This document shows, piece by piece, positions 1 to 39,814 of a stretch of DNA of 39,814 nucleotides (position 1 is its first letter; each line of letters opens with the position of its first letter). The DNA is from Anaerolineae bacterium (lineage in GTDB: Bacteria; Chloroflexota; Anaerolineae; Aggregatilineales; Phototrophicaceae). The DNA is taken from positions 1 to 39,814 of the forward strand of contig JALHNB010000060.1 in NCBI GenBank assembly GCA_022843745.1. The letters are read 5' to 3'. The notes beneath the pieces are model-generated. The model saw only the letters and a list, made by a program, of their open reading frames with translations. It was not told where the DNA came from and made no database searches. Position numbers and translations under genes: made by a program.

Positions 1-1
1 A

Positions 2-59
2 CCCCTCCCCATCGCAATGGGGAGGGGCTTAAAATCAGCTTGACTCCCCAGATTGGAGA
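2..59. repeat. Family B palindrome (CCCCTCCCCAT hairpin), cut by window edge
   Basis: A perfect 11-bp stem (2-12 and 17-27) encloses the 4-nt loop CGCA. The bases up to 59 continue the element. The reverse complement of 1-59 closely matches 30449-30514, including the stem, the following AAG, the GGAGTCAAGC block and the TCTCCAAT end, so this is a dispersed repeat and not a gene-specific terminator. No T-run follows on the + strand. It lies just upstream of topA. Confidence 0.75.
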
Positions 60-104
60 AGGGCATCCTGATGAAGGTCATAAAATTTACCGGAATAGAG
101 CGTT

Positions 105-2060
105 ATGAGTAAAACCTATCTGGTTATTGTCGAATCACCCGGCAAAATCAAAAAGCTGAAGGCCATTCTCGGCTCAGACTATGAAATTATCGCCAGTATG
201 GGTCATGTGGTCGATTTGCCGCCGAAATCCTTTGGCATTGACCTGAATACCATGCAGCCCGATTATGTGGTGCTTAAAGGCGATGTCGCCAAACGCATCC
301 GAAGCGAAGCAAAAAATTCGTATCAAACGATTTACCTGGCCTCTGATCCAGATCGCGAGGGAGAGGCCATTAGTTATCATGTCGCTGGCCTCGTCAGGCG
401 TGCCAATCCGAAAGCGGTCATGCAGCGCGTCACATTTGATGCGATTACGCCGTCTGCTGTGAAAGCAGCTTTCAATCAACCCCGTGCGCTGGATACTCGT
501 TTGGTCGCAGCGCAGGAAACACGGCGCTTATTGGATAGGATGGTGGGATTCCCGGCTTCCCGTTTCCTGTGGCAGTTTGTTCATGGGAAGGGACTATCGG
601 CTGGGCGCGTACAAAGTGTCGCGCTGCGGCTGGTGGTCGAACGCGATCATGCGATTGCCACTTTCGTGCCGGAAGAATACTGGACGATTACGGGTTTATT
701 CAAAGCAAAAGAGGGCGAATTTACGGCGAAACTGACGCGGTGGCAGGGCAAAAAACCCGCTTTGAAAACGAAAGCTGATGCCGATGCGGTGTTGATGGCG
801 CTCAAGGGGCTGCCGTTCCAGATCAAGGATGTTATCCCCAAGCAGCGCCAGCAGAAACCGCCTGTTCCGTTCATCACGTCATCTTTGCAACAGGCCGCCA
901 GTTCGCACCTGAGACTCTCTCCAGATACGACGATGAAGCTGGCACAGCAGCTCTATGAAAATGGACACATCACGTATATGCGCACGGACAGCCCAGCCAT
1001 AGCGCCCGAAGGCGAAGCGATGGCGAAGGCGACTATTCGGAAACTGTATGGCGACAACTATGTCGGCAGCACCCGCTATGCCGCAAAGGGCAATTCGCAG
1101 GAGGCCCACGAGTGCATCCGCCCGACAGATACAGAAGTATCGCCACAGGCATTACGATTGACTTCCAGTAAAGAAAGTGACCGCGCTGCCGCCTTGTATG
1201 AACTCATCTACAAGCGCTTTCTCGCCAGCCAGATGGCGAATGCCGTATTCAACGAAGTCCATGTCAGCGTCGCAGGTGGCGCGGCGATCTTCAGCGCAAA
1301 AGGCTCACAGCTTGCCTTCGATGGTTTCCTGCGAGTCTATGGTTATGATGAAGAAAAAGAGTCGATCAAACGGGCTGACGATGATGACGAGGAAGAAACG
1401 CCGACCAACAAACAGCTACCACCATTGAAAGCTGGCGAACCAGCACAGCCGCTTAAGCTGACCACGCAGCAGCATTTTACGAAGCCTCCCAATCCCTACA
1501 CGGAAGCACTGTTGATTAAGGCTCTGGAGCAGCATGGCGTGGGCAGACCGTCCACCTATGCGCAGACAGTGGCGACCATCAAGCAGCGCGATTATGTCGC
1601 GATCTCGAATCGAAAACTGGCATCGACAGCATTGGGCAAGGAAGTCCATCAGGTATTATCGACCAAATTATCAGGCTTATTTGAAGTGTCATTTACCGCC
1701 CAGATGGAGACGGCGCTGGATGAGATTGCCGCTGGTAAGCAGAACGGGCGTGACTATCTGCGGGCATTCTGGACGCAGGTATCGCCGCAATTCGGGCAAA
1801 AGGTCATTGCGGCAACACTGGCTCAATCTAGAACCTCAACTTCTGAAGCTGAAGGTGATACGCCTGCTCCCAAGCGTACACGCCGCCCCAAATCCAGCAA
1901 AACGCCTCGGAAGACAGCGGCACCCCCCGTGCCGGTCAACAGTGAATATGGCGTTTGTCCACAGTGTGGCAAGGCGCTGGTCAAACGTAAAGGGCCGCGT
2001 GGCGAATTCCTGGGCTGCGCGGGTTTCCCCAAGTGTCGTTTTACCCGTCCGCTGTCCTGA
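105..2060 (+). CDS. topA: DNA topoisomerase I (type IA)
   Basis: Relaxes negatively supercoiled DNA by transient cleavage of one strand through a 5'-phosphotyrosine. The 651-residue protein begins with a TOPRIM domain (IVESPGK with E10; DPDREGE at 81-87). The type IA core follows, with GLSAGRVQS near 163-171 and the active-site block YMRTDS, whose Tyr is residue 291. An acidic patch near 425-435 and a Lys/Pro/Arg-rich linker (about 585-612) lead to one C-terminal zinc ribbon with Cys 618, 621, 638 and 644. Many bacterial TopA proteins are longer and carry several ribbons (E. coli about 865 residues), so this is a short single-ribbon form. The start has only a weak purine-rich site (GGAATAGAG) ahead, but TOPRIM begins right after it. 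It stands alone here. Confidence 0.95.
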   Translation: MSKTYLVIVESPGKIKKLKAILGSDYEIIASMGHVVDLPPKSFGIDLNTMQPDYVVLKGDVAKRIRSEAKNSYQTIYLASDPDREGEAISYHVAGLVRRANPKAVMQRVTFDAITPSAVKAAFNQPRALDTRLVAAQETRRLLDRMVGFPASRFLWQFVHGKGLSAGRVQSVALRLVVERDHAIATFVPEEYWTITGLFKAKEGEFTAKLTRWQGKKPALKTKADADAVLMALKGLPFQIKDVIPKQRQQKPPVPFITSSLQQAASSHLRLSPDTTMKLAQQLYENGHITYMRTDSPAIAPEGEAMAKATIRKLYGDNYVGSTRYAAKGNSQEAHECIRPTDTEVSPQALRLTSSKESDRAAALYELIYKRFLASQMANAVFNEVHVSVAGGAAIFSAKGSQLAFDGFLRVYGYDEEKESIKRADDDDEEETPTNKQLPPLKAGEPAQPLKLTTQQHFTKPPNPYTEALLIKALEQHGVGRPSTYAQTVATIKQRDYVAISNRKLASTALGKEVHQVLSTKLSGLFEVSFTAQMETALDEIAAGKQNGRDYLRAFWTQVSPQFGQKVIAATLAQSRTSTSEAEGDTPAPKRTRRPKSSKTPRKTAAPPVPVNSEYGVCPQCGKALVKRKGPRGEFLGCAGFPKCRFTRPLS

Positions 2061-2117
2061 CATGAGGGGAGGAATTGTTTTCCAGCTATGTCACCGCCAT
2101 CGGTTGATGATGTTTAA

Positions 2118-2234
2118 GAAAATAATCGGATAACAAAAACGCAGGCAAGGCACGCCTTGCCCCTACATTTCGCAGGTTTTGTAGGGGTTTGGTGTGCCAA
2201 ACCCTCGTTACCCGTCTGAATTTTTAATCTGCAT
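2118..2234 (+). repeat. Composite palindromic element, copy 1 (family A)
   Basis: About 117 bp holding two palindromes. The first, near 2144-2161, has arms GGCAAGGC/GCCTTGCC. The second, near 2180-2205, has GGGTTTGG/CCAAACCC arms preceded by GTAG. The whole block, from AATAATCGGATAAC at the left to TTTTTAATCTGCAT at the right, recurs in inverted orientation at 28366-28489 with scattered differences. It fills most of the gap between topA and the sulfatase gene, whose 3' ends converge here. Confidence 0.8.
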
Positions 2235-2285
2235 AAACCGACGGCTACCGAAATCCAAACCGACTGAAGGGGGTATATCGGGCAT

Positions 2286-3668
2286 CTACACCTTAAGATC
2301 GTTCAAAAGCTGCGCCTCTGTCCAGGGATTGAGCGCTAGATCACGGATGTCGTTCATCCAGTCGTACAGCCGATGCCGGAGTCGAGTCACTTCTGTCTGA
2401 TAAGCTGGATCGGCGGCGAGGTTGTTCAGTTCGCCGGCATCAGACGGAAGATGATACAGCTCGTCTTCGGCGGTTGCGTTCCAGATATATTTCCATTCGC
2501 GGTCACGCACCATCCGCTGCGTATACAGGCCAAACTGATTGCCATGATACATCGAGAAGATGTCTTCCCGGGTGTCGGTGGCTTGACCTTTCATGATCGG
2601 CAGCAGGCTTTGACCGCTAAAAGTGTCGGGAATGACCCCACCCGCGACATCGCAGAATGTGGCTGCCAGATCAATCGCGCTGGAAACAAAAGCACCCTGC
2701 TGCGTGTTCGCCTTAATAACATCTGGCCAGCGCATTATCAACGGGACGCGAACGACATCATCGTACATGATGTAATGCTTGTCGATCATGCCGTGTCCGC
2801 CGCACATATCCCCATGATCGGATGTATAAATCACCAGCGTTTGATTGGCGATATTGAGTGCTTCCAGCGCAGCCAGAATCCGGCCAATCTGGGCATCAAT
2901 GAGTGAAATTTCGCCGAAATAACGCGCCACAATCGGCGACCAATTTTCCCACGTCCAATCATCCACTTGCCATGTGCGCCGCTGCTGCTTCTGGATGTAC
3001 GGCTTTTTCTCAAGTGAATCAGGGAAGCTGGGCCAGGGGACAATATCCTTGGGGTTATACATGGAAGCGTAAGGCTCAGGCACGATATTCGGCAGATGCG
3101 GCTCAGATGGATCCCAACGGATAAAAAACGGCGCATCGTTCTGGCTGAACTGCTCGATCAGCCGGATCGTATTGCTGGCTCCCCAGCCTAATCGGGACTG
3201 CTCCGGCGTGATATGCGGATCGGATTCTCCAAACCAGCCCTGTGAGCGCTCACGGCGCGGGAGACCCTGCTCAGCCCGCCAATTTGCATAGTCTTCTTCC
3301 GGCACATACTCATGGAAGCCATAATCGAAGGCATCTTTCTGCGGGTGAACATGCCATTTGCCGACATACCCCAGATTGTAGCCTGCCGTGCGCAGGGATT
3401 GGCTAAAGGTTGGCAGGCCTTCTCTGGCAGGGCGCGGCGCTTCCGACTCCCAGTTGCAGATCGAGAGATGTTTACTCGTCCATACGCCATGTATCAGGCT
3501 GTTGCGAACGGGAATGCACAACGGAATCGGGCAAAAAGCGTGTGTAAAATTCGCGCCTTCCGCCGCCAGCCGATCCAGATGAGGGGTTTTTACAAGCGGG
3601 TGTCCATTAACGCCGAGGCTGTCAAAACGGTGCTGATCGACATGGACAAGTATGATGTTGGGCTGCAT
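2286..3668 (-). CDS. Type I sulfatase, predicted cytoplasmic
   Basis: Hydrolyses a sulfate ester using a formylglycine made from Cys by a maturase that is not encoded in this window. The 460-residue protein carries the modification motif CIPVR (C51), the N-terminal metal ligand region HVDQHR (D11), GKWH (103-106) and the metal-binding block YTSDHGD (D284, H285). These are the usual alkaline-phosphatase-superfamily landmarks. The N-terminus runs straight into the first beta strand (MQPNIILVHVD), with no signal peptide or lipobox, so I infer a cytoplasmic location. It is last in a minus-strand series after a solute-binding protein and two sugar permeases, which suggests it desulfates the imported sugar. 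An AAGG lies about 11 nt before the ATG. The exact substrate cannot be read from sequence. Confidence 0.9.
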   Translation of the reverse strand: MQPNIILVHVDQHRFDSLGVNGHPLVKTPHLDRLAAEGANFTHAFCPIPLCIPVRNSLIHGVWTSKHLSICNWESEAPRPAREGLPTFSQSLRTAGYNLGYVGKWHVHPQKDAFDYGFHEYVPEEDYANWRAEQGLPRRERSQGWFGESDPHITPEQSRLGWGASNTIRLIEQFSQNDAPFFIRWDPSEPHLPNIVPEPYASMYNPKDIVPWPSFPDSLEKKPYIQKQQRRTWQVDDWTWENWSPIVARYFGEISLIDAQIGRILAALEALNIANQTLVIYTSDHGDMCGGHGMIDKHYIMYDDVVRVPLIMRWPDVIKANTQQGAFVSSAIDLAATFCDVAGGVIPDTFSGQSLLPIMKGQATDTREDIFSMYHGNQFGLYTQRMVRDREWKYIWNATAEDELYHLPSDAGELNNLAADPAYQTEVTRLRHRLYDWMNDIRDLALNPWTEAQLLNDLKV

Positions 3669-3693
3669 GTGATGTGATGAACCTTTCTAAAGG

Positions 3694-3754
3694 GTTATGC
3701 CCTGATGCCGCTGGAGGATCGCTCTAGCGAGTTATGCCCTGATGCCGCCGGAGG
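3694..3754. repeat. Short direct duplication of the permease 3' end
   Basis: The 24 bp at 3694-3717 recur at 3731-3754 with one mismatch (offset 37). The second copy contains the last codons and stop of the MalG-like permease gene. The first lies just beyond the stop, in the spacer to the sulfatase gene. It looks like a small tandem duplication that left a vestigial C-terminus and stop behind the real one. Confidence 0.8.
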
Positions 3755-4565
3755 TTAATCCGCTGACATAATATTTCATGCCAAACGAGAAGAAAATAAT
3801 CAAAGGCACCGTCGCGACGATATACGCCGCCATCTGTGGCCCAAGATCAGTCACCCCCAGTTCAGAAGTAAATTGGGTGATCGCCACTGCGACGACCTGT
3901 TTTTGTGGGTCGGAGATGACGAGCAGCGGGCGAATATATTGGTTATAGGTCGCCACCAGCCGGATGATCGCGACGGTGACGATGATCGGGCCGGAAAGCG
4001 GAATGGCGATGTACCAGAAAAGCTGAAGTTCCGACCCGCCATCAATCCGCGCGGCATCAAAAAAATCTTCCGGCAGGTTGGCGAAAAAGGTGCGGAATAA
4101 CAGCAGCGAGAAGACCTGTCCACCCGCCATCCAGGGCAGAATGAGCGCCCATAATGTATTCACCAGACCCATCCCACTCAACAGCACGAATTCGGGGATG
4201 AGCGTGAGGATTGGCGGGATCATCAGCAGCGCCAGAATCGACGTGTACAGAATTTCCTTGCCGGGAAATTGATGCCGCGCGAAGGCATACCCGGCGAGGC
4301 TGGCAAAGACGATATTCCCCAACGTCGCCACGCTGGATGCCACCACCGAATTGATGATCGGACGGTTGATGACTTCCCAGGCCAGCGCGAAATTCTCCCA
4401 GCGAATCGGGTTCGGCGCAGACCAGAAACGTCCATAAATCTGCCCGTTATCCTTGAGCGACAGAATAATCAGGTACAGGATGGGGATAAAAACCAGGACA
4501 AACAGAATGGTCAAAATCGCAAGAATGACTAACTGGTTTCGGTTGGGGATGAGTTTTGCAATCAT
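3732..4565 (-). CDS. MalG-like sugar ABC transporter permease
   Basis: Inner-membrane subunit of a carbohydrate (CUT1-type) ABC importer. The 277-residue protein has about six membrane segments: the first at 12-35, others through 70-160, then a pair near 190-210 and 245-268. The cytoplasmic EAA coupling loop is at about 166-190 (FFDAARIDGG), where the ATPase docks. The ATG is preceded by AAAGG at 7-nt spacing. It pairs with the MalF-like permease upstream in the same direction. No ATPase gene is present, so a shared MsmX-type ATPase encoded elsewhere is likely (inference). The 3' end is partly duplicated in the adjacent spacer. Confidence 0.93.
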   Translation of the reverse strand: MIAKLIPNRNQLVILAILTILFVLVFIPILYLIILSLKDNGQIYGRFWSAPNPIRWENFALAWEVINRPIINSVVASSVATLGNIVFASLAGYAFARHQFPGKEILYTSILALLMIPPILTLIPEFVLLSGMGLVNTLWALILPWMAGGQVFSLLLFRTFFANLPEDFFDAARIDGGSELQLFWYIAIPLSGPIIVTVAIIRLVATYNQYIRPLLVISDPQKQVVAVAITQFTSELGVTDLGPQMAAYIVATVPLIIFFSFGMKYYVSGLTSGGIRA

Positions 4566-4604
4566 AAATTGACCTTTAGGAACGAGTTTTCAACCGATTT
4601 TGCT

Positions 4605-4728
4605 GCACTAAACCCCTCCCTAAATCCCTCCCCACTTCGCTTCGCTCGTAGAGAGGGACTTGAAGACTGCATGACTCCCCTCTCCATGAGCTTGCGAAAT
4701 GGGGAGGAGTCGGGGGAGGAGTAAGATT
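4605..4728. repeat. Family B imperfect long hairpin between permease genes
   Basis: The spacer between the two permease genes is filled by alternating CCCCTCC-type and GGGGAGG-type blocks that can fold back on each other (ACCCCTCC near 4612 with GGGGGAGGAGT near 4711; GACTCCCC near 4672 with GGGGAGGAGTC near 4699). Arms are imperfect, and the words match the family B elements at 1-59, 10431-10472 and 30449-30525. Such a hairpin may affect mRNA stability or read-through inside the operon. Confidence 0.6.
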
Positions 4729-4763
4729 CTACCAGCACCTGAATAGTTACCATAAATTAACCC

Positions 4764-6743
4764 TTATACCGCTGGTTCGCGCCGCGCACGGTAGCTGAAA
4801 ATTGTGCCAGCAAGAATAATGACAAAAAGGACAATGCCGATAGCGGATGCCACGCCCATTTTATTGAGCCGCGTCGCCATGAGGTACAGTTCCAGCGCCG
4901 GGGTATAGGTGGCAGAACCCGGCCCACCGCCCGTTGTCAAAAACACCAGTTCAAAAGTTTGGACGGTGGCGATAAACGTCAGAATGGTCAGCATCCTGGC
5001 CTGCCCAAGCAGCAGAGGTACATCAATGTGCCAGAAACGCCGAAGGCCGGAAGCGCCATCCACCCTGGAAGCATCAAAAATTTCGTCGGAAATCCCGATC
5101 AGGCCGCCGTAAAACACCAGCAGCGCGAAGGGGTCTACCCAGGGAAAGCCGATAAAAATAATCGACAGCAGCGCGACTCGTCCGTCCCCGTACCAGACCT
5201 GCGTCCAGTCCTTCAGTCCAAGCGCGATCAGGGTTTGATTAAGCAGGCCAATATTCGGGTCATAGATGTTGTTCCACACCATGATCTCGACGACCATCGG
5301 CAGGACAATCGGAATGATGAACAGGGTGCGGAAAACATAACGGGCGGTTTTGTGGCGTACATGGAAAATCAACTCGGCAGCCAGCAGCGGCACGGTTACG
5401 ATCCGCGCGATGCCGACGATAATGAGGATCAACACATTCAGGAAGCCTGACCAGAAGAAACGATCCTGAAGCAGATAGGCGAAATTTTCCAGCCCGACCC
5501 ATTCGGCGCTGACACCCGGTTTCCAGTCCGTGAAGGCATGATACAGGCCGGAAGCCGCCGGGTAGTAATTGAAGGTCGCTAGCAAGAGAATCGTGGGCAG
5601 GATAAACAGATAGGACAGCCGCGCGCGCCACATCCGCCTTAAAAGCTTGCGCGGGCCAGCCGTGCGCGTTTCCCAGAATATTCGTCCGCTGTCGGTACTG
5701 CGGATCGACCAACCCGCGAAGGCCGTCGTAAGTACCAGCAGGGCAATCGCGCCATACACGGTCTGGTTGCGCTGCGATTGGTTCGACTCTACGGCGGCGG
5801 CAGCCAGTTGTTGATTCTGAAGCTGACCATACCCGCCTTCGGTTGTAAAAGCCACGACAGAACCATCACCCGCGATAGCCACATCCATCAGAGTGGCATC
5901 CTGCTCAAACGTTTGCAGAATCTCGCCCGCGTCATTGAGCAGCAGGGCGCGGCCTGTATTCGTGGCGGCGAGAATATTCTGACCATTCTGGGTGAGGGCG
6001 ATTCGCTCGACGGGCGCACCCACTGAGGCCTCCCACACGATGCTGCCGTTGCCGCCGTGAACCAGCGTGACCGTGCCATCGGTTGTACCGACGGCGATCC
6101 GCGCACCGTTGGCTGTCACCGCCAGATCGGAAATGGCGTAATCAAGAAAGGCTTGCAGGAGCGCCTGACCGCTGCGGCTGTAAATCGTTAAGCGGCTGCC
6201 GTCTGTGCCAACCACAGCCCGCGCGTTATCGCCCGTGCCGTAAATATCAACCGCCCGCACATTTGTCCCGTCAGTGTCCTGCCAGAGCAGCGTTCCGGCT
6301 TCGTCCAGTCCATAGACGGAGCGATCATTGGCGGTGACAGCGAGAAATGAACCGTCGTCCGCAATCGCGACATTATTCGCCGAACGGGGCGCTTTGAATT
6401 CCCACACAGCCTGCCCATCAGCATCGAGCAGGTAGGTGTTGCGATCTTCCGAAGCGGCTGCCGTCCACAGGCCGTCCGAGGTGATATCCACGCCCAGGAT
6501 GCTGTTTTCCGCCTCAAACTCCCACAAACGGCTGCCGCTGGCATCATAGACTTCCAGCACATTACTGGACGACCCAAATGCGATCCTGTCGCCGTCACCG
6601 TTGATCGCCGTCGTGTTGAGGCGACCATTCACGGTCACATCCCAAAGAACACCTGTCAGTTGGCCTTGAGTCAACGAGAGAACGATGATAACCGCGATTG
6701 CCACAAACAATATTGCAGCGAACAGGCGGATCGGTAATTTCAT
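4764..6743 (-). CDS. MalF-like ABC permease fused to an extracytoplasmic beta-propeller
   Basis: Sugar ABC importer permease with an unusual N-terminal half. From the ATG at 6743 the product is 659 residues. A first membrane anchor at about 5-25 (LFAAILFVAIAVIIVL) leads into repeats of about 40 residues from roughly 30 to 325, resembling WD40/PQQ-type propeller blades (LYDxDGxxLWxF, VAIADDGSFLA, VAVTxNGxRIAVG). A second helix lies at about 333-353. A standard MalF-type permease follows (about 375-655) with its EAA loop at 553-581 (IFDASRVDGASGL). The two helices place the propeller outside the membrane while leaving the permease in normal orientation. A TTG at 6776 would add 11 residues; neither start has a strong ribosome-binding site, and I prefer the ATG. 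It lies between the binding protein and the MalG-like permease. Confidence 0.92.
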   Translation of the reverse strand: MKLPIRLFAAILFVAIAVIIVLSLTQGQLTGVLWDVTVNGRLNTTAINGDGDRIAFGSSSNVLEVYDASGSRLWEFEAENSILGVDITSDGLWTAAASEDRNTYLLDADGQAVWEFKAPRSANNVAIADDGSFLAVTANDRSVYGLDEAGTLLWQDTDGTNVRAVDIYGTGDNARAVVGTDGSRLTIYSRSGQALLQAFLDYAISDLAVTANGARIAVGTTDGTVTLVHGGNGSIVWEASVGAPVERIALTQNGQNILAATNTGRALLLNDAGEILQTFEQDATLMDVAIAGDGSVVAFTTEGGYGQLQNQQLAAAAVESNQSQRNQTVYGAIALLVLTTAFAGWSIRSTDSGRIFWETRTAGPRKLLRRMWRARLSYLFILPTILLLATFNYYPAASGLYHAFTDWKPGVSAEWVGLENFAYLLQDRFFWSGFLNVLILIIVGIARIVTVPLLAAELIFHVRHKTARYVFRTLFIIPIVLPMVVEIMVWNNIYDPNIGLLNQTLIALGLKDWTQVWYGDGRVALLSIIFIGFPWVDPFALLVFYGGLIGISDEIFDASRVDGASGLRRFWHIDVPLLLGQARMLTILTFIATVQTFELVFLTTGGGPGSATYTPALELYLMATRLNKMGVASAIGIVLFVIILAGTIFSYRARREPAV

Positions 6744-6902
6744 AGCATGGGATTCCCAATCATTCCTGCCCGACAAACCAATGGTTTCAATGGTGTGCCG
6801 GACAGATTTTACATAGTCAGATATTTCCAGGCGCTGTTGTCTGATCCGTAGGAGCGCAATAATACGTTTTAACGGTTAAATACGGAAACACGCCAACGTT
6901 TC

Positions 6903-7034
6903 GTAGGGACACGATGATGCGTTTTAACGATTAAATACGGAGTTTAGCGGATGGCATGTAGGGGCGAGGCATGCCTCGCCCCTACGAAATCTGTACTCCG
7001 GCTTATTTTGTTAAAACGCATGGATCGTGTCCTG
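6903..7034. repeat. Nested inverted repeat with a perfect central palindrome
   Basis: The outer arms share GGACACGAT, GCGTTTTAAC and CGGAGT blocks in inverted orientation. Between them lies a perfect 28-bp palindrome (6958-6985) with ends GTAGGGGCGAGG and CCTCGCCCCTAC. The left arm also recurs as a direct copy at 6846-6886. This looks like a non-autonomous palindromic element; no open frame lies inside. Confidence 0.75.
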
Positions 7035-7149
7035 TTGGATGCAAGAGCGCACAGCGGTGCGCCCCTACAAAATCCGTGCTCCGTATTAATTTGTAAAACT
7101 ACATTAGAACCCATCTGAAAATTCGAACTTCCGCGCCAAAACGGTATCT

Positions 7150-7220
7150 GTAGGGGCAGGTCTCAGACCTGCCCGTTGTGTATCATGGCATCATGGGCGG
7201 GTCTCAGACCCGCCCCTACA
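7150..7220. repeat. Pair of family A palindromes with TCTCAGA cores
   Basis: Two palindromes lie close together: 7154-7174 (GGGCAGGTCTCAGACCTGCCC less its outer base) and 7195-7215 (GGGCGGGTCTCAGACC...). The outer GTAG at 7150 and CTAC at 7216-7219 bracket the pair. The inner stems differ by a compensated base pair, so complementarity is kept while the sequence changes. Confidence 0.8.
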
Positions 7221-7337
7221 AAAGATTCGCCGAATATTCAGAAAGGTTCTTATTGCGCCCCTACACAAGAACACTCCCGATTCTCCAAAAATCTCGTGTT
7301 GCGAAATGCACTGGAGAGGGCAGGGGGATCAATAGGC

Positions 7338-9041
7338 CTAGTTAGGGCCAGCCGCGACCCATCCCGGAGGTTGTTTTTCCGGCGATTCCAGGTCTTCGGG
7401 CGTGATGTTCAGGAAAACGAGAATTTCGTCAAATCGGTTTTCCAACACTTGTTGGTAGCTGGTCGCGAATTCTTCGGCGGTAATTTCCTCATTGTAGAAC
7501 TGCTGCACCAGGGTTGCCCATTCACGGACGGTTTCCTGATATTTGAAGAAGCCACGCGCCACCTGATCGCCCGGTGCGCCGGGTTTTTCGTAGTTGCCGA
7601 TGAAGTTCGAATTCTCGAACAACACGGCCTGTTCTGGTGGGAGAGACACGTTCGTAATCAGGGGCGGGCCGCTGATGCCGCCTTGCAGATTGTCCGGGTC
7701 AAGCTTGTTTTGCATGAAGATTTCCATACCCTGTGGGCTTGTCCAGAACATGACAAAATCGACTTCCAGGGCGTTCTGGGCGCGATCTTTAACTGGAATC
7801 GTCAGATTGCCGCTGGTCAGTTCGTTGGCGCGGGCGTTGCCTTGTGCGCAGTCACTGACGATATTGGGGAAGGAGAATGTGCCGTATTCGAATAACTCGG
7901 CGGCGGCAATATCATCGGCATCCACTTCAGCAGCGCCACCGTATTCACCTTGTGCCAGCGCACGAATATCCTTGGGGAAGCTGGAATGAAATCCACCTGT
8001 AGCCATCCACATAGCGGCCTGCTGCGTCAGGAAAAGCGGGTAGGCATCGGAGATACCCGTCCAGCCATCAGGAACAAAACCGTTGGAGGTCTTGAAAACC
8101 CTGCCGATCTGGTTCATCATGTCGGCGGTGCATTCCGTGTCAAAACGGATGTCGCCGTTCTTAAGCGCGTTCAGGTGGCGCACGATGTTAATCGAAACCT
8201 GGTCAGGATCATCGTTACGCGGGTCGGTGGGATCATAGGTCCACACATCGTCAATCCCTTCGCGGAAGCACCAGTCACCCGGCTGGCAGCGAATCAGTTC
8301 CAGATCGTCGCGGTGATATTGATCCATCGCCGAGCGCAGCAGCCAGGGCATCCGACCACCTGTCCAGATTTTTTCAACTGTGGCCTCCAGAGCGATAGGA
8401 ATATAGCCCGTCGCCTTGATCTTTTCTGACCATTCCACCAGTTGATCCCAGGTGGGTTGGGCAGGGACATCGGTAATGCCCGCTTCAGCAAATATGCGCT
8501 TGTTGTAGACCCAGAATGTCTGCACCGACATATAGGGCATCGTGTACATTTCGCCCGTGTTGGGGTCACGCACCAGATTTAACGCCCAATCCTCAAAGCT
8601 GTCTTCCCATTTCGCGCCTGTGTATGGGTTCACCTGCTGCAAATAGGATGCCCAGTTCAGCAGCAGACCCTCTTGCGCCAGATCGCGGAAATGCGGCGAC
8701 TCGATGATCGACACACGCGGCGCACCCGTGGCAAATTGAGCGCGGATGAACTGAAGGTAGGCTTCGCCTTCAGCGGCGGGTTTCAATTCCAGGCTGACCG
8801 TAACGTTGGGATGTAGGGCTGTGTACGCATCCGCTAATGCCTGATAGGTCTGTACATCGTTGGAGGCGATGCTAATTACAATTTCGCCGGATAACTCAGC
8901 ATCACCAGCCCCGGCGGCGGGAGCTTCGATCTCAATGACTTCTTCGGTTGCCTCTTGGGCGGCGACACTCACGATAAACAGGAGGCACAGCGCAAGCAAG
9001 GATAAAATGAGGGTAAAACGTTTTCTGAATTTTGAGTACAT
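7338..9041 (-). CDS. Sugar ABC transporter solute-binding protein (family 1)
   Basis: Extracytoplasmic receptor delivering a carbohydrate to the membrane permeases. From the ATG at 9041 it is 567 residues, larger than the 400-450 usual for family 1. A signal peptide occupies about 1-29 (basic MYSKFRKRF, hydrophobic stretch, then VAAQ), followed by an acidic Ala/Glu linker. The mature protein shows family 1 features such as YTALHPNVTVSLE, NKRIFAEAGI and PTWDQLVEWSEKI. A GGAG 6 nt before the ATG decides the start over the in-frame TTG 12 nt upstream. It is the first gene of the minus-strand sugar cassette, and the 594-bp palindrome-rich spacer follows it. The ligand is not predictable, but the sulfatase in the cassette suggests a sulfated sugar. 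Confidence 0.93.
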   Translation of the reverse strand: MYSKFRKRFTLILSLLALCLLFIVSVAAQEATEEVIEIEAPAAGAGDAELSGEIVISIASNDVQTYQALADAYTALHPNVTVSLELKPAAEGEAYLQFIRAQFATGAPRVSIIESPHFRDLAQEGLLLNWASYLQQVNPYTGAKWEDSFEDWALNLVRDPNTGEMYTMPYMSVQTFWVYNKRIFAEAGITDVPAQPTWDQLVEWSEKIKATGYIPIALEATVEKIWTGGRMPWLLRSAMDQYHRDDLELIRCQPGDWCFREGIDDVWTYDPTDPRNDDPDQVSINIVRHLNALKNGDIRFDTECTADMMNQIGRVFKTSNGFVPDGWTGISDAYPLFLTQQAAMWMATGGFHSSFPKDIRALAQGEYGGAAEVDADDIAAAELFEYGTFSFPNIVSDCAQGNARANELTSGNLTIPVKDRAQNALEVDFVMFWTSPQGMEIFMQNKLDPDNLQGGISGPPLITNVSLPPEQAVLFENSNFIGNYEKPGAPGDQVARGFFKYQETVREWATLVQQFYNEEITAEEFATSYQQVLENRFDEILVFLNITPEDLESPEKQPPGWVAAGPN

Positions 9042-9466
9042 AATCTGCTCCAATTAGTTTAAGAAACAACATGACAGGCGAAATATAATGCCTGCGGGTC
9101 ACAAAATAAGTTTTGTTCTGGTCACAAACCAGTAACGAGTTGGGGGCGGCGAATCAAAGCAAAGAAAAATTCTAAAGGCTGTATAAAAACTTTTGCCCGC
9201 AACATTTCTTTTGATATTATAACCACGCAGTGGTAAAAACAAATGAATTGGTCGATCCAATTTCACGCGCCATTCGATGCCAAAAGTGGGCCATTTTCGC
9301 GAAAATAATTACCTATGCAAATGTTAGTTTACAAAGGTAATGAAAACCGACCTTTATTTGGCGTATAGGAAAGTTGAATACTCCAATATCCACCACATCG
9401 CTCTAGGATGCACATCCCATCAATGCGATAAATAGGCGTAGCTAATTTTCATAGAAAGAGCCATTC
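9042..9466. promoter_or_regulatory. Divergent regulatory region upstream of the sugar cassette
   Basis: No gene. The binding-protein gene leaves to the left and a small gene to the right. Symmetric sites seen are: ACAAAA/TTTTGT with a 4-nt centre (9101-9116); two direct copies of GGTCACAAA at 9097-9105 and 9120-9128, 23 bp apart and overlapping it; ATTGG/CCAAT with a 5-nt centre (9247-9261); and a perfect 14-bp palindrome ATTTTCGCGAAAAT (9293-9306). A minus-strand TATAAT sits at 9216-9221, with a poor -35 (TTGTTT) 15 bp away. Sugar-operon regulation here is likely, but the regulator is unknown. Confidence 0.45.
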
Positions 9467-9724
9467 ATGGATGCGTATCTAAAATTTATGGAATTGTGCA
9501 TCGCGATACTTGAGGTCAATAAGATGGTGGTGATCGAAGGCATGTCCAATGAGCCTGATGGTCAGGCATTGATGGACGCTCATGTGGAGGTTGAAGATCG
9601 CATCCAGGAATTTTTAAAAACGCATCCTGACGGCAAAGAATTATTGGCAACGCTCATCGCGACCAATAATACTAAAATTCAGATTGCTATCCAGCTTGAC
9701 GCACAAATATTTCCTGTTGAGTAA
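9467..9724 (+). CDS. Small hypothetical protein, 85 residues
   Basis: I do not recognise this protein. It is acidic and mostly helical in appearance, with no membrane segment or signal peptide and one Cys. It reads MDAYLKFMELCIAILEVNKM at the start and contains an amphipathic middle (DAHVEVEDRIQEFLKTHPDG). A weak AAAGAG lies 6 nt before the ATG. Codon use is plain and the frame is intact, with convergent transcription towards the FHA gene. A real small cytosolic protein is plausible, but chance cannot be excluded. Confidence 0.55.
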   Translation: MDAYLKFMELCIAILEVNKMVVIEGMSNEPDGQALMDAHVEVEDRIQEFLKTHPDGKELLATLIATNNTKIQIAIQLDAQIFPVE

Positions 9725-9750
9725 ATGTGCTTTCAGACATCACTCGCGGG

Positions 9751-10227
9751 TTACTGAATATAAATAAACATCACCAATCGTCCCAACCGCAGTTCGTCAC
9801 CATAGCGCAGCACGCTTGCTTCATGCGCTTCGAGCCGCTGTCCGTTGAGGAATGTGCCGTTGGAGCTGTTCAGATCAGTGATAGTCGGGGCTTGTGGTGT
9901 GTAATCAATGGCGGCATGGACGCGCGACACGCCAAATTCCTGCGCCGAAAAAACGGTCAGGTCAACATTGGGCAGCGCATGGGTATCGGGGTCTTTGCGG
10001 CCAATAGTCACCGATTTCCCATATGGCAGCGGAATAGGGATCAGCCCTTCCTGTGTGCGGATCATCAGGAATAATTCCGGCTCTCCGGGCGCGGATGGCA
10101 GTTTATATTTCTCCCTGGCTTGTTGAAGTGGATTCTCCAACATGGTTTCGCTTAACGGTTTTCCACATTTACTACATTGGCTGGAGCTTTCACGATTCTC
10201 AGTTCCACAATAGATACACATTTTCAT
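9751..10227 (-). CDS. Zinc-ribbon/FHA-domain protein
   Basis: Cytosolic phosphothreonine-recognition adaptor of 158 residues. An N-terminal zinc ribbon has Cys 4, 7, 18 and 21 (MCIYCG...CSKCGK). After a linker, the FHA domain (about 70-155) shows its conserved blocks: SVTIGRKDP, VSRVHAAI and DLNSSNGTFLNG, which contain the Arg, Ser, His and Asn residues used for phosphopeptide binding. FHA proteins normally work with Ser/Thr kinases, but none is encoded nearby. An ATG two codons downstream (10221) is an alternative start; the upstream GGTGG fits the first. It is transcribed alone, convergent with the small gene at 9467. Confidence 0.9.
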   Translation of the reverse strand: MKMCIYCGTENRESSSQCSKCGKPLSETMLENPLQQAREKYKLPSAPGEPELFLMIRTQEGLIPIPLPYGKSVTIGRKDPDTHALPNVDLTVFSAQEFGVSRVHAAIDYTPQAPTITDLNSSNGTFLNGQRLEAHEASVLRYGDELRLGRLVMFIYIQ

Positions 10228-10605
10228 AAGCCGCCACCCTAAGTAATTATTCTCTTAATATTATAGGGAAATCAAGATAGGAGGTGTGAATTTTTCGTGA
10301 AAAAAGTTATCGAATTGAAAATTATGAGGCATAAAACGTGATTGCGGGGCGAAATGGTCAAACATACAGCGTGCGATTTATAGGGGCGGAGAGACGTGGT
10401 AGCTACGCAGAATAGCGTGATCATGCGTCAACCTCACCCCAACCCCTCTCCAATGCTTTGGAGAGGGGCTTTCCAGACCTGTTACGAGCTTTTGTGAACC
10501 GTTTAAAAGGCCGTAACAAGGTTAGAAAACGTGATCACGCTATCATGTGGTGCTACCACAGACATGCGCCCCGCGACCTTAAACTCCCGATTTCATCCCC
10601 CTGCC
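10228..10605. other. 378-bp spacer with a long inverted-repeat element
   Basis: No gene is visible. The right half is occupied by the inverted repeat 10382-10573. The left part (10228-10380) is AT-rich and would contain the promoter of the FHA gene on the minus strand; I do not see a clear consensus. Confidence 0.6.
10382..10573. repeat. 192-bp inverted-repeat element enclosing a family B hairpin
   Basis: The left arm 10396-10424 (GTGGTAGC...AGCGTGATC) pairs with the right arm 10531-10559 (GTGATCACGCTAT...GCTACCAC). Pairing extends imperfectly outwards to GGGGCG at 10382 and CGCCCC near 10573. Inside is a family B stem, CCCCTCTCC/GGAGAGGGG (about 10443-10468). No coding frame lies within, so it looks like a MITE-like, non-autonomous element. 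No target-site duplication was identified. Confidence 0.7.
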
Positions 10606-13155
10606 CTATTCGTCCAACGGGGTGTAGCCGTCTTCCAGCGGATTCACTTTATCAGACGGCGTATCGTCTGGCTCACGCGGCGCTTCGATACGCTCATGCG
10701 GCATTTTTGCAGGTGCTGGTGGTGGCTCGTTTGGATCGTGCGGCACGTCGTCATCCAGCGAATGGGTGCGAATTTTCACGGTTTTATAGCGCTTCCCACC
10801 AGCGACAGATACCACTAGTTTGACATCAACATCCTTGGATAGCAGCCCCAGGTCTTGCAGCGTCCAGATGGTGGTGATACGGTCACTCAGATTCGGCCAC
10901 TGGTCTTTCGCCCAGCGATAGCGCTCCCGGCTGAACTGCCAGATAGGTTCGGGAAGCTGCTGCGGCTGAAACATCTCGTACTGATGCCAGATTTCTTCAT
11001 GCGGAGTCAGTGGGAAAAGAATATCGAGCATGGCCTGCTGCACGTCGATGGCATCGCGCCCATGTTCCTCTTCCACCCAGTTGCGGTGGTAGTTGTTGAT
11101 AAACATGAAGATGCCATAGTGCGAGTAATATTCGATCTCCTCCAGCAGTTTCTCCCGTGAATGAAGTGCCTGTTTATAGGTCGCTTCCAATTCTTCGCTT
11201 GGCTCCTCGATATGGTCATGCCCATGATGCTTCTCATGGAGCAGATCGAGATCAATGTTATGCAGATAGCTCACAAGCCGAATAATGCGCTCCGGGTCGG
11301 TATTAAATTTCGCCGTCGCGCGGCTGTCGATCAATTCGTTGAGTGCATCGGTAATCCCCCGCTGACGGGCCTCATCATGCGCCCGCTGGATGCCAATCTC
11401 GTACTCAGGATTCGACGTTCCCGAAGGAAAAGCGAGTTTTTCGGCGGTTTTCTCGTTGCGTCGCAGGCCGCCTTTGGCGATATAAAGCTGAATGAGCGTG
11501 ATAATCCCGCCAGCGATCACAATCGCAACCAGGGCGTTGGTTTTTTGCGTGATCAGCACAATCAGCATAATGTAGCTGGCGATCATCCCGCGCAGGCCAG
11601 CGAATCGCAGCGAACGCGCCTCAGCAGAGTCCGGCTCGATGCCACGATCTCGCAGTGCATCGTCGCGCACCAGAAAGACCGTCGTGCTGGTGATGACAAA
11701 GGCGCTGACAAAGCCGAACGCATAATAGGCCTCGACGACGACAACCTCGCGAATCACCGGGATGAGGATCGCCGCCGCCACCCAGATCACGGCGATACCG
11801 ACACGATCATCGCTGAAAAATCCTGGCAAACGCCCCAAACGGGCAGCATTTGCGGCGACTGCTGCGCCGCCGACATAGCCTCCACCCTGCGCCAGAAGTA
11901 AGATGATCGCCAGCAAGATCGCTGCGATAAACAAAAAGGTTTCGCCCATTGTCCCGTTCGTCGCGTTCAGGACGGTACGCTGGAAGGCCAGATCGTAGGC
12001 AACCTGCGCCATATATTCCCGCGGCGAGAGATTGGCGAAATCATCATGAGAGGTTGTTTCACCGCCATCGAGCGCGCTCGTCGCTGAATTGGTTAACTGT
12101 TCTTCATAAATGCGCCCCGCCGCCGTCAGATCAGCTTCCGTAACCTCTATCGATTCCGGCGAAACCCCATTACCGAGAACCTGCGCCGCGACAATTTCAT
12201 ACTCGATCAGCAGCGTACTGTAGCCTTCCGTCGCCGGGATGCGCCACTGCTGCGCCGCGTAAAGCTGAATCATGCCTGTGCCGATCAGAAAGACGGCTGC
12301 CAGTGTGAGCGCCGTGTTGATGACCTTCCATTTCGGCTTGGCAGCATGTTTGCCGCTGGCGGGGATGACCTCATAGCCGGAAAACCCAAGCATGGCGCTG
12401 GACATCGAGCGAAAGAACAGTTGAAAAAATACGACTGTCCCAATGGTCGAAATATCGCCCTGCACCCGAATCACATGATCGACCACGCCCGTGATTTCCA
12501 GGCGGCTGACAATGCCATCCGTCAGAAATGCCCACTGCGGATTGCCTGCCGCCGCCGCACCAACGATGCTCAAGGCGCCCAGTGTAAACAGCGTAAACGC
12601 GCCGCCGCCGATCAGAAATAACGGCACAGCGCGTTTTGGCCCCATCAGCACCAGTACCGCCATAATAAAAAAGGCGAAAAATTCCGCCAGCACGATGCGA
12701 TACGGCGCGAGTTCAGGGTACAGGAGCATCGTCACGTCGGCGGCGGAGATCGAGCTGATAATGATGGTCAGCACCGCGTCCAGAAAAAACAGGCTCGTGC
12801 CGATCCACGACAGCCAGCGCAGGCGTTCCGGCCCAATCGCCTCCACCAGCGGCCCACTGCCCCCGGCGTTCGGACGCAGGTACGCGCCCGCTTTGTATGC
12901 CGGGACGATGCCCAGAAACAGCAGTGCTGACAGCACGATAAACGCCAGAATCGCGATTTCGTGATGCCCTTCCGCGCCGTGAATCGCCAGCAGCGTTTGA
13001 TAGGCCGCAACGCTGAAGGCATCCGCCGCGATTTCAAAAATCAGCGCCAGGATACCCAATCCGCCGCCTCCGAGCAGCAAACCCTCCGTGAATAGTCGTG
13101 GGAGTTGACGTTTTGCGTCGCTGTCTTCCTTCGGGTTAATGTAATTTTTAAACAT
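10606..13155 (-). CDS. APC-superfamily permease with a long cytosolic C-terminus
   Basis: Probable amino-acid/polyamine-type secondary transporter of 849 residues. It begins with a Gly-rich first helix region (EGLLLGGGGLGILAL), followed by about a dozen hydrophobic segments up to roughly residue 560. A large soluble loop (about 335-400) interrupts them. The last 285 residues are hydrophilic, with a His-rich stretch (HEKHHGHDH) and a Pro/Asp/Glu-rich tail, and resemble no domain I know. APC transporters are usually 450-550 residues, so the tail is an addition. AAGGA lies 7 nt before the ATG at 13155, which decides the start over an in-frame TTG at 13170. It follows a small membrane-protein gene by 21 nt, suggesting one transcript. 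Confidence 0.85.
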   Translation of the reverse strand: MFKNYINPKEDSDAKRQLPRLFTEGLLLGGGGLGILALIFEIAADAFSVAAYQTLLAIHGAEGHHEIAILAFIVLSALLFLGIVPAYKAGAYLRPNAGGSGPLVEAIGPERLRWLSWIGTSLFFLDAVLTIIISSISAADVTMLLYPELAPYRIVLAEFFAFFIMAVLVLMGPKRAVPLFLIGGGAFTLFTLGALSIVGAAAAGNPQWAFLTDGIVSRLEITGVVDHVIRVQGDISTIGTVVFFQLFFRSMSSAMLGFSGYEVIPASGKHAAKPKWKVINTALTLAAVFLIGTGMIQLYAAQQWRIPATEGYSTLLIEYEIVAAQVLGNGVSPESIEVTEADLTAAGRIYEEQLTNSATSALDGGETTSHDDFANLSPREYMAQVAYDLAFQRTVLNATNGTMGETFLFIAAILLAIILLLAQGGGYVGGAAVAANAARLGRLPGFFSDDRVGIAVIWVAAAILIPVIREVVVVEAYYAFGFVSAFVITSTTVFLVRDDALRDRGIEPDSAEARSLRFAGLRGMIASYIMLIVLITQKTNALVAIVIAGGIITLIQLYIAKGGLRRNEKTAEKLAFPSGTSNPEYEIGIQRAHDEARQRGITDALNELIDSRATAKFNTDPERIIRLVSYLHNIDLDLLHEKHHGHDHIEEPSEELEATYKQALHSREKLLEEIEYYSHYGIFMFINNYHRNWVEEEHGRDAIDVQQAMLDILFPLTPHEEIWHQYEMFQPQQLPEPIWQFSRERYRWAKDQWPNLSDRITTIWTLQDLGLLSKDVDVKLVVSVAGGKRYKTVKIRTHSLDDDVPHDPNEPPPAPAKMPHERIEAPREPDDTPSDKVNPLEDGYTPLDE

Positions 13156-13176
13156 TGAGTTGTCCTTCAATAGCGC

Positions 13177-13740
13177 TTATAGTTGCCGTTGCTCAATAAT
13201 CCACATGACCAGACTCCAGGTATTGGCGATGGCCGAAATGAGTAGCAAAATCATTGCCAGCCATGCGCTCATAAAGGCCAGCGACCATTGGTTCATGACA
13301 AAACAAAGCGCTCCGATGAAAATCAATCCGTAACTTGCTACCGGGAGGATGACCTCTCCCAGCCAATCAGCCATGTTGAAATCCTGATTGCGCCGAGCGA
13401 CGCGGATCAGGCGCAGCACAAACGGAATGGTTCTCGCAAGCCCATACACTGCGCCAATGAACAACAGGAGTGCTAGCAGCGGCGGCGTAATGGTGGGAAT
13501 GAGCATGGCGCAGGCCAGGAGCAGCGCCGATGTAAAATACAAGATATTGGGAGTAACAAACGCCCGCATGTCGTCGGTGATTTCGGAAGACATCAGATGT
13601 TGCACACCCATAGATACCGCGACGAACATCAGGCCGAGCAGCCCTGCCGACGCACCACCTGTCATAAAATAAAAATTTTGCCAGCCCCGCAACGTTTCGG
13701 TGAAAGCATCCATCTCGCGCACCCTATCAAACTGCCCCAT
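13177..13740 (-). CDS. Small multi-pass membrane protein, unknown function
   Basis: I do not recognise a characterised family. The 187-residue protein has four or five hydrophobic segments: about 27-48, 64-84, 87-107, 132-152 and 157-180. A Gly/Ala-rich first helix reads TGGASAGLLGLMFVAVS. The ATG at 13740 has no clear ribosome-binding site; an ATG at 13713 (MDAFTETL) has AGGG about 9 nt upstream and may be the true start. The 21-nt gap to the APC permease gene downstream suggests co-expression and perhaps an accessory role, which is inference. Confidence 0.75.
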   Translation of the reverse strand: MGQFDRVREMDAFTETLRGWQNFYFMTGGASAGLLGLMFVAVSMGVQHLMSSEITDDMRAFVTPNILYFTSALLLACAMLIPTITPPLLALLLFIGAVYGLARTIPFVLRLIRVARRNQDFNMADWLGEVILPVASYGLIFIGALCFVMNQWSLAFMSAWLAMILLLISAIANTWSLVMWIIEQRQL

Positions 13741-13882
13741 TTTAGTTTAGCCACATCTTCTTAATTAGCCAGGGAGCAGGTATATGAACGCAGACATCCG
13801 TGAATCAGACCCCCAATGATTGAGGGTTTGAGGGGAAAAGCCAAATTCTAAATCTGTCATGCAGGATATGCATCTAGGCAAC

Positions 13883-13912
13883 TTGTCAAAATAACAATTA
13901 AATGGATAATTT
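13883..13912 (+). promoter_or_regulatory. Sigma-70-like promoter before the SH3-domain gene
   Basis: TTGTCA at 13883-13888, an 18-bp AT-rich spacer and TAATTT at 13907-13912, about 37 bp before the ATG at 13949. Confidence 0.4.
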
Positions 13913-13948
13913 ACAAGGATATTATCTATTTCTTTCTGCCATCCCATT

Positions 13949-14614
13949 ATGACTGAAAAAGAAGACGCAAAATCGAAATTACCCTGGGGCATTATTCTTG
14001 GCCTCATTGGTACAATCATCACGGTTGCTGGCACGATAATCGTAGCAAATATCGGCAGCAGTAACGAACTTGAAAAATTGCGGGTACAGAATGAGATTAA
14101 CCTGACTAATACGGCTATCGCCAGAATCGAAGCGATACAAGCCGTAACGCTTCAGGCACAACTTGCGACGGATACACCGATAGCCATCGTTACTGCGACG
14201 AGCACAGTGACATCAACGCCGTCCAACACCCCAACCGATACTCCCTCAACTGTTCCTACGGAGACAGTCGTAATACCTACTGAGAAACCGTCGGATACTC
14301 CCTTACCGACTAGCCCGCCTACAGCGATCCCTACACCAATTACTATACCTACTCAGGCCGCAAGAGCCTACCCTTGCGACGCGACAATTAACGCAGCAGG
14401 CAGCGATGCGATACGTATTCAGGTAGTTTATTCGCAGCCTTTGCCTCAGGGAATACGACTGGATCCAATTCGCGTAGATACCCAGGTTCAGGTCGTCAAC
14501 CAACGCGATACACCATCCAATGGGCGATGGTATCAAATCGCGGGATCAAATGGTACTCGGCTGGGGTGGGTGCATCAGAACAATCTCCATCTATCAACCG
14601 ACTGTCCATCATAG
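13949..14614 (+). CDS. Membrane-anchored protein with Thr/Pro stalk and SH3-like domain
   Basis: Surface-exposed protein of 221 residues. An N-terminal charged segment is followed by one membrane helix (about 12-34, GIILGLIGTIITVAGTIIVA). Next come a helical stretch (40-70), a long Thr/Pro/Ser stalk (about 75-140) and a C-terminal domain (about 145-221). That domain resembles bacterial SH3b modules (GIRLDPIRVDTQVQV, GRWYQIA, GWVHQNNL). SH3b domains often bind cell-wall peptides, but the target here is unknown. No good ribosome-binding site is visible before the ATG. The next gene starts 25 nt downstream. Codon use is AT-richer than in most neighbours. Confidence 0.8.
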   Translation: MTEKEDAKSKLPWGIILGLIGTIITVAGTIIVANIGSSNELEKLRVQNEINLTNTAIARIEAIQAVTLQAQLATDTPIAIVTATSTVTSTPSNTPTDTPSTVPTETVVIPTEKPSDTPLPTSPPTAIPTPITIPTQAARAYPCDATINAAGSDAIRIQVVYSQPLPQGIRLDPIRVDTQVQVVNQRDTPSNGRWYQIAGSNGTRLGWVHQNNLHLSTDCPS

Positions 14615-14639
14615 TATGTGAATATTGGAAGGAGCCATC

Positions 14640-15518
14640 ATGACTCGTTGGATTAATGCGGTACCTCTAGCAATTGCCCTCGGTGTCCTGTTTAGTGTGT
14701 TCGGCTAGGCTCAGGCACAACCATTTGCTACCTTAGTGTGTGGGGACATTATAGAGGGGGAAACGTCGGCTAATGCGCAAGTTCTAGATTACCGCCTTGA
14801 TGTGCGAGCGGGCACCGTACTCAATGGTCGTGTAGAGCCTATAGGCTCCACTTTTAACGTTGCTATTAGGTTTCTGGATAGCAACAATAGGGAATTTGCT
14901 TCGTTTAATGATGTCGTAGAAGGAGTCGCCGAAAGTTTTCAAAACTTCGCAGTTTCATCGAGCAACTCAACACTACAAGTTACAGGTGCTCTTCCAGGAT
15001 GGACTGGTACGGGTCAAATCCGTGAACAATTCGTAGGTGCGTTCACCATATATTTGGGTTGTACCCTCCGCGATGGCACAGTTATACCCGCAGGTGGGCA
15101 GCCACCAAGCGAAGTGGTCAGTTCGCCTCAACCAATCCCACAACAGCCCGTTCCCAACTTTGGGTTGCCTGCTGTTGGCCCGATTGACTTTTCAGCAGGT
15201 ATCGAAATCCCCTTTCAGTTAGGACAGACACAAGTTGCGCCGATTGGTGGCGATGTGGCACTCTATACCTACGAAGCAAGCGCAGGCTCAACAGCCACTC
15301 TATCTGTTGCGCGTGTCAGCGGTGATATTTCGATAGGAGTTACGGTAATTCAACGCGACAACAATGAAGTCATTTTCTTGGGCGGAATGCCATCCAGCGA
15401 TCAACTAAGCGTGCAACTCACTTTTCCATCCGATGGTACATATGCCATTGGGTTGTTCCGCCTGGATACGCCAACAAAATCTGGCACGTCCGGCGCAGTA
15501 CAGATCAGTATAAACTAG
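14640..15518 (+). pseudogene. Secreted beta-rich protein with an amber codon in the signal peptide
   Basis: A strong AAGGAG sits 5 nt before the ATG at 14640. The first 22 codons encode a typical signal sequence (MTRWINAVPLAIALGVLFSV...). TAG follows at 14706-14708, and the same frame continues as AQAQPFATLVCGD through 270 more codons to the stop at 15518. A single C-to-T change from CAG would explain the stop and would restore a good signal-peptidase site. The mature part has no other defect: two beta-sandwich-like halves (about 30-145 and 185-292) joined by a Pro/Gln linker, loosely like pre-peptidase C-terminal domains. A GTG at 14736 could start a truncated 260-residue product without a signal peptide. 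Recent pseudogene, sequencing error or read-through are all possible. Confidence 0.8.
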
Positions 15519-15519
15519 A

Positions 15520-15549
15520 AACCATTGGGGTAGGTCACCCCTACGAAAT
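15520..15549. repeat. Short degenerate family A palindrome
   Basis: GGGGTAGGTCACCCCTAC lies directly behind the stop of the secreted-protein gene and overlaps the 3' end of the antitoxin gene on the other strand. Arms are short and imperfect compared with other copies. Confidence 0.45.
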
Positions 15550-15789
15550 TTCGTCCAGCCAGAATTCATCCGGCAGCGGCGCATCAAAATCATCACTGAC
15601 CCAGGTTGTGCCTTTATGCAGGCCGGGGATACGCTCGGAAATTTGCGGCGTGGCTGGCTCAAGAGGTGTTAACCGCGCCAGACGAGTATCACCTTTTATT
15701 AACAAAATTTCTGTGTCCGTTTGCAGCAGTCGCAATAAATCTTCCAGACTGGTCGGATTTTTTTGCAGGTCGATTGTTTTTGTCACCAT
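15541..15789 (-). CDS. Orphan antitoxin-like protein
   Basis: A protein of 82 residues resembling small antitoxins of type II toxin-antitoxin systems. The first part (MVTKTIDLQKNPTSLEDLLRL then TEILLIKGDTRLARLTP) resembles Phd/YefM-like DNA-binding folds. The C-terminal tail HKGTTWVSDDFDAPLPDEFW is of the kind that wraps a PIN toxin; this is from memory of the family. GGAG lies 7 nt before the ATG. No toxin gene lies on either side: a degenerate palindrome is downstream and a DMT transporter is divergent. It may be a solitary remnant or act on a distant toxin. Confidence 0.7.
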   Translation of the reverse strand: MVTKTIDLQKNPTSLEDLLRLLQTDTEILLIKGDTRLARLTPLEPATPQISERIPGLHKGTTWVSDDFDAPLPDEFWLDEIS

Positions 15790-15853
15790 AGCATCGCTCC
15801 AAACTCTCGAATAGTATCATTGTAGTAGAGAATTTTCCGGTCACTCATGGGTA

Positions 15854-15882
15854 TTGAATCCCCTCACGCGGCGGGTTATAGT
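15854..15882 (+). promoter_or_regulatory. Promoter of the DMT transporter gene
   Basis: TTGAAT (15854-15859), 17-bp spacer, TATAGT (15877-15882), 30 bp before the ATG at 15913. Confidence 0.55.
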
Positions 15883-15912
15883 GAGGTTCGTTCAATCAAC
15901 TGAAGGGCAGCT

Positions 15913-16854
15913 ATGTCCCGTTTTTCACCCCATCTGAGAGCCGTGCTGCAAGCTGCTTTCGTCACGTTTCTGTGGTCAACCTCGTGGATACTCATCAAAG
16001 TCGGCCTGCGCGATGCAATCCCGCCGATCACCTTCGCGGGGCTGCGCTATACGCTGGCATTTCTATGTCTGCTGCCATTCGCGCTGCGTAAGCCGGAATA
16101 TCGCGCCGCTGTGCGCCAACTCAATCGAAAAAACTGGGCAATGCTGATCCCGTTGGGGCTGTTCGGCTACGCGGTGACGCAGGGTGCGCAGTTCGTCGGC
16201 CTTGACCTGCTGCCCTCGATTGCCGTCAATCTGTTATTCAGTTTCACGACTGTTTTCGTCGCCATCCTCAGCTTGCTTTTCACCAGCGAAAAGCCGACTC
16301 GCCTGCAATGGGCGGGTGTGGGCGTGTATGTGATTGGCGTGATCGTCTATTTTTTCCCGGTTAATCTGCCTGCTGGCGCACTCACCGGAGTTCTGGTCGT
16401 CCTCGTCGGCATGACCTCGAATACGATGGTTTCGTTCCTGTCCCGTTCGCTCAACCGCAGCCGGATTTTGCACCCCATCCCCATGACCGCGATCAGCATG
16501 GGCATCGGCGCATTTACGCTGCTTATCACCGGGTTGGCGACGGAAGGCTTTCCTACGATCAGCGCATCAGGCTTTGCGATCATCGTGTGGCTGGCTGTCG
16601 TCAATACCGCCTTCGCCTTCACGCTCTGGAATCTGACACTGCGTACCCTTTCCGCGCTGGAATCGAGCGTTCTGGGGAACCTTATGTTGGCGCAAATCCC
16701 CCTTCTCGCCTGGATATTTTTGGGCGAACCGATCACGCTAAAAGCCGGAATTGGCCTCATTTTCGCCGGGTTGGGGATCGTGCTGGTGCAAATGCGCGGG
16801 TTTGCGGCGCTGGCAGCACTCGCGGCTTACCGCCGGGTGCGCACGGCGGAATAA
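15913..16854 (+). CDS. DMT-superfamily (EamA) transporter
   Basis: Inner-membrane transporter or exporter of 313 residues with about ten hydrophobic segments in two EamA repeats (about 12-140 and 155-295). Typical landmarks are FLWSTSWILIKVGL in the first helix, PITFAGLRYTLAFL in the second, and LEPxx-like SSVLGNLMLAQIPLLAWIFLGE in repeat two. EamA proteins export or import metabolites such as amino acids; the substrate is unknown. GAAGGG lies about 6 nt upstream of the ATG, and the gene has its own promoter. It is a single transcription unit convergent with the 2TM protein gene. Confidence 0.92.
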   Translation: MSRFSPHLRAVLQAAFVTFLWSTSWILIKVGLRDAIPPITFAGLRYTLAFLCLLPFALRKPEYRAAVRQLNRKNWAMLIPLGLFGYAVTQGAQFVGLDLLPSIAVNLLFSFTTVFVAILSLLFTSEKPTRLQWAGVGVYVIGVIVYFFPVNLPAGALTGVLVVLVGMTSNTMVSFLSRSLNRSRILHPIPMTAISMGIGAFTLLITGLATEGFPTISASGFAIIVWLAVVNTAFAFTLWNLTLRTLSALESSVLGNLMLAQIPLLAWIFLGEPITLKAGIGLIFAGLGIVLVQMRGFAALAALAAYRRVRTAE

Positions 16855-16900
16855 CGATTTAACTTATCACTATTTACACAGCGATGGTCGCGAGTCATCC

Positions 16901-17617
16901 CTATGAATCTTCACTGCTGTCGGCAAGAGATTGATGTTTAGGCTTATCGTTTTCAATCGCTTCCTGATCGACTTCTACCAGTTCACCATCGTCATCAAGC
17001 ACATAATACACATCGCGCTTGAGCTTAGTCTTCCGCTTGGCAGGCTGCATCTGCTCAATCTCACGGCGGATTATTTCGCCTGCTTCCTGTTCGCGTTGGG
17101 CCAAACTTTGCTGCGTCGGAAACGCATGAATCGCGTGGTTAATGAGCACCACCAGCCATGCGACAGGGATAATCCCTAAGTATAAAATTTGTGATGTATT
17201 GTAAAAGATACTGTTGATAATCATATTAATAATAACGCCATTCACCATCAGGAATAAAGTGAGGTGAATAATGAACTTCATTGATGACATTCGACGCTTG
17301 TGAATGCGTTCCAAGGCTAGCGCGTATTCATTGACTCCGGCATCACTCTCCCAGCTTTCGCCGAATAGCCACGCTATTTCCTGCTGGATCTGAGGTAAAG
17401 GAGGTGACCCACGTGGTGAGGCAAAATACCATTCGATGATGCCAGACACCGCAAATAACACAGCAATGATAGTTATCGGTAGAACGCACCAACCAGCGAT
17501 CATTGTGAAAACGATGCACATACTCGCTAGAATTAGCCATAGTAGCGTGTGATTTTGGTTGCGCTGCCGCTGTTCGATACGCTGCTGCGCCAGTTCGTAG
17601 GCCGAATAATTTTCCAT
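16901..17617 (-). CDS. Four-helix membrane protein with 2TM-type domain
   Basis: A protein of 238 residues with two hydrophobic pairs: about 25-42 and 45-65, then 114-135 and 143-163. The second pair, with RIHKRRMSSMKFIIHLTLFL before it, resembles the 2TM domain found in small bacterial membrane and kinase-linked proteins. A charged segment follows, with a Lys/Arg block (AKRKTKLKRDVYYVLDDDGE) and an acidic Ser-rich tail. AAGAG precedes the ATG by about 9 nt. No catalytic motif is visible and the function is unknown. Confidence 0.75.
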   Translation of the reverse strand: MENYSAYELAQQRIEQRQRNQNHTLLWLILASMCIVFTMIAGWCVLPITIIAVLFAVSGIIEWYFASPRGSPPLPQIQQEIAWLFGESWESDAGVNEYALALERIHKRRMSSMKFIIHLTLFLMVNGVIINMIINSIFYNTSQILYLGIIPVAWLVVLINHAIHAFPTQQSLAQREQEAGEIIRREIEQMQPAKRKTKLKRDVYYVLDDDGELVEVDQEAIENDKPKHQSLADSSEDS

Positions 17618-17803
17618 GTCGAATCGTCTCTTGCCGTTACTATCTCATCATATTTTAGCAGAATTCCGCCGCGCACCTCATTTGCCCGTCACGAACGCTG
17701 ATGCTAGACTTCAATCATGCGAAATCGGGCGCACGTCCCACAGGGATTTCCTTCGCTCACCATGCGCCCCTACAAAAAATGATGTTAATGATAGGAGTGC
17801 GCT

Positions 17804-19144
17804 ATGCCTGCCAATGGCCGTTTTGTCGATGATGTCACGATTCCCGACGATACCCCAATCCTCGGTGGCACGTTATTCACCAAAACATGGTTGGTCGAAA
17901 ATAATGGCAATGTCCCCTGGAGCGCGGGTTTTCAACTGGTCAACACAGGCGGCAACCCGATGACCACCGTCACCGCCATGACACTCCCGCCCGTCCAGCC
18001 CGGTCAGCAGGCGCAGATTTCCATCGTCATGACCGCGCCAATCGCCCCCGGCACCTATTTCACCGATTGGCGTTTTCGCGATAACCAGGGCAATCTGTTT
18101 GGCGAAATTATTTATGCGCGGATTCTCGCCAAAGCCCCCTCCCCTACCGCCTTCACCAACAACAATTATTTCGTCGATGACATCACCGTCCCCGATGACA
18201 CGCCCTTCGCGCCGGAGACCTCGTTTACCAAAACGTGGCGCGTCCGCAACACGGGTACGCGAACGTGGGATGCCAACTATACGCTCAATTTTGTGGGTGG
18301 CACACTGGCTCCACGCAGCAAAACCGTGATCGTCACGCCGACTCTGCCGGGTGGCGATGTCGATATTTCCGTCAAATTTAAAGCGCCCACGCAGCCCGGA
18401 GTCTATAGCTCTGACTGGCAGATGAAAGACCGCACGGGCCAGTTTTTCGGCGTGAAGCTGTGGATGCGCATCGTTGTACCGGGATCAGCCGCGCCCGTGC
18501 CTGCTGCGCCGGGAACGTCCAGTTTCCAGCCTGTTGGAGGCACACTTGCTGCACCCGTGCCTGTTGCTCCTGCGCCAGTCTCGCCCTCCACGCAGCCGCA
18601 GATCGTGGTGCAGGCCAAAGCGCCGCATTATTCACAGCGGGATTCACGCTGGGGTGCGCGGCCTCTCGGCAATATCCCGTCCGCACCGTCGATCAGTCGC
18701 TGGGGCTGCATGATGACCTGTTTTGCGATGACGGCCAGCTCGATGGGCAATGTGATCGATCCCGCCCAACTCAACGAGCTGATGGTGCAGCGCGGCGGCT
18801 ACGTCAACGGCTATTTCACCAGTTGGAGCGCCTTGCAAAACGTCTTTAGCAATATCGTATTTGACGGCAAATTTGACCAGACACCGGACATGATTTCGCG
18901 CATTGATGCCAATTTGCAGGCGGGGCGGCCTGTCCCGGTGCTGGTCGATCTTTCACCGTCCAACGCCTACAGCGACGCGGATCAGCATTGGGTGCTGGTG
19001 GTGGGGCGCAACGGCGAGGATTTCTGGATCAACGATCCGATTGATTACACGATGGGGCCAATCTCGCTGCGGGGTCGCTATGGGCGCTCCGGCGGTTCGC
19101 TCAAGGATGCTATACATTCGGCGATCCTGTACCGGGCACGGTAA
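17804..19144 (+). CDS. Two NBR1-type FW domains plus C39-like cysteine peptidase
   Basis: A protein of 446 residues. Two Ig-like FW (NBR1 central) domains at about 7-107 and 122-226 each show the tryptophan pattern (FTKTWLVENNGNVPW...TDWRF; FTKTWRVRNTGTRTW...SDWQM). A Pro/Ala linker (227-268) leads to a papain-like C39_2 domain (about 268-446). Its candidate catalytic residues are Cys302 (RWGCMMTC), His395 (DQHWVLVVG) and Asp411 (INDP). No signal peptide or membrane helix is visible, so export is uncertain. AGGAG lies 6 nt before the ATG, supporting the start. C39-like domains cleave peptides or work as structural papain folds; the target is unknown. A minus-strand terminator overlaps the stop. 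Confidence 0.88.
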   Translation: MPANGRFVDDVTIPDDTPILGGTLFTKTWLVENNGNVPWSAGFQLVNTGGNPMTTVTAMTLPPVQPGQQAQISIVMTAPIAPGTYFTDWRFRDNQGNLFGEIIYARILAKAPSPTAFTNNNYFVDDITVPDDTPFAPETSFTKTWRVRNTGTRTWDANYTLNFVGGTLAPRSKTVIVTPTLPGGDVDISVKFKAPTQPGVYSSDWQMKDRTGQFFGVKLWMRIVVPGSAAPVPAAPGTSSFQPVGGTLAAPVPVAPAPVSPSTQPQIVVQAKAPHYSQRDSRWGARPLGNIPSAPSISRWGCMMTCFAMTASSMGNVIDPAQLNELMVQRGGYVNGYFTSWSALQNVFSNIVFDGKFDQTPDMISRIDANLQAGRPVPVLVDLSPSNAYSDADQHWVLVVGRNGEDFWINDPIDYTMGPISLRGRYGRSGGSLKDAIHSAILYRAR

Positions 19145-19169
19145 AAAGGGGAGACTTGCGATCTCCCCT
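19143..19169 (-). terminator. Rho-independent terminator for the secreted-protein gene at 19208
   Basis: An 8-bp stem AGGGGAGA/TCTCCCCT (19147-19154 and 19162-19169) with a 7-nt loop. Read on the minus strand it is followed by a run of T (complement of AAAAA at 19143-19147). It is properly placed 39 bp behind the stop at 19208. Confidence 0.75.
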
Positions 19170-19207
19170 GCCAGATGTTTGTTAAGTTGGTTTGCGATTC
19201 GTGGAAA

Positions 19208-19762
19208 TTACGACCAGAATGATTCGCATGCTGGTAGGCCGGGGTCATCACCAACCCAACGAATGAAGCTCCAGGGATTTGTTGACCAAATGTCCCAACC
19301 TACTGACCCATGAATGCCGTCCATGCTGATGTATCTGCCGGGCAGATAATAGCTGCAAAGATTGAGTGACGAAGGTGCGGGATTGACGGGTTGATAGTCC
19401 GGAGTGAACTGCATTGTGTTCTGCTTGCCCCATTCGTCAAAGCCGACGAGGGTAATCGATGACGGGCAGCCAACAACAAGCTGTGATGGGCCATAGGTAC
19501 CTGCGCCAGCTTCAATGACCTGGGCCTCGCCGGATTCGCAGGCATCTGCCAGAGCATCGGTGATGACGGACTGTTCGACTTCCCACAGCGGCTCGCCTTT
19601 AATATTCACAAACCAGCAGCCATCTTCTGTGGTGCAATATAACACGTCGCCACCGAAATGATGCACCTGATTGATACGGGCATCCGCCAGAGCGCTCGAA
19701 GCACCCAGGGCAGCGACGAATATAATCAAACATAGAACAAGTAACGATTTGCTGAAACGCAT
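19208..19762 (-). CDS. Secreted protein of unknown function
   Basis: A protein of 184 residues with a clear signal peptide (MRFSKSLLVLCLIIFVAALG..., cleavage expected after SALA near residue 26). The mature part has six Cys (YCTTEDGCWF, DACESG, VGCPSS, LNLCSYY, PACESFW), consistent with three disulfides outside the cell. It is Trp-rich near the C-terminus (WDIWSTNPWSFIRWVG). I do not recognise a family. AGGAG sits about 10 nt before the ATG and a good terminator follows. Confidence 0.8.
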   Translation of the reverse strand: MRFSKSLLVLCLIIFVAALGASSALADARINQVHHFGGDVLYCTTEDGCWFVNIKGEPLWEVEQSVITDALADACESGEAQVIEAGAGTYGPSQLVVGCPSSITLVGFDEWGKQNTMQFTPDYQPVNPAPSSLNLCSYYLPGRYISMDGIHGSVGWDIWSTNPWSFIRWVGDDPGLPACESFWS

Positions 19763-19927
19763 GTGTAAGACTCTCCTGAAGTGAGTGATTGTAACGAACA
19801 GAAATGTTTGCTTCTATGATTTCATTCTCACACAGGTTTTTGCTGAGAAAATTGAGGCATGATGCTTATAACAAAAAATTGGGAAAATTTTCGTTTTTGT
19901 AGATAGACGAGTGACAAAAGCCTGTAT

Positions 19928-22342
19928 TCAGGATAACAATTTACGCTGTGTGCGCCAGTACAGCCAACTCGCCAGGAAGATCACCAACCCACCGACCAGA
20001 AACAAGAAGTGCCGGAAAGTTGGAAAATCGGGGACGATGAGTATTTGCCCCGGATAGATTGTATTTTCGGAGTCCAGGTCGTTTGCCAGGGCGATCCATT
20101 GATAAGGCACTTCATAGCGTCGCGCGATGCTGCTCAATGCCTCGCCGACTTCAACGGTATGCACCGTGTGACCGTTCAGCACATCTGGATTCTGAATATA
20201 GCAGTCTCGTGTTGGCATGGGAATAGCCCTGGCATGAAACGGCAGAATGGACAATATTGCCGGGTCTTCGTTAATGGCGTTAATTTCGGCTAATGAGACA
20301 CCAAAACACCACGCCATAAAGACCCGACTGACGAGCATATCATCCTCATAATTCACGACTTTGTAGGGTTTATCGTGATACCAGACGAGCGTTTCCGGCT
20401 GCGCAAGGTCATAGCAGAATGTGCCGTCAATATCCAGGTCGATTGGCTGACGACTCCGGCTGTAATCGACGCGAAAATCCACTGGCTGGCGGTAACACAC
20501 GTAATTGATCGCCACGCCGTCGGCATCGTAGCATGGCGGGCGATCTGTCGGGATAACCCACCCCAAGTAGGTGGTTATGCGATTCTTTTTCGCCCAATTC
20601 GCATCCTCAATCCGGTTGGCGCAAACGTTATAGTAGTGTGAAATGTAGCCTATCTGCTGCGATCCGTAATACATCAGGCGGTGATCGACGCGGGGTTCGG
20701 ATAGCGGTTGCCCATTCACAGTTTCGTAAATCAGCGGCCTTCCGGTGGCCTCGTCATAACAGGGACGCACATTCGGGATAAATGTCGGATAACCCGTAGG
20801 CATCGCGCTGACCAGCATCGGGTTCGCTTCCAGCAAGTCCGACACACAGACATTGTACTCTTGCGAAATTTTGTACACCGTATCCTCGCGCCGGAAGACG
20901 TGGATCGGTCTATCTACATACTGCACTTCAGGTCTTTGTACAGGCGTTTTGAGGGAGCTTGAAAAATCATTGGGATAATGAAGCCGTTGTCCCGTTTCGT
21001 TATAGCAAGGCGGCGTGTCGTGCCGGACATAAAATTTAAAGTCTCCATCGGGGATGATCCTCCCATGCAATTGTTGTTGAAATTCCTCATAACAGATGTT
21101 AAAAGCCCGTTCAACGTCAAAAATGGAATCTCCCGCACGAGGCTGAATCTGAAAGTAGCAAGGCTGGGCGTTTCTCGGTATTATCAGCCAGTTATAAAAG
21201 CCCGACGAATCATAAATCCCTTTGTCCAGATACCATGAATCACCCTCATACCACGAGTCGTTTAACGGAGAAAAATGACCGTTTAAGAGCAGCAAAGTCT
21301 CTGGGCAGATGTTCGTTGAATAGGCGATAGAAGTTATATTCGTGAGAGTTGAATCAATCGAACGCGCCTCAACGTCCTGTAGACAAGACAGGAAGGGCGG
21401 GATAAACAATTCAACTTCGATCCCCAGTGGCAAATTCACAAAGTGATTGAAGCGCACTAAATCAACCAGGCAGACACCCATTTTATCAGCAATCTCTGGC
21501 AGTGTTTCTCCAGGTGCTGCGATGTAGACGGCTAAATCGCTGTAGGCTGGCTCGTCCAGACGGCGGCCTTGATTGTCATAATAACGCAGCCGTTGCCCCG
21601 CTTCGTTATAGCAAGACCTGGATTTGTTCGGGATTTCTATACTGACAGCTTCGTTGTTAGACGGCGGCCAAAAAGTATAGTTTCTCCATTGCAGAGCCGG
21701 AATCTCTTCGGGGCAAATATTGTAATGATTCACAAAAAACATAGGTGTGACATCATTCTGAGTTATTTCAATCGTTATCGTCGTAACAGACGCAGTCGGC
21801 TCTGTCCAGTTTGGGTCACACGGCGGCACGTCTTCAGGGATAAAGACATCGAGCGACATGAAGGCATAAGTTTTGTAACGTTCGAAATCGTGCAGCAGAA
21901 TATTCTCCGCCAGCAGGTCATCCATGCAAATGTTGTATCTCAGGGCAATGTCATCTAAGGTAGTCGGGCGAATATAAACCACGTCGTCCGAATAATATGG
22001 CTGCTCCAGCCACTTGCCATGTTCATAATATTTCAGGCGCGGCGGGTATCCATCGCCAAAATTCCACCCACCATACGCCTCGTCATACTGATAGCAGGCT
22101 TGACCAACAGGCAATCGTAGCTGATCTCCATAGACGATATTGTTGATGTCCAGATCAGGATTGAGCCGTAAAACCGCTTCCAGGCAGATATTGTTAAAAA
22201 GCAACATGATGTCAAGTTGATTGGGATTCTCGTCTTCGTAGTAGGCAGTGTAATAAGGATCATCAACCTGAGCGTGAACGATGGTCGCTGCAAACATAAA
22301 TAAAATCACAAGAATGCCAGATATCGAGATTAACTTTCGCAT
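19928..22342 (-). CDS. Surface protein with ten LysM-like modules, nine Cys-paired
   Basis: A protein of 804 residues with a signal peptide (about 1-24, ending VHAQ), then repeated LysM-like modules and a C-terminal membrane helix (about 776-796) followed by a basic tail. Nine modules carry a Cys in the first helix (pattern YN-I/V-C) and a second Cys about 30-50 residues later, usually in PPCY: 53/83, 139/175, 210/244, 291/320, 346/395, 417/446, 499/528, 574/604 and 679/714. The tenth module (725-771, VEVGEALSSIARRYEVPYQW...YPGQILIVP) is a canonical LysM without Cys. An extra pair (616/643) lies between modules 8 and 9. LysM binds peptidoglycan or related glycans. The pairing suggests one disulfide per module; this is inference. 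Confidence 0.88.
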   Translation of the reverse strand: MRKLISISGILVILFMFAATIVHAQVDDPYYTAYYEDENPNQLDIMLLFNNICLEAVLRLNPDLDINNIVYGDQLRLPVGQACYQYDEAYGGWNFGDGYPPRLKYYEHGKWLEQPYYSDDVVYIRPTTLDDIALRYNICMDDLLAENILLHDFERYKTYAFMSLDVFIPEDVPPCDPNWTEPTASVTTITIEITQNDVTPMFFVNHYNICPEEIPALQWRNYTFWPPSNNEAVSIEIPNKSRSCYNEAGQRLRYYDNQGRRLDEPAYSDLAVYIAAPGETLPEIADKMGVCLVDLVRFNHFVNLPLGIEVELFIPPFLSCLQDVEARSIDSTLTNITSIAYSTNICPETLLLLNGHFSPLNDSWYEGDSWYLDKGIYDSSGFYNWLIIPRNAQPCYFQIQPRAGDSIFDVERAFNICYEEFQQQLHGRIIPDGDFKFYVRHDTPPCYNETGQRLHYPNDFSSSLKTPVQRPEVQYVDRPIHVFRREDTVYKISQEYNVCVSDLLEANPMLVSAMPTGYPTFIPNVRPCYDEATGRPLIYETVNGQPLSEPRVDHRLMYYGSQQIGYISHYYNVCANRIEDANWAKKNRITTYLGWVIPTDRPPCYDADGVAINYVCYRQPVDFRVDYSRSRQPIDLDIDGTFCYDLAQPETLVWYHDKPYKVVNYEDDMLVSRVFMAWCFGVSLAEINAINEDPAILSILPFHARAIPMPTRDCYIQNPDVLNGHTVHTVEVGEALSSIARRYEVPYQWIALANDLDSENTIYPGQILIVPDFPTFRHFLFLVGGLVIFLASWLYWRTQRKLLS

Positions 22343-22507
22343 ACACCTACCCTGCCACGCCCAAAACGTTAGACAAAGGATAGCGCAGCGATTGGCATTG
22401 ATAAGATGGCGTAAGACATTCAGCGGATCACAGGAGGGTTATCGTTGATTTGACCCGACTCTCGCGAATATCTTTGGGTGAGAGTGTGACCGCTACAGCA
22501 GGTGACT

Positions 22508-23791
22508 TTAGACGGGGTTGTAGGATAAGGAAACGCGAAAGGTACTGCCCTGCCCCAAAACACTGTCCGCCGAGATCGTGCCGCCTTGCAGCTCAACCAC
22601 TCGTTTCGCAATCGCTAGCCCCAGCCCCATGCCACCCAGATGCGTGGGACGCGCGGTGTCGGCTCGGAAAAACGGCATGAAGATTGACGGCAAATCCTGG
22701 GGTGAGATGCCGATCCCAGAATCGGTAATCTCGATGATAAGCTGGTTACTCTGTTTGAACGCCCGGATTGTAACTTTCCCACCTTGCCGGGTGTAGCTCA
22801 GGGCATTTTCGACCACGTTCGTCAAGATAAGCCGCAGATTGTTGAAATTCGTCAGCAGCGGTTCGAGGTTTTCTTCAATATCCATGTTAAGCTGGATGCC
22901 TGTTTGTTCAGCTTGTTTTCGAAACTGTCTGTAGAGTGTTTGCAACAGGTCATCCGGTTTCATGGGTGACAGACTCTTGTCGAAACGCTGGTCAACGGAG
23001 GACATTGTTAAAATATCATCGATCAGGCGGTTAATACGCATCGCCTGACGCTGGATTTCATCGAGTTTTTCCTGATGGTGAGTGATGTCTTTTACGCGGC
23101 TCAATAAATAGACGTTGGTGATGATGACGGTGAGCGGCGTGCGAAAATCATGCGAAAGATTCGTGATAAGCTGCTCCAGCAAAGCGTTGCGACCCTGCTC
23201 AACAGCGAGCTTTTGACGATCTGCCTCCAACCGATTACGCTGCTGGCTGAGAAAAACGATAAACACCTCAACGAAAGCCATGAAAGTGATGAGGTCTTTG
23301 AAAATATCAACGGGTATATCGCCCATCATCAGCGCAAATGCCACCAGACCCACAAGCGTTAAGAGCGAAACCACAATCGTTTCAATCAATGTGAGGAGCA
23401 GCGACCCCAGCAGCGGCAGCAAAATGAGGTATGCGATTTCGATATGTGGTGCGCTGGACGAGATCGCATTGACGATGACCGCGATAAAACCAATGAAGAC
23501 CGTAAAAAAGCGGGCCAGGCGATAGTGCCGACTATGGTTAAACAGGTAAATGAGAAGCGCAACCCCAATGCCCATAATGATCGCATTGATTGTCCTGGAT
23601 TGATTGGGATCCGAGGACACCAGTAACTGAACCAGCACGATCACAACTGCCAGGGGCACGAAAATGACCAGGACACCGTTCAGAAGTCGGACACGATGGC
23701 GGCGCTCAGGGTCAATTAATTCCGGATGGGGTTCAATGGCAGCCTGCCACAGACGTTGGAGCCGATCCTTGTATGGGCCTCGCCGCAGCAT
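22508..23791 (-). CDS. Orphan sensor histidine kinase
   Basis: Membrane sensor kinase of 427 residues from the ATG at 23791. It has six hydrophobic segments (about 37-180) without a large extracytoplasmic loop, then a short coiled region. The HisKA domain has the H-box NLSHDFRTPLTV (His214), and the ATPase domain has N-box NVVENALSYT, G1 DSGIGI and G2 GMGLGLAIAKR. All catalytic boxes are intact. A GTG at 23806 would add five residues; GAGGGT just upstream favours the ATG. No response regulator is adjacent, and the nearest receiver protein is at 29214. Membrane-embedded sensing is likely, signal unknown. Confidence 0.92.
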   Translation of the reverse strand: MLRRGPYKDRLQRLWQAAIEPHPELIDPERRHRVRLLNGVLVIFVPLAVVIVLVQLLVSSDPNQSRTINAIIMGIGVALLIYLFNHSRHYRLARFFTVFIGFIAVIVNAISSSAPHIEIAYLILLPLLGSLLLTLIETIVVSLLTLVGLVAFALMMGDIPVDIFKDLITFMAFVEVFIVFLSQQRNRLEADRQKLAVEQGRNALLEQLITNLSHDFRTPLTVIITNVYLLSRVKDITHHQEKLDEIQRQAMRINRLIDDILTMSSVDQRFDKSLSPMKPDDLLQTLYRQFRKQAEQTGIQLNMDIEENLEPLLTNFNNLRLILTNVVENALSYTRQGGKVTIRAFKQSNQLIIEITDSGIGISPQDLPSIFMPFFRADTARPTHLGGMGLGLAIAKRVVELQGGTISADSVLGQGSTFRVSLSYNPV

Positions 23792-24025
23792 CACACCCTC
23801 AGTCACTAGTCACCGATATAAGATTAGACCTATCGAAATTGATCCACGCCTATACTGCGGTGCAAGGCTTGAACAATCGCTTATCTGCCATATTACGAGA
23901 TATTTTCTTGTATTATCCTGTTAATTATGATAATAAGCAACAACTTGACAGCGCAATTTCCAGGCCATGCGCCGTCAAATTGTCAGTTTACATCTCTACA
24001 CACCGCAATATCTGCTGCAACATGC

Positions 24026-25780
24026 TCAGATTTCCAACTGCGTGTTGTAGAGATTCGCATACGCGCCTTCCATCGCGATCAGTTCTTCGTGTGTCCCCTG
24101 CTCACGAACGCCGTTATCCGTCAGGACGACGATCCGCTGGGCGTTGCGCACCGTCGATAAGCGATGGGCGATCACCAGTGTCGTGCGGTTGTTGGTCAGC
24201 TTTTCCAGCGATTCGCGAACGGCTTTCTCGCTTTCGTTGTCCAGAGCGCTCGTGGCCTCATCAAAAATGATGACCGGAGGGTCTTTCAAAAATACCCGCG
24301 CGATGCTCAGACGCTGCTTTTGCCCGCCAGATAATTTCACACCCCGCTGACCAATGTCGGTATCGTAGCCATCGGGCAGCGTCATAATAAAATCATGGGC
24401 GTTCGCTTTTTTGGCGGCCTCGATGATTTCTTCGCGGCTTGCGCCCGGCTTGCCATAGCGGATATTGTCGATCACATTCCCGGCGAACAGATAGACATCC
24501 TGCTGGACGATGCCGATATTTTTCCGCAGGGATCGCAAGCGAATGTCGCGAATATCCTGACCATCGAGCAGAATTTCGCCCTGGTTGACCTCATAAAATC
24601 GCGGGATGAGCGAACAGAGTGTCGTTTTGCCCACGCCGGAAGACCCCACCAGCGCGACATATTCCCCGGCTTTGATGTCCAGCGAGATATTTTTGAGGAC
24701 GTAGCCGTAGCCCTCTTTATACTTGAAGCTGACATTTCTGAAGGTCACATTTCCTTCGACGTTCGCCAGATCAACCGCACCGGGAGAATCCTGAATATCC
24801 GGCTGCACTTCCAGCACATCCATGAAGCGATCAAATCCAGTGATGCCTTCCTGATACAGCCGTGTGAAATTCCCGAAGCGCTTGATCGGCTCGATCAGGA
24901 TGCCGATATACAGCAAAAACGTCAGCAAATCCGGCAAGTCCAGCGACCCACTCACGATGCTCACGCCGCCAAAGATGACAACGGCGATGGTCATAAGCTG
25001 GGTGAACGTAAGCAAGCCCTCGTAAAAATACATCTCCGTTCGATAGTTATCACGGCGGCTGTCCACGAAACGATTGTTTTCGTAGGCAAATTTTTCTTCC
25101 TCGATCTCCTCATTGGTAAACGACTTGACCACGCGGATGCCCGCCAGCGTGTCCTCGACCTGGGCGTTGATGTCGCCGATCCGATCACTGCTGGTTCGCA
25201 TCGCCTGCTTCATTTTCCTGTTGAAGTAAAAGGCATAGGCCGCCATGATCGGCAGAAAGACCAGCACGATGAGGGTCAGGTCAACATTGATGCTCACGAG
25301 GATGAAGAAAGCGCCGATAAAATTCAGCAGCGAAATGGCGACATCTTCCGGCCCATGATGATAAAGTTCGGAGAGCGCAAACGAATCGTTGGTGATCCGC
25401 GTCATAAGCTGGCCGGTTTTTTGCTCATCGTAGAAGCCGAACGACAGCTTTTGATAATGCTCAAACAATTCGCGGCGCATGTCGCTTTCCATCAGCGCAC
25501 CCATCATATGCCCCTGATAATCGACAAACGCGTTACAGAGCGTGTGGATGACAAGCAGACCCAGCATGACCGCGCCCATGAAATAAATCTGGTCGAGCGC
25601 GTCAGGTGCGTAGCCGCTGCCGCCTGCGCCACCTTCTAAAATGTTCTTGGTGACGAATCGGACGCACAACGGGAAGATCAACGTCGCCGCCGAGACTATA
25701 AAAGCACAGGCCATGTCTGCCAGAAACAGGCGTGTATAGGGTTTATAGTAAGACAGGAATTTCCTGGTACGGGAACTCAC
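24026..25780 (-). CDS. MsbA-like ABC exporter, half transporter
   Basis: Homodimeric-type multidrug or lipid exporter of 584 residues, with six membrane helices (about 12-310) fused to an ATPase. Landmarks are Walker A GSSGVGKTT, Q-loop IVQQDVYLF, signature LSGGQKQR, Walker B VIIFDEATSALD and H-loop IAHRLSTVR, all intact. The start is a GTG at 25780 with AGGAG 7 nt upstream. An in-frame TTG at 25804 would include the ribosome-binding site in the coding region and is unlikely. It diverges from the ABC-F gene across an 816-bp region containing two tiny ORFs. Substrate unknown. Confidence 0.93.
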   Translation of the reverse strand: MSSRTRKFLSYYKPYTRLFLADMACAFIVSAATLIFPLCVRFVTKNILEGGAGGSGYAPDALDQIYFMGAVMLGLLVIHTLCNAFVDYQGHMMGALMESDMRRELFEHYQKLSFGFYDEQKTGQLMTRITNDSFALSELYHHGPEDVAISLLNFIGAFFILVSINVDLTLIVLVFLPIMAAYAFYFNRKMKQAMRTSSDRIGDINAQVEDTLAGIRVVKSFTNEEIEEEKFAYENNRFVDSRRDNYRTEMYFYEGLLTFTQLMTIAVVIFGGVSIVSGSLDLPDLLTFLLYIGILIEPIKRFGNFTRLYQEGITGFDRFMDVLEVQPDIQDSPGAVDLANVEGNVTFRNVSFKYKEGYGYVLKNISLDIKAGEYVALVGSSGVGKTTLCSLIPRFYEVNQGEILLDGQDIRDIRLRSLRKNIGIVQQDVYLFAGNVIDNIRYGKPGASREEIIEAAKKANAHDFIMTLPDGYDTDIGQRGVKLSGGQKQRLSIARVFLKDPPVIIFDEATSALDNESEKAVRESLEKLTNNRTTLVIAHRLSTVRNAQRIVVLTDNGVREQGTHEELIAMEGAYANLYNTQLEI

Positions 25781-26054
25781 AAATTTTCTCCTCAAACAAG
25801 TCAAGACAGCATCGTCACGGCGGCAAACAGCAAACAGTTCGCGCCGATAATGGGTAATGAAATCCGCCGAATACTCCGATGTGGTAGAAAGGTCGCAGCG
25901 CGATGCTCTCTTACATCATGAGATCGTCAGGCGTGTCAGGCTGTCAGAATGCGCTTAGAGGAGAATCACAAAAACTGGAGAAATTATCCAGGGGTTTCAA
26001 TCGGCGACATTGGGTGAAACCATGAGGCCGGAGGGTTTTTGACCGGGATAATGC

Positions 26055-26117
26055 CTAAGCGCAGCAGAAAGCAGATGCCTGTTTCGACGGCAGGTATGAC
26101 ATGTTTGTGTGGTGCAT
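26055..26117 (-). CDS. Candidate leader peptide, 20 residues
   Basis: A perfect AGGAGG (26126-26131) lies 8 nt before an ATG that opens a 20-codon frame (MHHTNMSYLPSKQASAFCCA) ending in TAG. Upstream, TTGTTC (26182-26187) and TACGAT (26159-26164) with a 17-bp spacer could be its promoter. The ABC exporter starts 274 bp downstream. The strong translation start argues for real expression. A regulatory leader role is inference. Confidence 0.4.
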   Translation of the reverse strand: MHHTNMSYLPSKQASAFCCA

Positions 26118-26235
26118 TTAGGGTGCCTCCTTTTACGCTCATTTTACCAATGCCGCACATCGTAACATAAAACGTTTTCGGGAACAACCACAAAACGCGT
26201 GTGGCGCATAAAAGATCAGTGTGGGTCATGGCTAC

Positions 26236-26265
26236 TTGACAATCCCGCGCTTTTTGTCTTACAAT
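26236..26265 (+). promoter_or_regulatory. Strong sigma-70-like promoter of the ABC-F leader
   Basis: Perfect TTGACA (26236-26241), 18-bp spacer, TACAAT (26260-26265). It would start transcription near 26272, about 325 nt ahead of the ABC-F start codon, and drive the 9-codon ORF at 26334. Confidence 0.6.
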
Positions 26266-26333
26266 AAATCCGATTGTGGCAGAAATGAGCATATTTCCCC
26301 CCAATCATCGTCCATTTGAGAGAAAGGTACACA

Positions 26334-26363
26334 ATGCGCAAATCACTCAGCAACAACCGTTGA
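26334..26363 (+). CDS. Candidate leader peptide MRKSLSNNR upstream of ABC-F
   Basis: AGAAAGG (26321-26327) lies 6 nt before an ATG opening a nine-codon frame, MRKSLSNNR, stopped by TGA. It sits about 62 nt behind the predicted transcription start. Its AGCAAC (26349-26354) can pair with GTTGCT (26374-26379), and GGATTC just after it (26365-26370) can pair with GAATCC near 26465. A short ORF overlapping alternative hairpins is the layout of ribosome-mediated attenuators known for some ABC-F and methylase resistance genes. The role here is inference. Confidence 0.4.
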   Translation: MRKSLSNNR

Positions 26364-26596
26364 AGGATTCCCCGTTGCTGTAGCGCATTGAGTCGAGTTC
26401 CCAATCGCTGATCCAACTGAATAGACGGGCAATCCCCTGTGTGGCCTGTGGATGGTATTTGCTGAATCCCTGAAGTGCCGCGCTGCTTTTCCACGCCAAT
26501 CGCTGACCCATGTTTGCTGTGTTTGCTGTGGGCGAGGCATGCCTCGCGCCTATGAGATGCCGTAGAACGGGGTCAATTTGCTCGGAGCAACCCTGT

Positions 26597-28330
26597 ATGT
26601 CTATGTCTACTCTATCGACACTCTCGATTTCACACATTTCGAAAATTTTCGGCTACCAGCCGGTCCTGAATAACGTCTCGTTTATCCTCAACGCCCAGGA
26701 GCGCATCGGGTTGGTCGGCGCGAACGGCGTTGGCAAATCGACGCTGCTCAAGATCATCACGGGCGAGATTGAGGCCGACGACGGCACCATCACACTCTCA
26801 TCAGGGATGCAGATTGGCTATCTGGCGCAGGCGATTGCTGGCGTGGATCATCTCACCCTGGGCGAACTTATCGCCGAATCCATGAGCAACCTTCACGCGC
26901 TCGAAAGCCGGATGCGCGAGCTTGAAACGCGCATGGCGAATTCTAATTCGCTGACGGCGGTCATGGCGGAATACGGCGAGGTCAGCGACCAGTTCGAACG
27001 TTACGGCGGCTACGATATGGATTACCGCGTCGATAGCGTCATGGATGGCCTACGCATTGCCCATCTGCCGCGTGAGCAGATTTTCGGTACGCTTTCCGGC
27101 GGCGAAAAATCACGCGTGGGCTTGGCAATGCTCCTGCTGCAAGCGCCGGATGTGCTGCTGCTCGACGAGCCGACCAATCATCTCGATTTTGCCAGCCTGA
27201 AATGGCTTGAGGACTATCTGCAAAATTATCGCGGGTCGATTCTGATCGTCTCGCATGATCGCCAGTTTTTGAATCGCACGGTTAACGCGATCATCGAAAT
27301 TGACGAACATTCCCGCACCACCAAACGCTACACGGGTGATTATGACGCTTACCGCCGCGCGAAAGCCGCCGAACGCCGTAAATGGGAGATTGATTTTGCT
27401 AACCAGCAGGAGGAAATCAAGGCGCTGAAGATCGAAATGAAATCGACAGCGCATCAGAACTCGAATTATCGTGCACACACCGACCCGGATAAATTCGTCC
27501 GCAACTTCAAAAAAGCGAATCATGAGGAAACTGTTTCCAAGCGCGTTCACGTCGCTGAGGAAAAACTCCGGCGTATCGAGGCGAATCCGATTCTGCCGCC
27601 CCCTGCCCCGCTGCGTTTCCTGCCGGATTTTGATCCGCAAACGCTGGCAGGTCGCTACCCGCTGACCGCCTCGCATATCCGCATGAGTTTTGGGGATCGC
27701 GAGATTCTGCGCGATGTGAGTTTCACGCTGGGGTTGAACAGCCGCATCCTGATTGTCGCTCCTAACGGCGCAGGCAAATCGACGCTGCTCAAAATTCTTG
27801 CCGGACAGCTCACGCCGGACAGTGGCACGATTGCGCTCAACCCCGCCGTGCAGATCGGTTATCTCGATCAGGAGGGGGAAATCGAGAATCATGTGACACC
27901 ACAACGCCATATTGTAGGGGCGCAATATATTGCGCCCTTACGCACAAATCAATCGGCTTATGGCGAATCAGACGGCGCACAATCGGCGTTCGATGCCTTC
28001 GCCGCTGGGCTGGACGGCAGCGAACAGCAGCTCAAAGCGACACTGCTGCAATCCGGCCTGTTTCGCTATGCCGAACTGGATCGCCCTGCCACTGGCCTGA
28101 GCTACGGACAGCGCCGGAAGTTACAGATCGCGCGGCTCATCGCCAGCCGTGCCAATCTGCTCATTCTGGACGAGCCAACCAACTATGTCAGCCTGGACGT
28201 GCTGGAGTCGTTCGAGACGGCGCTGCGCGATTTTCCGGGGCCGATCATCGCCGCATCGCATGACCGCCGTTTCATCGAGCAGTTCAACGGCGAAATCTGG
28301 GAACTGCGCGACGGCGTATTGTCGCAATAA
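26597..28330 (+). CDS. ABC-F family ATPase (ribosome-associated), with in-frame palindrome
   Basis: Soluble protein of 577 residues with two ABC domains and no membrane segments, the ABC-F architecture of translation factors and ribosome-protection proteins. Domain 1 has Walker A GANGVGKST (41-49), signature LSGGEKSR and Walker B VLLLDEPTNHLD. A charged linker follows (about 255-335). Domain 2 has Walker A APNGAGKST, signature LSYGQRRK and Walker B LLILDEPTNYVSLD. GGAG lies 9 nt before the ATG at 26597; upstream in-frame starts lack this. A family A palindrome (27914-27941) is translated in frame as residues about 440-449 (GAQYIAPLR), between the domain 2 Walker A and signature. The LSYGQRR signature recalls some antibiotic-resistance ABC-Fs, but a housekeeping role is equally possible. 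Confidence 0.92.
   Translation: MSMSTLSTLSISHISKIFGYQPVLNNVSFILNAQERIGLVGANGVGKSTLLKIITGEIEADDGTITLSSGMQIGYLAQAIAGVDHLTLGELIAESMSNLHALESRMRELETRMANSNSLTAVMAEYGEVSDQFERYGGYDMDYRVDSVMDGLRIAHLPREQIFGTLSGGEKSRVGLAMLLLQAPDVLLLDEPTNHLDFASLKWLEDYLQNYRGSILIVSHDRQFLNRTVNAIIEIDEHSRTTKRYTGDYDAYRRAKAAERRKWEIDFANQQEEIKALKIEMKSTAHQNSNYRAHTDPDKFVRNFKKANHEETVSKRVHVAEEKLRRIEANPILPPPAPLRFLPDFDPQTLAGRYPLTASHIRMSFGDREILRDVSFTLGLNSRILIVAPNGAGKSTLLKILAGQLTPDSGTIALNPAVQIGYLDQEGEIENHVTPQRHIVGAQYIAPLRTNQSAYGESDGAQSAFDAFAAGLDGSEQQLKATLLQSGLFRYAELDRPATGLSYGQRRKLQIARLIASRANLLILDEPTNYVSLDVLESFETALRDFPGPIIAASHDRRFIEQFNGEIWELRDGVLSQ
27914..27941. repeat. Family A palindrome inside the ABC-F coding sequence
   Basis: A 28-bp palindrome with one mismatch, ends GTAGGGGCGC and GCGCCCTTAC and core AATATATT. 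It has the same length and ends as the intergenic copy at 6958-6985. It is in frame and contains no stop. Confidence 0.85.
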
Positions 28331-28365
28331 ATCGTTCGTCGTTGTGTCCTTGTAGGTGCGCAATA

Positions 28366-28489
28366 ATGCAGATTAAAAACTAAAACGGGTAACAGGATTC
28401 AGGGTTTGGCACGCAAAACCCCTACAAAAACCCACAAAATGTAGGGGCAAGGCGCGCCTTGCCCGCGTTGTCGTTATCCGATTATTTTC
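28366..28489 (-). repeat. Composite palindromic element, copy 2 (family A)
   Basis: Inverted copy of the element at 2118-2234. Its palindromes are about 28412-28427 (GGGTTTGG...CAAAACCC) and 28444-28464 (GGGCAAGGCGCGCCTTGCCC). The flanks ATGCAGATTAAAAA and GTTATCCGATTATTTTC match the ends of copy 1. It lies between the ABC-F stop and the PNPOx-like gene. Confidence 0.8.
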
Positions 28490-28575
28490 ATGCACATGCC
28501 CCTACGCAAGCAAAAATTTATCAACATCGAAGGTGCGATCTGCCAGGTCGCCCACATGTCAAGGAGAGAAATACC

Positions 28576-29040
28576 TTGCACGTCACCAACTTTTCCGAAA
28601 TCGAAGCCGAATTTATCAAGCGCGTTCACACGATGGTCTGGTGTAACGCCGCCACCGTTGACTCACAGCAGCGTCCGCGTTCGCGTATTCTGCACCCCAT
28701 CTGGGAAGGCAAGACGGGCTGGATCGGCACACATCGCAATTCGTTCAAATCACGCCATCTGGCGCAAAATCCGCATCTATCGCTGGCCTATATCTCGAAC
28801 GTCATGAATCCGGTGTATGTGGACTGTACCGCCGAGTGGATTGACGATATGGACGAGAAACGGCGCATCTGGGATTGGTTCAAAAACGCGCCTGAGCCGC
28901 TAGGCTATGACCCCGCAGTGAGTTTCGTCAGCGTCCATCATAAGAATTTCGGCCTGCTGAAATTGACACCCTGGCGCATCGACATCGTCAGCTTCCCCGC
29001 GGAAAACTTTGAAAAAGGAACGCTCGTCTGGCGCGGCTAA
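28576..29040 (+). CDS. Pyridoxamine 5'-phosphate oxidase-like flavoprotein
   Basis: Cytosolic protein of 154 residues with the split-barrel PNPOx-like fold that binds FMN or F420. Visible features are an N-terminal helix (FSEIEAEFIKRVHTMVW), the beta strands NAATVDSQQRPRSRILHPIW and GWIGTHRNSFKSRHLAQNPH, and a late strand LLKLTPWRIDIV. AAGGAG (28561-28566) 9 nt before a TTG supports a TTG start. The open frame extends further upstream, but only into the palindromic repeat. The reaction is not predictable; members include general stress proteins and F420-dependent reductases. Confidence 0.82.
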   Translation: MHVTNFSEIEAEFIKRVHTMVWCNAATVDSQQRPRSRILHPIWEGKTGWIGTHRNSFKSRHLAQNPHLSLAYISNVMNPVYVDCTAEWIDDMDEKRRIWDWFKNAPEPLGYDPAVSFVSVHHKNFGLLKLTPWRIDIVSFPAENFEKGTLVWRG

Positions 29041-29052
29041 ATTTCGTCGCCC

Positions 29053-29088
29053 ATCACCTCAACGTCACCCTCCTGACGTTGAGGTGAT
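29053..29088. terminator. Perfect 15-bp hairpin between two genes
   Basis: Arms ATCACCTCAACGTCA (29053-29067) and its complement (29074-29088) flank a 6-nt loop, just behind the PNPOx-like gene. There is no T-run on either side, so it is either a Rho-independent terminator lacking a U-tract or an mRNA-end stabiliser. Confidence 0.55.
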
Positions 29089-29120
29089 TAGGTGAGACAA
29101 AAGTACCGAAACAGTCATTT

Positions 29121-29149
29121 TTGGATACCAAATTTGTAATAGGTAGAAT
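29121..29149 (+). promoter_or_regulatory. Promoter of the receiver-domain gene
   Basis: TTGGAT (29121-29126), 17-bp spacer, TAGAAT (29144-29149), in AT-rich DNA 65 bp before the start codon. Confidence 0.5.
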
Positions 29150-29213
29150 TTCACAAGCGGATTAATATAAAAACTTGCTACTGTAATAAAGATTGTCAGA
29201 GGAGGAACATTTG

Positions 29214-29573
29214 ATGACCCGTATCCTGATCGTGGACGATGACCCGTTAACCCAAAGACTGCTCTCCGGCCTACTCAAGCGGGCCGGTTATGAAGCCATG
29301 CTCTCCACCGACGGTGCCGATGCCCTGAAAATTCTGGCACAGGATGACCGCTACGACGCGATTGTCAGCGACATCCGTATGCCCAAAATGGACGGGCTTC
29401 ACCTGCTGGAAGAACTCACAGCCTACTACCCCAACATCCCTGTGATTATTTCCAGCGTGACGATGGATACCTCACTTGTGGATGAGGTCATGAGGCGTGG
29501 CGCGACATTTTTGCCAAGACCCTTCACGTTGGAAGCCGTTGTCAATGCCCTCCATGCCGTAAGCGTCTATTGA
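29214..29573 (+). CDS. Single-domain response regulator with Arg replacing the conserved Lys
   Basis: CheY-like receiver of 119 residues with no output domain. The acidic pocket D8-D10 (LIVDDDP), phosphoacceptor D53 (IVSDIRMP) and switch Ser80/81 (VIISSVT) are present. The usual Lys-Pro near the end is Arg-Pro (R102, FLPRPF). GGAGG 8 nt upstream supports the ATG at 29214. No kinase gene is adjacent; the orphan kinase at 22508-23791 is the nearest candidate. The altered Lys may change phosphorylation-coupled switching. Confidence 0.9.
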   Translation: MTRILIVDDDPLTQRLLSGLLKRAGYEAMLSTDGADALKILAQDDRYDAIVSDIRMPKMDGLHLLEELTAYYPNIPVIISSVTMDTSLVDEVMRRGATFLPRPFTLEAVVNALHAVSVY

Positions 29574-29593
29574 TTTTCTGATTTTCTGACATT

Positions 29594-30319
29594 CTACTTC
29601 GCAAACGTCCAGGCCACATTTGTGACAGGTGTGCCTTGCAACATCGTCTGCAATTCCCGATCATCTTTAAATTGAAGCTGCGGTAGCTGCCGCGTCTCAA
29701 CCGAAAGCGTAAATTGTGTCTCCTCGAAAGGCCAGGGTTGAACGGTGACAATATCTCCCCGGCAGAGGACATCGTAGCGCGTACCATCTGGCCCAACGCT
29801 GATTTCGAGTGCGCGTTCGCCTTCTGGCAGTTCGCGGCGGCACAAAATCAGCGACAAGCGATCACACCACTGGAACAGCGCATAAGCCTCTTCCGCCTCT
29901 TTTTTCGTGACTTTTAAAGCCGTTCGCCATCGTTTCTGGTTCTCAAGCTGCTCATCCAGGAAAGCCGCGAATTTTGGCGATTCAGACCGCCAATCCCCGT
30001 ACAAAAAAGTCATGTGCATCGAAATCATCAACGCGCCCCACTCGCCTTTGTAAATCAGACCTTCGCTCACCAGCGCAGGCTGATCCAGCGATGGCGCTTT
30101 GTTCAGCGCGAAATCCAGCGGTGCGCCGGAGTCTGTCAAGTGGTCGCTGCCTGTCCAATCCTGCGCTTCATCGTCATGCTGCGCCAGCGCTACCAGCGTT
30201 TCAATCCAGCGTTCGGGGCGCTGGTCAACGCGCCATTGGGCAGCGATCCGGGTGGCAAGCAGCGCGTGGGCTGGCTGGTAAATCACTTCCCAGCCGTCTT
30301 GTGTCGGATTTACGATCAT
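29594..30319 (-). CDS. DUF3891-like protein
   Basis: Cytosolic protein of 241 residues from the ATG at 30319 (MIVNPTQDGWEVIYQPAHAL). The opening, with the helix PAHALLATRIAAQWRVDQRP, the later SMHMTFLYGDWR and the CDRLSLILCR block fit my memory of the DUF3891 family, which has no known activity. Conserved His, Asp and Cys/Arg residues suggest an enzyme or ligand-binding pocket, but that is a guess. The frame could begin 20 codons earlier at 30379, but the extra stretch is Lys/Asn-rich and lacks a ribosome-binding site. Convergent with the receiver gene. Confidence 0.7.
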   Translation of the reverse strand: MIVNPTQDGWEVIYQPAHALLATRIAAQWRVDQRPERWIETLVALAQHDDEAQDWTGSDHLTDSGAPLDFALNKAPSLDQPALVSEGLIYKGEWGALMISMHMTFLYGDWRSESPKFAAFLDEQLENQKRWRTALKVTKKEAEEAYALFQWCDRLSLILCRRELPEGERALEISVGPDGTRYDVLCRGDIVTVQPWPFEETQFTLSVETRQLPQLQFKDDRELQTMLQGTPVTNVAWTFAK

Positions 30320-30419
30320 TGCATGTCCGTTCTTTTTGAATTTGTTCGGTTGTATGCGCTCATCGTAGCCGAAACACATTTGAAACGTATCAATACCTTG
30401 ATTGCCAGTCGCCTTTGTA

Positions 30420-30525
30420 ACTCATCCTAACCCCAGACCGCTGCGCGTCTCCAATGCTTTGGAGAGGAGGAGTCAAGCCGACTGCAAGCCCCTCCCCATT
30501 GCGATGGGGAGGGGTATGGGGAGGG
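30420..30525. repeat. Family B element (two hairpins)
   Basis: A TCTCCAA-x-TTGGAGA hairpin (about 30449-30466) is followed by a stem CCCCTCCCCAT/ATGGGGAGGGG with a 4-nt loop near 30487-30513, then a further GGGGAGGGG. It matches the inverse of 1-59, and its first part matches 10440-10472. Confidence 0.8.
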
Positions 30526-30569
30526 GATGCCTAAAATGACATTAGGCTGAAGTGTCAACAGAACCTAGT

Positions 30570-31562
30570 TTACGGAATCCCCTGCTGGATCAGCCAATCA
30601 TGAATGCGGAGCGCGATGTCGCGATGGTTGTGTTCCATCATGAGATTATGCGCCGCGCCGTCATAAACAAAAAAGTCCGCGCCGTAGTGTTCGGCGGTGA
30701 GTTTTTCGGCATATTCGCTGACGACGGCATCTTTTTCGCCTGCCAGGAGCAGCATAGGCGTGTTGATACGCTCCGGCGCTTGCCAGAACGGTGGCAGATA
30801 TTGCAGCAGTATGATGAGCGATTCCGGCGTGAGTTTGGCGTGAAGCTGTTCGGGCGTATAAATCGCCGTTTTGCTGATGAGCGCGTGGGCGGCGCTGGCG
30901 GGTGTGCGCGTATGCTGGGCGCGGCGTGTCAGATACGAGAGCAGCATCCCTAAAGGATCGGCGAACGTGAAATAGAACAGTGTCCCGCTGCGCAGGGCAT
31001 CGTGCGGCCAGGGCGCGACCATGACAGCGGCGGGGAGATCATCGACATATTTGAGATACCACTGCGTCAGCGCACCGCCCATGCTGTGACCCATCAGAAT
31101 CGGGCGCTGCGGCATTCGGTCAATTTCCGCTTTCAGAAATCCGAGATAGTAATCGAGCGTACAGCGTTCAATCGGTGTCTGGATAGCCGAGGCCGCGTGA
31201 CCCGGCAGGCTGTGCGCGTGGGACTCCCATCCCCATTCCGCCAGCGCTTCCTGCCACGTTTCCCAGCACCACGCACCATGCCACATCCCATGCTGCATGA
31301 TAATCGGCGTTCCGAAGCGGCGCTTTTTCGGCGTGTAAACGATGCGCTCGATGCCATTCTCGCACCAATGCCTGCGCGTATAGGTTTCGGTTTCGCGGGT
31401 GTTGTCGAATAATAGGCCGGGTTTGGCGGCGTTTCGATGCATTGCCAGTGTTTGCTGAACATTGCGGCTGGCGACTTCGCGCAGTCCCCAGGCCGTTTGA
31501 TAAAGCAGCGTCCCGCCCAGCGCGAGGGCGGCTGTTTTTGCGAGTTGGTTGAGTGTGGACAT
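30570..31562 (-). CDS. Alpha/beta-hydrolase
   Basis: Hydrolase of 330 residues. The fold begins at about residue 85 with the oxyanion region MQHGMWHGAWCW. The nucleophile elbow is GHSMGG (Ser160), the acid is likely Asp278 (LLLAGEKDAV), and the catalytic His is His305 (AAHNLMMEH). The first 25 residues contain a weakly hydrophobic stretch (AALALGGTLLYQTAWGL) that might anchor it. GAGG lies about 6 nt before the ATG. A minus-strand promoter (TTGGCA at 31606-31611, TATAAT at 31585-31590, 15-bp spacer) gives a very short leader. Substrate unknown: lipase-, esterase- and acyltransferase-type members share these motifs. Confidence 0.9.
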   Translation of the reverse strand: MSTLNQLAKTAALALGGTLLYQTAWGLREVASRNVQQTLAMHRNAAKPGLLFDNTRETETYTRRHWCENGIERIVYTPKKRRFGTPIIMQHGMWHGAWCWETWQEALAEWGWESHAHSLPGHAASAIQTPIERCTLDYYLGFLKAEIDRMPQRPILMGHSMGGALTQWYLKYVDDLPAAVMVAPWPHDALRSGTLFYFTFADPLGMLLSYLTRRAQHTRTPASAAHALISKTAIYTPEQLHAKLTPESLIILLQYLPPFWQAPERINTPMLLLAGEKDAVVSEYAEKLTAEHYGADFFVYDGAAHNLMMEHNHRDIALRIHDWLIQQGIP

Positions 31563-31584
31563 TTTTGACCTCTTGTATGTCCTT

Positions 31585-31611
31585 ATTATAGGTTACATCA
31601 CCCAATGCCAA
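31585..31611 (-). promoter_or_regulatory. Promoter of the alpha/beta-hydrolase gene
   Basis: A perfect TATAAT (31585-31590) on the minus strand with TTGGCA (31606-31611) 15 bp upstream. The spacing is short but the -10 is strong. Confidence 0.45.
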
Positions 31612-31729
31612 TATAACAAAAGGCTCAGTTAGGGTCACATGGCCCATCCCCAAAATATCCATCTGGCTGATACGAGCGCGATGATGGGAAGCGAAAATAA
31701 AGCAACGGATTTTTAACGAGGTTGGAATC

Positions 31730-32104
31730 ATGAATACGCAGCACTATCATCAGCATCAAAGCCTGGAAATGGAAACGTGCATCCAGAATTGCGAGAAATG
31801 CCATCACATTTGCACCGAAACGCTCAATTACTGCCTGCAAATGGGCGGTCAACATGCCGACCCTGTGCATATCCGCCTACTGCAAGATTGCATCCAGATT
31901 TGCCAAACCAGCGCCGATTTTATGCTGCGCGGCTCGACACTACACGGATTAACCTGCGGCATCTGTGCTGAAATCTGCAACCGCTGTGCCGAGGATTGTG
32001 AGCGCATTGATCCGAACGACGAAACCATGAAAGCGTGTGCGGCGGTTTGTCGTCAATGCGCAGAGGCCTGCCGCGAGATGGCAACGGCGATGATGTATTC
32101 ATAG
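31730..32104 (+). CDS. Csp-type four-helix-bundle copper storage protein
   Basis: A protein of 124 residues with 16 Cys at 17, 21, 24, 28, 35, 54, 58, 76, 79, 83, 86, 90, 103, 107, 110 and 114. They recur every three to four positions along predicted helices (CIQNCEKCHHIC, CGICAEICNRCAEDC, CAAVCRQCAEAC). This matches the cytosolic Csp3-like proteins, which fill a four-helix bundle with Cu(I). His residues near the N-terminus may sit at the bundle mouth. There is no signal or Tat peptide, so a cytosolic location is expected. GAGG precedes the ATG by 8 nt. Divergent from the hydrolase; no copper exporter or CsoR regulator is nearby. Confidence 0.88.
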   Translation: MNTQHYHQHQSLEMETCIQNCEKCHHICTETLNYCLQMGGQHADPVHIRLLQDCIQICQTSADFMLRGSTLHGLTCGICAEICNRCAEDCERIDPNDETMKACAAVCRQCAEACREMATAMMYS

Positions 32105-32225
32105 CGCCAAACGCCCTGCACTCGATCAAACCGCTAGGAAGCGACCTCGTGCTGGGAGGCAAATCGAAGCGAATCATGCTACCGCTGCCACTACAAACCT
32201 TATCGCGCGGGTTTTCCGATCTCAA

Positions 32226-32234
32226 TGCTAAAAT
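32226..32234 (+). promoter_or_regulatory. Extended -10 promoter of the secreted SH3 protein gene
   Basis: TGCTAAAAT fits an extended -10 (TGn plus hexamer), 33 bp before the ATG. The surrounding 14 bases (AATGCTAAAATGAG) recur with one change before the VapB-like gene at 33955-33968. Confidence 0.4.
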
Positions 32235-32267
32235 GAGCATACCGTTTTATCAAAAAGGAAATCAACC

Positions 32268-33899
32268 ATGTCGCGATTCCTTCTTGTCGTCCTGGTTTCG
32301 CTGCTCATCATCCCGCATCCCACCGCCGCACAGACGATCATTCCCTACGATGACGGCTGCTCCGAGCCTGTGGAGATTGAGTCGGCAAGATTCGATTACG
32401 GCGCGGCCTGTGCTGTCTATCGTAGTTGCGACCCTCATAGCATGGGGGATTTCCGCTGCCAGCTTCGTGCGGCGGAGGTGCTGCTCCGGCAGTGTCCGGC
32501 GGGCGATTCCGTTTGCGAAAAATTAGCGCTTCTCTATGCGGCGGCGATTTTGGCTTATGACATGCCCTTCGGCGAGGCGCTCGACTACAGCCCGCCGCAG
32601 ACGATCATCGACAATTTGCCACGCGCTCTGGTCGCCGCCGAGACTGGCGATTATGCCTCTGCCCTTGCCGCTTATCAAACGACCCCTTATGATATCACCT
32701 CCGGCGAAACCATGATCCCCTTCAGCCGGGGCATCATCTATGACCTGATGGGCAATCGTGAGGCGGCGCTGGCTGAATACGAATCGATTTTCGACATCGT
32801 AATCGAGCATCCACTCGCATGGTACGCCCGCAGCCAGCTTTTCGGCACACTCGGACGCACGGACGAAGCCTCGTTTGATGCCGCTGCCCTGCTCGAAGAT
32901 TCCCGCCAAACGCCGGAACTGTCAGCGCTGACGACGGCGCTGGCTGAACGCTATCCGCTTCAGGTGGAGGAATGGCTGCGCTATCCCGTCCTCAGCGAGG
33001 GACTCGGCCCCGCAGGTCAGTTTTTCACCGATCTCACGCTCGAACCGCCGGAATCCATCCAGATCGGTTTTTTCGATGACCTTGATGTGCTGGTGGCTGT
33101 CGGCCTGAGCAATATCGCGAGTTGGCAGGAAAACTCCTTACGAGCGGTGCAGGTTTTAGAGCGTACAGAGCGCGATTCCTATCAACTTTTCTATCCAGAG
33201 ATATTTGAATCGTCGGGTCACATCACCGTCACACGCTATCCCGAAGCGATCATGAGCAGAGAGTCGGTTTCCTATTTTGAAGGTGCAGGGGAATGGCAGT
33301 TTATGCTCGCCCCGGCAGGTGCGCCCGATCCGCGCGTCGGGCTGGATGGCGCACGTCACTGCCCCGGCAGCGTCCTCTCACGGGTAAACATCGGCGTAGC
33401 AGTCGTAACAAACACCTTTTCTGAAGGCACTTTGATGCACCATGACGCACCCGGCGGCAGTGAAATTGGCGCGGGGAGCCGTGCTGCGATCATCGGTGGG
33501 CCGGAATGCGTCGGTGCGGTGACATGGTGGCAGGCGCAGGATGATTCAGGTGCTATTTTCTGGACACCGGAAAATATCGAAAATCAATATGCCCTCAACC
33601 CCGAAAACACCGAGCACATCGAGGCCTTTAACTGCCCACAAGCCAATCCGACGCGGCTGTTCGTCGGCGGCAGCGGCAGGGTTATCCCCGGCATGGGCGC
33701 GAATAATCTCCGCAGCAGCGCGAGTCTTGCGGGTGAAAGCATCGGCCTGCTGAATGAGGGCGAGACCTTCATAGTCATCGCAGGCCCGGTTTGCGCCGAT
33801 GAACTCGTCTGGTGGCAGGTCAATCATCAGGACGGCAGCGGTTGGACAGCCGAGGGCGAAGGCGGCATCTACTGGCTGGAGCCGGAGACATCACAATAA
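32268..33899 (+). CDS. Secreted protein with helical repeats and two SH3-like domains
   Basis: A protein of 543 residues with a signal peptide (about 1-21, ending TAAQ). A Cys-containing N-terminal part (31-83) is followed by a helical region with TPR-like pairs (about 112-225; ALVAAETGDYASALAAY, GNREAALAEYESIF). A beta-rich central region of unknown type follows. Two C-terminal modules resemble bacterial SH3 (about 365-445 and 462-540), each with a Trp pair (VTWWQAQ; LVWWQVN) and a Cys before it. The second contains the usual LRSSASLAGESIGLLNEGE strand. AAGGA lies about 7 nt before the ATG. Function unknown; the domain set suggests peptide- or envelope-associated binding. Confidence 0.8.
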   Translation: MSRFLLVVLVSLLIIPHPTAAQTIIPYDDGCSEPVEIESARFDYGAACAVYRSCDPHSMGDFRCQLRAAEVLLRQCPAGDSVCEKLALLYAAAILAYDMPFGEALDYSPPQTIIDNLPRALVAAETGDYASALAAYQTTPYDITSGETMIPFSRGIIYDLMGNREAALAEYESIFDIVIEHPLAWYARSQLFGTLGRTDEASFDAAALLEDSRQTPELSALTTALAERYPLQVEEWLRYPVLSEGLGPAGQFFTDLTLEPPESIQIGFFDDLDVLVAVGLSNIASWQENSLRAVQVLERTERDSYQLFYPEIFESSGHITVTRYPEAIMSRESVSYFEGAGEWQFMLAPAGAPDPRVGLDGARHCPGSVLSRVNIGVAVVTNTFSEGTLMHHDAPGGSEIGAGSRAAIIGGPECVGAVTWWQAQDDSGAIFWTPENIENQYALNPENTEHIEAFNCPQANPTRLFVGGSGRVIPGMGANNLRSSASLAGESIGLLNEGETFIVIAGPVCADELVWWQVNHQDGSGWTAEGEGGIYWLEPETSQ

Positions 33900-33956
33900 T
33901 CATTAGAGCCTCCCCTTCCCTTCCAGCCACCCTCAAGAACACATTCTGAGCAATAA

Positions 33957-33965
33957 TGCTACAAT
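33957..33965 (+). promoter_or_regulatory. Extended -10 promoter of the VapBC-DUF4012 unit
   Basis: TGCTACAAT, an extended -10, 41 bp before the ATG at 34007. The surrounding AATGCTACAATGAG nearly repeats the sequence at 32224-32237. Confidence 0.4.
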
Positions 33966-34006
33966 GAGGGTGAGGTTTTTAGGCTGTTGATACAGAGGAA
34001 AATCAA

Positions 34007-34474
34007 ATGTTGGTCATTCATGATGAACAACTGGCAAAACGCCTACAGGAGATCGCCGCACACGATAATCGTTCAGTTGAAGAAGTGATCGAAAACTGGG
34101 CAGCGCAGCATCTCAAACAGCAATCATCCAAACCCGAACAAAGCGATGGGGTACGGCGCGTCCGAGCTAAAGCGTATGCCAAAGCGCGAAAATATTGGGA
34201 ATCTATCGGCGACGCAGCGAAAGCCGGGTTGACCGACGAAGAACTTGACGAACAGTTTGGGGTCTTCGATCAGGAAGGCATCCCACGTTTAAAATCCGAA
34301 CTCCAATCGCTTGAACCCCCTGTCGGCTCACTGGCATACGCGGCGAAACTCGCGCGTGAGGCGAATATTCGCACAGGCAGTTCAAACGTTGGGTCTCGTG
34401 CCGATGAGATTTTGAATGAGGAATTTGCCGACTATCTGCTAAAGCGGATGCGGGGCGAAGATGCCGCCGAGTAG
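34007..34474 (+). CDS. VapB-like antitoxin (extended)
   Basis: A protein of 155 residues. The first 40 (MLVIHDEQLAKRLQEIAAH then SVEEVIENWAAQHL) look like a ribbon-helix-helix DNA-binding domain. A basic stretch (RRVRAKAYAKARKYWESIG), an acidic segment and a C-terminal part (SRADEILNEEFADYLL) follow; the last is likely the toxin-wrapping region. Most VapB proteins are 70-100 residues, so this one carries extra sequence in the middle. It overlaps the PIN-domain gene by 14 nt, as toxin-antitoxin pairs often do. AGAGGA sits about 8 nt before the ATG. Confidence 0.75.
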   Translation: MLVIHDEQLAKRLQEIAAHDNRSVEEVIENWAAQHLKQQSSKPEQSDGVRRVRAKAYAKARKYWESIGDAAKAGLTDEELDEQFGVFDQEGIPRLKSELQSLEPPVGSLAYAAKLAREANIRTGSSNVGSRADEILNEEFADYLLKRMRGEDAAE

Positions 34475-34883
34475 AATCCTGGTTGATAGTAGCTTTTTGT
34501 ATGCACTATATGACCGTGATGATAAAGATACTGAAGAAACCAGCGCCGTATCCGATCTCTATGGTGGTCAGTTTATCATCCCATATGTTGTTCTTACCGA
34601 AGTAGCCTATCTATTTAATCGCAATGGCGGTGTTCCGGCGGTTATTCAGTTTTTGGATGCACTCGTTAAAGCAGATTACACCTACGAAATTATATCTCTG
34701 GATGATTTGACACGTATCCGCGAAATCATGGCAACATACCGAGACTCAAAACTCGACTTTGTAGATTGCTGTATTATGGCGCTTTCGGAACGCCTCAATA
34801 TCACACAGGTCTGCACCCTTGACCAACGCGATTTTAGCATTTTTCGACCCAAACACTGCGATTATCTGGAAACTTTGCCATGA
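34461..34883 (+). CDS. VapC-like PIN-domain ribonuclease toxin
   Basis: PIN-domain protein of 140 residues. The acidic metal site is visible: D9 (ILVDSSFLYAL), E47 (LTEVAYL), D99 and D102 (LDFVDCCI), with D121/D124 (TLDQRDF) completing the usual pattern. PIN toxins cleave RNA, often tRNA or rRNA, and are neutralised by the antitoxin encoded just upstream. The start overlaps the antitoxin gene by 14 nt. Its TGA overlaps the ATG of the DUF4012 gene (ATGA), coupling translation of all three. Confidence 0.87.
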   Translation: MPPSRILVDSSFLYALYDRDDKDTEETSAVSDLYGGQFIIPYVVLTEVAYLFNRNGGVPAVIQFLDALVKADYTYEIISLDDLTRIREIMATYRDSKLDFVDCCIMALSERLNITQVCTLDQRDFSIFRPKHCDYLETLP

Positions 34884-36931
34884 GCTATGACGACGAAACC
34901 CAACAGATTCAGCCGATTGAAGCACCGCTGCCTATCAGCGCACCCAAGCAGTATCACCGCCGCCGCCGCCATCGCTCCAAGCTGCTGCGTCCAATGCGCC
35001 ACCTCGCCCGCCGCATCAAATGGACGAGCGTTTTTATCGTGTTGATTGCGGTGATTGTCGTGGTCGTCGTCGGCGGTCTGGCGTTGATGGCTGACACTAT
35101 GAATCAGGTCAATTCCTCGCTGACCAGCCTCAGTCGCGTGTCGCAAACGCTGCGTGGCAAGCCGGGTACAGAACTCACGCTCAACGATTTTAACCGCTTA
35201 CAATCCAGCGTCGTTGATCTGGCAGGCAGCCTTTCGACAGCCCATTCACGCCTGAATCTGGTGCGCTCCTTCCGCGCCTGGAACACCGATCTGAACGCGA
35301 CCATCACGCTGGTGGATGCCTCACAAAATCTGACTCTTGCCGCCGATAATATGCTCAACGCGCTTCAGCCGACGCTGTTTTTTCTGGTCGCTGGCGATGA
35401 TAAAGAAAGCGTCGCCGTGCAAATCTCCTCCGGCGAACGCATCGTCGAGCTGTTACGCCTGGGACGCGGTTTATTTTTGGCGGCTAACGCTAATCTGGAA
35501 GCTGCGCAGGCGGACATCGAAAAACTCGATCTTTCCGTCCTGTCTCCTGCCGTCATCCTGAACATCGAAAGCACGATTCGTTATCACGATCAATTGGTCG
35601 AGGTCAATAATATCCTCCAGCAAGCGCCTGACCTGCTGACAGCGGCGCTTGGGCTGGCGGGCGAACAAAGCTACCTGATTCTCTCGCAAAACAGCGACGA
35701 ACTCCGGCCTTCCGGCGGCTATATCAGCACCTACGGCTGGATGAGCATCCGCAATGGCCGCATCACCGACTACAGCTACAGCCCCACCACCGCCACCAGC
35801 CCGAATCCCCCCGGCGCACAGTTCGCCGATCAGATCGAAGTTCCAGCATGGTGGATTCGCTACGGTCAGCCGATTTACGCGGCCTGGGATGGAAGCTGGT
35901 ACGCGGATTTCCCCAAAACGGCGGAAATGGCGATGTGGTATTACAACGCGGGCAATAATCCGCGCTCACCGGTTTCCGGTGTGCTGTCCATCGACATTCA
36001 CGGTTTTGAGGCGATTTTGAACGCGCTCGGCAGCGTCGTTGTCACCGATACCGTCGTCACACCCGAAAATTTCCGCCAGATTGTCTACGCAAAAACTGCC
36101 GAAAGCCAGGCCGATGACCTGCATAAGCGCTTCATCGCCAGCGTCTACCAGCAAATTTTCACCGATTGGCAGAACGCCAGCGCCGACCCTGATATTAATA
36201 CGCGACTGCTGGGCGCAGTGCTGGAAGCGCTGCAAGAGAAGCACATCATGTTTTATTCCGCCGACGACAGCGTGAATACCGCCATCAACCTGCTCGGCTG
36301 GTCGGGCGCACAGACCCCGGCGGTGGGCGATGATTACCTGATGACCGCCGACGCCAACCTCGGCAACAAATCGAATCGCTCGATTATGCGGCAGTTGACG
36401 CTCGACGTGGATATTCAACCCGACGGCTCGTTGGTCAACCGCGCCGCCATCGCTTACGATTATTCCGCGCGGGTCGCCGTCAATGACCCCGGCTTTAACC
36501 CACCCACGCTGGGGCCAGCCGATTACAATAATCTGTTGCAGATTTTCACGCCGCTGGGCAGCGCGATCATCGAGTCCGCCAATTTCGTCAATGACCCGCA
36601 AACCATCTATACCGATACGCACACCATTTTCGCCTCGCGCCTGACCGTGCCGTATGATGGCAGCGAACGTTTCCAGCTTTCCTACCGCACGCCGCCGCTG
36701 GTGGAGGCATTCGGCCCATATCAGCGCTATACGTTGGCGCTGCAAAAACAGCCGGGGACGGTGGGCGATCAGGTCAACGTCCAGGTGACACTCCCGGCGG
36801 GTGCGACGGCGATCACCATCAACCCTGCCCCGTCAGCGAGTTATGTGCTGGATCGCCCGATTCTCGAATTCCTGATGACGCTCGAAAGCGACCAGTCAAT
36901 CGAGATCATTTACCAGACGGGTAGTGAGTAG
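34880..36931 (+). CDS. DUF4012-domain membrane protein
   Basis: A protein of 683 residues with a basic cytosolic N-terminus (HRRRRHRSK), one membrane helix (about 48-70) and a large outside part. A helical region (75-250) is followed by the DUF4012 domain. Its signature, about 273-290 (ELRPSGGYISTYG), is followed by YGQPIYAAWDGSWYADFP. Family members occur in Gram-positive-type and Chloroflexota envelopes, and some resemble LytR-type attachment proteins; no function is established. It overlaps the PIN toxin gene by 4 nt, an unusual partner for an envelope protein. Confidence 0.85.
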   Translation: MSYDDETQQIQPIEAPLPISAPKQYHRRRRHRSKLLRPMRHLARRIKWTSVFIVLIAVIVVVVVGGLALMADTMNQVNSSLTSLSRVSQTLRGKPGTELTLNDFNRLQSSVVDLAGSLSTAHSRLNLVRSFRAWNTDLNATITLVDASQNLTLAADNMLNALQPTLFFLVAGDDKESVAVQISSGERIVELLRLGRGLFLAANANLEAAQADIEKLDLSVLSPAVILNIESTIRYHDQLVEVNNILQQAPDLLTAALGLAGEQSYLILSQNSDELRPSGGYISTYGWMSIRNGRITDYSYSPTTATSPNPPGAQFADQIEVPAWWIRYGQPIYAAWDGSWYADFPKTAEMAMWYYNAGNNPRSPVSGVLSIDIHGFEAILNALGSVVVTDTVVTPENFRQIVYAKTAESQADDLHKRFIASVYQQIFTDWQNASADPDINTRLLGAVLEALQEKHIMFYSADDSVNTAINLLGWSGAQTPAVGDDYLMTADANLGNKSNRSIMRQLTLDVDIQPDGSLVNRAAIAYDYSARVAVNDPGFNPPTLGPADYNNLLQIFTPLGSAIIESANFVNDPQTIYTDTHTIFASRLTVPYDGSERFQLSYRTPPLVEAFGPYQRYTLALQKQPGTVGDQVNVQVTLPAGATAITINPAPSASYVLDRPILEFLMTLESDQSIEIIYQTGSE

Positions 36932-37036
36932 ACTCATATGTAGAAATTATGTCATTCCGGTCTCGCTCAACTGATGTTCTAAGGGACGAGGCGCTACCTT
37001 GTCCGGCATGTTTCATATCGAATGGAGAATCAAACC

Positions 37037-37525
37037 ATGACTACCGATCCGGTACGCGTGATACTGCGCTCCATGACACAGGATGAATTCGTCCTGTATA
37101 TCGAAAACGCGGCTGTGGCTTATGCCGCTGATAAGGTAAAAGCTGATGCCTGGGCAAAAGATGGCGCAGTCGAACGAGCACGCATAGAATTCGCGAATTC
37201 GCTTCCAGAGGGACTCGCAACAAAGGAGCATTACCTATTCTCGATTTACGATGAGGCGCTCAATATTGTGGTGGGCATCATCTGGTTCTCAATCGGGAAA
37301 TGGCAGCCACAGCCTCTGGCCTTCGTCAACGATTTTGAAGTTTTTGAGGCTTACCGACGCAAAGGCTATGGTACACAAGCGTTTTTGGCGCTGGAAGATA
37401 AGGTCAAGGAAATCGGCCTCCATAAAATCATGCTGCACGTGTTTGGGCATAATAAAGAAGCACAGCGCCTATACGAGCGTCTCGGCTATCAGGTGACAGA
37501 CATTGATATGGCGAAGAATATTTAG
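37037..37525 (+). CDS. GNAT-family N-acetyltransferase
   Basis: A protein of 162 residues transferring an acetyl group from acetyl-CoA to an amine. The acetyl-CoA-binding motif is at about 110-120 (YRRKGYGTQAF) after strand FVNDFEVFEAY. The closing motif HNKEAQRLYERLGYQV is typical of the RimI-like class. A GGAG 9 nt before the ATG at 37037 favours this start over the ATG at 37022, which contains that ribosome-binding site. Substrate unknown. Confidence 0.9.
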   Translation: MTTDPVRVILRSMTQDEFVLYIENAAVAYAADKVKADAWAKDGAVERARIEFANSLPEGLATKEHYLFSIYDEALNIVVGIIWFSIGKWQPQPLAFVNDFEVFEAYRRKGYGTQAFLALEDKVKEIGLHKIMLHVFGHNKEAQRLYERLGYQVTDIDMAKNI

Positions 37526-37537
37526 AGTCCTGCAAAG

Positions 37538-37565
37538 CGCGATGGGAATTAGAATCCCCATCGCG
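37538..37565. terminator. Hairpin behind the GNAT gene
   Basis: CGCGATGGG (37538-37546) pairs with CCCATCGCG (37557-37565) across a 10-nt loop, 13 bp after the GNAT stop. No T-run follows, so it is a weak Rho-independent terminator candidate. Confidence 0.5.
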
Positions 37566-37591
37566 TTCGTGCATCAAAATAGCCCAAAAGC

Positions 37592-37641
37592 TTGATAAAC
37601 TAATATAATTAGTTTATAGTCTAATCATGTTAGTTAACCAG
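37592..37641 (+). promoter_or_regulatory. Promoter with TetR-type operators before the MBL-TetR operon
   Basis: TTGATA (37592-37597) and TATAGT (37615-37620) with a 17-bp spacer form a promoter. The spacer is almost entirely a perfect inverted repeat, ATAAACTAAT/ATTAGTTTAT with a 3-nt centre (37595-37617). A second, weaker symmetric site (CTAAT...TTAG, 37621-37633) follows immediately. A repressor bound here would block the polymerase directly. The downstream TetR gene is the obvious candidate. Confidence 0.65.
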
Positions 37642-37684
37642 CGCGACAACGCGGCTCTGGTCGAGTCAATGGAGCAAAATCATC

Positions 37685-38410
37685 ATGCGAATCACATCCT
37701 ACGGGCAGTATCTCACCCAACTCACCCAATTCCCGGTGATCTTTCCGATCAACGCCTACCTCGTCCGCGAAGACGACGGCTTCACACTCATCGACACCCA
37801 ATTTAGCAACGCTCTGAAAATCCTCGCCGCCGCGCAAAATCTGGGCGCACCAATCAAGCGCATATTGCTCACTCACGCCCACAGCGATCATGTTGGTTCG
37901 CTCGACGCGCTCCACGCCGCCTTGCCGGATGCCGAAGTCATGATCTCGGTGCGCGATGCCCGCTTCCTGACTGGAGACATGAGCCTCGACCCCGGTGAGC
38001 CACAGACGAAATTACGCGGCGGCTACGTGACCGTATCGACCCGCCCTACGCGCCTGCTGTCACCCGGTGATCGCATCGGTTCGCTGGAAGTGTTCGCCTC
38101 ACCCGGACACACCCCTGGACACGTCGCCTTTTTCGACACGCGGGATCGCAGCCTGATCGCCGGGGATGCGCTTCAGACCCAGGGCGGAATCGCGGTTGCA
38201 GGGGAGCTTCGTATCCTGTTCCCGGTATCACCCTTCGCGACCTGGAATCGTCCACTTTCGCTACAAAGCGCCCGCGCCCTCCGCGCCCTGAATCCGTCCC
38301 GACTGGCGGTGGGTCACGGCCCGGTGCTGGAAAATCCGGCAGTCGCGATGGACAAAGCGATTGCCGAGGCGCAAAGTCATGTTGAAAAGGACACTTCCCA
38401 TGCCTCGTAG
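37685..38410 (+). CDS. MBL-fold metallo-hydrolase
   Basis: Metallo-beta-lactamase-fold hydrolase of 241 residues. The metal site is visible: H64, H66, D68 and H69 (THAHSDHVGS), a His in the SPGHTPGH block (H142 and H146), D161 (IAGDAL) and H211 (VGHGP). There is no signal peptide. GGAG lies 10 nt before the ATG. It is followed by a TetR gene overlapping by 11 nt, an arrangement suggesting that the TetR regulator controls both. Substrate unknown; the fold includes lactonases, thioesterases and glyoxalase-II-like enzymes. Confidence 0.9.
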   Translation: MRITSYGQYLTQLTQFPVIFPINAYLVREDDGFTLIDTQFSNALKILAAAQNLGAPIKRILLTHAHSDHVGSLDALHAALPDAEVMISVRDARFLTGDMSLDPGEPQTKLRGGYVTVSTRPTRLLSPGDRIGSLEVFASPGHTPGHVAFFDTRDRSLIAGDALQTQGGIAVAGELRILFPVSPFATWNRPLSLQSARALRALNPSRLAVGHGPVLENPAVAMDKAIAEAQSHVEKDTSHAS

Positions 38411-38969
38411 CGAACGTAGCGAACGTCTCACTCGCGCTTCCGTCGTCCAGGCCGCCGCCGAATTAGCCGATTCACTGGGTGACGTGAACCGTGTAACGCT
38501 GGCTGAGGTCGCCGCACATTTTGGCATAAAAATTCCATCGCTCTACAACCATGTGGATGGATTAGCCGGGCTGCGTCGCGATATTGCGCTGCTGGGCGCA
38601 CGTGAACTAATCAATGAACTTCAAGCGGCAGCGGTTGGCAGGTCGGGCGATGATGCACTCATCGCCATCGCCCACGCCTATCGCCAGTTCGCCAAAAACT
38701 ATCCAGGGCGCTATGCCACCACGCTGGAAGCTCCTGAACCCGACGACGTGGAACTATCGGCGGAGGCGCAAAAATTATTGATGCTGCTCATGCGCGTTCT
38801 GGAGTCCTATCACCTCAATGAAACCGACGCGGTGCATGTCATGCGCGGTTTTCGCAGCCTGCTGCATGGCTTCGTGACCCTGGAAACGCTGGGCGGCTTC
38901 AAAATGCCGGTTGACCTCGACGAAAGCTTTGAGCGCATGATTCAGATGCTCCTTGCAGGCCTGCGATGA
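38400..38969 (+). CDS. TetR/AcrR-family transcriptional regulator
   Basis: Repressor-type regulator of 189 residues. The N-terminal DNA-binding domain (about 10-55) has the helix-turn-helix VTLAEVAAHFGIKIPSLYNHV. The ligand-binding part ends in a segment of the WHG-like class (VMRGFRSLLHGFVTLETLGGF). AAAGGAC about 7 nt before the ATG at 38400 decides the start; in-frame ATGs at 38361 and 38379 lack one. It is co-transcribed with the MBL-hydrolase gene, and the palindromic operators at 37595-37633 are its likely binding sites (inference). Confidence 0.88.
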   Translation: MPRSERSERLTRASVVQAAAELADSLGDVNRVTLAEVAAHFGIKIPSLYNHVDGLAGLRRDIALLGARELINELQAAAVGRSGDDALIAIAHAYRQFAKNYPGRYATTLEAPEPDDVELSAEAQKLLMLLMRVLESYHLNETDAVHVMRGFRSLLHGFVTLETLGGFKMPVDLDESFERMIQMLLAGLR

Positions 38970-39047
38970 GTCGGCTAAAGTCATTCATGCGTGTCAACTG
39001 ATGGTGGAATAATCCGCGTCCGTCGATTATGATTTAGTCGTCAATCC

Positions 39048-39070
39048 GGCAAAACATCCTCTGTTTTGCC
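39048..39070. terminator. Hairpin between the TetR gene and the riboswitch
   Basis: A 9-bp stem GGCAAAACA/TGTTTTGCC with a 5-nt loop, 79 bp behind the TetR stop. There is no clear T-run. It may end the MBL-TetR transcript or precede the riboswitch. Confidence 0.4.
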
Positions 39071-39084
39071 CATTGATGCTGCTG

Positions 39085-39128
39085 TGGGACGACCCAACGC
39101 AGTCTACGCTTTCTTGGGGACGACCCCA
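39085..39128 (+). ncRNA. Guanidine-II (mini-ykkC) riboswitch
   Basis: Two small hairpins, TGGG-ACGA-CCCA (39085-39096) and TGGGG-ACGA-CCCCA (39115-39128), have identical ACGA tetraloops and are separated by 18 nt. Paired stem-loops with ACGR loops 7-40 nt apart define the mini-ykkC class, which senses guanidinium and usually exposes the ribosome-binding site. The AGGAG at 39136-39140 lies just behind, and the next gene is a Gdx/SugE-type exporter, the classic target. Confidence 0.9.
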
Positions 39129-39148
39129 CTGTTCGAGGAGAGTGTAGT

Positions 39149-39472
39149 ATGACCTGGGTGATTCTTTTTATCGCGGGACTGCTTGAAGTGGTGTGGGCGC
39201 TGATGCTCAAACAATCAGAAGGCTTCACCAAGCCCCTCCCGACGATTGCCTTCCTGATCTCCCTGTTTTTCAGTATGTTCCTCCTGGCGCAAGCCTTGAA
39301 AACGCTGCCTGTTGGCACAGCCTATGCGGTCTGGACGGGTATTGGCGCGGTGGGAACAGCCGTGTTGGGCATTGTGTGGCTCGGCGAATCGCGCGATATT
39401 TTCAAGTTGTTTTCCCTTTTCATGATCGTGGCTGGCATTATCGGCTTACGTCTGACCAGCACCGCTTCGTAA
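39149..39472 (+). CDS. gdx: SMR-family guanidinium exporter (Gdx/SugE type)
   Basis: Small inner-membrane antiporter of 107 residues with four helices. It has the conserved Glu13 in helix 1 (LLEVVWALMLK), the KQSEGFTK loop characteristic of the SugE/Gdx subgroup, and AYAVWTGIGAVG in helix 3. Gdx proteins export guanidinium in exchange for protons as dual-topology dimers. AGGAG lies 8 nt before the ATG. A guanidine-II riboswitch sits directly upstream, which strongly supports the guanidinium role over a general drug-export role. Confidence 0.93.
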   Translation: MTWVILFIAGLLEVVWALMLKQSEGFTKPLPTIAFLISLFFSMFLLAQALKTLPVGTAYAVWTGIGAVGTAVLGIVWLGESRDIFKLFSLFMIVAGIIGLRLTSTAS

Positions 39473-39547
39473 CGCATGTGGTTGCGCAGGGCAATCGCTC
39501 CAAAGTGATTTTTGGGTTTAGAACGGTTCTCAAAGGGTGTTTGGGGT

Positions 39548-39577
39548 GTAGGGGCATAATGTATCATACCTCTACAG
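39548..39577. repeat. Family A palindrome behind gdx
   Basis: Ends GTAGGGGCAT and ATACCTCTAC flank an imperfect palindromic core, in the spacer behind the exporter gene. Confidence 0.5.
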
Positions 39578-39718
39578 AGCCGTGATGACTTTTTACGTCC
39601 CAATTTTGGATTTGGTGCGATTGCCCTATATGGCTGTACCCGTGAGATGTTGGAATTGGAGTCCGGTGGTATCATAAAGGGACATAAGAGTTCATTTTGA
39701 ATGGGACAGGAGTCGGCC

Positions 39719-39814
39719 ATGTCTGATGAAACCCAAGCGATCAGTTTTGAAATCAATCTCGATGATTATCGACATTTTGTTGAGGATTTAGCCGTCAAGC
39801 ACCGTGCCAACCAC
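39719..39814 (+). CDS. 5' part of an unidentified gene, cut by the window end
   Basis: AGGAG lies about 6 nt before the ATG. The frame runs open for 32 codons (MSDETQAISFEINLDDYRHF and on) to the window edge. The acidic N-terminus gives no family. The good ribosome-binding site and intact frame support a real gene. Confidence 0.6.
   Translation, partial: MSDETQAISFEINLDDYRHFVEDLAVKHRANH

Follow-up and report, generated by a model that had tools for sequence, protein, structure and literature searches.

The common view of type I importers is of a conserved core with a binding protein that is either free or tethered. In E. coli, the MalF subunit of the maltose importer carries extra helices before its core, as does the protein described here, while its P2 domain, which is not a WD40 propeller, is inserted into the core between TM3 and TM4. 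GlnPQ has a covalently linked substrate-binding domain, as does OpuA. MalF-P2 is treated in PMC3150292, and work on it is cited in PMC3328499. OpuA is described as having a soluble extracytoplasmic domain joined covalently, through a membrane anchor, to its transmembrane subunit (PMC11065425).

The window analyzed here, a 39,814-nucleotide stretch of DNA from an Anaerolineae bacterium, encodes a MalF subunit with a membrane-tethered β-propeller added at its N-terminus, belonging to a carbohydrate ABC importer of type I (CUT1, maltose-importer-like). This subunit shares with MalF of MalFGK2 (2r6g chain F) a homologous permease core and the presence of a large extracytoplasmic part. In contrast to MalF, its extra domain precedes the whole core, and the position of P2 is short. 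As in OpuA and GlnPQ, a soluble extracytoplasmic domain is covalently attached to the transmembrane subunit; here, however, the attached domain is a propeller, with the binding protein encoded by a separate gene. We judge the importer to be of a known kind and its propeller arrangement to be new. Narrow literature searches returned no description of a propeller-permease fusion, consistent with the sequence-only reading, which knew of no characterized transporter of this type. Kept in several bacterial groups, including cultured Paenibacillus, the built-in propeller would be a further arrangement for substrate delivery. As a single domain between two helices, it can be deleted or swapped, which makes the system testable.

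Layout and fold of the fusion protein

The fusion gene spans positions 4764..6743 on the minus strand, the strand of all the window's genes and domains located below. Counted from the ATG at 6743 it has 659 codons (659 aa), and an alternative TTG at 6776 makes a longer reading possible. Pfam PQQ_2 (48.0 bits, cut-off 27.6) and BPD_transp_1 (36.3 bits, cut-off 26.4) match in this one frame. The protein runs from a membrane helix through a seven-bladed β-propeller and a second helix to a MalF-type sugar permease. Hydropathy, the Pfam matches, and the EIFDASRVDGAS motif thus bear out the order that had been read from the sequence, namely two membrane helices around a propeller, followed by a permease with its EAA loop.

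TM1, or signal anchor, covers residues 7-25 by hydropathy (6669..6725) and appears as helix 3-24 in the AlphaFold2 model. The propeller is followed by a single long helix, residues 311-349 (5697..5813), which the model and hydropathy resolve into a stalk and then TM2 (about 329-347). By hydropathy, 303 residues separate TM1 from TM2; across the 34 fusions measured, the distance ranges from 295 to 312 residues. Seven Lys/Arg residues lie in the 25 residues following TM2 versus one in the preceding 25. The same charge rule is obeyed by 32 of 34 fusions, the exceptions, L080 and L081, being close relatives of each other. From this rule we infer an extracytoplasmic propeller, in agreement with the earlier proposal that the propeller is outside and the permease keeps its usual orientation. 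Several members have an AxA-like site after TM1; these might be cleaved there, leaving TM2 as the sole anchor.

The propeller itself (residues 31-310; 5814..6653) is a WD40/PQQ-type domain. AlphaFold2 modeling of the fusion product alone gave a closed ring of four-stranded blades, with 28 strands (7 x 4) between residues 32 and 310, at a pLDDT of about 90 in a 9-sequence model and about 95 in a 31-sequence model. The propeller-like repeats noted from the sequence are therefore predicted to form a closed seven-bladed propeller. Strand 32-37, the first in the model, may be taken as blade 7's outer strand, which would close the ring in the manner usual for WD40 propellers and let both ends of the propeller leave from the same blade. 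The best solved matches by VIA-align, over about 280 residues, were the seven-bladed bacterial WD40 propellers 2ymu (Z 39.3) and 5yzv from Thermomonospora curvata (Z 39.0), which share the fold of the window propeller. No ABC-transporter permease was seen, by title, among the best 50 entries of either PDB list. In Pfam, the propeller was matched by the general PQQ_2 profile and related propeller profiles only. In a search for a conserved binding face on the propeller, the B-C loops proved the most conserved loop class within the window's subfamily (13 of 26 non-redundant rows), at 0.71 versus 0.54-0.68 for the others. Their residues conform to the usual WD40 pattern, however, and the conserved loop residues appear to be largely those of ordinary WD40 repeats.

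The MalF-type permease core occupies residues 373-652 (4788..5627). The NCBIfam profiles UgpA, GlcT, and MalF all match it below their cut-offs, and the nearest solved structure by sequence is MalF (2r6g chain F; E 2e-17 over 246 residues). This alignment starts only at MalF residue 253, after P2, and just 22 residues connect model helices 376-405 and 428-460, leaving no large insertion of the P2 type. The likeness to the periplasmic loop of MalF, drawn in the sequence-only reading, is thus functional at most. Pfam found no SBP family domain in the fusion chain, which sets it apart from the OpuA/GlnPQ type. The EAA loop, residues 554-578 (5010..5084; extent set by eye), begins with EIFDASRVDGAS at residue 554. 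Across 31 rows, residue G563 is invariant and D574 and P576 are nearly so; the loop presumably contacts the ATPase. A shared ATPase encoded elsewhere in the genome is usual for such importers. The permease has a pLDDT of roughly 50-80 in the 31-sequence model, in which its helices are usable and the propeller-permease orientation is not.

Recurrence and history of the fusion

Two further copies with the same layout are present in the same genome, C40 (48% identical) and C11 (35% over the aligned part), alongside many ordinary permeases. Each of the 31 aligned fusions, a set that was picked on length and spacing of the helices and includes the window's own, matches both PQQ_2 and BPD_transp_1 (E 0.001 or better). 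With HMMs built from this alignment, all 35 fusion loci show propeller and permease in a single frame; in 20 control loci around ordinary permeases of the same genome, the propeller HMM has no match. The joining of two genes through misassembly or loss of a stop codon, the outcome that the sequence-only reading had named as fatal to its proposal, is ruled out for practical purposes by the three genomic copies and the single frame in every locus, and nothing was found in its favor.

Within the window's order, 7 of 154 genomes carry the full fusion, in 10 full copies plus one cut by a contig end. The phylum sample gave at least 3 of 400 genomes, including the window's own, a lower bound since two candidates were scored per genome. 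A contig search with the single window protein gave no match, whereas an alignment query recovered 42 loci in named genomes: 28 propeller fusions, one different fusion (L094), and 13 unfused permeases. The 28 were called by ORF length and helix spacing, and two of them, L077 and L110, are cut by contig ends. The taxonomic range that the earlier reading had proposed to map takes in Anaerolineae and other Chloroflexi, Caldilineaceae, Thermomicrobiales, Paenibacillus (P. eucommiae, P. nasutitermitis, P. mendelii, and P. contaminans), and one Spirochaetaceae genome. The Spirochaetaceae copy, L110, exceeds the PQQ_2 cut-off (34.5 bits), and its BPD_transp_1 score (22.5 bits, cut-off 26.4) falls short because the contig cuts the permease. 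In the genus of P. nasutitermitis, at least one fusion is found in 5 of 22 genomes, that species included. Three further Paenibacillus fusion matches (G565:C6, G577:C1, and G553:C2) each contain one in-frame TAG, possibly upstream of the true start. None of 637 matching plasmid records reaches 80% coverage of the fusion protein.

A tree was built from 53 permease cores, comprising 30 fusions, 22 unfused permeases, and one binding-protein fusion; L077, L081, L092, L110, and L116 were omitted as partial or near-identical. All 30 fusions fall within one group of 34 (support 99/99), together with the unfused L101, L104, L109, and L192, of which L104 (long branch) and L109 (odd letter make-up) are less surely placed. 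A strict fusion-only clade, and with it a single origin without any losses, is rejected (p-AU 6.7e-05). When these four members are left out, the 30 fusions form one group against the other 19 rows (99/99). The tree suggests, as the simplest reading, one old gain of the propeller and a few losses; several separate gains may have taken place. The propeller HMM found no detached propeller beside the four unfused members. A supposed split version at L194 was, by eye, not propeller-like.

The different fusion, L094 (6483-8900; Armatimonadetes isolate SJ283), joins SBP_bac_1 (98 bits) and BPD_transp_1 (53 bits) in one chain, with the binding protein ahead of a related MalF core, where the window's fusion has its propeller. 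Among 291 genomes of that phylum (the phylum of G556), six have a full-length fusion of this type, open in five and with an in-frame TGA in one. The binding-protein and MalF halves lie on separate contigs in G618 and are adjacent separate matches in G653, G654, G664, G669, G671, and G707. The Armatimonadota fusions resemble the window's in their signal, extracytoplasmic domain, extra helix, and related MalF core, but their domain is SBP_bac_1 and the L094 permease lies outside the propeller-fusion clade, which makes it probably an independent event. An extracytoplasmic module has thus probably entered the N-terminal slot on at least two occasions.

The partner binding protein

As had been noted from the sequence, the fusion lies beside a large solute-binding protein (567 aa; 7338..9041; SBP_bac_1, 80.9 bits) and a MalG-type partner permease (277 aa; 3732..4565; BPD_transp_1, 60 bits; GlcU, UgpE, and MalG profiles below cut-off). 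Both neighbors recur among relatives. A binding-protein HMM matches directly upstream of the fusion in 34 of 35 loci (441-778 bits), the remaining one, L077, being truncated at its contig end. As 22 of those upstream proteins went into building the HMM, it favors them. A plain ORF count finds the upstream binding protein in 33 of 35 loci (457-630 codons, 28 complete), missing L083. The 28 complete partners measure 520-630 codons, which are first-start lengths and hence upper bounds. A MalG-sized ORF follows the fusion in 23 of 29 loci, and the 21 other binding proteins in alignment A2 share 25-68% identity with that of the window.

The binding-protein profile matches, at E 1e-40 or better, the same 7 of 154 genomes of the order that carry full fusions, and all 10 of its copies adjoin a fusion by coordinates. 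A search of the window's genome with its binding protein gives six matches at E 0.001; only the three beside the three fusions are full-length. Three candidates per genome were scored in the phylum sample, and at E 1e-25 the large binding protein occurs in 5 of 400 genomes.

The sequence-only reading had connected the propeller with the unusual size of its 567-residue partner. This link is broken by two of these five genomes, the Chloroflexota G306 and G393, in which a related large binding protein, in a 579-codon frame, adjoins an unfused permease; the propeller thus does not explain the size, nor is the large binding protein the cause of the propeller. Such relatives beside unfused permeases score 334-365 bits with the HMM of the fusion partners. 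Genome G289 holds one more copy (257 bits), with no permease match in the 18 kb around it. Beside the 20 best-scoring unfused permeases of the window's genome, taken from 69 further matches there, 416-501-codon binding proteins, called by position and N-terminus rather than by Pfam, were found in 17 loci and none was seen in three. At locus L195 (G289:C4), one fusion and its partner permease are flanked by two large binding-protein genes.

Co-variation between propeller and binding protein was unspecific. Partial Mantel correlations, computed for the 23 of 29 loci with a callable MalG-sized ORF, were 0.57 for propeller and binding protein versus 0.72 for MalG and binding protein when the permease was controlled for, and 0.34 for propeller and binding protein versus 0.23 for permease and binding protein when MalG was. 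A special co-evolution of the two was therefore rejected: the propeller is inherited with the whole operon, without a special tie to the binding protein. The gap between the binding-protein and fusion genes (6780-7335) contains palindromic repeats. A 28-base palindrome at 6958-6985 occurs at 32 genomic places at up to two mismatches and at none in a reversed control.

Role of the propeller and operon context

Our preferred reading, to which we give a probability of roughly 45%, is that the propeller is a raised docking platform for the partner binding protein. With the ring closed by its N-terminal strand, TM1 and TM2 would emerge side by side, and the long helix 311-349 would lift the propeller off the membrane, beside the mouth of the permease. 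There it could act as a fixed platform that catches or orients the binding protein, filling the role of the P2 loop of E. coli MalF by another route. We rank docking first because of the position of the domain, with its fold and topology, the constant adjacency of the binding protein (34 of 35 loci), and the Armatimonadota parallel, in which a binding protein occupies the same slot of a related MalF, so that a module placed there can serve substrate delivery. Against it, the pairs in G306 and G393 indicate that such a binding protein and permease can function in the absence of a propeller, unfused members of the clade lie next to related binding proteins, the propeller varies together with the operon as a whole, and its conserved loop residues appear largely of the ordinary WD40 kind. 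The explanation proposed from the sequence is partly borne out. More tentatively, these importers could form a distinct branch in which the stalked propeller on MalF is a built-in receptor that retains the binding protein in its docked position or is the first to capture the glycan; if so, substrate would be handed over on the transporter rather than delivered by free diffusion.

Among the alternatives, we consider it rather unlikely that the propeller itself binds the glycan or its source polymer, raising the local substrate concentration, or senses the glycan. Sugar-related genes do accompany the fusions, with sulfatase-like genes at 3, α-fucosidase/GH42-like at 5, LacI-like at 6, and a 750-residue protein at 6 of 33 fusion loci, against 0, 1, 0, and 0 of 20 control loci. 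The propeller also varies more than the permease among fusions, as might be expected of a substrate-specific domain. The window shows a weak match to the lambda-carrageenase propeller family (25.5 bits, cut-off 26.8). Thirteen of 31 fusions match this family at E 0.001 or better, a level that many unrelated WD40 families reach too. The enzymes change between loci while the propeller stays, no carbohydrate-binding module is present among the Pfam families of the window or among the 25 of 38 families listed for the 31 fusions, and the chain bears no cytoplasmic signaling domain. Less probable again is a structural tether or stabilizer that anchors the importer to the cell wall or an envelope protein, or steadies the MalF-MalG dimer. 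Two-helix anchoring and the long stalk helix of the model would suit this role, and the absence of the propeller from four clade members suggests that it is dispensable for transport as such; yet in both Chloroflexota and Paenibacillus, whose envelopes differ, it stays next to a single binding-protein family. We give very little credence to the propeller as a substitute for the lipid anchor of the binding protein in bacteria that lack an outer membrane. A lipobox is absent from 11 of the 28 complete binding proteins, that of the window among them, but 16 of the 28 have a plausible one (a 17th match, in L086, lies in a doubtful N-terminal extension), which refutes a lost anchor as the general reason for the propeller.

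The window's sulfatase (2286..3668; PF00884, 149 bits) lies beside the importer genes. The linkage to sulfatases that had been suggested is confined to three fusion loci, those of the window, a partial G023 copy (L128), and Prado095 (L078). PhyH-like genes occur at 9 and Gfo-like genes at 11 of the 33 fusion loci, against 1 and 0 of the 20 controls. All these neighbor counts, some of them made with Pfam, are descriptive, as locus lengths are unequal, controls are mostly shorter, and some fusions are near-copies. The importer substrate probably varies between subclades. In one subclade, a conserved protein of about 750 residues follows the partner permease (L121:4669-6921, L124:5762-8029, L125:4922-7303, and L127:5280-7538), two of its six occurrences being weak. 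One member, searched with Pfam, gave no match; the protein is perhaps an unrecognized carbohydrate enzyme.
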